A DNA stretch of 64,000 bases from Bacteroidia bacterium (lineage in GTDB: Bacteria; Bacteroidota; Bacteroidia; UKL13-3). Within the stretch, counting starts at the first letter, position 1; each line of letters starts with the position of its first letter. The stretch spans positions 62,001 through 126,000 of the forward strand of contig JAGVLJ010000013.1 of assembly GCA_020049855.1 (NCBI GenBank), written 5' to 3'. The notes beneath the pieces are model-generated. The model was not told the origin of the DNA. It saw only the letters and a list, made by a program, of their open reading frames with translations, and did no database searches. The position numbers and the translations under genes were made by a program. Positions 1-64,000 of this stretch are shown one piece after another.

Positions 1-794
1 GCTGCTCTGCTGAAAATAATGTACCTGTTGTGGGCCGTCAGGAGGTTTTGGTTCGCAGGGAAATGCATTGGATGCGTATTGACCGTTACTACAGCTTTAA
101 AAACAAGGAAGGCCAAACTTCAACCAAAGAAAAAGATATTCATAAAAATGTTACCGATTTTGAAAACATTAAAGTTGCTTTTCAACCGGTAATGTGCCAG
201 CAATGCGGTCATGCACCATGTGAGTCGGTTTGTCCGGTTCTTGCAACAGTGCATAGTTCCGAAGGGTTGAACCAAATGACATATAACCGATGCGTGGGTA
301 CCCGTTATTGCGCTAACAACTGCCCTTACAAAGTAAGACGTTTCAATTGGTTTCGCTATAACGATAACGAGAAGTTCGATTTCCACTTCAACAATGATTT
401 AGGTAAAATGGTCATCAACCCTGATGTGACAGTTCGAACCAGAGGTGTAATGGAGAAATGTACTTTCTGTGTGCAGCGTATTCAGGCAGGTAAGCTAAAA
501 GCTAAGACGGAAAACCGTGAAATAAAAGATGGTGATATCAAAACTGCCTGTCAGCAATCATGTCCGGCCAATGCCATTGTATTCGGTGATATGTTTGATG
601 CCAACAGCGAATTAGTAAAATTATTAAAGAACGAAAGAGGTTACCACATGTTGGAAGAACTGAATGTTCAGCCATCAGTAAATTACCTCACTAAGATAAG
701 AAATGTGGAAGGCACCCTGCTTGAACAAAATGATCATGCAACGGCTAAACACGAAGAGCATAAAGCTGAAGAAACTCATACTGAACATAACTAA
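1..794 (+). CDS. actB: Alternative complex III iron-sulfur subunit ActB, C-terminal part (5' truncated by window edge)
   Basis: Frame is open to the window edge (..[30 protein letters not shown]); ferredoxin-like Cys clusters [48 protein letters not shown]; followed by actCDEF. Confidence 0.93.
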
Positions 795-818
795 TAGTAA
801 AAAATTAACATTACGGAT

Positions 819-2174
819 ATGTACGAATCTCCAATAAGAGAAGTGCTCGTAGAAGGTGGCAAAACTTACACCGATGTATCGAACGATATTTGCCGCCCAT
901 TAGAGAACAAAGCCACAAAAGGCTGGTGGATTGGTTTCATTGTGTCGGCCCTGGTGCTGGCATTATGGATTGGTGCCACCACCTACACCCTTATGACCGG
1001 TATAGGTACCTGGGGTTTGAATAAAACAGTAGGCTGGGCTTTTGATATTACCAACTTCGTATTTTGGGTTGGTATTGGTCACGCAGGAAAGTTAATCTCC
1101 GCTATCTTGTTATTGTTCCGCCAAAAGTGGAGGATGTCTATCAACCGATCGGCAGAAGCAATGACTATTTTTGCAGTAATTTGTGCAGCTTCATTCATTG
1201 TGTCGCACATGGGGCGTCCATGGGTGGCTTATTGGCCAATTCCTTTACCAAATGCATTTGGTTCATTGTGGGTAAACTTTAACTCGCCCTTAGTTTGGGA
1301 CGTATTTGCGATTTCAACATACTTCTCTGTTTCGTTGGTATTCTGGTATCTGGGATTGATTCCGGATATTGCTACCATTCGCGACCGTGCCACTACCCGC
1401 ATGCGTAAATTCATGTATAATTTTTTTGCAATGGGTTGGGATGGATCAGCACGAACATGGAATCGTTATGAATTAGTTTCATTGATTCTTGCAGGTATTT
1501 CTACCCCACTCGTACTATCGGTACACTCCATTGTGTCAATGGACTTTGCTACATCGGTGATTCCGGGATGGCACACCACTATCTTCCCTCCTTATTTTGT
1601 GGCTGGGGCTATTTTCTCCGGATTCGGAATGGTATTAACGCTGCTGGTAATAGGACGTGTGGTTTTAAAACAGGAAGAATACATTACCATGGGTCACTTA
1701 GATGCCATGTGCAAAGTGGTTATGCTCACAGGTTCAATGGTAGGTTTGGCTTATATAACTGAGTTTTTTATTGCGGCCTACTCGGGTGTTGAATATGAGC
1801 AATACGCGTTTATTAACCGAGCTACCGGACCTTATGCCTGGGCCTACTGGATTATGATGAGTTGCAACCTTATTGCCCCTCAGGTATTCTGGACTAAATG
1901 GGCTCGCTCTACCCCATGGTTTATCTTTGTACTTTCCATCATTGTAAATATTGGGATGTGGTTTGAACGTTTCGTAATTATCGTTACTTCACTTCACCGT
2001 GATTACATTACCTCCAGTTGGGCTATGTACACACCTACCTGGGTTGAATTTAGTATCCTCATCGGATCATTCGGATTATTCTTCACATTATACTTCTTGT
2101 TTGTAAGGTATCTGCCTACCATCAACATGTCGGAGATAAAGGCTATCCTTCCTAAAAAGCAAACCCAACATTAA
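819..2174 (+). CDS. actC: Alternative complex III quinol-binding membrane subunit ActC (NrfD/PsrC family)
   Basis: Multi-TM NrfD-like protein (SHMGRPWVAYWPIPLPN...) in ACIII operon order. Confidence 0.93.
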   Translation: MYESPIREVLVEGGKTYTDVSNDICRPLENKATKGWWIGFIVSALVLALWIGATTYTLMTGIGTWGLNKTVGWAFDITNFVFWVGIGHAGKLISAILLLFRQKWRMSINRSAEAMTIFAVICAASFIVSHMGRPWVAYWPIPLPNAFGSLWVNFNSPLVWDVFAISTYFSVSLVFWYLGLIPDIATIRDRATTRMRKFMYNFFAMGWDGSARTWNRYELVSLILAGISTPLVLSVHSIVSMDFATSVIPGWHTTIFPPYFVAGAIFSGFGMVLTLLVIGRVVLKQEEYITMGHLDAMCKVVMLTGSMVGLAYITEFFIAAYSGVEYEQYAFINRATGPYAWAYWIMMSCNLIAPQVFWTKWARSTPWFIFVLSIIVNIGMWFERFVIIVTSLHRDYITSSWAMYTPTWVEFSILIGSFGLFFTLYFLFVRYLPTINMSEIKAILPKKQTQH

Positions 2175-2185
2175 TAAAGGAACTG

Positions 2186-2725
2186 ATGTCAATGAAAAAT
2201 AACAACCAAAAACTGATTCTCGGCATTTACGATGACCCTGACAAAGTGCTTGCGGCTACACGTAACGTTCGTAAAGCAGGCTTTGATATTAAAGATGTGT
2301 ATACCCCCTTCCCTATACATGGAATTGACAAGGCAATGGGTATTCAGCGTTCCCGCTTAGGAATTTCTGCCTTTTTGTTTGCCATGACCGGATTACTTAC
2401 TGCCGTGGTGATGATGGTTTACATGTCGTGGGGTGATGATTGGGAAATTAATATTGGTGGAAAGCCAAACTTGCATATCCCTACTTATATTCCGGTAACC
2501 TTTGAGTTATCCATTTTATTCACCGCATTCGGAATGGTTGCAACCTTTTTTATTGTAAGTAAAATGGCTCACGGTAAAAACCCAACGCTGATGGATATTC
2601 GTCAAACCGATGACCGAATTGTAATTGCAGTAAACCTGCACAACACCGGAGACAGCGATGCCATTAATAAAATTTTTCAATCCAACGGTGCGTTAGAAGT
2701 TAAAGAAAGGGATTTATCTATATGA
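2186..2725 (+). CDS. actD: Alternative complex III subunit ActD (DUF3341)
   Basis: ILGIYDDPDKVLAATRNVRKAGFDIKDVYTPFPIHGIDKAMG is typical of DUF3341; operon position. Confidence 0.93.
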   Translation: MSMKNNNQKLILGIYDDPDKVLAATRNVRKAGFDIKDVYTPFPIHGIDKAMGIQRSRLGISAFLFAMTGLLTAVVMMVYMSWGDDWEINIGGKPNLHIPTYIPVTFELSILFTAFGMVATFFIVSKMAHGKNPTLMDIRQTDDRIVIAVNLHNTGDSDAINKIFQSNGALEVKERDLSI

Positions 2726-3366
2726 AACATACCATTAAGTTATTCCTGTCAGGTTTGGCCATAGTTGCTGTTTCTTCCTGCGGAAGAGATGCCAATGACC
2801 CGGGTATTGAATATGCCCCCGACATGTATGTATCTAAAGGTTATGAACCATACAGCCAGCTGGCCGATGTTACCCGATCTATTACCGATGAGAACGGAAA
2901 AACATGGGTAATAAATTCGGACGGCAAAAATATGCGCGAACCGGTAAAAGGAACTATTGCCCGCGGACAACTGGACTATGTTTTTCCTTACGCAAAAACT
3001 CCCGAAGATTATGAACGTGCCGGTGCAGAATTGAAAAATCCATTAGCTGCTACCGAAGAAAATCTGGCTGAAGGAAAGCGCTTATACGAAATTAACTGTA
3101 CTCCCTGCCACGGGACAAATGGTAAAGGGGATGGAACCATTGTACAAGATGGCAAATACCCACCACCGCCTTCCTACGATTCAGATCGGATTAAAACTAC
3201 TGCCGATGGAAAAATGTATTTCTCCATTACCTACGGTAAAAACCTCATGGGTTCTTATGCATCTTCCCTTTCTCCAACCGAAAGATGGCAAGTGATACAC
3301 TATATCCGCACACTGTCAGGAAATGCTGCTGCACCAGCTGACTCAACAACAGTTCCTAAACAATAA
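2722..3366 (+). CDS. actE: Alternative complex III monoheme cytochrome c lipoprotein ActE
   Basis: Lipoprotein signal (VAVSSCG), one CxxCH heme motif (CTPCHG), 4-nt overlap with actD. Confidence 0.92.
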   Translation: MKHTIKLFLSGLAIVAVSSCGRDANDPGIEYAPDMYVSKGYEPYSQLADVTRSITDENGKTWVINSDGKNMREPVKGTIARGQLDYVFPYAKTPEDYERAGAELKNPLAATEENLAEGKRLYEINCTPCHGTNGKGDGTIVQDGKYPPPPSYDSDRIKTTADGKMYFSITYGKNLMGSYASSLSPTERWQVIHYIRTLSGNAAAPADSTTVPKQ

Positions 3367-3395
3367 ACTACTTAAACTAATAAAGAGATTCGAAC

Positions 3396-4655
3396 ATGGC
3401 ACACGGACACGAACACGAAGTAGTAATAAAAGACGAAAAATTTGTAATGACCGCCAAAGACAAAAGGGTCTCCATGATCCTTATGGGTGGCGGCTTGCTA
3501 CTTGCGCTTATTGGCATTTTAACCAATCACAGCGAGCATGAAATGTTAATGAAACGGATATGGGCAAACTTACTTGCTGACGGATATTTCTTTTTTATCA
3601 TCAGCATTTGCGCCACGGCATTCATTGCAATTAAAGCCATTGCCAATGCAGGCTGGCACACCAGCATTAAGCGTATTCCTGAAGCAATGGGCACCTTTCT
3701 ACCTTTTGCCGCAGCAGTATTGATTATTGTACTTATTGGTGGCGGAAGCGAAGTTTACCATTGGATGCACCATGGCATTACCGACCCAACCTCGCCAAAT
3801 TACGATAAAGTGATAGCAGGCAAAAGTTGGTATCTCAATCAGGGATTTTTTTGGGGCCGACTAATTGTATTCTTTGCGGTTTGGATTTTTATTACCCGTA
3901 AATTCCGTAAGTGGTCATTACAGGAAGATATTGAAGGTGGTTTATCCTTCTTTGATAAAACATACAAAACTGCAGCATTCTTCACCTTCTTCTTTGCTTT
4001 CACTTTCTCCATGTTTAGCTGGGATATTATGATGAGTATTGATACCCATTGGTTCTCTACCATCTTCTCTATTTACAACTTTGCTACAGGATGGGTAAGC
4101 GCCATTACCATTATGGCTTTAACAGCTATTCAGCTTAAGAAAAGAGGATACCTGAGCATTGTGAACGAAGACGTAATTCATGACCTCGGTAAAATGATGT
4201 TTGCCTTTAGTATTTTCTGGACTTATATGTGGGTGGCCCAAATGTTATTGATTTGGTACGCCAACTTACCTGAAGAAGTAACCTATTACCTTGACCGCAC
4301 TAAAAACGGATGGGGTTTTCACTTCTACCTTAATCTTGCACTCAACTTTATCATCCCGTTCTTTGGACTGATGACACGTACCGGTAAACGCAATACCTGG
4401 TGGTTGAGTTTTGTAGGATGTATCCTGCTCTTCGGACACTGGAACGATGTTTACCTGATGACCTTTGCAGGTGCCATGAAAGACCACCATGGTATTTCAC
4501 ATGCACCGGGATGGGGATTGATGGAATTTGGTTTCTTGGCCATGTTTGTTGGCGGATTCATCTATGTGCTGCTAACTTCATTAAGCAAAGCCAACCTCTA
4601 TCCTACTAAACATCCATATATTATGGAAAGTGCCCTGCACGATGTAGGTGTATAA
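3396..4655 (+). CDS. actF: Alternative complex III membrane subunit ActF
   Basis: Multi-TM quinol:cytochrome c oxidoreductase-like protein, operon position. Confidence 0.9.
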   Translation: MAHGHEHEVVIKDEKFVMTAKDKRVSMILMGGGLLLALIGILTNHSEHEMLMKRIWANLLADGYFFFIISICATAFIAIKAIANAGWHTSIKRIPEAMGTFLPFAAAVLIIVLIGGGSEVYHWMHHGITDPTSPNYDKVIAGKSWYLNQGFFWGRLIVFFAVWIFITRKFRKWSLQEDIEGGLSFFDKTYKTAAFFTFFFAFTFSMFSWDIMMSIDTHWFSTIFSIYNFATGWVSAITIMALTAIQLKKRGYLSIVNEDVIHDLGKMMFAFSIFWTYMWVAQMLLIWYANLPEEVTYYLDRTKNGWGFHFYLNLALNFIIPFFGLMTRTGKRNTWWLSFVGCILLFGHWNDVYLMTFAGAMKDHHGISHAPGWGLMEFGFLAMFVGGFIYVLLTSLSKANLYPTKHPYIMESALHDVGV

Positions 4656-4677
4656 ACAAATAAAAAGACTTTTATAT

Positions 4678-4706
4678 AAGCCCTTTGGAAACGAGGGGCT
4701 TTTTTA
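4678..4706 (+). terminator. Rho-independent terminator after actF
   Basis: AAGCCCTT-TGGAAACG-AGGGGCTT stem followed by TTTTTT. Confidence 0.85.
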
Positions 4707-4732
4707 TTGCAAAGAAAATTCCTGATTTACAA

Positions 4733-4761
4733 TTGCCCCTATAAAGAATATGTTATCTTTG
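4733..4761 (+). promoter_or_regulatory. Bacteroidota-type promoter candidate upstream of the disrupted metallopeptidase
   Basis: TTG(C) at 4733 and TATCTTTG at 4754-4761 match the TTG / TAnnTTTG consensus with about 18 bp spacing; 27 nt before the ATG at 4789. Confidence 0.5.
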
Positions 4762-4788
4762 TTATAATGACTACTAAACAAAGTAATC

Positions 4789-6472
4789 ATGAAAGTCGTA
4801 TCAACAATTACTAAACTCATCCTTCATCTTGCTGTTTTCACCTGTACTTTTTCTTGCCACAAAGATGTTGACTTACCATCAAAAAGCAACTTAAGCAATC
4901 CTTACCTTATCAACGCTTCAAGCCAAACAATAATTGAAAATGACAGCCCAACCGCCATAGTTTTGGGTAGTCAATTAACCAACCCGTATACGGTTTCAAA
5001 CATGCAATCTGCGTTTACAGCGCTTACCACGGAAGACCCGGAGTTTTGCAGCAATTCAATTAATGTTAGAACTACACATTACTATGTAAAATTTTAACCC
5101 CAAAATGATGATGATGTAGAAGCCCTTCTTGACGACAGCACATTAATACTTTATGACTACCCTTTAGACAGACCAATAGTTAATAATAGCAATTATTATA
5201 AAGACCCAACTCTCTCGGAAACTACCCCCAATTATAAATATGCCTGTGTTCCCTTTGGTTTCAGTTTCCCAAATGTTCAATATTAAATTTTGGCAAACCT
5301 CTATATTCCTGAAGAGGACCCGCTTTTAGAATATACTGATGATTCTGAATTAGATATTTGTATTGACAAATTAGTTTATGAGGCGTTATCCAGTACCGGA
5401 AACCTGGACACTTTCAATATAGTTGAACCCGACACAAATGCTCCTGCGCCTTTGTTTTCCAGAAGATCAAAATGGAATCCGTCTGGAATAATACGGTATC
5501 ACGATAATACCCTTATCCCTCCTAACAATACCGAAAAAGTTGGTTGGAAAGGCTTGGATGGTGTAAAAGTGCGGGTGCGCAGATGGTTCACCACCAGAGA
5601 GGCATTAACTGATGCAAACGGGTATTATTTTATCAATGAAAAATTTAGGAGAGATGTGAATTACTCTATAAAATGGGAGAGGCAAAATTTTCAATTGAAT
5701 CTTGCTACCGTGGGGCAGCTTTACTTTGAAGGCCCAAAACAAACTGGGGCATGGGTGTTGAATATCGGGCCCGGCTTAGCCAACATGATAAGTACCGTAC
5801 ACATGGCAGCCATGGATTATTATTACAAATATTATTATGTAAATCTATCCTCACCATCTCTTAATACTTTTTGGACACCCAGACTTAATATTGGTATTTA
5901 TTATGAATATAATTCCGATGCAAATGGTGACTGTAGGCCTTGGGCAAGAACCTTTGGAGCGTATAACACTATCAGGATTTACAACCCCAACAGACGTGGG
6001 CATGAAATATATGGTACCGCAATTCATGAAATGACTCACTTTGCACATTGGGGAATTGTTAGGTGCGTCAACGTATAACAACGCATCGAGTAAATTAGCA
6101 GAGAGTTGGAGACGTTTGATACAATGGACCTTTGCCAATAAACGATACAAAAATTACTATGGCCTCGCAAACTTTGATCACTACTTTGGATGGCAAAGCT
6201 ACAATTTAAGTTCCTCATCTGCCGTTTCCTCTATGCATGATGGTTATGCCCCCGTTTTTATTGATTTGGTTGATAACTGGAATCAATATGCCGAAAACTG
6301 GAATAGTGCATATTTTGTTACTGATCCAATTTCAGGTTATACAGCGAAAGATGTAGAAGACGCTTTGCCAGATTGCGAATCGCTGAATTCTATCAAAGCC
6401 AAACTTGACCAGCTAAATAAAACTTCAAGTACAGACCTATATAATCTCTTTGAATTCTACAACAACATTTAG
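4789..6472 (+). pseudogene. Disrupted exported lipoprotein with a zincin-like HExxH motif (two in-frame stops and one frameshift)
   Basis: Frame 1 reads through TAA 5095-5097 and TAA 5284-5286 (..YYVKF*PQNDDDVEALLDDSTLILYDYPLDRPI..FPNVQY*ILANLYIPEEDPLLEY..); HEMTH at 6025-6039; continues in frame 2 from about 6041 (GELLGASTYNNASSKLAESWRR) after a GGGG run. Confidence 0.8.
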
Positions 6473-6473
6473 T

Positions 6474-6911
6474 ATGAATACACGATTATTACACTATTTA
6501 TTTTCCCTTTGCCTTTTCTCATTTTCTTGTAAAGAACCTGAAGGCGCTCTTCAAGAAAACAAGATTATTATAACTAACTTGTTTAGTCAGGAGGTGATCG
6601 GCACTTTTTACTGGTCGCATGAAACCTTTACCATACCGGTTAACGGTACTTACACTTATTTGGAATCAGGAGATGGGGCCGGAACTTTTAGCTTTGGTGA
6701 ATCTGATTCTGTAATAATAAAATTCGAAGACGGCAAAGAAAAAACAGATTATAATTGCGGAGCCCCTCACGTGAATGCAATAAAACCGGAATGCTGGAAA
6801 GACACAATTAATTTGTTTAATTCATCTAAATACCTACAAGCCAAAGTCAGCGAGAATAAATTCGTGGCATACTATTATATCACTCAGGCCGATTACGATG
6901 AGGCCAAGTAA
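6474..6911 (+). CDS. Small hypothetical lipoprotein
   Basis: ATG at 6474 just after the preceding stop; signal peptide with lipobox-like FSFSCKE; intact ORF. Confidence 0.65.
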   Translation: MNTRLLHYLFSLCLFSFSCKEPEGALQENKIIITNLFSQEVIGTFYWSHETFTIPVNGTYTYLESGDGAGTFSFGESDSVIIKFEDGKEKTDYNCGAPHVNAIKPECWKDTINLFNSSKYLQAKVSENKFVAYYYITQADYDEAK

Positions 6912-6932
6912 GCACGCTTGGCTTGTATAAAA

Positions 6933-6962
6933 AAGCCCTTCGGAAACGAGGGGCTTTTTTTT
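6933..6962 (+). terminator. Rho-independent terminator nearly identical to that at 4678-4706
   Basis: AAGCCCTT-CGGAAACG-AGGGGCTTTTTTTT. Confidence 0.85.
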
Positions 6963-7055
6963 ATACGTAATCCTTTAGCTTTGTGTAGTGATATCCTGAA
7001 ACAGGAAGCGAATGCCGAAAAGCTTATGAGTAGGCTCATTTAAAATAAAACACAT

Positions 7056-7409
7056 ATGAAAATGATCAAATCTCCCTTTACGTAGATTGCTGTTGTAGTG
7101 ATGTTGCTCAGCACTTCCTGCGCACATCTGGTGGGCTTCCCTACTTCGAGCGCGCAGATTTCAGGAAACAATTTTAAAGTCCTGGGTGAATCGAAAGGTA
7201 CATCTGCGGCTACTTACTGATTCGGCATTGGTGGTCTCGACCGAAAAGCACTGGCCAATGAAGCCATCAAAGACATGAAGATCAAACATCCTTTGAAAGA
7301 AGGACAGGTTTATGCCAATATGGTCCTTGATTATAAATTCACGTTCATTGCCATTTACATGAAACAAACGGTAACGGTAACAGCCGACATTGTAGAGTTT
7401 ACCAAATAA
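7056..7409 (+). pseudogene. Small lipoprotein pseudogene (TRL-like/DUF6567-like), two in-frame stops
   Basis: Manual reading frame MKMIKSPFT*IAVVVMLLSTSCAHLVGFPTSSAQISGNNFKVLGESKGTSAATY*FGIGGLDRKALANEAIKDMKIKHPLKEGQVYANMVLDYKFTFIAIYMKQTVTVTADIVEFTK; TAG at 7083-7085, TGA at 7218-7220. Confidence 0.7.
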
Positions 7410-7454
7410 ACGCTGCTGAACAATTTTGAAAGCCATGCACCTGCATAGCTTTTT

Positions 7455-8222
7455 TTATGAGTTAAATCCCCGTAACCGTATTTGCGTTAACCTGCGTTTG
7501 GTATCCAGCGGAAAATCATTCTGCATGATCCATTCGTAATAGGCGGGTTCAGCTTTTAATACATCCGAAACCGATTTGCCTTTATGCTTCCCGAAATTAA
7601 ATACCTCCCTGCCCTTTGCATCATAAATCATTCTTCCGGCTAGATCCACAAAATTAGTTTGCCCAGAGAAACTGTGTAAAAATTCAATATCGTTTTTCAG
7701 GTTATCATAACGCTGCAACTGTGCCTTCAGCACTTCTAAAGTAGCACTGGTATCTGCTTCGGCTGAGTGGGCTTTCTCCAATACTTTATCGCAATAAAAT
7801 TTATAAGCTGCCACCAGGTTGCGTTGTTCCATAACGTGAAAAATGCGTTGCACATCAATGAACTTTCTGTCCTCCGGATCAAAATCCACTTTGGCGCGCA
7901 GAAACTCTTCCACCAGCATGGGGAAATCAAACTTATTGGAGTTGAACCCTGCAAAATCACAGCCCTTTAAATATTCATTCAACTCTCTTGCCTTATCGGC
8001 AAAAATGGGTTCATCTTTTACATCCTCATTGGTAATGCCGTGAATGGCGGTCACTTCTTTCGGAATAGGTATTTGCGGGTTGAACCGCTGGGTTTTTACC
8101 TCTTCGGTACCATCGGGGAAAACCTTAATGGTGCATATTTCTACAATACGATCGTTGGAGATATTGATGCCGGTAGTTTCTAAATCAAATACCACCAATG
8201 GGCGTTTTAAGTTAAGTTGCAT
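7455..8222 (-). CDS. DnaQ-family 3'-5' exonuclease
   Basis: VVFDLETTGINISNDRIVEICTIKV ExoI motif, HGITNEDV, HSAEADTSAT ExoIII motif. Confidence 0.92.
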   Translation of the reverse strand: MQLNLKRPLVVFDLETTGINISNDRIVEICTIKVFPDGTEEVKTQRFNPQIPIPKEVTAIHGITNEDVKDEPIFADKARELNEYLKGCDFAGFNSNKFDFPMLVEEFLRAKVDFDPEDRKFIDVQRIFHVMEQRNLVAAYKFYCDKVLEKAHSAEADTSATLEVLKAQLQRYDNLKNDIEFLHSFSGQTNFVDLAGRMIYDAKGREVFNFGKHKGKSVSDVLKAEPAYYEWIMQNDFPLDTKRRLTQIRLRGFNS

Positions 8223-8463
8223 GGTGCAAATATAACGGCTAATTCGTTTCGATGAATTAAATTACGGGGTACGTTTTACGAACCGAAGGTCATCGAAGCT
8301 AATTACGGTTTCAGCGTCTTTCTGCGATTTCTGCGGGATACAGTGTGTAAATGGGAAGACATCCCCCAGCCCCCTTCCCTCACACGCAAACCAACGCTGC
8401 AAGGGGGACAGTTTCTTTGCGTGAAATTTTCTGCGAGTTCAGCGGGAAACAAAACGAGAATAG

Positions 8464-8514
8464 TCACTGATTAACTTCGTTGAGCTAAAGGTTGCACATA
8501 TTTTTAATCAGTGA
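8464..8514. repeat. Perfect 11 bp inverted repeat TCACTGATTAA...TTAATCAGTGA
   Basis: 8464-8474 and 8504-8514 are exact reverse complements with a 29 nt spacer. Confidence 0.75.
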
Positions 8515-8576
8515 AATCTGTGACAGACTTCCTTGCCATCATTGTTTGTCCTGCTTCCGTGTAAATAAAGCACCGC

Positions 8577-9914
8577 TCATAGTACATTCATATCCGTATT
8601 ATCAAAGTTACCGGAGCTCATGAGCAATAAATTGCTGTTGCCCCAGTTCATTTGCTGCAGATCGGCTTTTAGTTTTGCTGAACTATTATACGCAATAACC
8701 CCTGCCCCAAAGTTTTCAATAATATCATCCTCCGTGAGCATCTCCATCTTTTTCTTCTCAATGGTATGCGGATTAAAATACACGATGCGTACATCGGCCT
8801 TATCCAATGCACCCTTATACTCGGAAAGGAATTTTTTATTGAGGCTGCTGAACGTATGCAGTTCAAACACGGCCACTAATTTCCGTTCGGGGAATTGGTC
8901 TTTTACGGCCTCTACGGTGGCTGTTACCTTGGATGGGGAATGTGCAAAATCGCGGTACACCACGCTGTGTTCATTTTTTGCCACCAGTTCCAGTCTTCTT
9001 GCGGTGCCTTTAAAGGAAGCAATAGCCTTATAAAAGTCCGCATCGCTGATGCCAAGCTCATTCAATGCTAGGCGAGCCGCCTGCATGTTTTGCAGGTTGT
9101 GTTTACCAAATATGTTTAATTCCACCCAGCCCTCATTGGTTTTGATGCTGGTGAGTCCGTTGGCTACTTTCCATTCGGGGGCGTTGTACCATTTTACCTC
9201 AGCAGCGAGCTTCTCTTTTGATGTAATCGAACGGATATGTTCGTCCTCATCAAAACAAATGAGTTTGCCTGTGGCCGGTATCTGTCGCATAAAAATGGCA
9301 AACTGCTCCACGTATCCTTCAAAAGTGGGGAACACATTGATATGGTCCCAGGCAATGCCCGTTACAATACCAATATCGGTATGGTACACATGAAACTTGG
9401 GACGCAGGTCAATAGGTGAGGTTAAATACTCATCGCCTTCAAAAACGGCTATATCACTTTCATCATTCAGTCCCACCATGGTATCAAATCCTTCCAATTG
9501 CGAGCCAACCAGGTAATCAAACTTTCGGTTATAAAATTTAAGCACATGCAACATCATGGCCGTAGTAGTGGTTTTGCCATGGCTGCCTCCTACTACCACC
9601 CTTTTTTTAGAACGGGTTTGCTCATACATATACTCGGGGAAAGAATAAATTTTCAATCCCATTTCCTGCGCTTTAACAAGTTCCGGATTGTCTTTGCGGG
9701 CATGCATACCCAGAATGATGGCATCCAAATCAGCAGTAATCAGGTTGGTATTCCAGCCAATGGTTTGGGGTAATAACCCCTGTTTGGCCAACCGTGATTT
9801 GGCCGGTTCAAAAATTTCGTCATCCGTACCGGTTACGTGATAGCCTTTATTTTTAAGTGCTATGGCCATATTGTGCATTACCGCACCTCCAATAGATATA
9901 AAGTGTACCTTCAT
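8577..9914 (-). CDS. mpl: UDP-N-acetylmuramate:L-alanyl-gamma-D-glutamyl-meso-diaminopimelate ligase
   Basis: Mur ligase family: MKVHFISIGGAVMHNMAIALKNKGYHVTGTDDEIFEPAKSRL, GSHGKTTTTAM. Confidence 0.93.
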   Translation of the reverse strand: MKVHFISIGGAVMHNMAIALKNKGYHVTGTDDEIFEPAKSRLAKQGLLPQTIGWNTNLITADLDAIILGMHARKDNPELVKAQEMGLKIYSFPEYMYEQTRSKKRVVVGGSHGKTTTTAMMLHVLKFYNRKFDYLVGSQLEGFDTMVGLNDESDIAVFEGDEYLTSPIDLRPKFHVYHTDIGIVTGIAWDHINVFPTFEGYVEQFAIFMRQIPATGKLICFDEDEHIRSITSKEKLAAEVKWYNAPEWKVANGLTSIKTNEGWVELNIFGKHNLQNMQAARLALNELGISDADFYKAIASFKGTARRLELVAKNEHSVVYRDFAHSPSKVTATVEAVKDQFPERKLVAVFELHTFSSLNKKFLSEYKGALDKADVRIVYFNPHTIEKKKMEMLTEDDIIENFGAGVIAYNSSAKLKADLQQMNWGNSNLLLMSSGNFDNTDMNVL

Positions 9915-10019
9915 GTTCAGTTAGCTATTAGTGAATCCAAAGCAAAAAAAAGTATAAAGCAGCGTACCTGCTAAAAGATTTATGCACAAGTATCGTCATT
10001 ACGAAGGAGACACTACCTC

Positions 10020-10066
10020 GGTAATCTCCTGAATTAAATCCAAGTGCTTCACGCAAGGAGATTGCC
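10020..10066. repeat. Imperfect inverted repeat, REP-like intergenic remnant
   Basis: GGTAATCTCCT (10020-10030) against AGGAGATTGCC (10056-10066), 10/11 complementary, within CGTCATTACGAAGGAG... context. Confidence 0.55.
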
Positions 10067-10173
10067 AAGCCCAAAGTACGGGTTTCGAAATGATGATAAA
10101 TTTGAACTTTGCCCATGCTACATTCGCCTACATTAAATTGAATCATATAACTTCGTCTCACAATTTATACCCT

Positions 10174-11013
10174 ATGCATTTATACAGCATTGATACCGGA
10201 CTTTTTAAACTTGATGGTGGCGCCATGTTTGGCGTAGTACCCAAAAGCATCTGGCATAAAACCAATCCATCCGATGAAAACAATATGATTGATCTGGCCA
10301 TGCGTTGCCTGCTGGTGGAAGACGGAAATCGGTTGACCTTAATTGACAACGGAATTGGCAACAAACAGGACGATAAATTTTCAGGGCACTATTACCTGCA
10401 TGGAGAGGCTTCGTTAAAATCCTCACTCAATAAACTTGGATTTGATGTGGCTGATATTACCGATATGGTACTCTCTCACCTTCATTTTGACCATTGTGGA
10501 GGCAGCATTGAATGGAATGACGACCGGACTACTTTCCGTACCGCCTTTCCGAATGCCACCTACTGGATACATGAAGAACACTGGAACGAAGCTAACCACC
10601 CAAACCAAAGGGAAAAAGCTTCCTTTCTAAAAGAGAATATATTGCCCATACAGGAAAGCGGCCAGTTAAAACTGATTCAAAGCAACGAACAGATACATCC
10701 GGATATTTCCCTTATCACCAGCAATGGGCATACCCGCAGCATGATGCACCCGCATATAAAGTGGAAGGATAAAACAGTAGTGTTTATGGCTGATATGATT
10801 CCTACCATGAGCCATATTCCTATTCCGTATGTAATGGGCTACGATGTGCGGCCTCTGGATACCATGCAGGAAAAAACCTCCTTCTTAAAAAAAGCAGCCG
10901 AAAAAGAATACATCCTCTTTTTTGAACACGATGCGTTTAATGAAGCCTGCACGGTTACCCAAACGGAGAAAGGAATTCGTAAGAGGGAAATGGTTAAGTT
11001 GGCGGATTTGTGA
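10174..11013 (+). CDS. MBL-fold metallohydrolase
   Basis: MVLSHLHFDHCGG motif, TSNGHTRSMM, MADMIPT; start placed at the internal ATG (MHLYSIDTGLFKLDGGAMFG) rather than ORF start 10090. Confidence 0.9.
   Translation: MHLYSIDTGLFKLDGGAMFGVVPKSIWHKTNPSDENNMIDLAMRCLLVEDGNRLTLIDNGIGNKQDDKFSGHYYLHGEASLKSSLNKLGFDVADITDMVLSHLHFDHCGGSIEWNDDRTTFRTAFPNATYWIHEEHWNEANHPNQREKASFLKENILPIQESGQLKLIQSNEQIHPDISLITSNGHTRSMMHPHIKWKDKTVVFMADMIPTMSHIPIPYVMGYDVRPLDTMQEKTSFLKKAAEKEYILFFEHDAFNEACTVTQTEKGIRKREMVKLADL
10943..11011 (+). repeat. Direct repeat copy A (3' end of MBL gene)
   Basis: 69 bp, 64/69 identical by eye to 15774-15842. Confidence 0.88.
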
Positions 11014-11028
11014 TGCCTCATAGTACGT

Positions 11029-13386
11029 TTACTCATACTTTCTAAACAGAGTAAGGGTTCCTTTTTTAGCAAAGTGCTTGATTGCACCATTGGAAAGTTG
11101 CACATCGCTGGCAAGTAGCCAGATATACACACCTTCGGGGCATTCCATATTTTTGTATTTTCCATTCCATCCTTTTGTGATGCTGTTGCTCTCAAAAATA
11201 AGTTCGCCCCATCTGTTAAAAATTTTCATATTGAAAAGTTGCACATGATCACTCACGGCTATAAAAACATCATTCAACCCATCCTCGTTGGGAGAAAAGG
11301 CTGTGGGGATGTAAAGGTAAGGCTCACATTCGCTCACTGGTAGTATCGAGTCGCGGTAGCTACAGCCATATCCATCGGTTACGGTTACTACATAATAGTT
11401 TCGTGCATTTATTTTTGTTATAGGCAAAGTGTCGCCACTGTTTATCCAATGATAAGCGACAAAGTTTTGTTGCACCTGCAGGTGCACAGTGTCATGCAAC
11501 TCTAGGCACAAGGTATCGAGTTGTTCAATACTGAAGGAGGGCACAGGATATAGTTTCACCAATATATTTTGTTGTGTGCTGCAATAGCTGTTTTGGGCAT
11601 TTACATAGTAGGAGCCGGGTGACGAAAAAATGAGTTGGGCGGTGGTATCGCCTACGTTCCATTGATACCGAGTGTAAAACGGGTGAGCGGCATTTAATGC
11701 TACCGATGTACCCACACAAAAAGAGGTATCAGCGGGTAAGGGTAGCTTTGGGGGTATTTTTAAGGTAACCGTGCTGCTGTCTTCGCTTTTGCAAACGATT
11801 GATTTTGCTTTTACACTATACACACCCATGGTGTTTACATCAATAAACGGAGTGGTATCGCCAGTACTCCATTTATAAAACAGGTAGCCCGAGGCCGATA
11901 CATCGAGTACCACATGCCCTCCGGGACAAATAACAGTATCGGGTAAGTTTAATGTTTTTTTAATTTCGTGCCTCACCGTTAGGCTATCCGTTCGGCTACA
12001 GCCGTTCAAAAATGTTTTTACCCAATACACGCCACTATCTGTGGCTAGCAAGGTATCGGCTTGGGTGGCATTGCTCCATAGCCTGGTGGCACCAGCTTGC
12101 GGATAAGCAAAAAGGGTAACGGGTATATCCATGCAGGTAAGCGTATCGGTAAAATAGGGATAGGCCGACAGCAACGGATGTGTTACATGAAAACTATCAA
12201 TATGCGAGCTACAACTATCAAGCACTTGTTTTACCCGGTACCAGCCTGTGTCGCCTACCTGTATGGTTAATGAAGTATCCGAGTTGTTCCATACCCGACT
12301 CCAACTGGTTTGATAAGTAAATGGCTTAAGCGAAATAGAGTTTCCTTTGCACACAAACGTATCTTTTACAGCCGAGGAAAGGTGGGCATCGGAGCCATAC
12401 ACTACGTTAAATGTATCAATGTACATACCCAGTGTATCGGTATAGCGCACCCAATAGGTGCCTGTGTCGGTTACATACCTGATGGCATTAGTATCGCCAT
12501 TGCTCCACACTACGGATGTGAGCGGAACGTTGTAGCGAGGCTTAAGCAAGGTGCTATCGTACCTGCACACATGGGCAGGTCCTGTTTGCTGGTGCACAAT
12601 TTCAAAAAGTTTAAAATCATCAAGCAAGTTACTCCCTGCCATTAAGCCTTGGTTGCTTACCGTAAACCACCAGGCAGTGGTATCGGCTGTAAAAAATGTT
12701 TCGTACCTGCTCCACTGATTAGGCGCAGCCAATATTTTATGAAACACACGACCCTCGCGCGTAAACGTGTCGCTGAGGCCAAAGCATAGGCTGTCGCGGG
12801 TAGTTTCTCTTGGAGTTCCATACATATTTAACCCCATAAGATTGAACATTAATCCAAAGTAGGGAGTATAAAACCCCGAATCAGCAACATTTTTGGAGGT
12901 ATCTACGGCAAAGGCATACCATCTTAGGTAATATTTTTTACCTTCCACCACTTTACGTTTGCATTTGAAAGAAATCCCTACTTTTCGAGGCACGGGAATG
13001 GAAGTGTAGGGGCCTACTGTCAAATCTTTAAAATAATTCAGTACCATTATTTTTTCACCCTGAGGAAAAGGGCTGAATGGGCGTACATAACTATTTAAGG
13101 ATTTTTTGTGTACTGACAGGTCATATCCAACATAACTATGCTCATCCCCGCCTCCAAATAAGACTTTGTTGTAATAGTAAATATTTATATCACCATAGCA
13201 TAAGATTTTTGTTGAGTCAGTTAATCGGTTAAACTCATCAATTTGAGGACTATGGCTAGGATTAATTTCAAATCCGTTATCTTTTAAAAAATTTTGCGCG
13301 TTGGCATTTATTCCCATGCACATAAGAAAGGTAATAGTTATCCTCCTTATACGTATTTCAAGAAGCGTACGGATGATGTTTCTCAT
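11029..13386 (-). CDS. Large secreted T9SS type B (gliding-motility-associated C-terminal domain) protein
   Basis: Signal peptide; repeated Ig/PKD-like SNGDT...YWV units; C-terminal YLYIPTAFSPNEDGLNDVF...FNRWGELIFES..GWNGKYKN..CPEGVYIW. Confidence 0.9.
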   Translation of the reverse strand: MRNIIRTLLEIRIRRITITFLMCMGINANAQNFLKDNGFEINPSHSPQIDEFNRLTDSTKILCYGDINIYYYNKVLFGGGDEHSYVGYDLSVHKKSLNSYVRPFSPFPQGEKIMVLNYFKDLTVGPYTSIPVPRKVGISFKCKRKVVEGKKYYLRWYAFAVDTSKNVADSGFYTPYFGLMFNLMGLNMYGTPRETTRDSLCFGLSDTFTREGRVFHKILAAPNQWSRYETFFTADTTAWWFTVSNQGLMAGSNLLDDFKLFEIVHQQTGPAHVCRYDSTLLKPRYNVPLTSVVWSNGDTNAIRYVTDTGTYWVRYTDTLGMYIDTFNVVYGSDAHLSSAVKDTFVCKGNSISLKPFTYQTSWSRVWNNSDTSLTIQVGDTGWYRVKQVLDSCSSHIDSFHVTHPLLSAYPYFTDTLTCMDIPVTLFAYPQAGATRLWSNATQADTLLATDSGVYWVKTFLNGCSRTDSLTVRHEIKKTLNLPDTVICPGGHVVLDVSASGYLFYKWSTGDTTPFIDVNTMGVYSVKAKSIVCKSEDSSTVTLKIPPKLPLPADTSFCVGTSVALNAAHPFYTRYQWNVGDTTAQLIFSSPGSYYVNAQNSYCSTQQNILVKLYPVPSFSIEQLDTLCLELHDTVHLQVQQNFVAYHWINSGDTLPITKINARNYYVVTVTDGYGCSYRDSILPVSECEPYLYIPTAFSPNEDGLNDVFIAVSDHVQLFNMKIFNRWGELIFESNSITKGWNGKYKNMECPEGVYIWLLASDVQLSNGAIKHFAKKGTLTLFRKYE

Positions 13387-13405
13387 TTATTATTTCGTAA
13401 AATAA

Positions 13406-15682
13406 TTATTGTAAACTTATAGTTACACGGGCCAAAAAATCTTCCGCCTTCACTTCTATAAGAAAAAGACCTTTTCCTAATCCTTTTGTGTCTATCGAGT
13501 ATTCGGTGATTCCAGCTTTTGCTATAACTTGTGATGTCATTGCAATTTTTCCGGTCATGTCATAGATAGTTACAGAACACTCCTGCTTGCTTTCCACTCG
13601 CCACTTCAGGTTAATTTTGTCAGTAGCAGGATTAGGATAAGCAATCAGCGTGTTGTAATATTTTAACGAATTAATTGAGGTATATGGATTCCATTTCCAT
13701 GCAGTATTTCCATCAATATACCCATTATCGTTGGTTCCCGATGGTTCGGTTATGGTACCATCACCGGCATCTGTGCCATCATTCCCATCACTTCCATTAC
13801 GCGAAAAACCAAATACCGTGGGGCAGGTTGCAAAATAACATTTAGGATGCCCTGGGGTTATTAAATCTTCAATAAATTTACCGCTTGAATAATACTTGAA
13901 AGCCTCGTTTCCATCATCATCATAAAATGTAATGGTGAAATTACCACCAGGAGGGCAGGTGCCGGGTACCCCCGCTGTATTTGAAAAATCAACTTTATTC
14001 CCATTCGTAAGATAGTTTGAGCCATAACCAAAAAGTTTCTTGAACAAATTTTCGCAATCACCGGAACTATATACATCCACAATATAATGGTATTCCCAGC
14101 AGGGAGGGTCATATTCATAAACGATGAGTTGAGAAGTACCCGCATCGAATTTTGCTAATTTATCACTACTTGATGGGTATTTCATGATTAAGTTTGAAAA
14201 TGCATTCACCACATCGCCATTATTAATAAGAAGGCACATGGCTTTATTCGGGTCACAGCGTTCTACCACGGTGGGTGTGGTGCAACTACCGCCACCCGAT
14301 GAAGGACAAAAGGTATTATCACAATAATTTTCTGAATTGACAGTTGTTCCTGCCAAGTTTTGCGAACCCCATCCAAACCCACCAAGACCACCTTTGCCTC
14401 CTTTGCCCCCTTTAAAACTAAACTTAGGAGTAGAAAGACCGCTTGCGCTTGAGGTATAATTAACCCAAATTGTTCCCGGTTTCCCACCGTTTCCACCATC
14501 ACCTCCGTTTCCACCATTTCCACCAAGTCCTTTTCCTCCTTGTCCGCCATCAGGAACTGGAGTAGAGCCATTGCAACAACCAACCCCTCCCGTACCTCCG
14601 TCTCCACCTTCTCCGCCATTACCCCCATTGCCCCCGTTATCCGCATTATTTCCATCTGCATAAAAGGTAACCCCCGAAGCGGTTATTGAAATCGTTGCAG
14701 TTTTAAGTACCATTGCTCCTCCACCTCTTCCACCTTTACCTGCATTTCCACCCGTTTCACCATTCTCTCCATTATCACCACTTGATCCAGCATTTGAACA
14801 GGGGGCGCCACTCGTTCCTCCTGAACCTCCTTTTGCTCCTCCCTGAGCTCCTGTGCCGCCCCCATAAGTTGAATTATACCCACCGGGACTCCCCATTACT
14901 AAATTGCTTTTAAAAGTAGGACTCCCAAAGCTTGGTATGGTGCCACTATTGGCACTACCCGAAGAACCGTTGTTACGTGCATCGCTGCCATTAGCACCCG
15001 GATTAATTGAAACGGTACCCACCCCATTAATACAGGCGTAATCAGGACCCGTGTTACCATTTGTATTTGCGGCAGTAGTTGAACCAGCTCCTCCCGCTCC
15101 GCCTGTTCCCCAGGTAACTGCGCTGTTTTCATCCGGGCCATAACCTTTGCCTGCAACCGTTAAGAAGGCATTACCTCCTATCGAAATTTGATTGTATGCT
15201 AAAACACATAATATCCCACCATGCCCTTGCGATTCGTCCCATTCGTTACACGTAACTACTGCACTACCTGATATAGCAAAATTAGTATACTCATATAATT
15301 TAATCATTTGTAATGCATTCGCTGCACTAAACGCAAATGCATTATTCCCTGATACTGTTGTTAAATAGTAATTCCCGCCTGAGGTGCCGGTAATGGTATA
15401 ATTTTCATGCATTCCTATATTCACTCCCTTCATTTGAATTAATAAAACCATATCTCAGGTAGAGAAGGCTCCTGTTGCATTGGCAACCGCAACGGTGCAA
15501 ACGGTGCTTGGCGGTGTTGAGAAACTTGTTACCTTAGCCCGAACATCATCAAGGTAATGGATACCACTAGACCAACTAACTGAGCCATGCGCTTGTGTTC
15601 CGTATCCATTTATTTGTGAAAAGGTGTAGTTACCAAATAGTAAAAACAAAAAAAATGCAGAACAGTTTAAAATCGGTTTCAT
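13406..15682 (-). pseudogene. Glycine-rich secreted protein with T9SS type A C-terminal sorting domain, interrupted by in-frame TGA
   Basis: ORFs 15455..15793 and 13406..15451 share a frame: ..VTSFSTPPSTVCTVAVANATGAFST*DMVLLIQMKGVNIG..; TGA at 15457-15455; C-term YNTLIAYPNPATDKINLKW..TGKIAMTSQ. Confidence 0.75.
14400..14870 (-). repeat. Low-complexity Gly-rich coding region (GGN/GGX tripeptide arrays)
   Basis: GGKGGKGGLGGFG, GGNGGNGGDGGNGG, GGNGGNGGEGGDGGTGG, GGNAGKGGRGGG. Confidence 0.85.
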
Positions 15683-15773
15683 AACATTTAAATTTAATTG
15701 GTTAATCAAAAATAAGGAAAAAAGGATAAACGCCAAATTATTTTGTATGAAACATATAAGTGTCTCTATAACC

Positions 15774-15842
15774 AAGCCTGCACTGTAACCCAAACCGAGA
15801 AAGGAATTCGTAAGAGGGAAATGGTTAAGTTGGCGTATTTGT
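15774..15842 (+). repeat. Direct repeat copy B: orphan 3' end of an MBL-hydrolase-like gene
   Basis: Encodes ACTVTQTEKGIRKREMVKLAYL* matching MBL C-terminus ACTVTQTEKGIRKREMVKLADL*; TAA stop. Confidence 0.88.
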
Positions 15843-15894
15843 AATTTCTGCGAGTCCGTTAAGCATCCCGACTTATGCTTTTCGTTATTTCAAA

Positions 15895-15916
15895 CTTCAA
15901 GCGAAGACGCTTGAAG
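15895..15916. repeat. Perfect hairpin CTTCAAGCG-AAGA-CGCTTGAAG
   Basis: 9 bp perfect stem, 4 nt loop. Confidence 0.7.
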
Positions 15917-15937
15917 GGACTTGGGATTTATAATTTG

Positions 15938-17242
15938 TCAGTGAGAAATAAGCACTCGCACTGCTGTCCGTTTTCCTGATTCATCCGTAATGGTGAATAG
16001 ATATAATCCGTTTACTAAGTGTGCGGTTGGTATAGTCAAGGTATCAGCATGCGTCTCTCCCCATGCAGCCACTTCCCCCCTGCATGAAAACAATTGCCAA
16101 ACCCCCCGGTGAACGGTTGACTCAATGGTGAGCTGATGGCTTGTCGGATTGGGATACAAACGAACCGCATTTGTTTCCGGAACAGAAGCCATGCCTGTAG
16201 TGGTATTGCAAATAAATTTATTCAATTCAGCCCACAAATCGCGGTCAAATACTACCGGCACCAAACTACTATCGGCCGCAGAATTTCCCATACGTATGAT
16301 GACGATATTTTGTGAAGGCCACACGTAAAGTTTTTGGTCGTTTTTACCCAGACCTGCTACCATTTCATCGGGTGCAGGCGGGAATAAATCTCCGGGAAAA
16401 GTAATGGTAGAACCGGGCAACTTATAACTTCCTTTTCCGTTGAGCCACCACAGGTACCCATACGAAGGATTCAGATTTTGCGAGGTATTCATCATTTGCC
16501 GGTAGTAGGCTGTATCTTTTAACAGGGTATCGGTTTTCCATATCCCGTGATTTAACATGAGTAATCCAAAACGGGCCATGCTTCGGGGTTTGGAATAAAA
16601 TACCCCGTCATACCACAAACCCGTGATTCCTGTTTTTAGTGATAACTTTGAGTTGGTGTATTGCTGGTAAGTACTTCCTGTGGCCGATTCAATCACATCT
16701 TGCAAAAGCAGGTAAGCGGCATTATGATAATACCATTGATTTCCTGCATCGGCTTTGTATTTAAGACAAGTCGGTAATTTGCAATTATCATCAGGAACAG
16801 TATAATCCAGCCCTGTTGTCATGGTAAGCTGATGACGAATGGTAATTAATCCTTCTTTGGCCGGAGGGCTGGTTGTCCAGCCACTGCCCAAATATTTTGA
16901 AGTAGAATCGGAGATAGAAAGTTTTCCTTCCTGTTGCGCTATGCCCACCAAAAATGAGGTAATGGTTTTGCCTGCCGAAGCCCAATACCAAACCGAGTCG
17001 GGAGTAAAGTTGTCGAAATATTTTTCTATGGCAATTTTTCCATCCTTTAGAATAATAAACGCCTTGGTATTATTGCGTTGAAGCAAGTCATATAAAGAAT
17101 CAATGCGATTGGTGCACCAGCCCAGTTGCTGTGGTCTAATGGTGTCCCAGATGCTCCCAACAAGAGGTGGAAAGTATAATTGAGCATTACTTTTACCGCA
17201 TAAGGTAACCAGTGCTACTAGCGTAAGTAGTAATTTTTTCAT
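15938..17242 (-). CDS. Secreted serine hydrolase (class C beta-lactamase-like) with T9SS type A sorting domain
   Basis: SxxK in WYWASAGKTITSF, YHNAAYLLL, C-terminal VRLYPNPTSHQLTIES. Confidence 0.88.
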   Translation of the reverse strand: MKKLLLTLVALVTLCGKSNAQLYFPPLVGSIWDTIRPQQLGWCTNRIDSLYDLLQRNNTKAFIILKDGKIAIEKYFDNFTPDSVWYWASAGKTITSFLVGIAQQEGKLSISDSTSKYLGSGWTTSPPAKEGLITIRHQLTMTTGLDYTVPDDNCKLPTCLKYKADAGNQWYYHNAAYLLLQDVIESATGSTYQQYTNSKLSLKTGITGLWYDGVFYSKPRSMARFGLLMLNHGIWKTDTLLKDTAYYRQMMNTSQNLNPSYGYLWWLNGKGSYKLPGSTITFPGDLFPPAPDEMVAGLGKNDQKLYVWPSQNIVIIRMGNSAADSSLVPVVFDRDLWAELNKFICNTTTGMASVPETNAVRLYPNPTSHQLTIESTVHRGVWQLFSCRGEVAAWGETHADTLTIPTAHLVNGLYLFTITDESGKRTAVRVLISH

Positions 17243-17328
17243 GAAAATAATTTGTACTAAGATAAGGATTAACCTGAATGGTTTAACCTACCCCTATATG
17301 GTTTTATGCTGTTTTAAGAGGTATAAAA

Positions 17329-17350
17329 AAATCCCGCTTTCGCGGGATTT
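17329..17350 (-). terminator. Terminator downstream of tRNA-His (possibly bidirectional)
   Basis: AAATCCCGC-TTTC-GCGGGATTT; minus strand runs into a T-tract. Confidence 0.8.
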
Positions 17351-17356
17351 AAAACT

Positions 17357-17434
17357 TGGGGTGGATGATGGGACTCGAACCCACGACCCCCAGAACCACA
17401 ATCTGGTGTTCTAACCAACTGAACTACAACCACC
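17357..17434 (-). tRNA. tRNA-His (GTG)
   Basis: Minus strand GGTGGTTGTAGTTCAGTTGGTTAGAACACCAGATTGTGGTTCTGGGGGTCGTGGGTTCGAGTCCCATCATCCACCCCA; GTG anticodon, G-1, T-loop GGTTCGAGTCC, encoded CCA. Confidence 0.93.
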
Positions 17435-17486
17435 GTGTTTTGTGACGTGCAAAGATATTTAAAATCCCGTTACAGGACAATTTTTT

Positions 17487-18233
17487 TTAGCTTTCGTACA
17501 ACTCTCCAACTTTTTGCCAGTTCACTACATTCCAAAATGCCTTGAGGTAATCAGCTCGCTTATTTTGGTAATTGAGGTAATAGGCATGTTCCCACACATC
17601 CACACCTAAAATAGGTTTACCTGCCGCTTCGGCAATATCCATCAATGGGTTATCCTGATTGGGCGTAGCTAGGATACTGAGTTTCCCTTTGGCATCTTTT
17701 ACCAACCAACCCCACCCCGAACCAAATACCCCAACCGATTTTTTCTCGAATTGTTCTTTAAACGCATCCATTGAGCCGAAATCGCGGGTAATGGCAGCAC
17801 TAAGTTTCTCTGACATTACTGTTTTACCTGGCCCAATAATGGTCCAAAAAAAGCTGTGGTTCCAATGCCCTCCACCGTGGTTACGAATATCGGAACGCAC
17901 CGCATCGGGAGTACCTTTGATATTGCTGAGTAACTGCTCAAGCGTTTTTCCCTTGAGCGAAGGTTCTCTTTCTAACGCTGTATTAAGTTTAGAGATATAG
18001 GTTTGGTGGTGTTTAGTGTGGTGAATTTCCATAGTACGCGCATCAATATGAGGCTCCAGAGCATTGTAGGCATAAGCCAAGGCAGGGAGTGTAAAGGTTC
18101 CGTCAGTGAGTGGAACTATGGTTTCTGAATCAGTTTTGGCCAACACTTCTCCCGGATTCAGGGAAAGTCCGGTAGCCACTCCGGCAGCAAGTAGCCCACC
18201 GGTTTTTAAAAAATCTCTTCTGGATGTACGCAT
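17487..18233 (-). CDS. Fe/Mn superoxide dismutase with Tat signal peptide
   Basis: RTSRRDFLKTGGLLAAG Tat signal; LPALAYAYNALEPHIDARTMEIHHTKHHQTYISKLN; DVWEHAYYLNYQNKRADY. Confidence 0.94.
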   Translation of the reverse strand: MRTSRRDFLKTGGLLAAGVATGLSLNPGEVLAKTDSETIVPLTDGTFTLPALAYAYNALEPHIDARTMEIHHTKHHQTYISKLNTALEREPSLKGKTLEQLLSNIKGTPDAVRSDIRNHGGGHWNHSFFWTIIGPGKTVMSEKLSAAITRDFGSMDAFKEQFEKKSVGVFGSGWGWLVKDAKGKLSILATPNQDNPLMDIAEAAGKPILGVDVWEHAYYLNYQNKRADYLKAFWNVVNWQKVGELYES

Positions 18234-18325
18234 GTTATTTTTCTTTTCAACAAAATTAACCTAATTAAACCGATGATAATACTTAAAAAAAAGCCATTTT
18301 TGAAATTGATTTCAGCAGAAGCGCG

Positions 18326-20467
18326 ATGACCCAGAAAACGAGTCCCATTGAATTGCAGGTAGAAGGAATGACCTGCACTAACTGTGCCCTCACGGTACGC
18401 AAGTACCTTGAGAATCAAAAAATGGAAGACGTGAGTGTAAACTTTGCTACCGGTGAGGTTCGGTTTATGAATATACCCAAGGCCGACCTGACTCAACTGG
18501 GTAAAGGCATTGAGATGCTTGGATATAAAGTAGTCAAAGATGGAGCCGCCCCTCAGGAAAAGAAAAGCCGTTTTGCGTTAGATACATTAGAAGGCAAATT
18601 CTGGTTTTGTGCGCTGTTCACTCTTCCGCTGCTGCTGCATATGGTGTTACCGTTTCCCTGGTTACATCTACCGTTGGTGCAAATCCTGCTCTCGGCACCT
18701 GTGTATTTTCTCGGACTCCCTTTCTTTGGCAAAAGTGCCTTTCAGTCGGTTCGCAACGGTCTGCCTAATATGGACGTGTTGATTTTTACGGGAGCATTTT
18801 CCTCTTTGGTATATAGCCTTATCGGCACCATTCAATTTTGGGGAACACCCGAAGTACACCAGTTTTTATTTTTTGAAACCGGAGCCACCATCATTACGCT
18901 GGTGTTATTGGGAAACCTTATTGAAATGAAGTCGGTGAAAAAAACCACCAGCTCCATTCACGAACTAACGGCCCTGCTCCCGTCTAAGGCTACCCGCATT
19001 GGTAAGGATGCAGCCACCGGTTTTGAAACCAGCGATGAAGTAGAGGTGAAACTGCTGCAGGAAGGGGATATTATTTTTGTGCGCAGCGGAGAAAAAATTC
19101 CGGTAGATGGTATCATCACCGTTGGTAAAGGTTCTATAGATGAAAGCATGCTCACCGGAGAAAGTTTACCGGTATTCAAAATTAAAAATCAGGAGGTGTA
19201 CAGCGGAACTATATTAACCGATGGAGCCTTTCGCTTTAAAGCAACTGCTGTGGGCAAAGCTTCTACCCTTTCACATATTATTAAGATGGTAAAAAATGCT
19301 CAGGCAAGCAAGCCATCCATTCAGAAAATTGGCGATCGGGTAAGTGCAGTATTTGTGCAGGTAGTGATTGCCATTTCACTGATAACATTTTTACTTTCTT
19401 TTTTTGTGCTCGATATTTCAGGAGCCGATTCCCTGATGCGGGCAGTTGCCGTATTGGTAATATCGTGCCCGTGCGCTATGGGACTGGCAACTCCCACTGC
19501 CGTGATGGTGGGCTTGGGTAAAGCAGCAAAAAACGGATTATTGATTAAAGGCGGAGCAACGGTAGAGGAACTAGCCAAAACGCAGGTAGCCATTTTTGAT
19601 AAAACGGGCACACTTACTACCGGAGCATTTGAAATAGGTGAACTAAAAATTTACAATGGCATCGAGCCTGAAATCAAAAATATCATTTACTGCATGGAAG
19701 AATTTTCGGCTCATCCCATTGCACAATCGGTACTAAAACATACGGAATGGAGAAACAACACAGTTGTTTTGTATGATATGAAAGAAGAAAAAGGGCTGGG
19801 ACTTTTTGCCAATGATGCACACGGCAATTCTTTTGCTTTAGGTTCGGAACAAATTTTGACAGCCGCCCCACCCGATGAAACATTTGATTTGTACCTGACC
19901 AAAGACGAGGTTCTGGTTGCTGCCATACGCATAAATGATGAAGTAAAACCGGGAGCGGATAAGGCCATCACTTACTTAAAACAACAAGGCATTAAAACCC
20001 TTTTGCTTAGTGGCGACAAAGAAAGCAAATGTCGGCAGGTGGCCGCTCAGTTGGGCGTGGATGAAGTATATGCCCGCCAGTCTCCGAAACAAAAGCTTGA
20101 CCTGATTGAATCGCTGCGTAAAAAATACGTAGTAAGCATGATTGGAGATGGCATCAATGACGCGCCTGCCCTTTCTAAGGCCAATACAGGTATTTCCCTT
20201 TCAGGAGCCACTGATATAGCCCGTCAATCGGCACAAGTGATTCTATTGGGCAAAAATCTGGATGAGGTGACAAAGGCACACCGGATAGCAAAACTTACGT
20301 ACACTACCATTAAACAAAATTTATTTTGGGCACTGGCCTATAATGTGGTGGCTATTCCATTAGCTGCGCTGGGTTTTTTAAGCCCCATGCTGGGAGCATT
20401 GAGTATGGCTTTTTCAGATGTGGTAGTGATTGGAAACTCATTGAGGTTGGGTACTAAGAAAATTTAA
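18326..20467 (+). CDS. Heavy-metal (copper-type) P1B ATPase
   Basis: N-terminal HMA GMTCTNCALTV; CPC motif (ISCPCAMGLATPTAVMVGLG); DKTGTLT; GDGINDAPAL. Confidence 0.95.
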   Translation: MTQKTSPIELQVEGMTCTNCALTVRKYLENQKMEDVSVNFATGEVRFMNIPKADLTQLGKGIEMLGYKVVKDGAAPQEKKSRFALDTLEGKFWFCALFTLPLLLHMVLPFPWLHLPLVQILLSAPVYFLGLPFFGKSAFQSVRNGLPNMDVLIFTGAFSSLVYSLIGTIQFWGTPEVHQFLFFETGATIITLVLLGNLIEMKSVKKTTSSIHELTALLPSKATRIGKDAATGFETSDEVEVKLLQEGDIIFVRSGEKIPVDGIITVGKGSIDESMLTGESLPVFKIKNQEVYSGTILTDGAFRFKATAVGKASTLSHIIKMVKNAQASKPSIQKIGDRVSAVFVQVVIAISLITFLLSFFVLDISGADSLMRAVAVLVISCPCAMGLATPTAVMVGLGKAAKNGLLIKGGATVEELAKTQVAIFDKTGTLTTGAFEIGELKIYNGIEPEIKNIIYCMEEFSAHPIAQSVLKHTEWRNNTVVLYDMKEEKGLGLFANDAHGNSFALGSEQILTAAPPDETFDLYLTKDEVLVAAIRINDEVKPGADKAITYLKQQGIKTLLLSGDKESKCRQVAAQLGVDEVYARQSPKQKLDLIESLRKKYVVSMIGDGINDAPALSKANTGISLSGATDIARQSAQVILLGKNLDEVTKAHRIAKLTYTTIKQNLFWALAYNVVAIPLAALGFLSPMLGALSMAFSDVVVIGNSLRLGTKKI

Positions 20468-20745
20468 AAGATTGGCCTTTCGCTTTTAATTCGTTCGTAT
20501 TTCAACCGAGAGACAGAAACAACCAGTTAGAAAATTCAATGATCAAACCCCAAATGCTGTATTTTTACAAAAACTAAAAATTGCACTTATTACCTGAACA
20601 CAGCAATTTGAAAATGGTTATAAAATTTTACCAATAAACATGATTGAATATTTAAAAGCCAACATACAACTTGGCATGGAGATTAATGTGCACTTGTTGT
20701 AAGCTCCCCTGTTTTAATACACACCTAAAAAAGATAATTTCTTTA

Positions 20746-21825
20746 TTAATGCCCTTTAGGTTTTATAGCAGGAACTTTTCGTTCAGGTAACGCAAGTAAC
20801 GAATCAGAAGTTAAAGTACCTCCTTTTTCAGGTTCAGGCAAAGGAACCGAAGTGGGGGCCACCAATCCGCTATCATATACCCGCACTCCATGATTAGTAG
20901 TGTTTCGTTCATAAGAAGCTACCGCAATTTTTGAGTTATCCGGGCTAATGGCTACCGAGCGTACATTGTACCCATATCCTTCATAGCTGTAAAGAAGTTT
21001 GCCGGTGGTAAGTTCCCATACTTTGGCCGTACCGTCATTAGAGCCGGTTACCACATATTTCTCATCGCGGCTAATGGCTATGCAGGTTACCTTCCAGGTA
21101 TGGCCTTTTAGTACGGCAATTTGTTTTTTTGTTGCCGCTTCCCATACAATAGCGGTTTTATCGCTTGATCCACTCACCAGGTATTTTCCGGAATAGCTAA
21201 TTTCAAGTGCATTGATTGGGCCACTGTGCCCGACTAAGGTGCCGGTGGGTGCAGCAGCCGGAAATTTAATAATGGTAATAGCGGGATCGTTGGTTCCAAT
21301 AAATACCTGCCCGTCTTTTGCGCAAGCAATGGCATTAATATTCGGAAGCATCATATTCCGCTTTTTCTCTCCGGTGGCAAGGTCATACATATTTAATCCC
21401 TGCTCGGCTGAGCCGGTATAGAGGTTTTTGGCGGCAAAATCAAATGCAATAGCTGTAACTGCGGTGTTGTACCCCACAAAATCGTATTTCAACATACCGG
21501 TAGAATCCCATCCTTTCACACTAAAATCTTTAGAAGCCGTAGCTATGAGCATGGGTTTATTGCGTGGACGCGAAAAGGCAATTTGGGTTATAGCGGCATT
21601 ATGTCCGCCTATTTTTTTAATAAGCCATACCGAGTCGGCACTGTACATGTGAACGTTTTTATCCCATGAGGTAGAAAAAAGGTATTTCCCATCGGGCGAA
21701 AAGGCTACTCCCTCTACTAAATCACTATGTCCCGGATAAATAAATTTAGGTTTGGTGATAACGGTTTGTGCAAAAACCTGACAACCCATGATAAGGAAAG
21801 CCAAAGCAATCAATTGTTTTTTCAT
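20746..21825 (-). CDS. Secreted/periplasmic WD40-repeat protein
   Basis: Multiple WD40 blades (GHSDLVEGVAFSPDGKYLFSTSWDKNV..., GHTWKVTCIAISRDEKYVVTGSNDGTAKVWE); signal peptide from internal Met. Confidence 0.88.
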   Translation of the reverse strand: MKKQLIALAFLIMGCQVFAQTVITKPKFIYPGHSDLVEGVAFSPDGKYLFSTSWDKNVHMYSADSVWLIKKIGGHNAAITQIAFSRPRNKPMLIATASKDFSVKGWDSTGMLKYDFVGYNTAVTAIAFDFAAKNLYTGSAEQGLNMYDLATGEKKRNMMLPNINAIACAKDGQVFIGTNDPAITIIKFPAAAPTGTLVGHSGPINALEISYSGKYLVSGSSDKTAIVWEAATKKQIAVLKGHTWKVTCIAISRDEKYVVTGSNDGTAKVWELTTGKLLYSYEGYGYNVRSVAISPDNSKIAVASYERNTTNHGVRVYDSGLVAPTSVPLPEPEKGGTLTSDSLLALPERKVPAIKPKGH

Positions 21826-21880
21826 ATACCCCATTTTTTCCAAATATAGAAAAGTGAAACACAAATTAATGTGCGCCCGG

Positions 21881-23203
21881 TCACGCTTTATAAAAAAGCC
21901 ATTTACCCAGCTCTTTGTAAGTAATTTTTTTGCCGTAAAGCAAAATACCGATACGATAAATTCTACCGGCCATCCAGGTGGTAACTAATATGCCCAACAA
22001 CATACAACACATGGAAGCAATAATTTGCCAACCCCACGACCAGTCCCATGCTCCGGTAAAAAACGGAACACGCACCATCATAATAATAGGTGATGTAAAC
22101 GGAACCATAGAAAGCCACGTAGCCAATGAACCATTAGGATTAGATACAACCACCGTTTGGGCAAGAAAAAAAGCCAGTATCAATGGAATTGTAATGGGTA
22201 ACATAAACTGCTGCGTATCGGTTTCGCTATCTACAGCCGCCCCTACCGCAGCAAACAAAGCTCCGTAGAACAAATAGCCGGTAATAAAGAAAAACAAAAA
22301 CATCCCTCCCACCAGCCAAACATTAATTTGAGAAGCCTGGCTGATAATATCACTTAATAATGCTGCTTTACCCGTCTGGCTCACGGCTGCTCCTGCATCC
22401 TGCACCATGCTCATTTTGGCTGAAAGTGCTCCGGTAACACCACCTCCCAGCACCGTACTTAACACCACCCAAATTAAAAACTGCAACAAGGCCACCATAG
22501 CAATACCGGCAATTTTCCCCATCATCAACTCAAAAGGTTTTACCGAGGAAATAATTACCTCCACAATGCGATTGGTTTTTTCTTCCATCACCCCGCGCAT
22601 TATTTGCACTCCATAAATAAAAATGAACATGTAAATGAAAATAGCTCCGATAAAACCAAGTCCGGTGGAGACAGCGGTGCTCCCCTTTTCCAAACCTTCT
22701 TTCGTATCGCGTACCGACTCCAGAACTACCGAAGTATTATTTATTTCCTCTATGAGTTTTTGTTCAATCCCGTGTTGGGCAAATTTAATATCACTGATAA
22801 CCTTGTTAAGTTTATCTTCTATGTATGATTCGTCCTTCCAACTGGTTTGAGTGGCCGCAATTAATTTAAAACCTCTCAGGCTATCGGCTGCCGTTTTAGG
22901 AATGTATAAAACAGCAAAATAATCTTCATTTCGAAGCTGAAGGCGGGCGGCATCCAGTGGCTCATCTTGATAACTGAATTTGTAAAAATTGTTTTCCCGA
23001 AGCTTGTTTCTAAACACACCGCTCTCGTCAATAACAATTATGCGTTTTAAATCATTTGATATTTCCTCATTTATTGAAAGGTAAATAATAAGCGCATAAA
23101 ACCCTGCAATAAGCAATGGACCCAGCAGTGTCATCACGATAAACGATTTTTTTCGCACCCTCGAAAAAAATTCCCTTCCGGCAATTAAAAATATTTTATT
23201 CAT
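21881..23203 (-). CDS. ABC-2 type transporter permease (NatB-like)
   Basis: FLIAGREFFSRVRKKSFIVMTLLGPLLI; GVMEEKTNRIVEVIISSVKPFELMMGKI. Confidence 0.9.
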   Translation of the reverse strand: MNKIFLIAGREFFSRVRKKSFIVMTLLGPLLIAGFYALIIYLSINEEISNDLKRIIVIDESGVFRNKLRENNFYKFSYQDEPLDAARLQLRNEDYFAVLYIPKTAADSLRGFKLIAATQTSWKDESYIEDKLNKVISDIKFAQHGIEQKLIEEINNTSVVLESVRDTKEGLEKGSTAVSTGLGFIGAIFIYMFIFIYGVQIMRGVMEEKTNRIVEVIISSVKPFELMMGKIAGIAMVALLQFLIWVVLSTVLGGGVTGALSAKMSMVQDAGAAVSQTGKAALLSDIISQASQINVWLVGGMFLFFFITGYLFYGALFAAVGAAVDSETDTQQFMLPITIPLILAFFLAQTVVVSNPNGSLATWLSMVPFTSPIIMMVRVPFFTGAWDWSWGWQIIASMCCMLLGILVTTWMAGRIYRIGILLYGKKITYKELGKWLFYKA

Positions 23204-24129
23204 TACGCTACAACAGATTGAGTGGCTAAATTTTGATTTACTGAAATGATAAAGATATCATTCATACTTGGAACAATTTCCCTTAAACTGTGAATGTGGC
23301 TTACAGGAATAAGCTCTTTCAGTAAATCGTTTGGGATACCCTGAATTATTTTAATTTCAGACCTGATGAGCCCCTCATCAACCGGAGTTGAATTTTTCAA
23401 AACAAAAGAAGGACTCAATTGTAAATTACATATAGAGTGTTCTACTTCGTAGGTTTGGGTACGAAACTGGTTTTTTATTTGTTTTACTTCGCCCTCAAGC
23501 ACTACTTTTGATTTATTGATAAGTGCAATATGATCACACAGTTGCTCCACCGTTTCCATGCGATGGGTAGAAAAAATAAAAGTAGAACCTTCTTTATTCA
23601 GGCGAATTATTTCATCCCGGATAAGGTTGGCATTAATCGGATCAAATCCCGTAAAAGGTTCATCAAGTATTATCAATTCGGGTTGATGCAGTACAGTGGC
23701 AATAAATTGTACCTTTTGCTGCATGCCCTTACTTAACTCTTCTACCTTTTTCGTCCACCAGTTTTTTATTTCAAAACGCTCTACCCAGTCTTTTAGTTTA
23801 TGCATGGCATCAGAGCGACTCAACCCCTTTAAGCGGGCAAAAAACAAAAGTTGCTCTCCTACTTCCATTTTTTTATAAAGACCTCGCTCCTCGGGCAAAT
23901 AACCCATTCGATAAATATGTGAAGGGTTTAGTTTTTCTCCTTTAAACAACACCTCTCCTTCATCAGCTCCGGTTATTTGAGTGATGATTCGAATAAGCGA
24001 TGTTTTACCAGCACCGTTTGGCCCAAGCAAACCGTAAATGGAACCGTGAGGAACCGAAAGATTAACCCGATCCAGTGCTTTGTGGTGGGCATACTGTTTG
24101 GTTACATTTATAATTTGAAGTGATTGCAT
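23203..24129 (-). CDS. ABC transporter ATP-binding protein (NatA-like)
   Basis: GLLGPNGAGKTSLIRIITQ, LSKGMQQKVQF, LIILDEPFTGFDP; adjoins permease. Confidence 0.94.
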   Translation of the reverse strand: MQSLQIINVTKQYAHHKALDRVNLSVPHGSIYGLLGPNGAGKTSLIRIITQITGADEGEVLFKGEKLNPSHIYRMGYLPEERGLYKKMEVGEQLLFFARLKGLSRSDAMHKLKDWVERFEIKNWWTKKVEELSKGMQQKVQFIATVLHQPELIILDEPFTGFDPINANLIRDEIIRLNKEGSTFIFSTHRMETVEQLCDHIALINKSKVVLEGEVKQIKNQFRTQTYEVEHSICNLQLSPSFVLKNSTPVDEGLIRSEIKIIQGIPNDLLKELIPVSHIHSLREIVPSMNDIFIISVNQNLATQSVVA

Positions 24130-24219
24130 CTGACAAATTTTAGTTCAAAACTAATTATTGTATTACGCTTTACAAGCTCATTCGACCAAATACCCGAATA
24201 ACCTGATAAAATTCGTTTC

Positions 24220-25305
24220 TTAATGAAACATGGCTTCAAAACCCCGGGTCATTTTTTCGTTGGTAAATTGGGCTGCCCGGGTTCGTGCACCCAACGAATA
24301 GGATTTATAATGCTGAATAATATCATCCACCGCGTGCAAAAGTTCAGAGGTGTTTGTAGGGTTAATAAGTTTGCCGCTTTTCCCCTCATTCACCGCTTCA
24401 GCCGTTCCGCACTGAGTGGCTCCGATAGCTGGTGTTCCGCAGGCGTTGGCTTCCAAAATACTAATCCCGAATCCTTCCGTATCACCATCAGGCTGCGGTT
24501 CGGAAAGTAACAAATAAATATCACATTCGTAGTATAAAGCACGCAACGAAGCAAAATCGCCATAAGGAATTTGTACAAAACGAATCCTATGTGCCACATC
24601 AAGAGAATCAACTAGTGTTTTCAATTCACTGGCATAATCAGGAAACTCCAAAGCCCCGCAAATAGTGTAATTTACTCCGGGATATCGCTTAGCCAATACC
24701 GGAAGGGCACGGATAATATTTATATGTCCTTTGCGGGGTCTAACAGTACCTACAGTGAGCAGGTTAAGGTTACCTGAAAAAGTTTTTATGCTACTTACCT
24801 CCTGCAGCCATTGTGCATCTAATGCATTGTATATAATCCGGCAATGCTCCCGAAGGTCAGGTGTAAGAAGAGAACACGTGTACGAAGAAACAACCGCTAA
24901 TTCATCAAAATTGCGCAACGAAACTTCTGTAAAATGTTTTATGAAATATTTTTTTTGCAGCAATTCATTTCCGTGGAGCACGGCAATAAATTGTTTTCGG
25001 CAGAAAACTAATTTTAAGAAATAGCCCACCCAAACAGGAAATTTATTCGAAACAATAATCACATCGGGTTTAAATGACATAGTCACCCGAACACAGGTAA
25101 CTAACCGAAAAAAATAACGGAATAATCCCTTGTGACCTGTGGCAACAACTTGATATAAACTTCCGTGCCTTGCCTCCTGTTGAAAAGTTACTACCCGCAG
25201 TGTATGCCCAATATTACTTAGCCCTTCGGCCAATTGAAAGGCATGAGCAGCAACCCCTCCGGTAACGGGAGGAAATTCGCTTACCACTAACAATATCCTT
25301 TTCAT
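24220..25305 (-). CDS. Glycosyltransferase family 4-type protein
   Basis: PPVTGGVAAHAFQLAEGLSNIGH; GTVRPRKGHINIIRALPVL; EGFGISILEANACGTPAIG. Confidence 0.88.
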   Translation of the reverse strand: MKRILLVVSEFPPVTGGVAAHAFQLAEGLSNIGHTLRVVTFQQEARHGSLYQVVATGHKGLFRYFFRLVTCVRVTMSFKPDVIIVSNKFPVWVGYFLKLVFCRKQFIAVLHGNELLQKKYFIKHFTEVSLRNFDELAVVSSYTCSLLTPDLREHCRIIYNALDAQWLQEVSSIKTFSGNLNLLTVGTVRPRKGHINIIRALPVLAKRYPGVNYTICGALEFPDYASELKTLVDSLDVAHRIRFVQIPYGDFASLRALYYECDIYLLLSEPQPDGDTEGFGISILEANACGTPAIGATQCGTAEAVNEGKSGKLINPTNTSELLHAVDDIIQHYKSYSLGARTRAAQFTNEKMTRGFEAMFH

Positions 25306-25375
25306 GTGGGGCAAGTTAAAATTTGATTCCTTCTTTTTACCGTGAAAAATTAAATCTTTTAAATAAATTTACCCA

Positions 25376-25756
25376 ATGAATGCGAAAGTTGAAAAATTCT
25401 TATTGGCACTCCCCGAGCCAAAACAACAAAATGCCTTGTTGCTCAGGGAAATTTTTCTGTCCTGTAGCCCTCATATTACAGAGAGTATTAAATGGAATAA
25501 CCTCACCTTTTCGTGTAATGGGGATATAGCTTTTATTTACACCTACAAGCAGGTAGCTTACGTAAATGTTGGCTTTTTTAGAGCAGTTCAACTTACCGAC
25601 CCGAAAAACAGGTTTGAGGGCAAAGGAGAAAAAATGCGCCATATTAAAATAACAACGGAAAAAGACATTCCTGTTACACAACTAAAAAAGTGGATAAAGG
25701 AAAGTATCTCACTAAATTCAATAGCCCAAAAGGAAAAGACCAAAAAGAAAAAGTAA
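25376..25756 (+). CDS. DUF1801 (YdhG-like) protein
   Basis: SIKWNNLTFSCNGDIAFIYTYKQVAYVNVGFFRAVQLTDP..FEGKGEKMRHIKI. Confidence 0.75.
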   Translation: MNAKVEKFLLALPEPKQQNALLLREIFLSCSPHITESIKWNNLTFSCNGDIAFIYTYKQVAYVNVGFFRAVQLTDPKNRFEGKGEKMRHIKITTEKDIPVTQLKKWIKESISLNSIAQKEKTKKKK

Positions 25757-25870
25757 AGCAAAAAAATATCACCGAAAATTCTTTCCATTCATTCCACTCT
25801 TTAAGTACATTTACGGCTCATGCAACCGGGCGACCTGAATACCAAACGTTCCCTAATTCATATAAAAAAT

Positions 25871-26425
25871 ATGACCAGCAAAAGTTGCGTACGTATAGTA
25901 CGTGAAAATCTGGAACGTATCGGTTTTATACGGGTACATTACGTGGCACTGGGAGAAGCAGAAATTAGTTACGATCCACAAATTATAAGCGAAGGTTTTC
26001 TGGATGCTCTGCTACGAAACAATGGCTTTGAATTAATCACCGATAAAGAAACGAAACTTATTGAGTTAATTAAAACTTCGGTTATTCAACTTATTTATTA
26101 TGGAGGAAACACCAATTCGCTTATAAGAAACTCTGATTACCTGAGTGAGCGATTAGGACACCCATATGCCTACCTGAGCAAATTATTCTCTGAGAAAACA
26201 GGAACTACACTGGAGAAATACATCATTCTTTTAAAGATTGAAAAAATCAAGGAGTTAATCAGCTACGAAGAAATGACCCTGAGTGAAATTTCCTTTCAGA
26301 TGGGATATAGCAGCGTGCAATACCTGAGCAATCAATTCAAACAATTCACCGGTTATTCGGTAACTGATTATAAAAATTTGACAAACAAACCGCGCACAGC
26401 ACTCCACCAAATCATTAACAACTGA
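25871..26425 (+). CDS. AraC-family regulator with N-terminal HMA-like domain
   Basis: C-terminal HTH: MTLSEISFQMGYSSVQYLSNQFKQFTGYSVTDYKNL; N-term CVRIVRENLERIGFIRVHYVALGEAEISYDP. Confidence 0.85.
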   Translation: MTSKSCVRIVRENLERIGFIRVHYVALGEAEISYDPQIISEGFLDALLRNNGFELITDKETKLIELIKTSVIQLIYYGGNTNSLIRNSDYLSERLGHPYAYLSKLFSEKTGTTLEKYIILLKIEKIKELISYEEMTLSEISFQMGYSSVQYLSNQFKQFTGYSVTDYKNLTNKPRTALHQIINN

Positions 26426-26575
26426 TTTTCAAAGTTAATAGCCAGGCTCATGACAATTTCTGCTTGAAATTTTATAACACTTTGCCATTAAACCATAACA
26501 ATCGAACAGCATCTAATGGCCACCTTTGTACCAGCAAATTTCAATTAGTGTACCCTCAATTAAACGTAACACGCC

Positions 26576-26845
26576 ATGAAAATTAAACGAAACATTGCCC
26601 TAAGTGACTCTGGGTTTGTATTTAACCCCACTACGGGCGACTCCTTCTCAACCAACCCAATTGGGATAGAAATTATCAAATTGCTGAAAGAAGGAAAAAA
26701 TGAAGATGAAGTAAAAAAACACTTGATAAAATCCTACATGACCGATGAAGTAACACTTGAAAAAGATTACTACGACTTTGTGAATATGCTACTTAAACTT
26801 CAATTGGCCGAAGGTGATGAAGATAAAGACGAAGCGAAAAATTAA
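26576..26845 (+). CDS. PqqD-like (RRE-fold) peptide chaperone
   Basis: Small protein ALSDSGFVFNPTTGDSFSTNPIGIEIIKLLKEGKNEDEVKKHLIKSYMTDEVTLEKDYYDFVNMLLKLQLAE, typical PqqD fold pattern. Confidence 0.8.
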   Translation: MKIKRNIALSDSGFVFNPTTGDSFSTNPIGIEIIKLLKEGKNEDEVKKHLIKSYMTDEVTLEKDYYDFVNMLLKLQLAEGDEDKDEAKN

Positions 26846-27875
26846 TGTAGCCGTTACGGGACTAAACGCCATTGACAGTCCGGGGCCTGGAATACCTGTA
26901 ATACGTGCGCTTAAAGAAAGTAGTGAGTTTGATGTGCATATCATCGGTCTCTCGTACGAAACACTTGAGCCAGGCATTTACATGCACGATTTGGTGGATA
27001 AAACCTATCAAATACCATTTCCTTCGGCAGGTATTGAAAGTTTACTTACCCGCCTTGGCTATATCAATGCCGTTGAGAAGATTGATGTATTGATTCCAAA
27101 CTTTGATGCGGAGCTATTCAACTTCATGAAACTCACCGAACGCTTAGAAGAAGAAATGGGTATAAAAATGTTTTTACCTACCATTGAGCAGTTTGAAGAG
27201 CGGCATAAATCAAATCTTGCAGAGTTTGGAAAAAAATACGGCATCAAAGTTCCGCACAGTAAAATGATTTTTAATATCTCCGACATACCATCGTTGCGCA
27301 ATGAATTTACATACCCATTAGTGGTAAAAGGAAAATATTACGATGCATCGGTTGCCTACACCCCCGAGCAGGCTGTTACCTGTTTTAATAAAATAAGTAC
27401 CAAGTGGGGCTTGCCCATCATCATTCAGGAGTTTGTTTATGGGCAGGAAGTAAATGTTACAGCCATAGGTGATGGCAAAGGCAATACATTAGGCGCCATA
27501 CCTATGCGAAAGCAATACATTACCGATAAAGGAAAAGCATGGGCGGGCATTTCGCTGGAAGATGAAAAGTTGATAGAGGTAACCGAAAAAGTAATCAAAG
27601 GTTCCAAATGGCGAGGGGGCATGGAAATGGAAATGATTAAAACACGTGATGACGAATATTTCCTTATCGAAATCAATCCGCGATTTCCGGCATGGGTATA
27701 TCTGGCCGTAGGCTGCGGACAAAATCATCCAGAAGCACTTATAAAAATGGCTTTGGGCGAAAAAGTAAAACCATGGAAAAAGTATGATATCGGAAAAATG
27801 TTTATCCGGTATTCGTATGACTTAATTGTAGGATTAGAAGAATTTGAAAAAATCTCAACCCTTGGTGAATTATAA
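26814..27875 (+). CDS. ATP-grasp ligase (carbamoyl-phosphate-synthase/PylC-like)
   Basis: NVAVTGLNAIDSPGPGIPVIRALKE; YPLVVKGKYYDASVAYTPEQA; IIQEFVYGQEVNVTAIGDG; EMEMIKTRDDEYFLIEINPRFPAW; overlaps PqqD ORF. Confidence 0.88.
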   Translation: MMKIKTKRKINVAVTGLNAIDSPGPGIPVIRALKESSEFDVHIIGLSYETLEPGIYMHDLVDKTYQIPFPSAGIESLLTRLGYINAVEKIDVLIPNFDAELFNFMKLTERLEEEMGIKMFLPTIEQFEERHKSNLAEFGKKYGIKVPHSKMIFNISDIPSLRNEFTYPLVVKGKYYDASVAYTPEQAVTCFNKISTKWGLPIIIQEFVYGQEVNVTAIGDGKGNTLGAIPMRKQYITDKGKAWAGISLEDEKLIEVTEKVIKGSKWRGGMEMEMIKTRDDEYFLIEINPRFPAWVYLAVGCGQNHPEALIKMALGEKVKPWKKYDIGKMFIRYSYDLIVGLEEFEKISTLGEL

Positions 27876-27897
27876 AACATAAACCGAAACTTAGAAC

Positions 27898-29256
27898 ATG
27901 AAAAAGATGCAATACGAACGCCCGGTGATTCAGCGCTTGAATACCGGCATAATGAATAAATTCGGCACCCGTACCGAATATGCGCCCGTAACCCATATTG
28001 AAGGAAATGCCGTGAAAGAACTGATTGAAAAATACGGCTCTCCTCTTTTTGTAATTTCAGAAAAAACCATTCGAAACACTTATCGCGAAGCCAACCGTTC
28101 ATTCAACACACGTTACCCTAAAGTACAATTTGCCTGGAGCTACAAAACCAATTACCTGAGTGCCGTATGTAATGTATTTCATCAGGAAGGATCATGGGCC
28201 GAAGTAGTATCCGGTTTTGAATATGAAAAAGCCATTCGGCATGGGGTTCCCGGGAATAAAATTATTTTTAACGGCCCAGATAAAACCGAAGCTGAATTGC
28301 GCACAGCCATTGAGAATGGATCGCCCATTCATATCGATCATTTAGATGAACTTTACCTCATCAAGGAACTATCGGGTGAAATGAAAAAGCGTCCCAAAGT
28401 AGCTATACGGGTAAATATGGATACCGGCATTTACCCAATGTGGGATCGTTTTGGTTTTAACTACGAAAACGGACAGGCATGGGATGCCATTAACAAAATA
28501 ATGCTTTCAAATACTATAGACTTAATTGGGTTGCATTGCCATATCGGAACCTTTATGTTAGCCCCCAGTGCCTACGCAGTGGCAGCCTCCAAATTATGTG
28601 ATTTAGCTATGGGAATTAAAAAGAAATTTAATAAAAACATTCACTACCTGGATTTAGGCGGAGGATTTGCCTCAAAAAATACGCTGAAAGGGTCTTACCT
28701 TCAGGGTGTAGATGCATCACCGGGTTTTGACCAATTTGCCGAAGCAATCAGTACAGCCATCCTGAATGCAGGTTTTGTGGAAGATGAATTGCCCTTGCTA
28801 CTTTTAGAAACAGGAAGAGCTATGATAGATGAAGCGGGCTACCTGCTGGGAACGGTAATTTCAAACAAGCGCCTGTCTGACGGCAGAAGGGCTACCATCA
28901 TGGATTTTGGAGTAAATATTTTATTTACCTCCTTTTGGTACGATCACAAGATAAGCCCTGCACAAGAGTTTAGTCAGTATACTGAAGATGCCGTTTTGTA
29001 CGGCCCCTTGTGTATGAATATAGATGTGGTAAGAGAACATGTAACTTTACCCCCGCTTAAACGAGATGACCAGGTAGTGGTACATACCGTGGGTGCTTAC
29101 AATATGACCCAGTGGATGCAGTTTATTGCACTGCGCCCTGCAATTGTACTGATTGATTGTGATGACAAAGTGCATCAAATTCGCAAAAGAGAAACTGTTG
29201 AAAGTATAGTGAAAGAAGAAATGATGCCCGATTACCTTAAAAGCTTTAAGCTGTAA
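27898..29256 (+). CDS. PLP-dependent alanine-racemase-fold decarboxylase (LysA/ODC group IV-like)
   Basis: FAWSYKTNYLSAVCNVFHQEGSWAEVVSGFEYEKA; GLHCHIGT; HYLDLGGGFA; LLLETGRAMIDEAGYLLGTVI; N-terminal extension MKKMQYERPVIQRLNTGIMNKFG. Confidence 0.88.
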   Translation: MKKMQYERPVIQRLNTGIMNKFGTRTEYAPVTHIEGNAVKELIEKYGSPLFVISEKTIRNTYREANRSFNTRYPKVQFAWSYKTNYLSAVCNVFHQEGSWAEVVSGFEYEKAIRHGVPGNKIIFNGPDKTEAELRTAIENGSPIHIDHLDELYLIKELSGEMKKRPKVAIRVNMDTGIYPMWDRFGFNYENGQAWDAINKIMLSNTIDLIGLHCHIGTFMLAPSAYAVAASKLCDLAMGIKKKFNKNIHYLDLGGGFASKNTLKGSYLQGVDASPGFDQFAEAISTAILNAGFVEDELPLLLLETGRAMIDEAGYLLGTVISNKRLSDGRRATIMDFGVNILFTSFWYDHKISPAQEFSQYTEDAVLYGPLCMNIDVVREHVTLPPLKRDDQVVVHTVGAYNMTQWMQFIALRPAIVLIDCDDKVHQIRKRETVESIVKEEMMPDYLKSFKL

Positions 29257-29265
29257 CAAAAAAGT

Positions 29266-31464
29266 ATGGGTGAGCAATTGAAATTTTGGTTGCAATACTA
29301 CCGCGATGCTACCGTGAACAGCTATGCTCAGATGTTTTTTTCAAACAATCGCTGGTTTGCATTATTGTTGTTACTTGCTTCGTTTGTTGACCCCTTCACC
29401 GGTTTAAGCGGATTAATTGCCCTGCTCATGTCGGTAGCCGCTACACATTGGTTTAAATTTGACCCGGCTTTAAGCCGCAGCGGTGCCTACACCTACAATA
29501 GTTTAATGGTAGGCCTTGCCGTGGGCGTTTATTATACCTTCAACATTCAGTTATTGGTTATTCTGTTGCTCATGTCGGTATTTACGTTACTTATTACCGT
29601 GTGGATGGCTAATATTACACTCAAATCAAATACTCCTTTTTTAAGCCTACCGTTTATTGCCGGAGTGTGGGTAGTTATCCTTAGCACCCGAAATTATGCA
29701 GCAATTGGCTTAAGCGAACGAGGTATTTACACCATAAATGAATTATGGAGCTATGGCGGTGAAACATTGGTAAATTTCTACCAGAAGTTAAATCACCTTC
29801 CAATTCCGGCATTTGTTGATGTGTACCTAAAATCGCTAGGTGCAATCTATTTTCAATACAATATTATAGCTGGAATAGCGATTGCTCTGGGTTTATTGCT
29901 CCATTCGCGCATTTCTTTTTTATTATCGCTGGTTGGTTTTACCACAGGCTACCTGTTTTATCATTTTTTACAGGGAGGGTACTCCGAAATGATGTATAGC
30001 TATATCGGTTTTAATTTTATTCTTTCTGCTATTGCCATAGGTGGCTTTTTCCTTATTCCATCGGGAAGATCATTTTTATTGGTAATTATTTGTACTCCCC
30101 TTATCGCGATCCTTATCAGTGCTCTTGGGTCATTGGTATCGGTTTATCAGTTACCCTTGTATTCACTCCCATTCACCTTAATGGTTATGCTTTTGTTATT
30201 TGTATTACGATTACGATACCAAGAGAGTAAGCCACAACTGGTACTTTTACAACAATATTCCCCCGAAAAAAATCTATACAAACACTTGTATCGAAAAGAG
30301 CGTTTTCAAAATGAGACCTACTTCCATATTCACCTTCCCTTTTTCGGGATATGGCATATCTCACAAGGTCATGATGGCCACATCACCCATTTAGAAGACT
30401 GGAAATATGCATGGGATTTTGTAGTAACAGATGATAATCAAAAAACCTTTAAACTTCCCGGAACTGATGTTACTGATTTTTATTGTTACAACCTGCCCGT
30501 GCTTGCACCTGCTGCCGGATATGTGACAGAAATACTCGATGAAGTAGCCGACAATACTATTGGGAATGTGAACAGAGAGCAAAACTGGGGTAACGCAATT
30601 GTGATAAAACATGGCGAGTTCATGTTTAGTAAAATTACTCACCTAAAAGGTGGCAGTTTAAAAGTAAAAACAGGAGACTACGTAAAAAAGGGGGAAGTTA
30701 TTGCCACTTGTGGAAATTCGGGACGCTCACCTGAACCACATATCCATTTTCAGCTACAGGCAACACCATACATCGGTTCTAAAACATTGCGCTACCCTAT
30801 CAGTTACTATGTGAGTTACAAAAATAACGCAGTCACTTTTCATGCTTTTGATTATCCAAAGCAGGGAGAATACATAGCACGTGTAGCAGCCACCCCGCTG
30901 ATAAAAAATGCCTTTCAATTTATACCTGGAGAAGAATTAATGTTTGAGTATGTTAACGAAAATGGAACAAAAGAAACCCTTAAGTGGGAAGTATTTACCG
31001 ATGCCTGGAATAACTCTTACCTGTACTGCCACAACAGCAAATCAACCGCCTGGTTTGTAAACAACGAAACCCTCCACTACTTCACCGATTTTGAAGGAGA
31101 CAAAAAATCGATGCTCTACGCATTTTACCTTGGGGCACATAAAATACTAATGGGATATTATCCGCAAATAGAATTAACAGATCACCTTCCCATTGAAGGT
31201 TTTTTTCAAGGACCTGTAAAATACCTTCAAGACATTTTTGCTCCGTTTTATCTTTTTTTACATGGCGATTACTCTATGAAATTTACTTTTGCTGACGAAC
31301 AAATACAACCTGAAATCATTACAATTGAAAGCAGTGCCACGGCTTATATCGGAAAAACCCGCAGCCGAAATATGAAGTTTAAAATAATCCTTCAAGAAAA
31401 TCATATTGCCGAGTTTACTATTACCGAAAAGGGGGAAACCAGAACAGCCAAATGGATAAATTAA
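29266..31464 (+). CDS. Urea-transporter-family membrane domain fused to M23-type peptidase domain
   Basis: N-term multi-TM FVDPFTGLSGLIALLMSVAATHWF..SGAYTYNSLMVGLAVG; C-term VKTGDYVKKGEVIATCGNSGRSPEPHIHFQLQ (HxH of M23). Confidence 0.82.
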   Translation: MGEQLKFWLQYYRDATVNSYAQMFFSNNRWFALLLLLASFVDPFTGLSGLIALLMSVAATHWFKFDPALSRSGAYTYNSLMVGLAVGVYYTFNIQLLVILLLMSVFTLLITVWMANITLKSNTPFLSLPFIAGVWVVILSTRNYAAIGLSERGIYTINELWSYGGETLVNFYQKLNHLPIPAFVDVYLKSLGAIYFQYNIIAGIAIALGLLLHSRISFLLSLVGFTTGYLFYHFLQGGYSEMMYSYIGFNFILSAIAIGGFFLIPSGRSFLLVIICTPLIAILISALGSLVSVYQLPLYSLPFTLMVMLLLFVLRLRYQESKPQLVLLQQYSPEKNLYKHLYRKERFQNETYFHIHLPFFGIWHISQGHDGHITHLEDWKYAWDFVVTDDNQKTFKLPGTDVTDFYCYNLPVLAPAAGYVTEILDEVADNTIGNVNREQNWGNAIVIKHGEFMFSKITHLKGGSLKVKTGDYVKKGEVIATCGNSGRSPEPHIHFQLQATPYIGSKTLRYPISYYVSYKNNAVTFHAFDYPKQGEYIARVAATPLIKNAFQFIPGEELMFEYVNENGTKETLKWEVFTDAWNNSYLYCHNSKSTAWFVNNETLHYFTDFEGDKKSMLYAFYLGAHKILMGYYPQIELTDHLPIEGFFQGPVKYLQDIFAPFYLFLHGDYSMKFTFADEQIQPEIITIESSATAYIGKTRSRNMKFKIILQENHIAEFTITEKGETRTAKWIN

Positions 31465-32618
31465 TTTTTTATTTTTTCTCTGTATTCTTTATGGTTCCGC
31501 ATTTTTTAAAGGCACAGGATGAACCGATTTTCGATTCAAAAATGGTAGAAGATTCTACTTACAGGTTTTATTTAGATGGCGACTGGTGGAGTGTAATCTC
31601 ATATGGTGAGGCCGCATTAAAAGAAAACATTGATTACTATTACCTTCGTATGCGGTTGGGTATTGCCTATTATAAATTAGGAAGATTCAGAATGGCTATT
31701 CCTCATTTTGAAAAAGCCAATGAAATGAATCAGTTAGAAGAGGGCGCAAAGGAATATTTATATTGGTGTTATATTTACTCTGATAGGTTTGAAGATGCGG
31801 GAAAGTTGAGTAAAACATTTTCGGCAGAAACCGCGAAAAGTGCAGGAACAGAAAAGCAAAAATCGATTGCATTCTTCCTGCTGGAAAGCGGAACAAAAAT
31901 AGCCGACAAATCAAGTCTATTTGATCCCTTATGGTACATGCAGGGAGGAACCGGACACATGCTTAAAAAACAGATTTACTTTTTTCAAAGTGCCACTTTT
32001 TTAAGCCAAAATACGTACTGGGGCAGCTATAAGCAACTGGAATATTATGCAAAAGTGAATATGCCCATTGCAAAGAGTTGGTGTTTAGCCCCTGCCTTTC
32101 ATATTACAAACCTTAATGCCTCTCCATACTCAAACAGCACGTATTTCTTAGGTTCGTTAAATGCAACAAAGCAACTGAAGTTATTTCAACCTCACCTTAA
32201 TGCCTCCTGGTCCAATCTTTTTGGAACCTCCCAAATTCAAACTGGGACAGGCTTAAAATATTATCCCTTTGGAAATAATAATTTATGTATAGCCGTTTCT
32301 GCCAATGTGCTTGTGCCTTCAACCGGAAATGCAGCCTTTCATTTTCAACATAACGTAAGTTACGCACCAAATATAAAATGGACATTTAGCGGATGGTTCT
32401 ATCATGGCAACGCTTATTTGTTTAATGAGAACAATGGATACTTAGTTAATAGTTCGTATGATTTATTACGTAACCGAAGTTCACTGATGGCTACCTATAG
32501 TTTACACCGCCATCTTGATATTTATACGTTGATTCAGAACGAGCAAAAAACAGAATATTTTAATGGAAACAATTATCAGTTCAATAATTTTATTTTAGGA
32601 ATTAAATATATCCCGTGA
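31452..32618 (+). CDS. TPR protein with outer-membrane-like C-terminus
   Basis: Signal peptide; YYYLRMRLGIAYYKLGRFRMAIPHFEKANEM TPR; beta-rich C-term ending FILGIKYIP; overlaps upstream gene. Confidence 0.72.
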   Translation: MDKLIFYFFSVFFMVPHFLKAQDEPIFDSKMVEDSTYRFYLDGDWWSVISYGEAALKENIDYYYLRMRLGIAYYKLGRFRMAIPHFEKANEMNQLEEGAKEYLYWCYIYSDRFEDAGKLSKTFSAETAKSAGTEKQKSIAFFLLESGTKIADKSSLFDPLWYMQGGTGHMLKKQIYFFQSATFLSQNTYWGSYKQLEYYAKVNMPIAKSWCLAPAFHITNLNASPYSNSTYFLGSLNATKQLKLFQPHLNASWSNLFGTSQIQTGTGLKYYPFGNNNLCIAVSANVLVPSTGNAAFHFQHNVSYAPNIKWTFSGWFYHGNAYLFNENNGYLVNSSYDLLRNRSSLMATYSLHRHLDIYTLIQNEQKTEYFNGNNYQFNNFILGIKYIP

Positions 32619-33235
32619 GTATGAAACGCATCATCATTTTAGCCATTACCTGTGCCGCTTACATTTCAAATGTATTTGCACAAAACGAAGCCAAATTACA
32701 AGCTGCTTTCAGCAAAAGCTATCAGCATGAGAATAGTGCAGATTACAAAAGTGCAATTAATGCCGTAAAGGAAGTCTACGAGGAAACAAACTACGATGCA
32801 AACTTAAGAATGGGTTGGTTAACATATAAGGCAGGAATGTACACCGAGTCAATGGGATATTATGCAAAATCCATTAATCTGATGCCTTACTCAATTGAAG
32901 CTAAACTTGGGTACGTAAATCCGGCTGCCGCGGCAGGATTATGGGAAAAAGTAATTGACCAATACCATAAAATTCTGGTTATTGACCCACAAAATACTAC
33001 AGTGAATTATAGAATGGGATTGTACTGTTACAACAAGAAAGACTATAAATCGGCTTATGGTTATTTTGAGAAAGTGGTGAACCTCTATCCTTTTGACTAT
33101 GACAGTGAATTAATGTTTGCCTGGACTAACTTTCAACTGGGTAAATTCAGAGAAGCTAAAATCATTTTTAATAAAGTTTTGTTAATGTCTCCGGGTGATA
33201 AATCGGCTTTGGAAGGATTATCATTGATAAAATAA
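32615..33235 (+). CDS. Periplasmic TPR protein
   Basis: Signal peptide; DPQNTTVNYRMGLYCYNKKDYKSAYGYFEKVVNLYP; 4-nt overlap with upstream gene. Confidence 0.75.
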   Translation: MSMKRIIILAITCAAYISNVFAQNEAKLQAAFSKSYQHENSADYKSAINAVKEVYEETNYDANLRMGWLTYKAGMYTESMGYYAKSINLMPYSIEAKLGYVNPAAAAGLWEKVIDQYHKILVIDPQNTTVNYRMGLYCYNKKDYKSAYGYFEKVVNLYPFDYDSELMFAWTNFQLGKFREAKIIFNKVLLMSPGDKSALEGLSLIK

Positions 33236-33249
33236 GAAAACGGCTATTG

Positions 33250-34137
33250 TTATTCGGGCAGTTGGTTAATGAATGTCGTGAAATGTGACATATCCTGCAT
33301 TAATTGCACATTTTTGGGCGTTTTTAATTCCACATTTTCTATTTGTTTCCCAAATAATAGAATACTTGCTTTGGGCCATGAAATGGAAAGTTCTGTAACA
33401 AATAAATTCAACTCTTTTAAAGTAATGGCACTTGTAAGTGAAGTTACTACGTACCGCGGGGTATGAAAAGCAAATACTTCTTTCAGTTCGCTATGCGGCA
33501 AACTTTGCCCCAAATAAATTACCTGATGCCCCCTTGATCTGAGCATATAATTGGCAAACAACAACCCAAGTTCATGGGGTTCGCCTTCGCGCAAAAACAG
33601 TAAAAATTTCTCCTTACCCGAATCTTGATTCAACACCTGACCATCAATAGCCACATATAATTTTTGTTTAATCAGGTTAGTGATAAAGTGTTCATGAGCC
33701 GGCTGAATAGACCCAATTTGCCATAATACACCAACCTCATGCATAAAGGGGAAAATTACATGTATCATGGTATTTTCCAAACCCTGCTGCAAAATGGTTG
33801 TGGTAAGTATATGATTAAAGCCGACCTCATTAAGCAGAAGCATGCTGGATACAAGTAATTTTACTTGGTTAGGGTACTCTCTATTTTTTTCACTCACCTC
33901 AAGTACAGCCGTTTCAATTTGTGCGGGAGTCATTTTTGCTATACCCGAAATTTTCACCCCGCTACTATTAAGTGTACTGATATTCAGAATAAGACGGAGG
34001 TCTTCATCGTCATAATAACGTATGTTGGTTTTGGTGCGCTTAGGCCTAATAATAGCATAGCGCTGCTCCCACACCCGTAGCGTGTGACTTTTTATTCCGG
34101 TAACGGATTCGATATCTTTTATTGAAAACTTCGACAA
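33250..34137 (-). CDS. MerR-family regulator with cobalamin-binding domain (CarH/LitR-like)
   Basis: FSIKDIESVTGIKSHTLRVWEQRYAIIRPKRTKTNIRYY MerR HTH; WQIGSIQPAHEH (Wx9EH); EPHELG (ExHxxG). Confidence 0.9.
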   Translation of the reverse strand: MSKFSIKDIESVTGIKSHTLRVWEQRYAIIRPKRTKTNIRYYDDEDLRLILNISTLNSSGVKISGIAKMTPAQIETAVLEVSEKNREYPNQVKLLVSSMLLLNEVGFNHILTTTILQQGLENTMIHVIFPFMHEVGVLWQIGSIQPAHEHFITNLIKQKLYVAIDGQVLNQDSGKEKFLLFLREGEPHELGLLFANYMLRSRGHQVIYLGQSLPHSELKEVFAFHTPRYVVTSLTSAITLKELNLFVTELSISWPKASILLFGKQIENVELKTPKNVQLMQDMSHFTTFINQLPE

Positions 34138-34211
34138 AACAATTTATTTTACAAACTTAAACAGTTTAAAGTTGTTTTTTGTTTTAAGTCAGCGCGTAAT
34201 CAAAATATAGT

Positions 34212-35129
34212 TTGAAACAAATTTTAATTGCAGGTGGTTCCGGGTTAATCGGTTCTTCATTGGCCAAAAGGTTAAAAGCTAGGGGGCATAAAGTAACCTT
34301 TTTAAGTCGCAAAGGAGGACGGAAACAATCGGGAGTTGATATTTATGAATGGGATATTCAACGTTCGTATATTGAAGGAAGGGCTTTTGAAAATGCTCAG
34401 GTAGTGATTAACCTTTCCGGGGCAGGCATCACAGATCAAAGATGGAATGAAAAGAGAAAACAGGAGATGTACAATAGCCGCATTAATGGAACCAAGCTTC
34501 TTGTAGAGCATATAAAAAAACACGGGTATAAAGTAAAAAAGTTCATCTCTGCTTCGGCTATCGGAATTTATGGTAACCGCAATGACGAAATTTTGTTTGA
34601 GGACTCCATGCCGGGTGATGATTTTCTGGCTCGTATTTGCTGCGATTGGGAAAAGGAAGCTGAAAAAGTAAAATCAGCAACAACTGGCAATATATATCTT
34701 GCCATCCTTCGAATAGGGTTGGTACTAAGTCAGCGTGGTGGCTACTTTAAACGCATCAAACAATTTATTAAATGGTGGATGGGAGCACCAGCCACACCCG
34801 GAAACCAGCACCAAAGCTGGATACACATGGAAGACCTTTGCAACATGATCATTTACCTGATAGAAAACGAACAGATAGAAGGCACTTTTAATGCAGTAGC
34901 CAGTGAACCTGCTACAGCCGAAGATATTGTTGCAAATATTGCTCAGCGACTTCAAAAACCCTATTTCCTTCCTCCTGTTCCATTATGGATATTAAAACTC
35001 CTGTTTGGCCAAATGGCCGACATTCTTACAGCCAGTCAATATGTAAATAATGAAAAAATTCGAGAAGCCGGATTTAAATTCAAATACCCGGATTTAAATA
35101 GTTCGCTAAACAATTTAACCCTTGAATAG
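34212..35129 (+). CDS. TIGR01777-family NAD-dependent epimerase/SDR protein
   Basis: ILIAGGSGLIGSSLAKRLKARGHKVTFLSRK; NLSGAGITDQRWNEKRKQE; SASAIGIYG. Confidence 0.93.
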   Translation: MKQILIAGGSGLIGSSLAKRLKARGHKVTFLSRKGGRKQSGVDIYEWDIQRSYIEGRAFENAQVVINLSGAGITDQRWNEKRKQEMYNSRINGTKLLVEHIKKHGYKVKKFISASAIGIYGNRNDEILFEDSMPGDDFLARICCDWEKEAEKVKSATTGNIYLAILRIGLVLSQRGGYFKRIKQFIKWWMGAPATPGNQHQSWIHMEDLCNMIIYLIENEQIEGTFNAVASEPATAEDIVANIAQRLQKPYFLPPVPLWILKLLFGQMADILTASQYVNNEKIREAGFKFKYPDLNSSLNNLTLE

Positions 35130-35251
35130 TTATACATATTGGAGAAACTGTAAAGAGTGAATTTATGAAAAGTGATCTGTGTGAAGGGGTGAATTTGTGA
35201 GGGGGGATTTACTGACCTGAATTTACCAAAGTTTATTTCTTCGTTTTATTC

Positions 35252-36559
35252 ATGATAAAAGAAAAGATTAATATTGTTTGGTTAAGGCGCGATTTGCGCT
35301 TGCACGATCAGGCGGCTTTATACCATGCCCTGAAGGCCGGTTTCCCGGTGCTTCCGCTTTTTATTTTTGACACAAATATTCTTAACAAGCTGCAAGACCG
35401 CGATGATGCCCGCGTGAGTTTTATTCATCAAACATTACGAAACCTAAAAAAACAACTGGAGGAAAAAGGTTCTTCGTTAATAGTAAAACACCAAACTCCA
35501 ATTGAATCGTGGAAAGGGTTATTAAGTGAATTCAATGTGCAGGCTGTGTACACCAACCACGATTACGAACCTTATGCCCGGGAAAGGGATGCTATCGTCA
35601 AAACATTTCTAAACGAAAAGGGGATTCATTTTTATACGTATAAAGACCAGTGCATTTTTGAAAAAGGTGAAATCAGTAAAGATGACGGAAAACCGTATAC
35701 CGTTTTTACTCCTTACAGCAAAAAATGGAAGGCTAAACTGAATGATTTTTACCTGAAATCTTATCCTACCGAAAAGTATTTTAGTAATTTTTATCAAACA
35801 GCCCCCTTGCCAATAATAAGTCTGAAAGAAATGAATTTCAGTCAAAATTCGCTGGAGATTCCTCCGGTACATACCCACACCCTACTCATTAAACACTATA
35901 AAGAGCAAAGGGATTTTCCATCGGTAGCCGGCACCAGCAAACTAAGTATACATTTCAGGTTTGGAACCATCAGCATCAGGGAGAAAGCTAAAAAAGCACT
36001 ATCCCTCAGCGAAACCTGGTTGAATGAACTGATATGGCGGGATTTTTACCAGCAAGTACTCTGGCACTTTCCACACGTGGCAACAAGCGCTTTCAAACCC
36101 GCCTATAACCGCATTGAATGGAGAAACAACCCCGAAGAATTTGAACGCTGGTGCAATGGAGAAACGGGTTACCCTATTGTAGATGCAGGTATGCGTGAAT
36201 TGAACGCAACAGGTTTTATGCATAACCGCGTGCGCATGATTGTAGCCAGCTTTCTTACCAAACATTTATTGATTGACTGGCGATGGGGCGAAGCCTATTT
36301 TGCAAAAAAACTGCTGGACTTTGATCTGGCCGCCAACAACGGGGGCTGGCAATGGGCAGCCGGTTGCGGTACAGATGCCGCACCTTATTTCAGGGTATTT
36401 AATCCGGCCCTGCAAACAGAAAAATTTGATAGGGATCATCGCTACATAAAAAAATGGGTGCCGGAGTATAACACACCTGCCTATGTAAAACCAATTGTGG
36501 AACATAATCTGGCCAGAGAGCGTTGCCTTAAAACTTATAAGGAAGGGCTTGCCTCTTAG
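35252..36559 (+). CDS. Deoxyribodipyrimidine photolyase/cryptochrome family
   Basis: INIVWLRRDLRLHDQAALYHAL; TGYPIVDAGMRELNATGFMHNRVRMIVASFL; AANNGGWQWAAGCGTDAAPYFRVFNP. Confidence 0.96.
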   Translation: MIKEKINIVWLRRDLRLHDQAALYHALKAGFPVLPLFIFDTNILNKLQDRDDARVSFIHQTLRNLKKQLEEKGSSLIVKHQTPIESWKGLLSEFNVQAVYTNHDYEPYARERDAIVKTFLNEKGIHFYTYKDQCIFEKGEISKDDGKPYTVFTPYSKKWKAKLNDFYLKSYPTEKYFSNFYQTAPLPIISLKEMNFSQNSLEIPPVHTHTLLIKHYKEQRDFPSVAGTSKLSIHFRFGTISIREKAKKALSLSETWLNELIWRDFYQQVLWHFPHVATSAFKPAYNRIEWRNNPEEFERWCNGETGYPIVDAGMRELNATGFMHNRVRMIVASFLTKHLLIDWRWGEAYFAKKLLDFDLAANNGGWQWAAGCGTDAAPYFRVFNPALQTEKFDRDHRYIKKWVPEYNTPAYVKPIVEHNLARERCLKTYKEGLAS

Positions 36560-36562
36560 ACT

Positions 36563-37825
36563 TTAAATCCTGCGCTTGGCAATAGCCCCGTTTATAATCA
36601 CCTCTTCAATGCAGTCGCTCCCGAAATTGTACGGAATAAAATGAAAAGAAGGAATTGGCTTTGTGATGATCACACTTCCGGTTTTTCCTATGGCAATGCT
36701 GCCATGTGTAGCACTCATTTGTAAGGCAGCTGCCCCATTAATGGTGGTGGCATGAATGGCTTCTTCGGGAGTAAGTTTCATACGTGCACAAGCCAGTGAT
36801 AAAACAAAGCCCATGCGGCCACTAGGCGAACTGCCGGGATTATAATCGGAAGCCAGGCAAACGGGCAATCCGGCATCAATTAGTTTACGCACCGGGGCAA
36901 AAGGAATTCCCAGAAAAAACGAACAACCCGGCAGTGCCATTGGAATGGTGGTTGAATTTCGGAGGCATTCAATTTCCTCTGCTCCGCAATATTCTAAATG
37001 ATCAACACTAAGTGCATGATTTTTTACTGCCACCTGTACACCTCCGGTATAGCCCAGTTCGTTGCCATGTATCTTTGGTTTCAGGCCGTGTTTGATAGCG
37101 GCATTCAGAATCGTATCTGTTTCTTCCGGAGTAAAAAAACCTTTGTCACAAAACACATCGCAATAGTCGGCCAATTGGTGTTCGGCAATGCGAGGCAACA
37201 TCTCCTCAATAATCAAATCAATATATCCCTTTCGGTTTTCTTTATACGCTAACGGAATAGCATGAGCACCCAAAAAATTAGCCCGAATAGGAATCGGTGA
37301 AACTTCCTTCAGTCGCTGAATCACCCGCAGCATTTTTAATTCATCTTTAACCGTGAGTCCGTAACCGCTTTTTATTTCTATGGCTCCTGTTCCCTGTTTA
37401 ATTACCTCCCACAAACGTTCTAAAGCACCGTGAAACAACTCATCCTCCCCCATCGACTCCAGCCTGCGCGAAGAATTAAGAATACCTCCACCCTTTTGTG
37501 CGATTTCTTCATAACCCATCCCTTTAATACGCATTACAAACTCTTCCTCACGTGTGGATGCAAATACAATATGTGTGTGTGCATCTACAAAAGTGGGCAT
37601 CACTACCCTTCCGGTAGCGTCTATTTCTTTAATGGCACCATGCTCTTTTATCATTTCAGATTTAAAATCACGCATAGTTCCGAATGCAGCAATTTTTCCG
37701 TGCTCAATATAAAGAAAGGCATCTACCAGCACATTCATTTCCGACATCTGACGCCCAGCCCTGCGATCAACCGGATAATTATCTATGGCAATAAGTTGTT
37801 TGATATGTTTAATGAGTATGTTCAT
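36563..37825 (-). CDS. hutI: Imidazolonepropionase
   Basis: PTFVDAHTHIVFASTREEEFVMRIKGMGYEEIAQKGGGI; EIKSGYGLTVKDELKML; ASDYNPGSSP. Confidence 0.95.
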   Translation of the reverse strand: MNILIKHIKQLIAIDNYPVDRRAGRQMSEMNVLVDAFLYIEHGKIAAFGTMRDFKSEMIKEHGAIKEIDATGRVVMPTFVDAHTHIVFASTREEEFVMRIKGMGYEEIAQKGGGILNSSRRLESMGEDELFHGALERLWEVIKQGTGAIEIKSGYGLTVKDELKMLRVIQRLKEVSPIPIRANFLGAHAIPLAYKENRKGYIDLIIEEMLPRIAEHQLADYCDVFCDKGFFTPEETDTILNAAIKHGLKPKIHGNELGYTGGVQVAVKNHALSVDHLEYCGAEEIECLRNSTTIPMALPGCSFFLGIPFAPVRKLIDAGLPVCLASDYNPGSSPSGRMGFVLSLACARMKLTPEEAIHATTINGAAALQMSATHGSIAIGKTGSVIITKPIPSFHFIPYNFGSDCIEEVIINGAIAKRRI

Positions 37826-37864
37826 GATCTCTTTAGTTTAATGCCAACATTTTTTACAATCATT

Positions 37865-37952
37865 TAGTCTCTCGCAAAGGTTAATTATTCCTGTCATTTA
37901 CTCTTTTTCTTTGCGGGCTCTGCACCTCTGCGTGAAATAGTCTCTCGCAAAG
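37865..37952. repeat. Dispersed intergenic repeat unit (copy 1)
   Basis: TAGTCTCTCGCAAAG at 37865-37879 and again at 37938-37952, with CTCTGCACCTCTGCGTGAAA between; same layout as 41024-41125. Confidence 0.65.
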
Positions 37953-37966
37953 ATTCATTCATCTAT

Positions 37967-38797
37967 CTATAATTTACCCGTATAAAATTTCATCTTCTTC
38001 ATAGCGGCCGTGAGTTTTGGTTCTTCCTTAAACAATCCGAACACGGCAGAGCCACTTCCGCTCATGGCTGCATAGGTAGCTCCTGCATCATACATTTGTT
38101 CTTTCAGTTTTTCTATTGTAGGATATTTTTTAAAAACCGACAATTCAAAATCATTTTCCAACATCTTTTTCCATTTAGTCACCGGCTGTTGAATGATTTG
38201 TTGCAAACTCTTATTTTCTACTGTTTTGCCCCTCTTTTTTACTGCGGCATATGCATCGGCTGTGCTCACATGAATACCCGGATGCACCAAAGCAATATGC
38301 CATCCCCCTAAATCTAACTGCAGCGGTTTAAATTTATCGCCCCTACCATACGCAAATGCAGGTTTATTCGTAATAAAAACCGCGCAGTCGCTACCCAACT
38401 CAGCTGCATAATGCTGCATTTGTTTTATACTTAGTTTTAACCCGAATTTTTCGTTCAGCAATTTAATTGTAAAGGCTGCATCTGCCGAACCTCCACCCAG
38501 TCCAGCTCCCATTGGAATATGCTTAAACAAATGAATAGATACCGGAGGCAAATCAACATCTTCAGCAAGCAGTCGGTAAGCCTTCACACAAAGATTGGAT
38601 TCGGGTTTCCCTTCAATGCTTAATCCATACCCGTGAAAAGAAATTTTATTTTTTTTAGCCCGCTTATTGTCCAGTATCTCCAACGCATCCTGCCATTTAA
38701 CAGGATAAAATACCGTTTCAATATTATGAAATCCATCCTTACGTTTGTTGATTACGTGGAGACCTAAATTTATTTTACAGCCGGGGAAATTTATCAT
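37967..38797 (-). CDS. ispE: 4-diphosphocytidyl-2-C-methyl-D-erythritol kinase
   Basis: GHMK motifs: FPGCKINLGLHVINKRKDGFHNIETVFYPV; PMGAGLGGGSADAAF; AAMSGSGSAVFGLF. Confidence 0.95.
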   Translation of the reverse strand: MINFPGCKINLGLHVINKRKDGFHNIETVFYPVKWQDALEILDNKRAKKNKISFHGYGLSIEGKPESNLCVKAYRLLAEDVDLPPVSIHLFKHIPMGAGLGGGSADAAFTIKLLNEKFGLKLSIKQMQHYAAELGSDCAVFITNKPAFAYGRGDKFKPLQLDLGGWHIALVHPGIHVSTADAYAAVKKRGKTVENKSLQQIIQQPVTKWKKMLENDFELSVFKKYPTIEKLKEQMYDAGATYAAMSGSGSAVFGLFKEEPKLTAAMKKMKFYTGKL

Positions 38798-39996
38798 TAG
38801 TCCACTTTAATAACACCTTCCGGTTGACCCGATTTCAGTTTTTTTTCAATTTTAAAAAGTAATTCCTCCGTTGCTTTTACATCTTTACCTGCGCGCTTGC
38901 CTGCCTCAATAGCTAACCGGGCATATTCTCTGGCTTCCTTGGGGTAGTTTGTTTTAAGAAGTAAAGCAGCATAGGTATCTAAATAGTTGTATTCCTTATC
39001 GCTGTTTACTACCTTGCTCATCCATTCTTTCGCCAGCACAAGCAATTCATTGTTATCACACTTCTCATATAGCTCCCATGCTGCTGAATTGATAAAGTTA
39101 TTACTAAGCTGAATTCCGGAAGATTGTGCATCCTGAATACTCGAAACATACAACGGCCATTTTTCGGCAGACTTATAATACTCGGAATAAAAATAAAATC
39201 TGCTTTCTTTGTTCTGAGCAATAACATTTCCATACTTTGCCTCCAGTTCAGCGAAGCCCTTTTCATTTTTATCCTTTGCCAGTTTTCGCATTTTGCTTAC
39301 TATAGATGACCATATCGCATCTGAGGTCTCTTCGGCACCATATAATTGTGCATACTTACCTTCATTCGAAACAAGCAAATTAAAGTATTTATCATTCAGC
39401 TGGTGGCTGAAACGAAACATAACATTGGCATTTATCTCTGTAAAAAAATCTGTTTGTTTGTCAAGGTAAAGGTGCAGCATACTATCAGTTGGAAACTTAC
39501 GCTTACCGTTTTCAGCAAATGCACTCACATAAAAATCAGGGTAACCCAAATCAAGGTTAGCATGGTTATATCCCGGTCTGTTTATTCCTTCTTTTTGAGC
39601 AAGTTTCTCCTCAAGTGTTTGAATAAAATCTTTTGGTTTCTGGTATCCTTTAATGATGTGTAGCAACCTTCCTTCTTCATCAAAAATTAAAAATGAAGGA
39701 AAAGAAGTAATGATGTACTTACGGGATAATTTTGAACCCAACGCATCTTTTTCCATCTCCAACTTAGTGGCCACAAAACTTCGGTTCATTAAATCAGCCA
39801 CCTGCTTGTCGGTGAAGGTTTCCTTATCCATCACCTTGCACCAGCCGCACCAGTCGGTATAAGCATCAATAAATATTCGTTTTTTTTCTGCTTTTGCTTT
39901 AACTTTTAAACTGCTCCAATCGGCCTTTATAAAATTAACCTGGGCATTCAATTCTAAACTAATAAAAGTGGATAATAGAATAAATAAATGTTTCAT
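38797..39996 (-). CDS. Thioredoxin-fold exported protein
   Basis: KRIFIDAYTDWCGWCKVMDKETFTDKQVADLMNRSFVATKLEME; signal peptide. Confidence 0.88.
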   Translation of the reverse strand: MKHLFILLSTFISLELNAQVNFIKADWSSLKVKAKAEKKRIFIDAYTDWCGWCKVMDKETFTDKQVADLMNRSFVATKLEMEKDALGSKLSRKYIITSFPSFLIFDEEGRLLHIIKGYQKPKDFIQTLEEKLAQKEGINRPGYNHANLDLGYPDFYVSAFAENGKRKFPTDSMLHLYLDKQTDFFTEINANVMFRFSHQLNDKYFNLLVSNEGKYAQLYGAEETSDAIWSSIVSKMRKLAKDKNEKGFAELEAKYGNVIAQNKESRFYFYSEYYKSAEKWPLYVSSIQDAQSSGIQLSNNFINSAAWELYEKCDNNELLVLAKEWMSKVVNSDKEYNYLDTYAALLLKTNYPKEAREYARLAIEAGKRAGKDVKATEELLFKIEKKLKSGQPEGVIKVD

Positions 39997-40013
39997 ATGA
40001 TTAAATATTACTG

Positions 40014-40928
40014 TTAATACAACTTGGTACGTTTCACAATAAAGGGTAATAACACCTGTGAAAAATCATCGCCCACTTCAGCCTCTACAAAATCAATTTT
40101 GTATTGCATACAGCGTGTTATCAGGTTATGTTTAAATTTTGCGCGGGCTTTCAGGTATTCCTCCCTCAGTGCCTGAGGCTGCAGTTTCAAACGCTCCCCC
40201 GTTTCCATATCCACAAAAATATGAGGCCGGTTCGGAAAATTAAACTCGCTCTCGAATTTTTTATCCGACACATGAAACAAAATCACTTCGTGTTTATTGA
40301 AACGTAAATGTTGCAAAGCCGAGAATAACTCATCTAAATCTACCGTACTATCCAGCATATCGGTAAATACCATCACCATGCTGCGCTTATGAATACTCTC
40401 TGATAATTCATGCAATACTTTTGCTATGTTGCTTTGTTTATTCTCAGGAGCTTTTTTCAAAAGTTCGTCCAATCGCCCGAATAACAGCCTCCGGTGAGCA
40501 CCGGTGGCTCGAGCCTCTGAAAGGTAATTGATTTGTTCATCAAACAAACAAATACCCGAGGCATCACGTTGTTTACTCAATAACTGAATGAGTGAAGCGG
40601 CTGCATACACACTGAATCCGATTTTACTCAACCCATCTTTTGGAAAAAACATAGACGAGCTGCAATCAATGGCCATGTAACAGCGCAGGTTGGTTTCCTC
40701 CTCATACCTTTTGGTAAATAATTTCTCCGTACGCGCATACAGTTTCCAGTCAATATGCCGGGTTGACTCTCCGGTATTATATAACCTGTGCTCGGCAAAC
40801 TCAACCGAAAATCCATGATACGGACTTTTATGCAGACCGGTAATAAAACCCTCAATGACCTGCTTAGCCAGCAACTCCAGATTGCCTGCCTGTAATAAAT
40901 GTTCAGTATCGAGTTTTAGTTCTGTCAT
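40014..40928 (-). CDS. DUF58 domain protein
   Basis: HRLYNTGESTRHIDWKLYARTEKLFTKRYEEETNLRCYMAIDCSSSMFF. Confidence 0.92.
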   Translation of the reverse strand: MTELKLDTEHLLQAGNLELLAKQVIEGFITGLHKSPYHGFSVEFAEHRLYNTGESTRHIDWKLYARTEKLFTKRYEEETNLRCYMAIDCSSSMFFPKDGLSKIGFSVYAAASLIQLLSKQRDASGICLFDEQINYLSEARATGAHRRLLFGRLDELLKKAPENKQSNIAKVLHELSESIHKRSMVMVFTDMLDSTVDLDELFSALQHLRFNKHEVILFHVSDKKFESEFNFPNRPHIFVDMETGERLKLQPQALREEYLKARAKFKHNLITRCMQYKIDFVEAEVGDDFSQVLLPFIVKRTKLY

Positions 40929-41023
40929 TTGTACAAAACTAATGGATTTGAAGGAAAGATACCTTCGGGTCGAATCTTACTTCAATATTCTGGCTTTGCA
41001 TTATTTATGTTTCGGTGTGAAAA

Positions 41024-41125
41024 TAGGCTCACGCAAAGCTATCTAACACGAAAAGATGTATGTTGCTGCCTGTAATTTAAAACTTTTTATTTGCCGACTC
41101 TGCGCCTCTGCGTGATAAATCTCAC
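41024..41125. repeat. Dispersed intergenic repeat unit (copy 2)
   Basis: TAGGCTCACGCAAAG near 41024-41038 and ACTCTGCGCCTCTGCGTGATAAATCTCAC at 41097-41125; parallels 37865-37952. Confidence 0.65.
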
Positions 41126-41171
41126 AATTGCAGACTCCGATTTTGGTTAGATTTGCCCAAAATATTCTTCC

Positions 41172-41603
41172 TTGCACGAATCACATTACCGCAGCATCCT
41201 TAAAAGCATTTCCTGGCGATTGGTTGGTACCATGGATACCATCATTGTTTCCTGGTTTATCATAGGCCCGGGAGGCCATTTAAAAGCGCTTTCCATTGGT
41301 GCGAGTGAACTGCTTACCAAAGTTGGGCTATACTACCTGCACGAACGCGCCTGGGTGTATCTGCTGCTTAAAAAACAATGGAACCAAACACCCCGCATAT
41401 CAGCCATTAAAGCCATAAGCTGGAGGGCTGTGGGCACCATTGATACCATGGTACTGGCTACCATCATTACCGGAAATCCATTTACCGGGTTAAAAATAGG
41501 CGGTACCGAACTGCTAACTAAAATTATTCTTTATTACCTGCACGAACGCGCCTGGGCTCGTCTGCCCTTAGGTACGGTGAGAAAGTGGTTTGGAAGAAAC
41601 TAA
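41172..41603 (+). CDS. DUF2061 membrane protein, two tandem DUF2061 units
   Basis: KSISWRLVGTMDTIIVSWFI..ASELLTKVGLYYLHERAW and KAISWRAVGTIDTMVLATII..GTELLTKIILYYLHERAW; TTG start. Confidence 0.88.
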   Translation: MHESHYRSILKSISWRLVGTMDTIIVSWFIIGPGGHLKALSIGASELLTKVGLYYLHERAWVYLLLKKQWNQTPRISAIKAISWRAVGTIDTMVLATIITGNPFTGLKIGGTELLTKIILYYLHERAWARLPLGTVRKWFGRN

Positions 41604-41634
41604 AAAAGGCCATCCTTTTCAGAACAGCCTTTTT
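41603..41634 (+). terminator. Terminator between convergent DUF2061 gene and trxA
   Basis: AAAAAGGC...GCCTTTTT stem-loop, likely bidirectional. Confidence 0.7.
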
Positions 41635-41655
41635 ATAAATGCTAATCTTCTTTAA

Positions 41656-41976
41656 TTACCCTACCTGAGCCTGAAGTTTGTTGGCCAGAATATGTTTAGG
41701 TACAGCACCTACCTGTTTATCTACCACCTGTCCGCCTTTAAAGAACAATAAAGCCGGAATACTCATGATACCGTATTCGGTAGCGACTTTTGGATTATGA
41801 TCTACGTTGAGTTTTCCGATGACCGCTTTTCCTGCGTATTCGGTGGCCAATTCTTCTACAATTGGTCCAATCATTCGGCATGGCCCACACCATTCTGCCC
41901 AAAAATCAATCAGTACAGGTTTGTCTGATTTCAGCACCACTTCCTCGAAGTTGCTGTCGGTTATTTCTATTGACAT
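41656..41976 (-). CDS. trxA: Thioredoxin
   Basis: PVLIDFWAEWCGPCRMIGPIVEELA. Confidence 0.97.
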   Translation of the reverse strand: MSIEITDSNFEEVVLKSDKPVLIDFWAEWCGPCRMIGPIVEELATEYAGKAVIGKLNVDHNPKVATEYGIMSIPALLFFKGGQVVDKQVGAVPKHILANKLQAQVG

Positions 41977-42036
41977 TCTAAGTATAATTTTAATCTATAA
42001 ATTTTAAAAGTTAAATATGTCGGTTGCGTTGGTCAA

Positions 42037-45000
42037 TTATTGTGCCTGACTAAATTGATACCTAATTTCAAGTTGGTCAAATGTTTTAATTACCTCGTTA
42101 TCCAGTTGGATGCGGTATTTTTGAGAGAATCCGTTGACCATCCACTTTTTATCGCTATCCAACAGATTCATACGTACCATACAATTTCCTTTATAGCTTT
42201 CGAAAAGTTTTTGAAGTTGTGCCACCAAAGTACTGTCAACTTTTTTCGAGTCAATATTCAAAATGACAGATTTTACCATTTTATCCTTCAACTCTGTCAA
42301 AAGTTGTATGTTAGTAATTTTAAACTCAAGATCGTCCTCCTTGTTCCACCGTGTTTGCACTTTTCCTTTAATAAACAAAAACCAGCTTTGTGTCATAAAG
42401 GATTTGTATTTGGCAAAATCTTCCCCAAAAAGGGCAAACTCAAACGTATCGGTATAATCCTCCAGCATAAATCGCCCATATGGCTTGCCATTTTTAGAAA
42501 TTCCCTCAATAACATTTGTTACAATACCAGCCAGGGTAATGTCTTTGTTGCGCAAAAGTTTCAAATCTTTCAGTTCACTTAGTGAATTGCGGCAAAACTG
42601 ATTAATCTCCATTCGGTAATCATCTAGTGGATGGCCCGTAATAAACATACCCACTACTTCCTTTTCATACCTCAGTTGATCCATTTTATTCCAGGGCTCG
42701 GCCGCAGGTATACCGGGTTCCGGAATATCCGAAGCACCGCTGCCCCCCCCACCGCCAAACAACGATTGCTGACTGTCGGCCTCATGATTTTGCACTGCGT
42801 TGCCATAGCGAATGGCCTTTTCAATAATATTTGTTTCCTCGTTGTCTTGTACTTTCAGGTATTGAGCTCTGTGTACGCCCGTAAAACAATCAAGTCCTCC
42901 GGCAAATGCTAAAGCCTCAATAGTTTTTTTATTTACTGCCCTAAGGTTTACGCGTTTGGTTAAGTCAAAAATGCTTTTGAAAGGCCCATTGGCCTCACGC
43001 TCTTCAATAATGGCTTGTACCGCTGCCTCACCCACTCCTTTTACTGCTCCCAAACCAAAACGAATTTCTCCATTTTTATTCACGGCAAATTTCACACGGC
43101 TTTCGTTAATGTCGGGACCTAGAACAGGGATACCTGACCGTTTACACTCCTCCATAAAAAAGGTGATTTTATCAATATTGCCGAGATTGTTGGTGAGTAC
43201 TGCCGACATATATTCTCCCGGATAATGAGCTTTTAGGTAGGCTGTTTGATAAGCCACAAAAGCATAACAGGTAGAGTGAGATTTATTGAATGCGTATTGG
43301 GCAAAAGCCTCCCAGTCGGTCCATATTTTTTCAAGTTTTTCTATTGGATGACCTTTGGCATTTGCCCCCTGCATAAACTTACTGCGCATTTTATCAAGCG
43401 TAGCCTTATCTTTTTTTCCCATAGCTTTGCGCAAGGTGTCGGCATCACCTTTAGTAAAATCGGCCAACTTTTGCGAGAGTAACATCACTTGCTCCTGATA
43501 CACTGTAATGCCATAAGTATCCTCCAGATACTCCTTCATAGCAGGTAAATCGTAAGTAATGGCCTCCCGTCCGTGTTTACGGGCAATAAAATTCGGGATG
43601 TAGCCAATAGGTCCGGGGCGATACAATGCATTCATTGCAATAAGGTCTTCAAATCGGTCAGGCTTAAGCTCCTTTAGGTATTTTTGCATACCCGGACTTT
43701 CAAACTGAAACGTTCCATTGGTTTCCCCGCGCTGGTACAACTCCAATGTTTTTTGATCATCGAGCGGAATGTCATCAATAGCTATTTCCAGGTTATAATT
43801 TTGTTTAATCAGGTTTAATGCATCACGAATAATGGTGAGCGTTTTTAAACCAAGAAAGTCCATCTTGATTACCCCGGCATCCTCAATAATACTTCCTTCG
43901 TATTGGGTAATCAGCAACTCGGTTTCTTTTGAAGTTGCCACCGGTATAATCTCACTTAAATCTTTGGGGGCAATGATAATTCCTGCCGCATGCAATCCGG
44001 TGCTTCGTACCGACCCTTCCAATATCAACGCCTCCTTAAGCACGCGGGCCTGTAAATCGTTCCCTCGGGCTATCTCCCGAAGTTTTTTGATATTTTCAAT
44101 GTCTTCCGACTGATATCCTTCGGTAGTTTTTAAACTTTTTTCTCCTTCAAAAGGAGCGTTCATCACCCGCTCCAGTACGGTGCCCGGCTTATCAGGAACT
44201 AATTTAGCCAGCATGGTTGATTCGGACAGGGGCAAATCCATCACCCGCGCCACATCTTTGATACTTGACTTGGCAGCCATAGTACCATAAGTAACAATTT
44301 GCGCTACCTGATTTTTACCATATTTCTTCACCACATAATCAATCACCTTTTGCCGGCCTTCATCATCAAAGTCTGTATCAATATCAGGCATACTTTTACG
44401 ATCAGGATTCAGGAAACGTTCGAAAAGCAAATTGTATTTGATAGGATCTATATTCGTAATCCCAATGCAATAGGCCACCACACTTCCGGCAGCCGAACCA
44501 CGACCCGGCCCTACAAACACCCCCAAATCACGACCCGCTTTGATAAAATCAGAAACGATAAGAAAATATCCAGCAAACCCCATGGTTTTGATGGTGTGCA
44601 ATTCAAACTTAATCCTGTCTTCCGTTTCCGCTGCCAACTCCCTGTATCGGTCACGTGCTCCTTTCCAGGTAAGATTTTCCAAAAAATCATCCTGCGAAGT
44701 AAACTCAGGTGGCACTGTAAAGTGGGGCAGCAAAATATCCTTCTTCAAGGTAAGCGCTTCTATTTTGTCTACAATTTCATTGGTGTTATCAATGGCTTGC
44801 GGAATATCATGAAACAAAGCACTCATTTGTTCCGTGGTTTTAAAATAGAATTGGTTATTGGGAAAAGCAAAACGTTTGCCCTTGGCCGATACATCATCAT
44901 CGGCAAACTCTATCATCGTTGGGGTGCTTTGCTTTTCACCGGTGTTGATGCATAACAGAATATCGTGTGCATTGGCATCTTCTTCATTGATGTAATGCGA

Positions 45001-45618
45001 ATCGTTGGATGCAATAACCTTTACATGGTATTTGGCAGCAAACCTCATTAATACCTCATTCACCTGATCCTGCTCTCTCAGTTCGTGCCGTTGCAGTTCG
45101 ATGTAATAATCTTCGCCAAATAAATCGAGCCACCAGTTAAATTCTTTCTCGGCTTCAGCTTCTCCCCTACGCAATATGGTTTGAGGTACCATGGCCCCTA
45201 AACAACAGGTGGTGGCAATTAACCCGGAATGGTATTGTAATACCAACCCTTTATCAATGCGGGGGTATTTGCCATACAACCCATCCATGTATCCCAGCGA
45301 GCAAAGCTTTACCAGGTTCTTGTAGCCTTCAGCATTTTTTGCCAATAGCAACTGATGGTAACGTTTGTCTTTGTCCTCCTTGGTGAATTGTCGTTTGAGC
45401 CGATCGTCTACTATATAAAATTCGCAACCAACAATAGGTTTAATGCCCTGCTTATTAGCCTCGGCTACAAAACTAAAAACACCAAACATATTCCCGTGAT
45501 CGGTAATGGCGCAGGCAGGCATATTATCGGCCTTGGCTTTCTTCAGCATTTTTGATATATCGGAAGCTCCATCGAGCAACGAGTATTGCGTGTGAACGTG
45601 TAAGTGCGAAAATTGCAT
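42037..45618 (-). CDS. dnaE: DNA polymerase III subunit alpha
   Basis: PHP domain MQFSHLHVHTQYSLLDGA; FVGPGRGSAAGSVVAYCIGITNIDPI; PDIDTDFDDEGR; C-terminal OB fold. Confidence 0.98.
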   Translation of the reverse strand: MQFSHLHVHTQYSLLDGASDISKMLKKAKADNMPACAITDHGNMFGVFSFVAEANKQGIKPIVGCEFYIVDDRLKRQFTKEDKDKRYHQLLLAKNAEGYKNLVKLCSLGYMDGLYGKYPRIDKGLVLQYHSGLIATTCCLGAMVPQTILRRGEAEAEKEFNWWLDLFGEDYYIELQRHELREQDQVNEVLMRFAAKYHVKVIASNDSHYINEEDANAHDILLCINTGEKQSTPTMIEFADDDVSAKGKRFAFPNNQFYFKTTEQMSALFHDIPQAIDNTNEIVDKIEALTLKKDILLPHFTVPPEFTSQDDFLENLTWKGARDRYRELAAETEDRIKFELHTIKTMGFAGYFLIVSDFIKAGRDLGVFVGPGRGSAAGSVVAYCIGITNIDPIKYNLLFERFLNPDRKSMPDIDTDFDDEGRQKVIDYVVKKYGKNQVAQIVTYGTMAAKSSIKDVARVMDLPLSESTMLAKLVPDKPGTVLERVMNAPFEGEKSLKTTEGYQSEDIENIKKLREIARGNDLQARVLKEALILEGSVRSTGLHAAGIIIAPKDLSEIIPVATSKETELLITQYEGSIIEDAGVIKMDFLGLKTLTIIRDALNLIKQNYNLEIAIDDIPLDDQKTLELYQRGETNGTFQFESPGMQKYLKELKPDRFEDLIAMNALYRPGPIGYIPNFIARKHGREAITYDLPAMKEYLEDTYGITVYQEQVMLLSQKLADFTKGDADTLRKAMGKKDKATLDKMRSKFMQGANAKGHPIEKLEKIWTDWEAFAQYAFNKSHSTCYAFVAYQTAYLKAHYPGEYMSAVLTNNLGNIDKITFFMEECKRSGIPVLGPDINESRVKFAVNKNGEIRFGLGAVKGVGEAAVQAIIEEREANGPFKSIFDLTKRVNLRAVNKKTIEALAFAGGLDCFTGVHRAQYLKVQDNEETNIIEKAIRYGNAVQNHEADSQQSLFGGGGGSGASDIPEPGIPAAEPWNKMDQLRYEKEVVGMFITGHPLDDYRMEINQFCRNSLSELKDLKLLRNKDITLAGIVTNVIEGISKNGKPYGRFMLEDYTDTFEFALFGEDFAKYKSFMTQSWFLFIKGKVQTRWNKEDDLEFKITNIQLLTELKDKMVKSVILNIDSKKVDSTLVAQLQKLFESYKGNCMVRMNLLDSDKKWMVNGFSQKYRIQLDNEVIKTFDQLEIRYQFSQAQ

Positions 45619-46079
45619 CTGATTTTTAACTTGGATGAACAGCTATCAAAAGTACATACTATGTGTGGTGAAAAACGGGGTGTTGAAAGGATGGGGAAAA
45701 ATGGTTACCTAATGATTACTAAGTTAAAATAATAATAAAGTGCCCTTCACTGGCTTCCATGCTTCCCCATTATTGATAAAATGAATACGATTCGCTTCCT
45801 GTCCTTTTGTAAGAAAATAGTTTGGGGAAAGCCGCAATTCAAATCTACTTCAGTAAAGCCTTATTTATCGCAGTGAGTTAATGAAAATCAACACCGGTAG
45901 TACCTTTAAATGCATGGAAGATATGCCCAGCTAACGAATGGCATTTGCACGTATACCTGATATGCAGAATACGTAATGAAGTAGCAACAGCCATTCATTA
46001 ATTATGAGTAACCAACATGAAGTATCCGTTGCAGGCGACCGCACGAAAGAAATTATGACTTTTGTAAAAGATTACCTGA

Positions 46080-47048
46080 TTAACTCAGCACCTCGGCCAG
46101 ATGAAGGAAATACTCATTCACCGGTTTCCTTCTGAAAATTGCCTCGTGAAATGGAGTAAGTACCACCTTATTATTTTCAACCCCAACCATTTTATCTCGT
46201 TCTCCGTCAAGCAGGGCATCTACGGCTCCGGTACCCATCATGGATGCATTAATTCTGTCAAAAGCAGTAGGCGATCCTCCTCTTTGTATATGGCCAAGAA
46301 TAGTAACCCGCGACTGCAGGCCTGGATGCAGCTTGAGCATCTTTTTTTGAATTTCAAAAGCCCCACCCTCTTCATCCCCTTCTGCTACCACAATAATGGA
46401 AAATGACCTTTTGCTTTGTTCAAATGCCTTAAACATTTCTCCCAAATCGTGTAGTTTAGTTTCTGTTTCGGGAATGAGCACGGCTTCTGCCCCACCTGCT
46501 ACTGCCGAGCTTAATGCAATAAATCCGGTATCCCTACCCATTACTTCTATAAAAAAAGTACGTCCGTGCGAAACCGCGGTATCCCGTATTTTATCAATGG
46601 CATCAAGAGCTGTATTTACAGCGGTATCAAATCCTATGGTGTAATCGGTACCGTACAAATCATTATCAATAGTGCCGGGCACCCCTATTACAGGTATATT
46701 ATGCTCTTTGGTAAAAATTTCGGCTCCGGTAAAAGTTCCGTTTCCGCCAATGGCTACTATTCCATCAATCGCATTTTTTTTCAGATGTTCATAGGCTTTT
46801 GTCCGTCCTTCAACAGTTTTAAACTCTTCGCTGCGCGAGGTTTTTAAAATAGTGCCTCCCCGTTGAATAATGTTGGCCACACTGGAAAATTCCATCTTCA
46901 CAAATTCTCCGTTTATCATGCCATTATAGCCGTTCAAAATCCCATAAACTTCCAAATTGTAATGCAGTCCAGCCCGCACCACAGCCCGTATGCATGCATT
47001 CATTCCTGGAGCATCTCCACCCGAGGTTAGCACTGCTATTCTTTTCAT
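46080..47048 (-). CDS. pfkA: 6-phosphofructokinase
   Basis: IAVLTSGGDAPGMNACIRAVV; GGNGTFTGA; GVPGTIDNDLYGTDYTIGFDTAVN. Confidence 0.96.
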   Translation of the reverse strand: MKRIAVLTSGGDAPGMNACIRAVVRAGLHYNLEVYGILNGYNGMINGEFVKMEFSSVANIIQRGGTILKTSRSEEFKTVEGRTKAYEHLKKNAIDGIVAIGGNGTFTGAEIFTKEHNIPVIGVPGTIDNDLYGTDYTIGFDTAVNTALDAIDKIRDTAVSHGRTFFIEVMGRDTGFIALSSAVAGGAEAVLIPETETKLHDLGEMFKAFEQSKRSFSIIVVAEGDEEGGAFEIQKKMLKLHPGLQSRVTILGHIQRGGSPTAFDRINASMMGTGAVDALLDGERDKMVGVENNKVVLTPFHEAIFRRKPVNEYFLHLAEVLS

Positions 47049-47051
47049 TTA

Positions 47052-47870
47052 TTATTCCTGTTTTTTGTAAACAAATCGGATAAACTGATTATCGGCTCCT
47101 GGTGTTGTATCATCAATCTGTGTAATTTTTATAATCCCAAATGCCCCGTTTCGCAACCAAACCACCAATATATCGCCAACTGCCATATCCCGAATTTGTG
47201 TAGTGGGTGTGTAAAACGGATTGTTCCAGGTATTAATCAACTCTTTTGATGTGGCATTATCAAAATCAACTAATGAGGTTCTGATAAATTCAGTATACGA
47301 AGAGGTAACTGGCGACCGCCATCCTTTTTCAAAACTAACGGCAGTTGAAGTGGTGGTATTTATCAAATCGTAATTTAATGAATCGGCTAATTGTCTGGAT
47401 GCGTTGTTTACCAAATCCCATTGTGCATTTTTAGAAGTGGCATTTACGTTGTATACAACACCATTATGTTGGATTCCCAAATCAAGCGGATTTTCAATAA
47501 CCGAAATAACAAATGACGCTGATGCCTGTCTTCCGTTTACATCGGTTACCACAAAAAAGAGACGAATGGTAGCTGGTAAAACTGTCACTTCAGGAACGGT
47601 GTACACAAATGGCCACGTAAAAGTGTTTCCCGTAAGCATCAAAACAGTATCCGAAACCTCAGCCGAACCATTTAACGAACGCAAAACCCGGATACTGAAA
47701 AGACCTGCATTCGCTTCGGTTTTTACATTTATATATACATTCCCACCCCTGAAGGTGGAAGCAGCAGCCGCTCCGTTGAAAGTAACCAAAGGTTCATGCG
47801 GAGTTAGTTCAACCTGTTTAGTACACCCAACCATACTCAGCAGAAAAATAATCCCAGACAAGTACCTCAT
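47052..47870 (-). CDS. Hypothetical lipoprotein
   Basis: Start at internal Met: MRYLSGIIFLLSMVGCTKQ lipobox; no family recognised. Confidence 0.7.
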   Translation of the reverse strand: MRYLSGIIFLLSMVGCTKQVELTPHEPLVTFNGAAAASTFRGGNVYINVKTEANAGLFSIRVLRSLNGSAEVSDTVLMLTGNTFTWPFVYTVPEVTVLPATIRLFFVVTDVNGRQASASFVISVIENPLDLGIQHNGVVYNVNATSKNAQWDLVNNASRQLADSLNYDLINTTTSTAVSFEKGWRSPVTSSYTEFIRTSLVDFDNATSKELINTWNNPFYTPTTQIRDMAVGDILVVWLRNGAFGIIKITQIDDTTPGADNQFIRFVYKKQE

Positions 47871-49282
47871 TAATGTGCTCCTCCTTTTGATTCTATGCTC
47901 ATAATTCCCTGTTTTCTTAAAATGCCTTTTACACGGTATCCGTAAAACGCCAGGTAAGCAAAACAAAGTATGGTAATAATATACGAAGAATGAATATCGG
48001 TGGCATCGGCCAGTAACCCCTGCAATGGCGGGATGATGGCTCCTCCCAAAATCATCATTATTAAAAATGCCGAACCTTGCGAGGCATATTTACCCAGACC
48101 CATTAAGGCTACACTAAAAATACAGGGCCATAATACCGAGCAGGCCAACCCTCCGCTTATAAATGCAAAAAGAGCTGTTTCTCCTGTGGTTAATAAACCT
48201 ACCCCCATTGCTGCCAAACCTAATACTGAAAATGCCACAAGTGCCTTTTCCTGATTATCTTCTGCTAAAAACATAGTTGCTATCATGAGCACAATACAAA
48301 TTGAATAGGGCAGTAATTTCTCGGCATCAGAACCATGCAGGTAATTTACATACAATACCACAGCAAAAGCAATAAACGGAACAACCACCAAAGCCACTAT
48401 TTTTGAAATCCCTCTCAGGTTGAACACACTCATAGCACCTGTCCATCTTCCAATCATTAAGCTTCCCCAATAAAGAGAGATAAATGGTGAAATACTTTTT
48501 TCATCATATCCGCCAAATTGGGGTAAGCGGAGCAAAGCCCCCATATTACTTTGAATGGTTACTTCTACGCCTACATAAATAAAAATGGCAATCATACCCA
48601 AGGTAAGCTGAGGGAATTTTAAGGCTCCTGCCCCGGGTTCAATCGGTTCAGTGTTTTGTACAAAAGGTAATTTGGAAAGTGTGAAAAAAACAGCCATTAT
48701 TATAAAAACGGATGCTACAATAAGGTATAATTCTTTAATTGCACCAATAGAAGTATCTCCCGGATTTGGATTGGTAATAGACCCGAATAAAAAATAACTA
48801 ACCAAAATAGGTCCTAAAGTAGTTCCAAGTGAATTCACTCCACCGGCCAAATTTAACCGTTGAGCACCGGTTTCAGGCGTTCCCAAGGCAATTACATAAG
48901 GTTGCGATGCTGTTTGTTGCAGTGAAAAACCAAGTGCAACTAAAAAAAACGAGCACAGAATAAAATAAAATGAACCCGAATTAATAGCGGGAATAATGGA
49001 AAATGCTCCTGAAGCTGAAATTAACAGCCCGTATACAATACCTTTTTTATACCCGATTTTATTTAACAAATCAACTCCTGCAAAACGGTAGAATAAAAAC
49101 AACACAAGCGAACCAATAAAATAACCTCCGTAAAAAGTAAGATCCACCAGTTGAGATTGAAATTGCGAAAGGTGAAAATGCACTTTACAAAATGGAATAA
49201 ATATTCCGTTTGATGCTGCAATAAACCCCCAAAAGAAAAAAATGGTGATTAAGGTATAAAGTGCCGACTGATTTTTATTCAT
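47870..49282 (-). CDS. MFS sugar transporter (FucP-like)
   Basis: ALYTLITIFFFWGFIAASNGIFIPFCKVHFHLSQFQSQLVDLTFYGGYFIGSL; QTASQPYVIALGTPETGAQRLNLAGGVNSLGTTLGP. Confidence 0.92.
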   Translation of the reverse strand: MNKNQSALYTLITIFFFWGFIAASNGIFIPFCKVHFHLSQFQSQLVDLTFYGGYFIGSLVLFLFYRFAGVDLLNKIGYKKGIVYGLLISASGAFSIIPAINSGSFYFILCSFFLVALGFSLQQTASQPYVIALGTPETGAQRLNLAGGVNSLGTTLGPILVSYFLFGSITNPNPGDTSIGAIKELYLIVASVFIIMAVFFTLSKLPFVQNTEPIEPGAGALKFPQLTLGMIAIFIYVGVEVTIQSNMGALLRLPQFGGYDEKSISPFISLYWGSLMIGRWTGAMSVFNLRGISKIVALVVVPFIAFAVVLYVNYLHGSDAEKLLPYSICIVLMIATMFLAEDNQEKALVAFSVLGLAAMGVGLLTTGETALFAFISGGLACSVLWPCIFSVALMGLGKYASQGSAFLIMMILGGAIIPPLQGLLADATDIHSSYIITILCFAYLAFYGYRVKGILRKQGIMSIESKGGAH

Positions 49283-49300
49283 ATAACTTGGTTCAATAAT

Positions 49301-49331
49301 AAAAAAGCCGGCTGTATCGGTCAACCGGCTT
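49301..49331 (-). terminator. Terminator downstream of the DUF3276 gene
   Basis: AAGCCGG...CCGGCTT with T-tract on the minus strand. Confidence 0.75.
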
Positions 49332-49355
49332 CCAATAATTTATTTTAATTATAAA

Positions 49356-49685
49356 TCAAATTTCGTCATCGCCAGCCGAAGACTGTGAAGCACCGTTGGC
49401 ATTACGTCTGCTGAACTCCTCAAAATCATATTCAGGTAGCAAATCGCTCTTCACATGATTTACAGTTTCATTCAATGCCTCAATAAACTTGTTGAAATCT
49501 TCCTTATACAGGAAAATCTTGTGCTTTACATAGGATCCATCTTCCAGCTTCTTGGTGCTTTCGGTGATGGTAATAAAATAATCATTGCCTTTGGTCGACT
49601 TCACATCAAAAAAATACGTGCGTTTCCCTGCCCTGATTTTTTTAGAGTAGATCTCTTGCCTCTGGTTCTTGTTAAAATCCTCCAT
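49356..49685 (-). CDS. DUF3276 (PUR-alpha-like) protein
   Basis: IYSKKIRAGKRTYFFDVKSTKGNDYFITITESTKK. Confidence 0.85.
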   Translation of the reverse strand: MEDFNKNQRQEIYSKKIRAGKRTYFFDVKSTKGNDYFITITESTKKLEDGSYVKHKIFLYKEDFNKFIEALNETVNHVKSDLLPEYDFEEFSRRNANGASQSSAGDDEI

Positions 49686-49787
49686 CGTTTCTAAAATTTT
49701 TTACAACTTCACTGTTGGTTTGTTTTTACATTTGTAAAGATAGAATAAGATTGAGGTTATTTCCAAACATTTGTGTTATTCATACCT

Positions 49788-51587
49788 TTAAGACTTACGC
49801 CCTTCTTCCTTCAATTGCTTTTGATAAAGGGCTGCATATGCTCCTTTTCCTGCCATAAGTTCAGCATGTGTACCTCTTTCCACAATAGCCCCATCTTCCA
49901 TCATAAGTATTTGGTCAGCTCCTTGTACGGCCGATACTCTATGGCTGATAATCAATACTGTACGTCCATTAAAAACGGTCTTAAAGTTCGACAAAATTTG
50001 TGATTCGGTAACAGTATCTATGGCCGATAGGCAATCATCAAGTATTAGAATTTCGGGGTCGCGCACCAAGGCTCGGGCTAACGAAATACGTTGCTTTTGA
50101 CCACCCGAAAGGGAAATACCCCGCTCACCAATTTCGGTTTGATACCCCTTCGTAAAATCTTCAATGGTGGTATGCACCGCTGCCATGCGGGCTGCCTCTT
50201 TTACTTTCAAATCAATATCGGGTATTTTTTCATGGCTTAACCCAAAGGCAATATTATTAAAAATAGTATCCGAAAACAGAAATACATCCTGCGGTACAAA
50301 GGCAATATGCTGGCGATACGAGTACAGACTGAAAGCATCAATATTTTCTCCATCAATCAGAATGGCTCCGCTACTCACCCCATACAGGCGGGTGAGTAAT
50401 GATGCAACAGTACTTTTTCCGCTTCCGGTAGGCCCTATAATTGCCAGCGTTTGTCCTTTTTTCAATGTAAAATCAAGGCCATTTGCCACCAATCGGCCGT
50501 TTTTTGAGTACGAAAATTTTACATCTTTAAAGGCAATCTCTCTACGAAATTCAAATGTTTTGGCTCCTCCAGCATCTGCACTTTCCTTTTCCTGAAGAAA
50601 CTCATTAATTCTTCGTTGCGAAGCCGATGCCCGCTGCACAATTGACGTAACCCATCCCAACGCAGTAAATGGCCAGGTGAGCATATTTACATAAATAATA
50701 AACTCGGCAATATTTCCCATTGAAATACTTCCCTTAATCACTGCCATTCCTCCTGCATAAACGGTAATAAGTGTACTCAATCCGATGAGCAGCATCATTA
50801 ACGGAAAAAAAAGTGAATCAACCTTTGCCAGCAACATGTTTCGTTGCTTATATTTTTCGCTTTCACCGTCAAAATCCCTGAGCATAACGTGCTCTGCTCC
50901 GTATGCCTTTATTACCCGTATACCCGAAAAACTCTCCTGTACAAACGTAGTAAGAGAGGATAACTGCGATTGAATGGAATCGCTCCTTTTATTGATAATG
51001 CTGTTTACATAATAGATTGAAACCGATAAAAAAGGTAACGGAATAAGTACATAAAAGGTAAAAACAGCATTCACAGAAAGCATCATCCAGATGATTAAAA
51101 TGGCCGTAGTAATCAGATTCATGGAATACATGATGGCAGGACCCGAGTACATGCGCACCCGGCTCACATCTTCACTTATCCGAGCCATCAAGTCTCCGGT
51201 ATTGTTTCTACGGTAAAATGCAAGAGGAAGTTCCTGATATTTGGTAAAAATTTCATTCTTCAAATCGAATTCAATATGCCGCGACATAACCACCAGAGTT
51301 TGCCGCATGAAATACATAAACACCCCTTTAATTAAATTGAACCCAAGAATTATGATGGCAAAAAAGAACAATACTCCGATAAAAATATCATACATATCCT
51401 CCTGAATCGTGAATCCGTTGAGGCATTTATACAGCACCATGTTATCCTGCACCATATCAAAAGCTACCCTCACGGCCTGAGCCGGAAAAATACCAAATAG
51501 GTTGGAAAGGGTAACAAATAAAAATCCCCACCACAGATAAGCCTGATACTTACGGAAATATTTAGTTAAATGCCTTAGTGGTTTCAA
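49788..51587 (-). CDS. ABC exporter, fused permease/ATPase (MsbA-like)
   Basis: GPTGSGKSTVASLLTRLYG; ISLSGGQKQRISLARALVRDPEILILDDCLSAID; N-terminal TMD. Confidence 0.94.
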   Translation of the reverse strand: MKPLRHLTKYFRKYQAYLWWGFLFVTLSNLFGIFPAQAVRVAFDMVQDNMVLYKCLNGFTIQEDMYDIFIGVLFFFAIIILGFNLIKGVFMYFMRQTLVVMSRHIEFDLKNEIFTKYQELPLAFYRRNNTGDLMARISEDVSRVRMYSGPAIMYSMNLITTAILIIWMMLSVNAVFTFYVLIPLPFLSVSIYYVNSIINKRSDSIQSQLSSLTTFVQESFSGIRVIKAYGAEHVMLRDFDGESEKYKQRNMLLAKVDSLFFPLMMLLIGLSTLITVYAGGMAVIKGSISMGNIAEFIIYVNMLTWPFTALGWVTSIVQRASASQRRINEFLQEKESADAGGAKTFEFRREIAFKDVKFSYSKNGRLVANGLDFTLKKGQTLAIIGPTGSGKSTVASLLTRLYGVSSGAILIDGENIDAFSLYSYRQHIAFVPQDVFLFSDTIFNNIAFGLSHEKIPDIDLKVKEAARMAAVHTTIEDFTKGYQTEIGERGISLSGGQKQRISLARALVRDPEILILDDCLSAIDTVTESQILSNFKTVFNGRTVLIISHRVSAVQGADQILMMEDGAIVERGTHAELMAGKGAYAALYQKQLKEEGRKS

Positions 51588-51655
51588 ATGATTTTAAGCT
51601 ATGTAGAAATAAAAATAAGCCTTACTTTTGCCGCAAATTTAGCCCAATTAATAGA

Positions 51656-52756
51656 ATGTCTGAATTAAAAGAAGCCATGGAGTTGAAAGATGTGAAGTTC
51701 TTCGACCAACTAAATACCTATGATCACGAAAATCTTGTTTTCTGTCAGGATAAGCATACCGGCCTTCGTGCCATCATAGCTATTCACAATACAGTTTTAG
51801 GTCCAGGATTGGGTGGAACCAGAATGTGGGCCTATAAAAATGATGTGGAAGCTATTACCGATGTGTTACGCCTATCAAGAGGAATGACCTACAAAGCAGC
51901 CATTTCAGGACTTAACCTGGGTGGAGCCAAAGCAGTAATTATTGGGGACGCAGCTACGCAAAAAAGCGAAGCCCTCATGCGCAAATTCGGTCGCTTTGTA
52001 GAAAACATGAACGGAAAATATATTACTGCCGAAGATGTGGGAACAACCACCCTTGATATGGAATATATAAACATGGAAACCAGCCATGTTGTGGGATTAC
52101 CTGAAAGCATGGGAGGAGGTGGAGATCCTTCGCCCGTAACTGCTTACGGTGTGTACATGGGGATCAAAGCTTCGGCCAAACAGGTTTGGGGTTCCGATAA
52201 CTTAAGCGGTAAAAAAATAGCCGTTCAGGGCGTGGGTAAAGTAGGCGGGCATCTGCTTGAGTACCTTCATAAGGAAGGAGCCAAACTGGTGATTACCGAT
52301 ATGAATCAGGGCGCATTAAAGCATTACTCCGATAAATTAAGTGCAACTGTGGTGGAAATGGATGAAATCTATGATCAGGTTGTAGATATTTATGCTCCAT
52401 GTGCACTTGGCGCAAGCGTCAATACCGATACCATTAACCGATTGAAATGTGTAATAATTGCTGGTGCGGCTAACAACCAGTTAGCTGACGAAAAAGTGCA
52501 CGGCCAACTCCTGTTAGACAAAGGTATTGTTTATGCCCCCGATTTCCTAATCAATGCCGGTGGATTGATTAACGTGTACAGCGAGCATATCGGATATAAC
52601 CGCGACCGCGCCTATGGGCAGGCAGAAAAAATTTACGACCTTACCTTAAGTATTTTCAAAAAGGCATACGAAGACAAAATACCAACTCAGGAAGCTGCAA
52701 TTAAACTTGCCGAGAAACGTATTAACGATATCTTAAAAGTTCACTCTACATTCTAA
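51656..52756 (+). CDS. Leu/Phe/Val/Glu dehydrogenase family (leucine dehydrogenase-like)
   Basis: GLRAIIAIHNTVLGPGLGGTRMWAY; MTYKAAISGLNLGGAKAVI; VQGVGKVGGHLLEYLHKEGAKLVITD. Confidence 0.93.
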   Translation: MSELKEAMELKDVKFFDQLNTYDHENLVFCQDKHTGLRAIIAIHNTVLGPGLGGTRMWAYKNDVEAITDVLRLSRGMTYKAAISGLNLGGAKAVIIGDAATQKSEALMRKFGRFVENMNGKYITAEDVGTTTLDMEYINMETSHVVGLPESMGGGGDPSPVTAYGVYMGIKASAKQVWGSDNLSGKKIAVQGVGKVGGHLLEYLHKEGAKLVITDMNQGALKHYSDKLSATVVEMDEIYDQVVDIYAPCALGASVNTDTINRLKCVIIAGAANNQLADEKVHGQLLLDKGIVYAPDFLINAGGLINVYSEHIGYNRDRAYGQAEKIYDLTLSIFKKAYEDKIPTQEAAIKLAEKRINDILKVHSTF

Positions 52757-52761
52757 AATAC

Positions 52762-52806
52762 ATCAGTCAATCCGGAATTAACAGAACCGGATGTCTGATT
52801 TTTTTG
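52762..52806 (+). terminator. Terminator after leucine dehydrogenase-like gene
   Basis: ATCAGTCAATCCGG...CCGGATGTCTGATTTTTTT. Confidence 0.75.
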
Positions 52807-52822
52807 TTCTTTAAAATCATAT

Positions 52823-53764
52823 ATGCTCAATCGCAGGCTCGTTCGTATCAAAGTATTTCAAACGCTTTATTCCTTTACTCAGGATGAGCAGGCTAATCGT
52901 ACCTTTTACGAAAAACAATTACTTAAATCCCTCTCAGGGATTTTTGATGCTTACTATTTTGTATTGGCATTTCCTTCGTGTCTCAAACACGTAACCGGGC
53001 TGGAACTGGAAACCGAACTAGCTAAGCATTTCCCGTCTCAGGAAGAAATAAAACTACACCAATCCATTCTTAACAATCCATTTATTAGCCTGCTCGAAAA
53101 AAACAAAACATGGCAGGAACGAAACAAAAAATGTCCGTACAAATGGGAAAACTATATAGACATCATCCGTAATCTGCTTATTGAAGTAAAAAAGGATGAC
53201 CACTTTAAAACATATGCCAAAAATTCTGAAAAAAAACCTGCTGAGGAACGTAAAATTATTCAATACCTGCTGAACGAACTGGCTGATAAAAATGAATTGT
53301 TCAATTTTCAGTTAGAAGAAACACACCTCAACTGGCAAGACGATAAAGGAGTGGTGATGAATGCGGTAAATAAAAGTTTGAGGCTTGTAAAAGACGAAAC
53401 AAGCAATTTTCTATGTATTCCAGACTCCGAAACCAGCGAACTGGAGGAAATGGCACGAGATCTTTATAATAAAGTGCTGCGTCACGAAAAAGAACTTAGC
53501 AGCCTTATTGAGGAAAAAACAAAAAACTGGGATGTAGAACGCATTGCCGTTACCGATACTATTTTGTTAAAAATGGCTATTTGCGAAATTTTGTATTTCC
53601 CGTCTATTCCAATAAAAGTTACTATCAACGAATACCTTGAGATAGCCAAATTATACAGCACCCCAAATAGCAAAAATTTTATCAATGGCATTCTAGATGC
53701 TATCCAAAAAGAATTGAAAGCCACAAACAAAGTGGTAAAAGAAGGCAGGGGTTTAATTGAATAA
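52823..53764 (+). CDS. nusB: Transcription antitermination factor NusB
   Basis: MLNRRLVRIKVFQTLYSF; VERIAVTDTILLKMAICEILYFPSIPIKVTINEYLEIAKLYSTPNSKNFINGILD. Confidence 0.95.
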   Translation: MLNRRLVRIKVFQTLYSFTQDEQANRTFYEKQLLKSLSGIFDAYYFVLAFPSCLKHVTGLELETELAKHFPSQEEIKLHQSILNNPFISLLEKNKTWQERNKKCPYKWENYIDIIRNLLIEVKKDDHFKTYAKNSEKKPAEERKIIQYLLNELADKNELFNFQLEETHLNWQDDKGVVMNAVNKSLRLVKDETSNFLCIPDSETSELEEMARDLYNKVLRHEKELSSLIEEKTKNWDVERIAVTDTILLKMAICEILYFPSIPIKVTINEYLEIAKLYSTPNSKNFINGILDAIQKELKATNKVVKEGRGLIE

Positions 53765-53798
53765 TGAATTTCTTACATTTGAATTCAAAAATTTAGAG

Positions 53799-54245
53799 AT
53801 GTATATGAAAAAAACATTTTTAGCTTCAGTAATCATAGCAACCTTGCTGGCGGGATGCGATTCTAAAGAGAGTGGCGTATCGACCGATATTGTAAAGAAT
53901 CCGGAAACAGGCGCTACCGAGTTTCCTGAAATGAAATTCGACAAAATGGTGTATGATTTCGGTACTATTGATGAAGGCGTAAAAGTGGCTTACAGTTTTA
54001 CCTTTACCAATACAGGTAAAAGTGATTTGGTGATATCAAACGCTACCACCAGTTGCGGATGCACTGCTTCCGACTGGCCTCGTCATCCGGTTAAACCTGG
54101 CGAAAGTGAAGCCATAAAAATTGAATTTAACAGTGCCGGTAAAAGCGGACAACAGGATAAAATGATTACCCTTTCCACAAACTGCGAAAAATCTAGTATC
54201 GTCCTAAGTCTGCGTGGCATTGTAAACCCTAAAAAAACAAATTAA
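53799..54245 (+). CDS. DUF1573 lipoprotein
   Basis: FDKMVYDFGTIDEGVKVAYSFTFTNTGKSDLVISNATTSCGCTASDWPRHPVKPGE. Confidence 0.93.
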   Translation: MYMKKTFLASVIIATLLAGCDSKESGVSTDIVKNPETGATEFPEMKFDKMVYDFGTIDEGVKVAYSFTFTNTGKSDLVISNATTSCGCTASDWPRHPVKPGESEAIKIEFNSAGKSGQQDKMITLSTNCEKSSIVLSLRGIVNPKKTN

Positions 54246-54249
54246 TTAA

Positions 54250-54585
54250 ATGAACTTTATGCTCCATATTTTATTAGCAGCCCCGGCCGGTTCTTCCGGT
54301 GGAGGAATGGGATTCAACATTATGTTGGTTCTGGTATTAGTTGTATTTTATGTATTCATGATTTTGCCTCAGGTACGTAAAAGTAAACAACAGAAAAAAT
54401 TCAGAGAAGCACTTGGTAAAGGTGATAAGATTATTACAATTGGCGGTATTCATGCGCGCATTACCGATGTGGGCGAAACACATTTTATAATTGACAGTGA
54501 AGGCACCCGTTTGCGTATTGATAAAACAGCCGTATCAATGGAAGCTTCGCAACCACTCAACAAAGACAAAGAAGCCAAAAAATAA
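54250..54585 (+). CDS. yajC: Preprotein translocase subunit YajC
   Basis: MILPQVRKSKQQKKFREALGKGDKIITIGGIHARI. Confidence 0.95.
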   Translation: MNFMLHILLAAPAGSSGGGMGFNIMLVLVLVVFYVFMILPQVRKSKQQKKFREALGKGDKIITIGGIHARITDVGETHFIIDSEGTRLRIDKTAVSMEASQPLNKDKEAKK

Positions 54586-54589
54586 GCAC

Positions 54590-55186
54590 ATGCTTAAAAT
54601 AGGTATAACAGGCGGCATCGGGAGCGGAAAAAGCACCGTATGCCACCTGTTTTCATTGCTTGGCATTCCTGTTTATGATGCTGACTCAAGAGCAAAAATA
54701 TTAATGAACTCAGACCCTGAAATTATCAAATCTGTAAAAAAACATTTTGGAAAAGAAACCTACGATAAAGAAGACAACCTGAATCGAAAATTATTGGGAT
54801 CCATTGTTTTTAATGATTTAAAAAAACTGAATCTGCTAAATAGTATTATACATCCCGAAGTACAAAAAGATCATGAACGCTGGCACCTAAAACAAGAAAA
54901 TTGTTCATATACGATCAAAGAAGCAGCTTTGCTTTTTGAAAGCGGCTCGTACAAAAAACTCGACCTGATTATACTGGTAAGTGCTCCGCTTGAATTACGC
55001 ATTCAGCGAACCATGCAACGTGACCACACCACCCGCAGTGAAGTAATGGCACGCTTAAAAAAACAATGGCCCGAAACCAGGCGCAAAAAAACAGCACAAC
55101 TCTTTCTACTGAATGATGAACAGCATAGTATTATTGAACAGGTGAGCAGCCTTCACGCATACCTGTGTAACTTAGCATCTAAATGA
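54590..55186 (+). CDS. coaE: Dephospho-CoA kinase
   Basis: MLKIGITGGIGSGKSTVCHLFSLLGIPVYDADSRAK; start at internal ATG. Confidence 0.96.
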   Translation: MLKIGITGGIGSGKSTVCHLFSLLGIPVYDADSRAKILMNSDPEIIKSVKKHFGKETYDKEDNLNRKLLGSIVFNDLKKLNLLNSIIHPEVQKDHERWHLKQENCSYTIKEAALLFESGSYKKLDLIILVSAPLELRIQRTMQRDHTTRSEVMARLKKQWPETRRKKTAQLFLLNDEQHSIIEQVSSLHAYLCNLASK

Positions 55187-55980
55187 AAAAACTGCTCCTG
55201 ATTGTATTTTTTACCTTTAGTTTTACATTGGGTTCACTTGGACAAACTCTTTTGGTTTCCTGCACGATCTATTTTGAACACAACTCATCGCAACTTACCC
55301 CTAAGGAACAACATAAACTGGATTCGTTTATCCAAATAGTAGCAACAAGGAATATAACCGAATCAACCATAGATGCTTGGTGCAATGAAAGTGGCACCCA
55401 ACACTTTAACCTGCAACTATCTGAAAAGCGAGCTTTGCGCGTGCAACAATATGTGGCTGCACATGGAGCCGATACATCAGAACTGATACTTAAGCCACAT
55501 GGTGAATTGAAGGGTAGCCAAACCGACAGTTTGAGCCGTAAAGCGGTGTGGAGGGTACATTACGTTGCTTCCTCCCCACAACCAACCGAAAAATCAATTT
55601 ACCCCGAAAAATCACTCCCACCTATAACTGATACTTTGCTGGAAGTAGGCAAAACCATTGTTTTAAAAAATATTAATTTTGAAGGAGGTACGGCCAACCT
55701 TTTGCCGCAATCAGTACCGGCCTTAGATGAACTGATTTCCCTGTTGCAAAAAAACACTTCGATGAAAATTGAAATTGGCGGGCATGTATGCTGCTTTAAT
55801 GATAAGCCACTTTCAGTGCTACGTGCCAAACGCATTTATGATATAGTAGTAGGCAACGGTATTGCTGCCTCCAGATTAACCTATAAAGGATACAGTAACA
55901 CGAAACCAGTTGCCCTCGATAGTGATGAGACCAAACGTACCAAAAACCGAAGGGTTGAAATAAAGATTCTTTCGCTGTAA
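55183..55980 (+). CDS. OmpA-family protein with two OmpA-like regions
   Basis: C-term IEIGGHVCCFNDKPLSVLRAKRIYDIVVGNGIAASRLTYKGYSNTKPV..KNRRVEIKI; weaker N-terminal similar pattern. Confidence 0.85.
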   Translation: MKKLLLIVFFTFSFTLGSLGQTLLVSCTIYFEHNSSQLTPKEQHKLDSFIQIVATRNITESTIDAWCNESGTQHFNLQLSEKRALRVQQYVAAHGADTSELILKPHGELKGSQTDSLSRKAVWRVHYVASSPQPTEKSIYPEKSLPPITDTLLEVGKTIVLKNINFEGGTANLLPQSVPALDELISLLQKNTSMKIEIGGHVCCFNDKPLSVLRAKRIYDIVVGNGIAASRLTYKGYSNTKPVALDSDETKRTKNRRVEIKILSL

Positions 55981-55991
55981 ATAAGTCAGCA

Positions 55992-56456
55992 TTACTGAGG
56001 TCTATAAAAGCTTAATTCCCCCTTTTTCACATCATTCAGGTTATAGGAATTGAGCATCACCCGCCTGATATTATTAAAATTTTGTTCGGCAAGGATAATT
56101 TCCATTTCACTTCTCACCTCATAAACCACAGCAGTGTGTTTAGGCATTTTCCAACGCAATACTGAATTACCTACTTTGTTTTCCATCATTACTCCGGTAA
56201 ACTGAACAATATCTCCGGGAAACAGTTTTACTTTGCCATAAGTTAGCTTTTTACCAAAGCTATATGCACCATCCCACCTGGCACCTGCAAAGTTTAGTGC
56301 CTCGTGAGCCAAATCCCAACATTCGCCAGTACCAACTTGCTTGCCAATTACACTTTGTACATATACAATTACTTTTTTATTAAGTACAGGCAAATCTGTT
56401 TGAGAGAATCCCTGATAAAAAAGCACCATCCAACTAAAAAGCACTAAATATTTCAT
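55992..56456 (-). CDS. Exported hypothetical protein, NlpC/P60 or CHAP-like
   Basis: Signal peptide; GTGECWDLAHEALNFAGARWDGAYSFGK; GDIVQF..HTAVVYEV Cys/His arrangement. Confidence 0.55.
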   Translation of the reverse strand: MKYLVLFSWMVLFYQGFSQTDLPVLNKKVIVYVQSVIGKQVGTGECWDLAHEALNFAGARWDGAYSFGKKLTYGKVKLFPGDIVQFTGVMMENKVGNSVLRWKMPKHTAVVYEVRSEMEIILAEQNFNNIRRVMLNSYNLNDVKKGELSFYRPQ

Positions 56457-56556
56457 AGCAGCAACCTACTAAGAATCCTGTTTAAAAGCTATTATTTACC
56501 CAAAAACCTTAACAAGCAAAATGAAAAACGTATTTTCGCACCATAATATTTTCCGC

Positions 56557-57753
56557 ATGCAAAACGATATTATTATTATTGGTGGTGGAATTGTTGGCCT
56601 GGGCACAGCACTTAAACTGCAAGAACAAAAACCTACATTAAAAATTGCACTTATTGAAAAAGAAAACGGAGTAGCCAAACACCAAACCGGGCACAATAGC
56701 GGAGTAATTCATTCAGGGATTTACTATAAGCCTGGAAGCCTGAAAGCCCAAAACTGCATAAGAGGATACCGCTACCTGATTGATTTTTGCAATAAAAATG
56801 ATATTGCGTACGACCTTTGCGGCAAAATTATCGTTGCCACAGAGGAGCATGAACTGCAGCCAATGGAAAACGTGTACAAGCGTGGGGTAGAAAACGGTCT
56901 TAACGGAATGAAAAAACTACGTGCCGAAGAGTTGAAAGAATACGAACCACACGTAAAGGGTATTGCCGGAATTTTTGTTCCCCAAACTGGCATTATCAAT
57001 TACAAAGACGTTTCAGCTAAGATGGCTGACTTGTTTGTACACTCGGGTGGCGAAATTTATACCTCACAAAAAGTAGAACAGATAAAGCATAACGGAAAAC
57101 TAAGTGAGGTAATCACGCAGAATAAAACTTACACCACTAAATTGGTAATTAACTGTGCCGGATTATATTCAGACAAAGTGGCCAAATTAACCCGTGATAA
57201 ATTAGATGTCCGCATTATTCCTTTCAGAGGAGAATATTATCTATTAAAAAAAGAGAAACAAGGTTTGGTAAAAAATCTCATTTATCCAGTTCCCGATCCC
57301 AACTTCCCTTTTCTTGGAGTGCATTTTACCCGAATGATTCATGGTGAGGTAGAAGCAGGCCCAAATGCCGTGTTTGCTTTTAAACGTGAAGGATACAAAA
57401 AAACAGACATAAGCATAAGTGAAACCATAGAATCATTATCGTGGCCAGGTTTTCAAAAGGTGATGATGAAATACTGGAGAACAGGAATGGGCGAATTCTA
57501 TCGTTCGTTTTCCAAAACCGCTTTTACAAAAGCATTGCAACGCCTGGTGCCCGAGGTACAGGAAGACGACCTTCTACCCGCTGGCTCGGGGGTGCGTGCG
57601 CAGGCATGCGACCGCATAGGTGGGCTGATTGATGACTTTATGATACTGGAGGACGACCATGTGGTGAATGTGTGCAATGCCCCTTCTCCGGCTGCTACCT
57701 CTTCCCTTTCTATCGGACAAAGCGTGGCCGAAATGGTGCTGAAACGGTTTTAA
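56557..57753 (+). CDS. lhgO: L-2-hydroxyglutarate oxidase
   Basis: DIIIIGGGIVGLGTALKL; AKHQTGHNSGVIHSGIYYKPGSLKAQNC; VRAQACDRIGGLIDDF. Confidence 0.93.
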   Translation: MQNDIIIIGGGIVGLGTALKLQEQKPTLKIALIEKENGVAKHQTGHNSGVIHSGIYYKPGSLKAQNCIRGYRYLIDFCNKNDIAYDLCGKIIVATEEHELQPMENVYKRGVENGLNGMKKLRAEELKEYEPHVKGIAGIFVPQTGIINYKDVSAKMADLFVHSGGEIYTSQKVEQIKHNGKLSEVITQNKTYTTKLVINCAGLYSDKVAKLTRDKLDVRIIPFRGEYYLLKKEKQGLVKNLIYPVPDPNFPFLGVHFTRMIHGEVEAGPNAVFAFKREGYKKTDISISETIESLSWPGFQKVMMKYWRTGMGEFYRSFSKTAFTKALQRLVPEVQEDDLLPAGSGVRAQACDRIGGLIDDFMILEDDHVVNVCNAPSPAATSSLSIGQSVAEMVLKRF

Positions 57754-57793
57754 AATACACTCTTTGTAATTTTTAAAATGTATTTTTGAAAGT

Positions 57794-58960
57794 ATGTCAG
57801 AGCACAAAACTTCTAAAACGTGTTTACCAAGACGAAGTTTTATAGCCCGCCTTTCATTAGGGGCAACTTCTCTGTTTACATTGCCCCTTGCAGCACTTGC
57901 CGAAAAGGTAAAAGCCGGTATGAATACCCCAACCAATCAATTAATGGATCCAATAAAAAAAATTAGCCCCATGGGTTTTCAGTGGGAAACTGCCGACCCT
58001 TTTTTATTTTGTGTGCATCACGAAGATTTTTTTCCTAAGGGAAATGCCGAAATGGAACCAACAACTTCACTAAGCGGAAGGCATCTGGGCGATGATTTTA
58101 TAATAAAAGACGGATTCAGGATGTACCATGGTAAAAGAGTTCCCGGTTTTCCCGGACATCCGCACCGGGGTTTTGAAACTATTACCGTTGTGCGCAAAGG
58201 ATTAGTTGACCATGCGGACTCAATGGGAGCAGCAGGTAGATATGGCAACGGAGATGTACAATGGATGACAGCCGGTAAAGGCGTACAGCATTCCGAAATG
58301 TTTCCGCTTATTTATGAAGATAAAGAAAACCCTATGGAATTGTTTCAAATTTGGCTGAATTTGCCAAAGAAAAACAAAATGGTAGAGCCCCACTTTAAAA
58401 TGCTGTGGAGCGAAACCATTCCTCACTACCAGCATAGCGACAATCAGGGAGCAAAAACAACAGTTGAAGTAATCGCAGGTAAATTAGGCGACAAAAAAGC
58501 ACCAGCACCTCCACCCGATTCGTGGGCAGCCGACCCTGCCAATGAAGTAGCCGTGTGGAATATTAAAATGGAGCCGGGTGCACAATGGCTCTTACCCAAA
58601 ACAGCAGCGGGAGTGAATCGAACCATTTATTTTTATCAGGGAGAAACCCTCAAAGCCGGAAATCAAATTTTATCCTCCTATCAATGTGCCAACATACACC
58701 CCGAAGCAGAGATGGTTTTACAAAACGGCTCTTCTGAAGCAAAAATATTACTGTTGCAGGGAAAACCTATCAATGAACATGTCATACAATATGGCCCTTT
58801 TGTAATGAATACCAAAGAAGAAATCCATCAGGCATTTGATGATTACCATAAAACTCAATTTGGAGGGTGGCCATGGCCTCGCTACGATCAGGTGCACCCG
58901 CGTAGCAAAGGCCGTTTTGCCCTACATGCCGATGGAAAAGAAGAAACAAAGCAGGGATAA
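57794..58960 (+). CDS. Pirin-family protein with Tat-like signal
   Basis: GFPGHPHRGFETITVVRKG, DVQWMTAGKGVQHSEMFP; N-term LPRRSFIARLSLGATSLFTLPLAALA. Confidence 0.92.
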   Translation: MSEHKTSKTCLPRRSFIARLSLGATSLFTLPLAALAEKVKAGMNTPTNQLMDPIKKISPMGFQWETADPFLFCVHHEDFFPKGNAEMEPTTSLSGRHLGDDFIIKDGFRMYHGKRVPGFPGHPHRGFETITVVRKGLVDHADSMGAAGRYGNGDVQWMTAGKGVQHSEMFPLIYEDKENPMELFQIWLNLPKKNKMVEPHFKMLWSETIPHYQHSDNQGAKTTVEVIAGKLGDKKAPAPPPDSWAADPANEVAVWNIKMEPGAQWLLPKTAAGVNRTIYFYQGETLKAGNQILSSYQCANIHPEAEMVLQNGSSEAKILLLQGKPINEHVIQYGPFVMNTKEEIHQAFDDYHKTQFGGWPWPRYDQVHPRSKGRFALHADGKEETKQG

Positions 58961-58988
58961 GAGTTGAAATTGTGTATTTTCGCAAGGA

Positions 58989-61025
58989 ATGAAATTTTTG
59001 TATCCTGAGTTTTTGTGGGCAATGAGTGCCGTAAGTATTCCAGTAATCATTCATCTATTCAATTTCAGACGTTACAAGCTTATTTATTTCAGCAACCTCC
59101 GGTTTCTTAAAAATCTTCAGGAGCAAACCCAGTCACAACAAAAACTTAAACACCTGCTTATACTTGCCGCGCGAATACTGTCTATTATTTTCCTTGTTAT
59201 GGCCTTTGCTCAACCCTATCTGCCCTCTGTCAATCAAAACAAACTGACCAGACAAAACGGAGTAAGCATTTTTATTGATAACTCCTTCTCCATGACCAAC
59301 CAAAGTAATCAAGGAGAGTTGATTGAACTCGCTAAAAATAAAGCCCGGGAAATAGCCTATGCATACAAAGAAAGCGACTTGTTTCAATTACTTACTAATG
59401 ATTTTGAAGGCCGACATCAGCGGTTGGTAAATCGCACTGATTTACTTAAATTGATTGATGAGGTAACAGTTAGTCCGGTTTCAAAAAAACTAAGCGAGGT
59501 AGTAGCCAGGCAAAAGCAAGCCCTGAATAAAGCACCCGAGAACAACCCCACATTGTTTCTGCTGAGCGATTTTCAGCAATCGCAAACTGATCTCGCGAAT
59601 CTTCCGAAAGATACAGCCTACCATATAAGCCTTATTCCATTAGCTCCTGCCGTTACCTCTAACCTCTACATAGATTCCTGTTGGTTTAAAATACCTTTTG
59701 TTCAACCAAAAGTAGCTACTGAGCTGATGGTGCGGATACGTAATAGCGGGCAAGAAGACATCACCGGAAATTCAGTAACTCTAAAAATTAATGATATTCA
59801 AAAAGCCCTTTCAGGATTTGAGGTAAACGCCAACAGCTATACGGACGTACCTCTTACATTCACCCCTGAAACAGCAGGAGATAATAAGGCTGAATTAGCT
59901 ATCCAGGATAATCCGGTAGTATTTGACGACCATTTGTATTTCCATTTCGAAGTATTCGACCATGCTTCCATTTTACATGTGTACGAAACAACCGCAGGCG
60001 TATACCTGCCTGCCGTGTACGCATCCGATCCCTTTTTTAAGGTAACCAGCAGCATTGTCACCCAAATTAATTATGGAGAGATTGGTAAAGCCCAATTGGT
60101 AATTTTAGACGGGCTCACATCCTTCTCCAGCGGTATGCAATTAGAACTGGATAAGTTTATACAAAACGGAGGAAGTGTGTTAATTTTTCCTTCAGCAACA
60201 GCCAATATGCAAGCACATTCTTTTGCTTCTTTTGTGCAATACTTTTCAATTCCGGCTACATCACAAATTACTAAAACCAACGAAAAAATACATCAAATAA
60301 ACACGAGATCTGAACTATTTAAATCTGTATTTGAAAAAGTGCCTGAAAATACGGATTTACCATCAGTAACCATGTATATTTCATTAGGTGCCACCCGAAT
60401 CAAAAACAGCACTCCGTTGCTCACTATGCGTAATGGTGATATTGTATTATGCGATTTAAAACGGGGAAAAGGACATTTGTACGTTAGTGGAATAGCGCTT
60501 GACAAAGCCTGGAGCAGTTTGCCGGAAAGTTGGGTAATGCCTGCCATTTGTCTACGAACAGCCCTAAGCAGCCGTACCCAACAAAATATGTATGCACAAA
60601 TTGGTGTGGATCGAGTGGCTGAATATCCGCTAAGAGAACAAGAAAAGGAAAACCTATACAAATTGAAGAACGGCCAAATGGAAGTAATACCTGAAGCAAT
60701 GGTAGCGAACAACCGAATACGCATCTATTTTAATGAATTGATTAAAGAGGCAGGGAATTATACACTAATTGGTGAATCGGGAGCAACGGGAGGATTACTC
60801 TCATTAAACTTTAACCGAAACGAGTCAGTTATGCAATTTATTGAAGGCAATAATCTGAATACCTATGGTAATAGCAACGTTACAGTATTAAATGAGGAAG
60901 GGGAAAATATGGCATTAACCCTGAGCAAGCAACAGCAAGGTACGCCCTTTTGGAAACTTTGTATCGTGCTGGTTTTGGTTTTTCTGCTAATAGAAATACT
61001 TTTGTTAAAATTCTACAAGAAATGA
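58989..61025 (+). CDS. BatA-domain (aerotolerance N-terminal) membrane protein
   Basis: MKFLYPEFLWAMSAVSIPVIIHLFNFRRYKLIYFSNLRFLKNLQEQTQSQQKLKHLLILAARILSIIFLVMAFAQPY; vWA-like region. Confidence 0.93.
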   Translation: MKFLYPEFLWAMSAVSIPVIIHLFNFRRYKLIYFSNLRFLKNLQEQTQSQQKLKHLLILAARILSIIFLVMAFAQPYLPSVNQNKLTRQNGVSIFIDNSFSMTNQSNQGELIELAKNKAREIAYAYKESDLFQLLTNDFEGRHQRLVNRTDLLKLIDEVTVSPVSKKLSEVVARQKQALNKAPENNPTLFLLSDFQQSQTDLANLPKDTAYHISLIPLAPAVTSNLYIDSCWFKIPFVQPKVATELMVRIRNSGQEDITGNSVTLKINDIQKALSGFEVNANSYTDVPLTFTPETAGDNKAELAIQDNPVVFDDHLYFHFEVFDHASILHVYETTAGVYLPAVYASDPFFKVTSSIVTQINYGEIGKAQLVILDGLTSFSSGMQLELDKFIQNGGSVLIFPSATANMQAHSFASFVQYFSIPATSQITKTNEKIHQINTRSELFKSVFEKVPENTDLPSVTMYISLGATRIKNSTPLLTMRNGDIVLCDLKRGKGHLYVSGIALDKAWSSLPESWVMPAICLRTALSSRTQQNMYAQIGVDRVAEYPLREQEKENLYKLKNGQMEVIPEAMVANNRIRIYFNELIKEAGNYTLIGESGATGGLLSLNFNRNESVMQFIEGNNLNTYGNSNVTVLNEEGENMALTLSKQQQGTPFWKLCIVLVLVFLLIEILLLKFYKK

Positions 61026-62299
61026 AGCTCCTAGTTACAGAGGCGAATATCATAGCACCTGGCTCGCCATACCATGCCAAAACATGCGATCTCCTCGTTG
61101 ACAACGGAACTATTACCACCATTATTACCGGCAAAAGGCTAACGGCCCCGCGAGGTTTTAAAACTTATCATGCAAAAGGCAAGTTTCTGTCGCCCGGATG
61201 GGTTGATATGCTAACCCATTTGCCTGATCCGGGGTTTGAATTCAAAGAATCGGTTCATAGTGCCTGCGCGGTTGCAGCAGCCGGAGGATTTACCGCCATT
61301 GCAGTAACACCTGAAACCCAACCGCCCATACACAGTAAAAGTGAAGTAAAATACTTGTTAAAACAAGCCCACGGACATGCGGTAACTATTTTACCTATGG
61401 GAGCTGTGAGTCATCAATTGGCCGGGAAAGAATTGGCAGAAATGTTTGACATGCAACAAGCCGGAGCAGTTGCATTTACCGATGGAGACAAACCCATAGC
61501 ACATGCTGGTGTAATGTTAAGGGCTTTGCTGTATGCAAGAGGAATTGATGCCCTCATTCTGTCAAGGCCGGAACAAAAAGAAATAACCGGAAGCGCAATG
61601 GTGCATGAAAGTAAAAATACAACCCTTCTAGGACTAAAAGGTATTCCAAATATTGCCGAAGATGTGATGGTAGCCAGAGACATTGAATTGCTTCGCTATA
61701 CGGGAGGGAAACTGCATTTCAGTAAAATCTCTTCTGCTTCATCAGTAGAGTTGATTCGAAGAGCCAAAAAAGAAAAATTAAATATTACCTGCGATGTATC
61801 GGTTAATAACCTTTTATTTACCGATGCCAGTTTATCCGACTACGATACCAACCTGAAAGTAACACCACCATTACGTTCTGAGAACGACAGAAAAGCATTG
61901 CTTAAAGGCTTAAAAGATGGAGTTATTGATGTAATAGTGAGCGACCACAATCCACAGGATACCGAAAATAAATCAGTAGAATTTGACTATTCAGCCTACG
62001 GATCCATTGGGTTGCAAACAGTTTATGCCGCACTCAATACTTTTTTGGGAAATGAACTTTCGGCTGAACTGCTGGTTGAAAAATTAGCTATAAATCCAAG
62101 AATCATTTTAGGCCTTCCGCAGGTAGAATTAAAAGAAAATGCGCTGGCCAGCTTTACCCTTTTTGATGCCAGACAAAAATGGACTTACACGAAAAAAAAC
62201 AACCTATCCAAATCAGCCAACAGTTGTTTATTGCAAAAAGAATTTACCGGAAAAGCAGTGGCCATCTACAACAACAATCAATGGATTGTAACCAACTAA
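61022..62299 (+). CDS. pyrC: Dihydroorotase
   Basis: FLSPGWVDMLTHLPDPGFEFKESVHSACAVAAAGGFTAIAVTPET; ATGA overlap with previous gene. Confidence 0.93.
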   Translation: MKLLVTEANIIAPGSPYHAKTCDLLVDNGTITTIITGKRLTAPRGFKTYHAKGKFLSPGWVDMLTHLPDPGFEFKESVHSACAVAAAGGFTAIAVTPETQPPIHSKSEVKYLLKQAHGHAVTILPMGAVSHQLAGKELAEMFDMQQAGAVAFTDGDKPIAHAGVMLRALLYARGIDALILSRPEQKEITGSAMVHESKNTTLLGLKGIPNIAEDVMVARDIELLRYTGGKLHFSKISSASSVELIRRAKKEKLNITCDVSVNNLLFTDASLSDYDTNLKVTPPLRSENDRKALLKGLKDGVIDVIVSDHNPQDTENKSVEFDYSAYGSIGLQTVYAALNTFLGNELSAELLVEKLAINPRIILGLPQVELKENALASFTLFDARQKWTYTKKNNLSKSANSCLLQKEFTGKAVAIYNNNQWIVTN

Positions 62300-62308
62300 T
62301 ATCATCAT

Positions 62309-63067
62309 ATGAACGCACCATCCATTAACCTGTATACTCCGGTAAAAAATGCCATTAAAACGTTAATAAACGAGTATGTAGAAGCCGCAAAATTGCACGG
62401 CTCGAATGCCACACAAACACTGGCCGATGCCTACACCGCCAGGTTGGATGAACTACTGCTAAGCCATGAACCTTTTTTGGCTAAAGTTACTACACTAGAT
62501 ACCCTTGCGGCTGAATTTAACATTTTTTCCCCGCTTAAAGAATACTTATTTGATCTATTACTCACCAATTTTCTGGCTGCCGAGGTGCACTTGTTGGGCG
62601 ATGAATACCTTGAATCTGCCGAGTGGCAAAAAATAGAAGATGAAACATTACATCGCGGAACGGAATTGTTTAATTTGCTTCTATACATTAACGAAGCAAT
62701 AGATGACGATGTTGAAATTAGTCTGGATGATTTTTTGAGAGAATTTTTGCTCACTGAAGAAGATGAATTTCAGGATGAGCATACCCTGTATGAAGGCCTG
62801 ATTAGCAATCAGGAACTATTGGATGCTGAAACAAGTGAAGTGATTAAAGTATGGAAGCAGGAGGTTCGCAATAAATCCGAGATTGAAGATTTGTTTATTC
62901 CCATCCTGCTCTTTTTTGCCGATCCCGAGGTGCTAATGGCCGAGCAGGAATCGGTAAGGCTTTTACAACACGACAAAGAAATTTCCCCTGAACAACCCGC
63001 CTTGCTACAAGCAATTTTTTCTTTTAAAAACGGATTTCACGATAGTATAAGCATACACTCCAATTAA
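62309..63067 (+). CDS. Hypothetical cytosolic protein
   Basis: Intact ORF in the pyrC operon context; no family recognised. Confidence 0.65.
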   Translation: MNAPSINLYTPVKNAIKTLINEYVEAAKLHGSNATQTLADAYTARLDELLLSHEPFLAKVTTLDTLAAEFNIFSPLKEYLFDLLLTNFLAAEVHLLGDEYLESAEWQKIEDETLHRGTELFNLLLYINEAIDDDVEISLDDFLREFLLTEEDEFQDEHTLYEGLISNQELLDAETSEVIKVWKQEVRNKSEIEDLFIPILLFFADPEVLMAEQESVRLLQHDKEISPEQPALLQAIFSFKNGFHDSISIHSN

Positions 63068-63074
63068 AACTATT

Positions 63075-63620
63075 ATGGTAAACAATAATACTTCATCGAG
63101 CAATGTTTCGGCACTTAGAACGGCCATGAAATGGGGCGCAATTATGGGGCTCACATCCATTATTATTTCCATGCTATTTTATTTTATCACAGGCAAGATG
63201 GAAAATAACTGGCCTCAAATGGTATTAAACCTGCTTTTGATTTTTGTAGGATTTTATTTTGGTTGTAAGGAGCAAAGAGACGAACTTCAAAATGGATTTA
63301 TCAGCCTTGGTAAGTCATTTGGTACAGGTATGTTAATTTCCGTTTTTTATGGAATTATTGGAGCCTTTTTCATTTACCTGTTTTTTAAATTTGGGGATAG
63401 CAACCTAATTGAACAGACAATTGAACAAGCTAAAGAAAAAATGCTGGATCAGGGGAAAAGCGAAGAAGAAATTGATATGTCCATTGCAATGACTCGCAAA
63501 TTTATGACGCCCGGAAGCATGGCTTTCTGGGGTCTGTTTGGTACTACACTATTAAGTTTAATTCCTTCATTAATTATTGCAGCGATTGTTAAAAAAGAAC
63601 AACCTGAATCGGGATTTTAA
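63075..63620 (+). CDS. DUF4199 membrane protein
   Basis: FGCKEQRDELQNGFISLGKSFGTGMLISVFYGIIGAFFIYLFF. Confidence 0.88.
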   Translation: MVNNNTSSSNVSALRTAMKWGAIMGLTSIIISMLFYFITGKMENNWPQMVLNLLLIFVGFYFGCKEQRDELQNGFISLGKSFGTGMLISVFYGIIGAFFIYLFFKFGDSNLIEQTIEQAKEKMLDQGKSEEEIDMSIAMTRKFMTPGSMAFWGLFGTTLLSLIPSLIIAAIVKKEQPESGF

Positions 63621-63622
63621 GT

Positions 63623-64000
63623 ATGAATATATCCGTTATTATTCCATTATTAAATGAAGACCAATCGCTACCTGAACTTTGTGCATGGATTGAGAAGGTA
63701 ATGCATGAAAACCGCTTTAGCTATGAGGTAATTTTTGTAGATGACGGAAGTACTGACAAATCATGGGATATAATTGAGGAGTTGGGAAATAAAAATTCTT
63801 GCATCAAGGGAATAAAGTTCAGACGCAATTATGGAAAATCCCCAGCTTTAAATGTTGCTTTTGCTGTAGCTGAGGGGGATGTGGTAATTACAATGGATGC
63901 CGATTTACAAGACAGCCCTGACGAAATTCCGGGATTATACCGAATGATAACAGAGGAAGGTTATGATTTAGTATCGGGATGGAAAAAGAAACGCTACGAC
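63623..64000 (+). CDS. Glycosyltransferase family 2 (dolichyl-phosphate-mannose synthase-like), 3' truncated
   Basis: ATGAATATATCCGTTATTATTCCATTATTAAAT: MNISVIIPLLNEDQSLPELC..VIFVDDGSTDKSWDII..FRRNYGKSPALNVAF..VVITMDADLQDSPDEIP. Confidence 0.93.
   Translation, partial: MNISVIIPLLNEDQSLPELCAWIEKVMHENRFSYEVIFVDDGSTDKSWDIIEELGNKNSCIKGIKFRRNYGKSPALNVAFAVAEGDVVITMDADLQDSPDEIPGLYRMITEEGYDLVSGWKKKRYD

Follow-up and report, generated by a model that had tools for sequence, protein, structure and literature searches.

The window analysed here, a stretch of 64,000 nucleotides from a Bacteroidota genome of 2.9 Mb in 84 contigs, carries a cassette encoding a PqqD-like protein, an ATP-grasp ligase, a PLP decarboxylase, a fusion of a urea-transporter (UT) domain with an M23 metal-hydrolase domain, and two TPR proteins. 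We find that this cassette is a genuine recurrent unit, present all together or absent, in about 9% of the sampled Bacteroidota genomes. Its novelty lies in the system as a whole, as each domain alone belongs to a known family.

An ORF check confirms seven co-directional ORFs at 25820–33235, all on the forward strand, and Pfam and NCBIfam matches back the identities given in an earlier sequence-only reading (AraC helix-turn-helix, PqqD, ATP-grasp, decarboxylase, UT plus M23, and TPRs). That reading also proposed a single operon at 26576–33235 preceded by a regulator, and both parts hold: the six genes overlap or lie no more than 22 nt apart, with 150 nt between the end of the AraC ORF and the start of the PqqD-like gene. 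Specifically, the PqqD-like and ATP-grasp genes overlap, gaps of 22 and 9 nt separate the ATP-grasp gene from the decarboxylase and the decarboxylase from UT-M23, and overlaps of 13 and 4 nt join UT-M23 to the first TPR gene (TPRbb) and TPRbb to the second (TPR2). A convergent gene lies 15 nt past the end of TPR2.

The cassette proteins were searched for in 396 Bacteroidota genomes. Decarboxylase orthologues with E < 1e-140 are found in 34 of these, the next matches being paralogues near 1e-43. The ligase, the decarboxylase, and the full UT-M23 fusion occupy an identical set of 34/396 genomes from 27 genera, and the chance of such identical sets is about 10^-49 under independence and with phylogeny ignored. 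The order PqqD, ligase, decarboxylase, UT-M23 is kept in all 33 other host loci, with the TPR genes in most. A scan of species genomes returned at least 581 matching stretches (stretches, not species), of which the best 80 were inspected. Among these best 80 of at least 581, every locus of sufficient length (73/73) has PqqD and the ligase next to the decarboxylase, and UT is found in 75/79 loci, M23 in 72/75, TPRbb in 65/71, and TPR2 in 59/67. The PqqD/ligase, UT-M23/TPRbb, and TPRbb/TPR2 overlaps also recur, mostly at 4–29 nt. As such, the earlier expectation that homologues of the PqqD-like, ligase, and decarboxylase genes co-occur in other genomes is confirmed by both searches. Some loci (L039 and L063) have no detectable TPR or barrel genes, which counts against the preferred reading given below. 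In one genome, cassette genes at both ends of a contig probably reflect a circular chromosome whose assembled ends overlap.

The protein encoded before the operon (25820–26425; HTH_18, E 4e-14) was correctly read as an AraC-type regulator, while the start first given to it, 25871, is the second in-frame ATG. The start at 25820 completes an N-terminal HMA-like domain, which scores below the Pfam cut-off. Homologues with this HMA-AraC arrangement lie upstream of the cassette in 17 loci, and the protein is probably a regulator outside the core; a minority of loci keep it ahead of the cassette. The first core gene (26576–26845) encodes a stand-alone PqqD-like protein that reaches 34.8 bits against PF05402 (cut-off 23.4) and keeps the PqqD core—i.e. 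it has the RRE fold expected of RRE-dependent RiPPs. Its best solved relative is the lasso-peptide RRE TbiB1 (E 3e-13), and its C-terminal tail varies in length and sequence across loci.

The ATP-grasp ligase (26814–27875) is PRK12767/carbamoyl-phosphate-synthase-like, with catalytic-type residues K172, E273, E286, N288, and R290 conserved across 107 sequences; among solved structures, its relatives are carbamoyl-phosphate synthetase and 2pn1. It differs from a graspetide-type ATP-grasp enzyme with a core-peptide precursor in that it matches PRK12767/PF15632 and has no precursor beside it, and the searched passages of a graspetide survey hold no mention of such a cluster (PMC8939145).

The decarboxylase (27898–29256) has the alanine-racemase fold, matches Orn_Arg_deC and Orn_DAP_Arg_deC, and finds its best PDB match in 7kh2, an N-citrylornithine decarboxylase (E 3e-55). 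Its active site, which resembles that of N-citrylornithine decarboxylase, comprises K83 (the PLP lysine), H213, GGG254–256, T344, and C372–M373, and Lys83, His213, the Gly loop, R307, and Cys372 are kept among 112 decarboxylase sequences. The Glu of the CES motif and the Arg of the RP motif, which we take to be the DAP-binding residues of DAP decarboxylases, are replaced by M373 (112/112) and T344 (110/112), and the score against the lysA model, 214 bits, is below its cut-off of 297.9. The host genome encodes a separate LysA that exceeds the curated cut-off and has CET and RP in place. The earlier suggestion that DAP or a free basic amino acid is decarboxylated is thus not borne out, given the near-invariance of M373 and T344 and the presence of a LysA of the genome's own. 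In a printed alignment, N-citrylornithine decarboxylase shares the C-M and T at these positions. The FigC/FslC enzymes of the rhizoferrin pathway are like the cassette enzyme in their fold, in C-M at the catalytic Cys loop, and in T replacing the presumed DAP-binding Arg. However, the cassette enzyme reaches 226 bits against the FslC model, whose cut-off is 500, and the cassette contains neither an NIS synthetase nor a siderophore receptor. The clade of FigC/FslC, SbnH, MccE, and BtrK includes enzymes acting on citryl-amino acids, a microcin C intermediate, and carrier-bound glutamate, and it also holds DAP and D-ornithine decarboxylases (PMC7857480). A tree of the cassette decarboxylase with reference decarboxylases has long branches and does not settle where the enzyme falls. 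Because the presumed DAP-binding residues are replaced and the N-citrylornithine-decarboxylase clade acts on conjugates, sequence comparison suggests that a conjugated amino acid is a likelier substrate than a free basic one.

The UT-M23 fusion (29266–31464; 732 aa) is recognized by Pfam and has an AlphaFold model (mean pLDDT 90) that matches dvUT/UT-B and M23 structures. Its UT channel domain (29305–30204, residues 14–313; E 6e-55) has 10 TM helices and aligns over all 10 of dvUT, and as such has the full-length fold of urea transporters. Unlike dvUT and UT-B, it is fused to M23 and has an altered urea slot (A193, S127, and S300). Specifically, at the position of dvUT Glu187, the 103 cassette UTs carry Ala (71), Ser (13), Leu (11), or other residues (8), none of them acidic; both slot threonines are kept in 0/103, Ser being the most frequent replacement, and Q22 is kept in 77/103. 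The slot Gln, Glu, and Thr of urea transporters are thus not found together in the cassette UTs. Three stand-alone Bacteroidota UTs that we examined retain all of these residues. Unfused UTs are seen in ten cassette-free genomes, and in cassette genomes the UT matches fall inside the cassette. Urease is present in only 1/34 host genomes and absent from the other 33.

The M23 domain (30490–30759, residues 409–498 by Pfam; E 1e-15) has invariant metal-site residues (H375, D384, H459, H492, and H494), as expected of a metal-binding M23 protein. In solved UT homologues, the termini are cytoplasmic. Based on the model helices, the K+R density of the loops is 13.4% on the terminus side vs 3.1% on the other, and the direction is the same in 103/103 sequences. 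Given this bias and an AlphaFold model in which no TM helix separates UT from M23, M23 is predicted to lie in the cytoplasm, provided that the positive-inside rule holds here. The cell-wall interaction first suggested for UT-M23 finds no support in this topology, under which M23 would not be exported to the cell wall, although its unfused relatives are: an export signal is seen by eye in 5/6 of the nearest stand-alone M23 proteins, which speaks against a cytoplasmic M23. In genome G005 (L039 and L159), UT and M23 lie in two frames. Each frame aligns with the fused protein, and the break is flanked by an A6 and a T7 run, so that a frameshift, real or from sequencing, is likely; the split is therefore not counted as evidence that M23 sits unsigned in the cytoplasm.

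Both TPR proteins had been read as TPR envelope proteins. This stands for TPR2 (32615–33235), which has a signal peptide (by eye) and TPR repeats by Pfam and NCBIfam, while TPRbb (31452–32618) is now read as combining a TPR domain with an outer-membrane barrel. Its AlphaFold model (pLDDT 87) has eight helices, including a signal peptide also seen by eye, a TPR domain of about 100 residues, and 14 strands. Foldseek matches it to OmpG (TM-score up to 0.71 over OmpG), FadL, BcsC, and PelB, and TPRbb models as an OmpG-like 14-strand barrel with TPRs. It is like BcsC and PelB in pairing periplasmic TPRs with an outer-membrane barrel and like OmpG in its strand number. However, its TPR domain is short, its full-protein TM-score is low, including against the TPR-barrel exporters BcsC and PelB, and the cassette includes no polysaccharide synthase. 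A second clade has a barrel-like protein of about 280 residues after TPR2 instead, its barrel being read from sequence and a weak Porin_4 match.

The upstream neighbours of the cassette vary, and include HMA-AraC proteins, LytTR response regulators and hybrid kinases (the latter two by eye), and secreted proteins with T9SS tails. For example, a 280-residue secreted family with a Por secretion tail lies directly upstream of PqqD in 10 loci and close by in a further two, and a 267-residue T9SS-tailed family is upstream in two loci and inside the operon in another (L143). A T9SS-tailed secreted protein of about 1270 residues, whose N-terminal half looks papain-like by eye and has no Pfam match, is upstream of PqqD in four loci. 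A secreted-protein gene also separates PqqD from the ligase in L143 (the 267-residue T9SS-tailed protein) and in L063 (a 661-residue repeat protein). In five loci, a gene of the IF-2B family (MtnA/eIF2B-like) lies between the decarboxylase and UT. These neighbours may point to function, though they are not universal. T9SS co-occurrence was rejected as a functional link: SprA is found in 34/34 hosts and is uninformative because it is also present in most sampled genomes (118/149; 81/84 genera).

Our preferred reading, which we hold tentatively and at somewhat less than even probability, is that cytoplasmic enzymes of the cassette build a small compound from an amino acid and that the product then passes through both membranes of the envelope. 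The ligase, docked on the PqqD-like protein, would link an amino acid to a partner through an amide bond, and the decarboxylase would then strip the alpha-carboxylate of the conjugate to leave a free amine. The M23 domain, on the cytoplasmic side of the channel entrance, could release or trim the product, the UT domain with its altered slot would pass it over the inner membrane, and the TPR proteins with the 14-strand porin-like barrel would carry it through the outer membrane. Here, we infer the reactions, their order, the substrate, and the direction of transport, while the cytoplasmic M23 and the barrel fold are supported by sequence rules or models. Export by this envelope route would be plausible. 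Against it, export would need a gradient because UT channels are passive, and the UT pore may be too narrow for the conjugate. A more specific version is rather doubtful—i.e. a new biosynthesis-coupled export in which a PqqD-organised ligase-decarboxylase pair feeds M23 on a repurposed urea channel and a TPR-barrel exit, yielding a Bacteroidota metabolite or surface amine that perhaps acts on T9SS-delivered surface proteins in some lineages.

It is unlikely, though less so than the other alternatives, that the PqqD-like protein recognizes a leader on a ribosomally made peptide or protein, encoded elsewhere or by an adjacent T9SS-tailed gene, which the ligase and decarboxylase modify before export. 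Its closeness to TbiB1 fits such a role, as do the secreted T9SS-tailed genes directly upstream of PqqD, the secreted-protein genes between PqqD and the ligase in L143 and L063, and the action of MccE, from the same decarboxylase clade, on a peptide conjugate (PMC7857480). However, more than 100 loci show no conserved small ORF near the cassette, the recurring matches looking antisense or like fragments of known genes, and a standard RiPP is unlikely because no precursor peptide was found; the peptide product considered in the sequence-only reading has no precursor gene here to back it. Unlike lasso-peptide B1 and PqqD leader-binding proteins, the cassette comes without a precursor, cyclase, radical-SAM enzyme, or leader peptidase, and it contains no dedicated ABC exporter. 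In most loci, and also in the window, the cassette has no T9SS cargo beside it, and the two small families of T9SS-tailed secreted proteins are not supported as homologues (hhalign probability 12.9%).

We give a lower probability to modification of the envelope, in which the decarboxylated amine would be added to lipid, a surface glycan, or peptidoglycan, the last being remodelled by M23, and the UT, TPR, and barrel parts would position or flip the product. The intact M23 metal site, the exported M23 relatives, and the resemblance of the TPR barrel to the exopolymer exporters BcsC and PelB are consistent with this, but the predicted topology keeps M23 in the cytoplasm and the cassette conserves no glycosyltransferase, flippase, or polymerase.

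Improbable, too, is a carrier pathway: a substrate would be attached covalently to the PqqD-like protein, decarboxylated there, and then freed by M23. Butirosin BtrI/BtrJ/BtrK work in series as a small protein, a ligase, and a decarboxylase of alanine-racemase fold, and BtrJ is an ATP-grasp enzyme. Unlike that system, the cassette has a PqqD fold rather than an acyl carrier protein and no aminoglycoside genes, and Pfam finds no phosphopantetheine carrier domain in it. The small protein, ATP-grasp enzyme, and metal hydrolase also follow the logic of LysW/LysX/LysK, and LysX loads LysW (PMC10433800). BtrK decarboxylates carrier-bound glutamate (PMC7857480). However, LysW needs a conserved C-terminal Glu (EDWGE), and the cassette has no such residue, lacks LysZ/Y/J, and has a decarboxylase instead; the PqqD-like protein is ruled out as a LysW-like carrier because its tail is not conserved. 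Uptake of urea or a small amide for nitrogen metabolism is very improbable, as UT family membership is set against the near-absence of urease, a pore altered in 103/103 sequences, and ordinary stand-alone UTs that are confined, in this sample, to genomes without the cassette.

The cassette fits no family tested, in line with the earlier view that no standard RiPP class has this composition, and it has no PADLOC match as a defence system. Our literature search of open-access PMC papers found no description of such a system and none assigning the ligase/decarboxylase pair to a known pathway. Present in 27 genera, the cassette is without a described counterpart in the searched libraries and open-access papers. 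If the preferred reading of synthesis followed by export is true, it would imply that the product belongs to a new class of metabolites, that the urea-transporter fold can serve something other than urea, that an M23 hydrolase can work in the cytoplasm, and that a PqqD-fold protein can function without a precursor peptide.

Downstream of the cassette, the window encodes a MerR plus B12-binding regulator on the reverse strand (33250–34137), which is CarH-like at 98 bits (cut-off 400) and in which Wx9EH and ExHxxG motifs are seen by eye. A deoxyribodipyrimidine photolyase gene lies nearby on the forward strand (35252–36559), and the two are likely a light-response pair.

Follow-up and report, generated by a model that had tools for sequence, protein, structure and literature searches.

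A YxxP-leader-like tag at the N-terminus of a PLP decarboxylase from Bacteroidota and its probable reader, an operon-encoded PqqD-type RRE

The PLP decarboxylase (452 aa) encoded at positions 27898-29256 (+ strand) of the window, i.e. the whole stretch of 64,000 nucleotides analysed in this work, starts with MKKMQYERPVIQRLNTGIMNKFGTRTEYAPVTHIEG and carries at its N-terminus a leader-like docking tag (residues 1-24; 27898-27969, +), which is conserved in 149 operons and disordered in the AlphaFold model. We propose, with a probability of roughly 0.8, that this disordered YxxP-type tag docks the decarboxylase on the PqqD protein of the same operon, in a complex that most likely includes the ATP-grasp ligase too and thereby couples the ligation of a small molecule to its decarboxylation. 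The first ~24 residues would then constitute a recognition tag of the YxxP-leader type borne by a metabolic enzyme and not by a precursor peptide. According to this proposal the PqqD-like RRE would bind the YERPxI part as a β-strand, with its Asn27 pinning the kink at the tag Pro and its Asp64 forming a bond with the hydroxyl group of the tag Tyr.

The putative reader is an 89-aa discrete RRE of the PqqD type (26576-26845, +), recognized by its match to PF05402, its similarity to TbiB1, and its residue conservation and covariation. The first-pass annotation had placed a PqqD-like gene two genes upstream of the decarboxylase, and the profile comparison confirms it (PF05402: 34.8 bits vs. the curated cutoff of 23.4). 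The end of pqqD is overlapped by the start of the gene for an ATP-grasp ligase (ATG start, 26817-27875, +; PF15632/PF02655 and PRK12767-like profiles), while the decarboxylase is followed by a fusion protein (29266-31464, +; PF03253, PF01551) with a channel of the urea-transporter family and an M23 peptidase domain, a conserved operon member that adjoins in nearly all loci. The order PqqD - ATP-grasp - decarboxylase - urea-transporter/M23 is nearly fixed, and two TPR proteins (31452-32618 and 32615-33235, both +) are frequent members of the operon.

The same annotation regarded the N-terminus of the decarboxylase as an unusual extension, which proved to be real: alignments to the LysA and FslC profiles begin no earlier than residue 32-33, and that to the solved structure of FigC begins at residue 34, hence residues 1-26 are an addition to the enzyme. 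These ~26 residues follow the pattern YERPVIxxLNxGxMNKFG (tag peptide in the window: MKKMQYERPVIQRLNTGIMNKFG) and comprise two conserved motifs, namely YERPVI (residues 6-11; 27913-27930, +), a putative RRE-binding motif of the type YxxPx[I/L/V], and NKFG (residues 20-23; 27955-27966, +). Among 92 non-redundant homologs Y6, E7, R8, P9, N20, K21 and G23 are invariant, and residues 6-24 match the enzyme domain in their degree of conservation (mean column entropy 0.69 vs. 0.78 bits). In the wider set of 149 Bacteroidota operons with both the decarboxylase and the PqqD gene, P9 and K21 are found in 149/149 and G23 in 148/149 sequences, while position 6 is occupied by Tyr in 129 and by Phe in 20 of them; YERP/FERP is nearly invariant. 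As judged from the alignments, such conservation is far from chance. The claimed likeness to lasso-peptide leaders stands only in part: the segment does look like a YxxP element recognized by RREs, but it is an incomplete lasso leader, with the Gly at +11 from the Tyr (in lasso leaders it is found at about +9) and with neither a lasso protease nor a cyclase found among the genes of the operon. YERPVI fits the published [Y/W]xxPx[L/V/I/F/A] motif (PMC13381572), and NKFG, by analogy to the LppB-LppA complex, would fall outside the expected RRE contact zone.

The AlphaFold2 model of the homolog L036 is of high quality (mean pLDDT 89.5, pTM 0.87, most of the domain >90), with the exception of tag residues 7-26, for which pLDDT drops below 50. 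The model thereby supports a tag that is disordered on the enzyme alone; strong conservation combined with predicted disorder is what one would expect of a docking motif. When the ATP-grasp protein and the decarboxylase of L036 were joined into an artificial read-through chain, the tag was again disordered (pLDDT about 28), which lends no support to its contact with the ATP-grasp ligase. The model describes a monomer, and relatives of the decarboxylase are homodimeric, thus the tag could pack on the partner subunit. This brings in an alternative, in which the tag serves the decarboxylase dimer as a structural element or a lid, unrelated to PqqD, and the two genes co-occur owing to operon inheritance. 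The tag is always found with this decarboxylase clade, and conservation alone cannot separate the two readings; however, the low pLDDT of the tag and the features of PqqD described below speak against such an element, and we consider it unlikely.

Among solved structures, TbiB1, a lasso RRE, is alone in being related to the PqqD protein with a significant E-value (1.7e-7). In the complex of LppB with LppA the leader is hydrogen-bonded by N33 of LppB, through its backbone at the kink formed by the Pro, and by D70, through its Tyr; binding is almost abolished by N33A and reduced by D70A (PMC13381572). Via the TbiB1 alignment and the D-x-x-x-F spacing these residues can be matched to N27 (26654-26656, +) and D64 (26765-26767, +) of the PqqD protein, which we predict to read the leader-like tag. 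Asn27 is present in 149/149 operons, and Asp64 in 127 of the 128 intact pairs with a Tyr tag, the other one having Asn. The combinations of tag residue 6 and PqqD residue 64 are Y-D (127), Y-N (1), F-Y (18), F-H (1) and F-F (1); these counts leave out L014, whose PqqD is broken up by a stretch of Ns in the assembly and which was therefore rejected as an exception to the Asp rule. Thus, the Asp is kept where the tag offers a hydroxyl group to bind and lost where it does not. Position 64 alone among the PqqD columns distinguishes Tyr and Phe tags completely, and among the columns of PqqD, the ATP-grasp protein and the decarboxylase it exhibits the highest normalised mutual information with tag position 6 (0.81; next best: 0.41). 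Because the Phe tags are essentially confined to a single clade of the decarboxylase-domain tree (1-2 changes), this covariation represents mainly one coordinated switch. One locus inside the Phe-tag clade (L250) has a Tyr tag together with Asn at position 64 of PqqD.

With the YxxP-reader residues retained in PqqD and its Asp tracking the Tyr/Phe variation, the suggestion of the first-pass annotation that the decarboxylase is docked through its tag appears well supported, as far as sequence data can tell; physical binding, the role of the ATP-grasp ligase, the substrate and the function of NKFG are inferred. Against the dimer element stand a tag that fits a known RRE-binding motif, a PqqD with the matching reader residues, and a single column, D64, that separates the tags better than any other in the three proteins. 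The analogous search for covariation of NKFG with columns of the ATP-grasp protein or the decarboxylase domain revealed no outstanding partner.

The distribution of the tag is consistent with docking on PqqD. The phylum-wide search of 396 genomes was carried out with the enzyme domain only, and is thus unbiased by the tag. Relatives with at least 49% identity were found in 34/396 genomes, and the next ones are only ~31% identical, which leaves a clean gap; all decarboxylases examined on the near side of it, down to 48% identity, are tagged. The ATP-grasp protein is found in exactly the same 34/396 genomes, as expected of an obligate operon. All tagged decarboxylases whose surroundings could be examined are accompanied by PqqD, encoded in the operon itself or, for the one split operon, at another site of the genome (at a few loci, e.g. 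L019, the check was blocked by contig ends), and no tagged decarboxylase was found in a genome shown to lack PqqD. On the far side, 23 homologs with 25-30% identity, including the second copy from the source genome itself, lack a YxxP-like motif ahead of the domain, and the PqqD profile found no match in the DNA around them (mostly about 5-8 kb, in some cases less). The claim that the tag is conserved only together with PqqD is thus borne out at the checkable tagged loci and by the 23 untagged relatives without a nearby PqqD, and sequence comparison establishes that the tag exists, that it is conserved, that it is restricted to PqqD-bearing operons, and that one of its residues co-varies with one in PqqD.

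A few apparent exceptions were resolved. For L113 and L119 PqqD is located farther out than the first flank, as seen in L142 and L143. L148 possesses a divergent PqqD-like ORF with another gene intervening, and L079 contains the decarboxylase alone, with PqqD and ATP-grasp on another contig of the same genome. The reading frame between the PqqD-like gene and the ATP-grasp gene of L148 encodes 665 aa and breaks the usual order, and neither part of the split operon (L079 and L262, one genome) is found beside a detectable urea-transporter/M23 gene. We also observed two copies of the operon in one genome (L014 and L023, UBA4659), and a tagged decarboxylase divided into two overlapping pieces in different frames (L259 and L260 in G586), due to a frameshift or a sequencing error.

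The search for a free peptide with the same motif was carried out with a 26-column profile of the tag against 297 phylum and 64 family genomes. It returned no free short ORF with the tag: above the noise only decarboxylases were matched in these about 360 genomes, and the 19 weak matches inspected were chance-like, several of them in very short or out-of-frame ORFs. A strong match in G029 was rejected as a precursor, as it turned out to be a contig-edge fragment of a tagged decarboxylase. Similarly, no conserved small ORF besides pqqD was found in 94 loci, and other clusters of small ORFs were dismissed, as their positions fit antisense or out-of-frame shadows of large genes. As a consequence, the tag is the only leader-like candidate found for the RRE in the operon. 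A RiPP precursor with a variable core was rejected, since the conserved decarboxylase follows directly after the tag, and so was a lasso gene cluster: no short leader-core precursor was found, the tag being fused to a 452-aa enzyme, and neither a B2 cysteine peptidase nor an asparagine-synthetase-like cyclase was matched among the seven operon and neighbouring proteins.

These results also bear on another alternative, in which the tag acts as a cleavable leader, the product being the matured decarboxylase or the released peptide. RREs of the leader type often present precursors to a protease, and the operon does encode an M23 domain; however, as part of a membrane protein this domain would probably lie outside the cytoplasm, none of the operon genes was found to encode a cysteine leader peptidase, and instead of a variable core the conserved tag runs directly into the enzyme. 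We regard cleavage as very unlikely.

The enzyme itself (27994-29253, +; PF02784, PF00278) is a PLP decarboxylase of the alanine-racemase fold and belongs to the FigC/BtrK/DAPDC clade. It exhibits the features of fold type III, with both decarboxylase domains present and K83, H213, GGG254-256 and C372 (L036 numbering) invariant. Its closest solved relative, by sequence as well as by fold, is FigC/FslC (7kh2; E-value 2.8e-55, also the best Foldseek match), with about 30% identity; other solved structures matched were 7ru7 and 2j66. Identity with LysA was rejected (214 bits vs. the TIGR01048 equivalog cutoff of 297.9), also because the Arg of the Arg-Pro-x-x-Tyr segment, which serves the DAP substrate in LysA, is replaced by Thr in the window protein, as aligned with 1twi. 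Identity with the N-citrylornithine decarboxylase FigC/FslC was rejected as well (226 bits vs. the NF041039 cutoff of 500), and FigC works with an NIS synthetase, whereas the decarboxylase described here is accompanied by the ATP-grasp/PqqD pair. BtrK from butirosin biosynthesis, a decarboxylase of the same clade that acts on a tethered amino acid, is likewise paired with an ATP-grasp ligase, BtrJ. The BtrK/BtrJ/BtrI system, however, uses a separate acyl-carrier protein, and to our knowledge it has neither an RRE nor a leader-like tag. Members of the clade (FigC, SbnH, AcsE, MccE, BtrK) use acylated or tethered amino acids as substrates (PMC7857480), which suits a pair of enzymes that ligate and then decarboxylate.

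Two of these enzymes, MccE, whose substrate is a RiPP intermediate, and BtrK, which decarboxylates Glu attached to the carrier BtrI (PMC7857480), provide the precedent for a more far-reaching alternative, in which the tag, presented by PqqD, would itself be ligated to a small acid or amino acid by the ATP-grasp protein, most simply at Lys21, and the attached group would then be processed by the fused decarboxylase. An operon with an ATP-grasp protein and no other carrier or precursor agrees with it, as does a Lys invariant in 149/149 sequences and located in the second motif, beyond the zone where the RRE is expected to bind. Against it, the tag remains disordered in the ATP-grasp-decarboxylase model, no tag column clearly covaries with the ATP-grasp protein, and the conserved Lys could equally serve binding, hence we put it forward as a tentative possibility. 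It is speculative, too, that the decarboxylase is its own carrier in a leader-directed, carrier-protein-free assembly line for small molecules across Bacteroidota, with the NKFG Lys of an RRE-presented tag loaded by the ATP-grasp ligase.

As regards docking on PqqD, pairs of YxxP leaders and discrete RREs are already known from lasso and LPP RiPPs (TbiB1-leader: 5v1v; LppB-LppA: 9x8z; PbaB1-PbaA: 9x90); what appears to be new here is the location of the tag on a metabolic enzyme. The operon shares with these pairs a TbiB1-related PqqD-type reader, a YxxPx[I/L/V] motif and the conserved Asn and Asp, but differs in that the tag belongs to a 452-aa enzyme and that the operon yielded no short precursor, no variable core and neither a lasso protease nor a cyclase. 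An element of peptide modification covalently fused to an enzyme is also found in borosins, where the fused methyltransferase modifies its own C-terminal RiPP core; here, in contrast, the element is an N-terminal recognition motif. A further likeness concerns LppA, in which a second conserved motif likewise follows the RRE contact zone, and whose conserved residues beyond that zone are thought to meet the modifying enzymes (PMC13381572). Our literature search, of incomplete coverage, retrieved neither a description of this operon nor an RRE-type tag at the N-terminus of a metabolic enzyme without a precursor peptide.

RREs are regarded as readers of RiPP precursors, and many members of the PqqD family have no identified precursor. 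Here, in a widespread family, the only leader-like sequence found in the operon is the N-terminus of an enzyme, and the covarying residues suggest that it is read by the RRE, i.e. that readers thought to serve precursors only can also recruit ordinary enzymes. If the binding is true, the definition of RRE partners would extend from precursor peptides to enzymes, the N-termini of neighbouring enzymes would become candidates in the mining of orphan RREs, and the uncharacterised ATP-grasp/decarboxylase/urea-transporter-M23 operon would gain a testable assembly logic.

In the urea-transporter/M23 fusion the TH...A.DF, H and PHxH motifs are all conserved, thus its M23 peptidase may be active. Upstream of pqqD the window encodes an AraC-type regulator (25820-26425, +; PF12833), which occurs at about 29 of the loci studied and shows a weak metal-binding-like match at its N-terminus; a heavy-metal P-type ATPase is encoded farther upstream, at 18326-20467.
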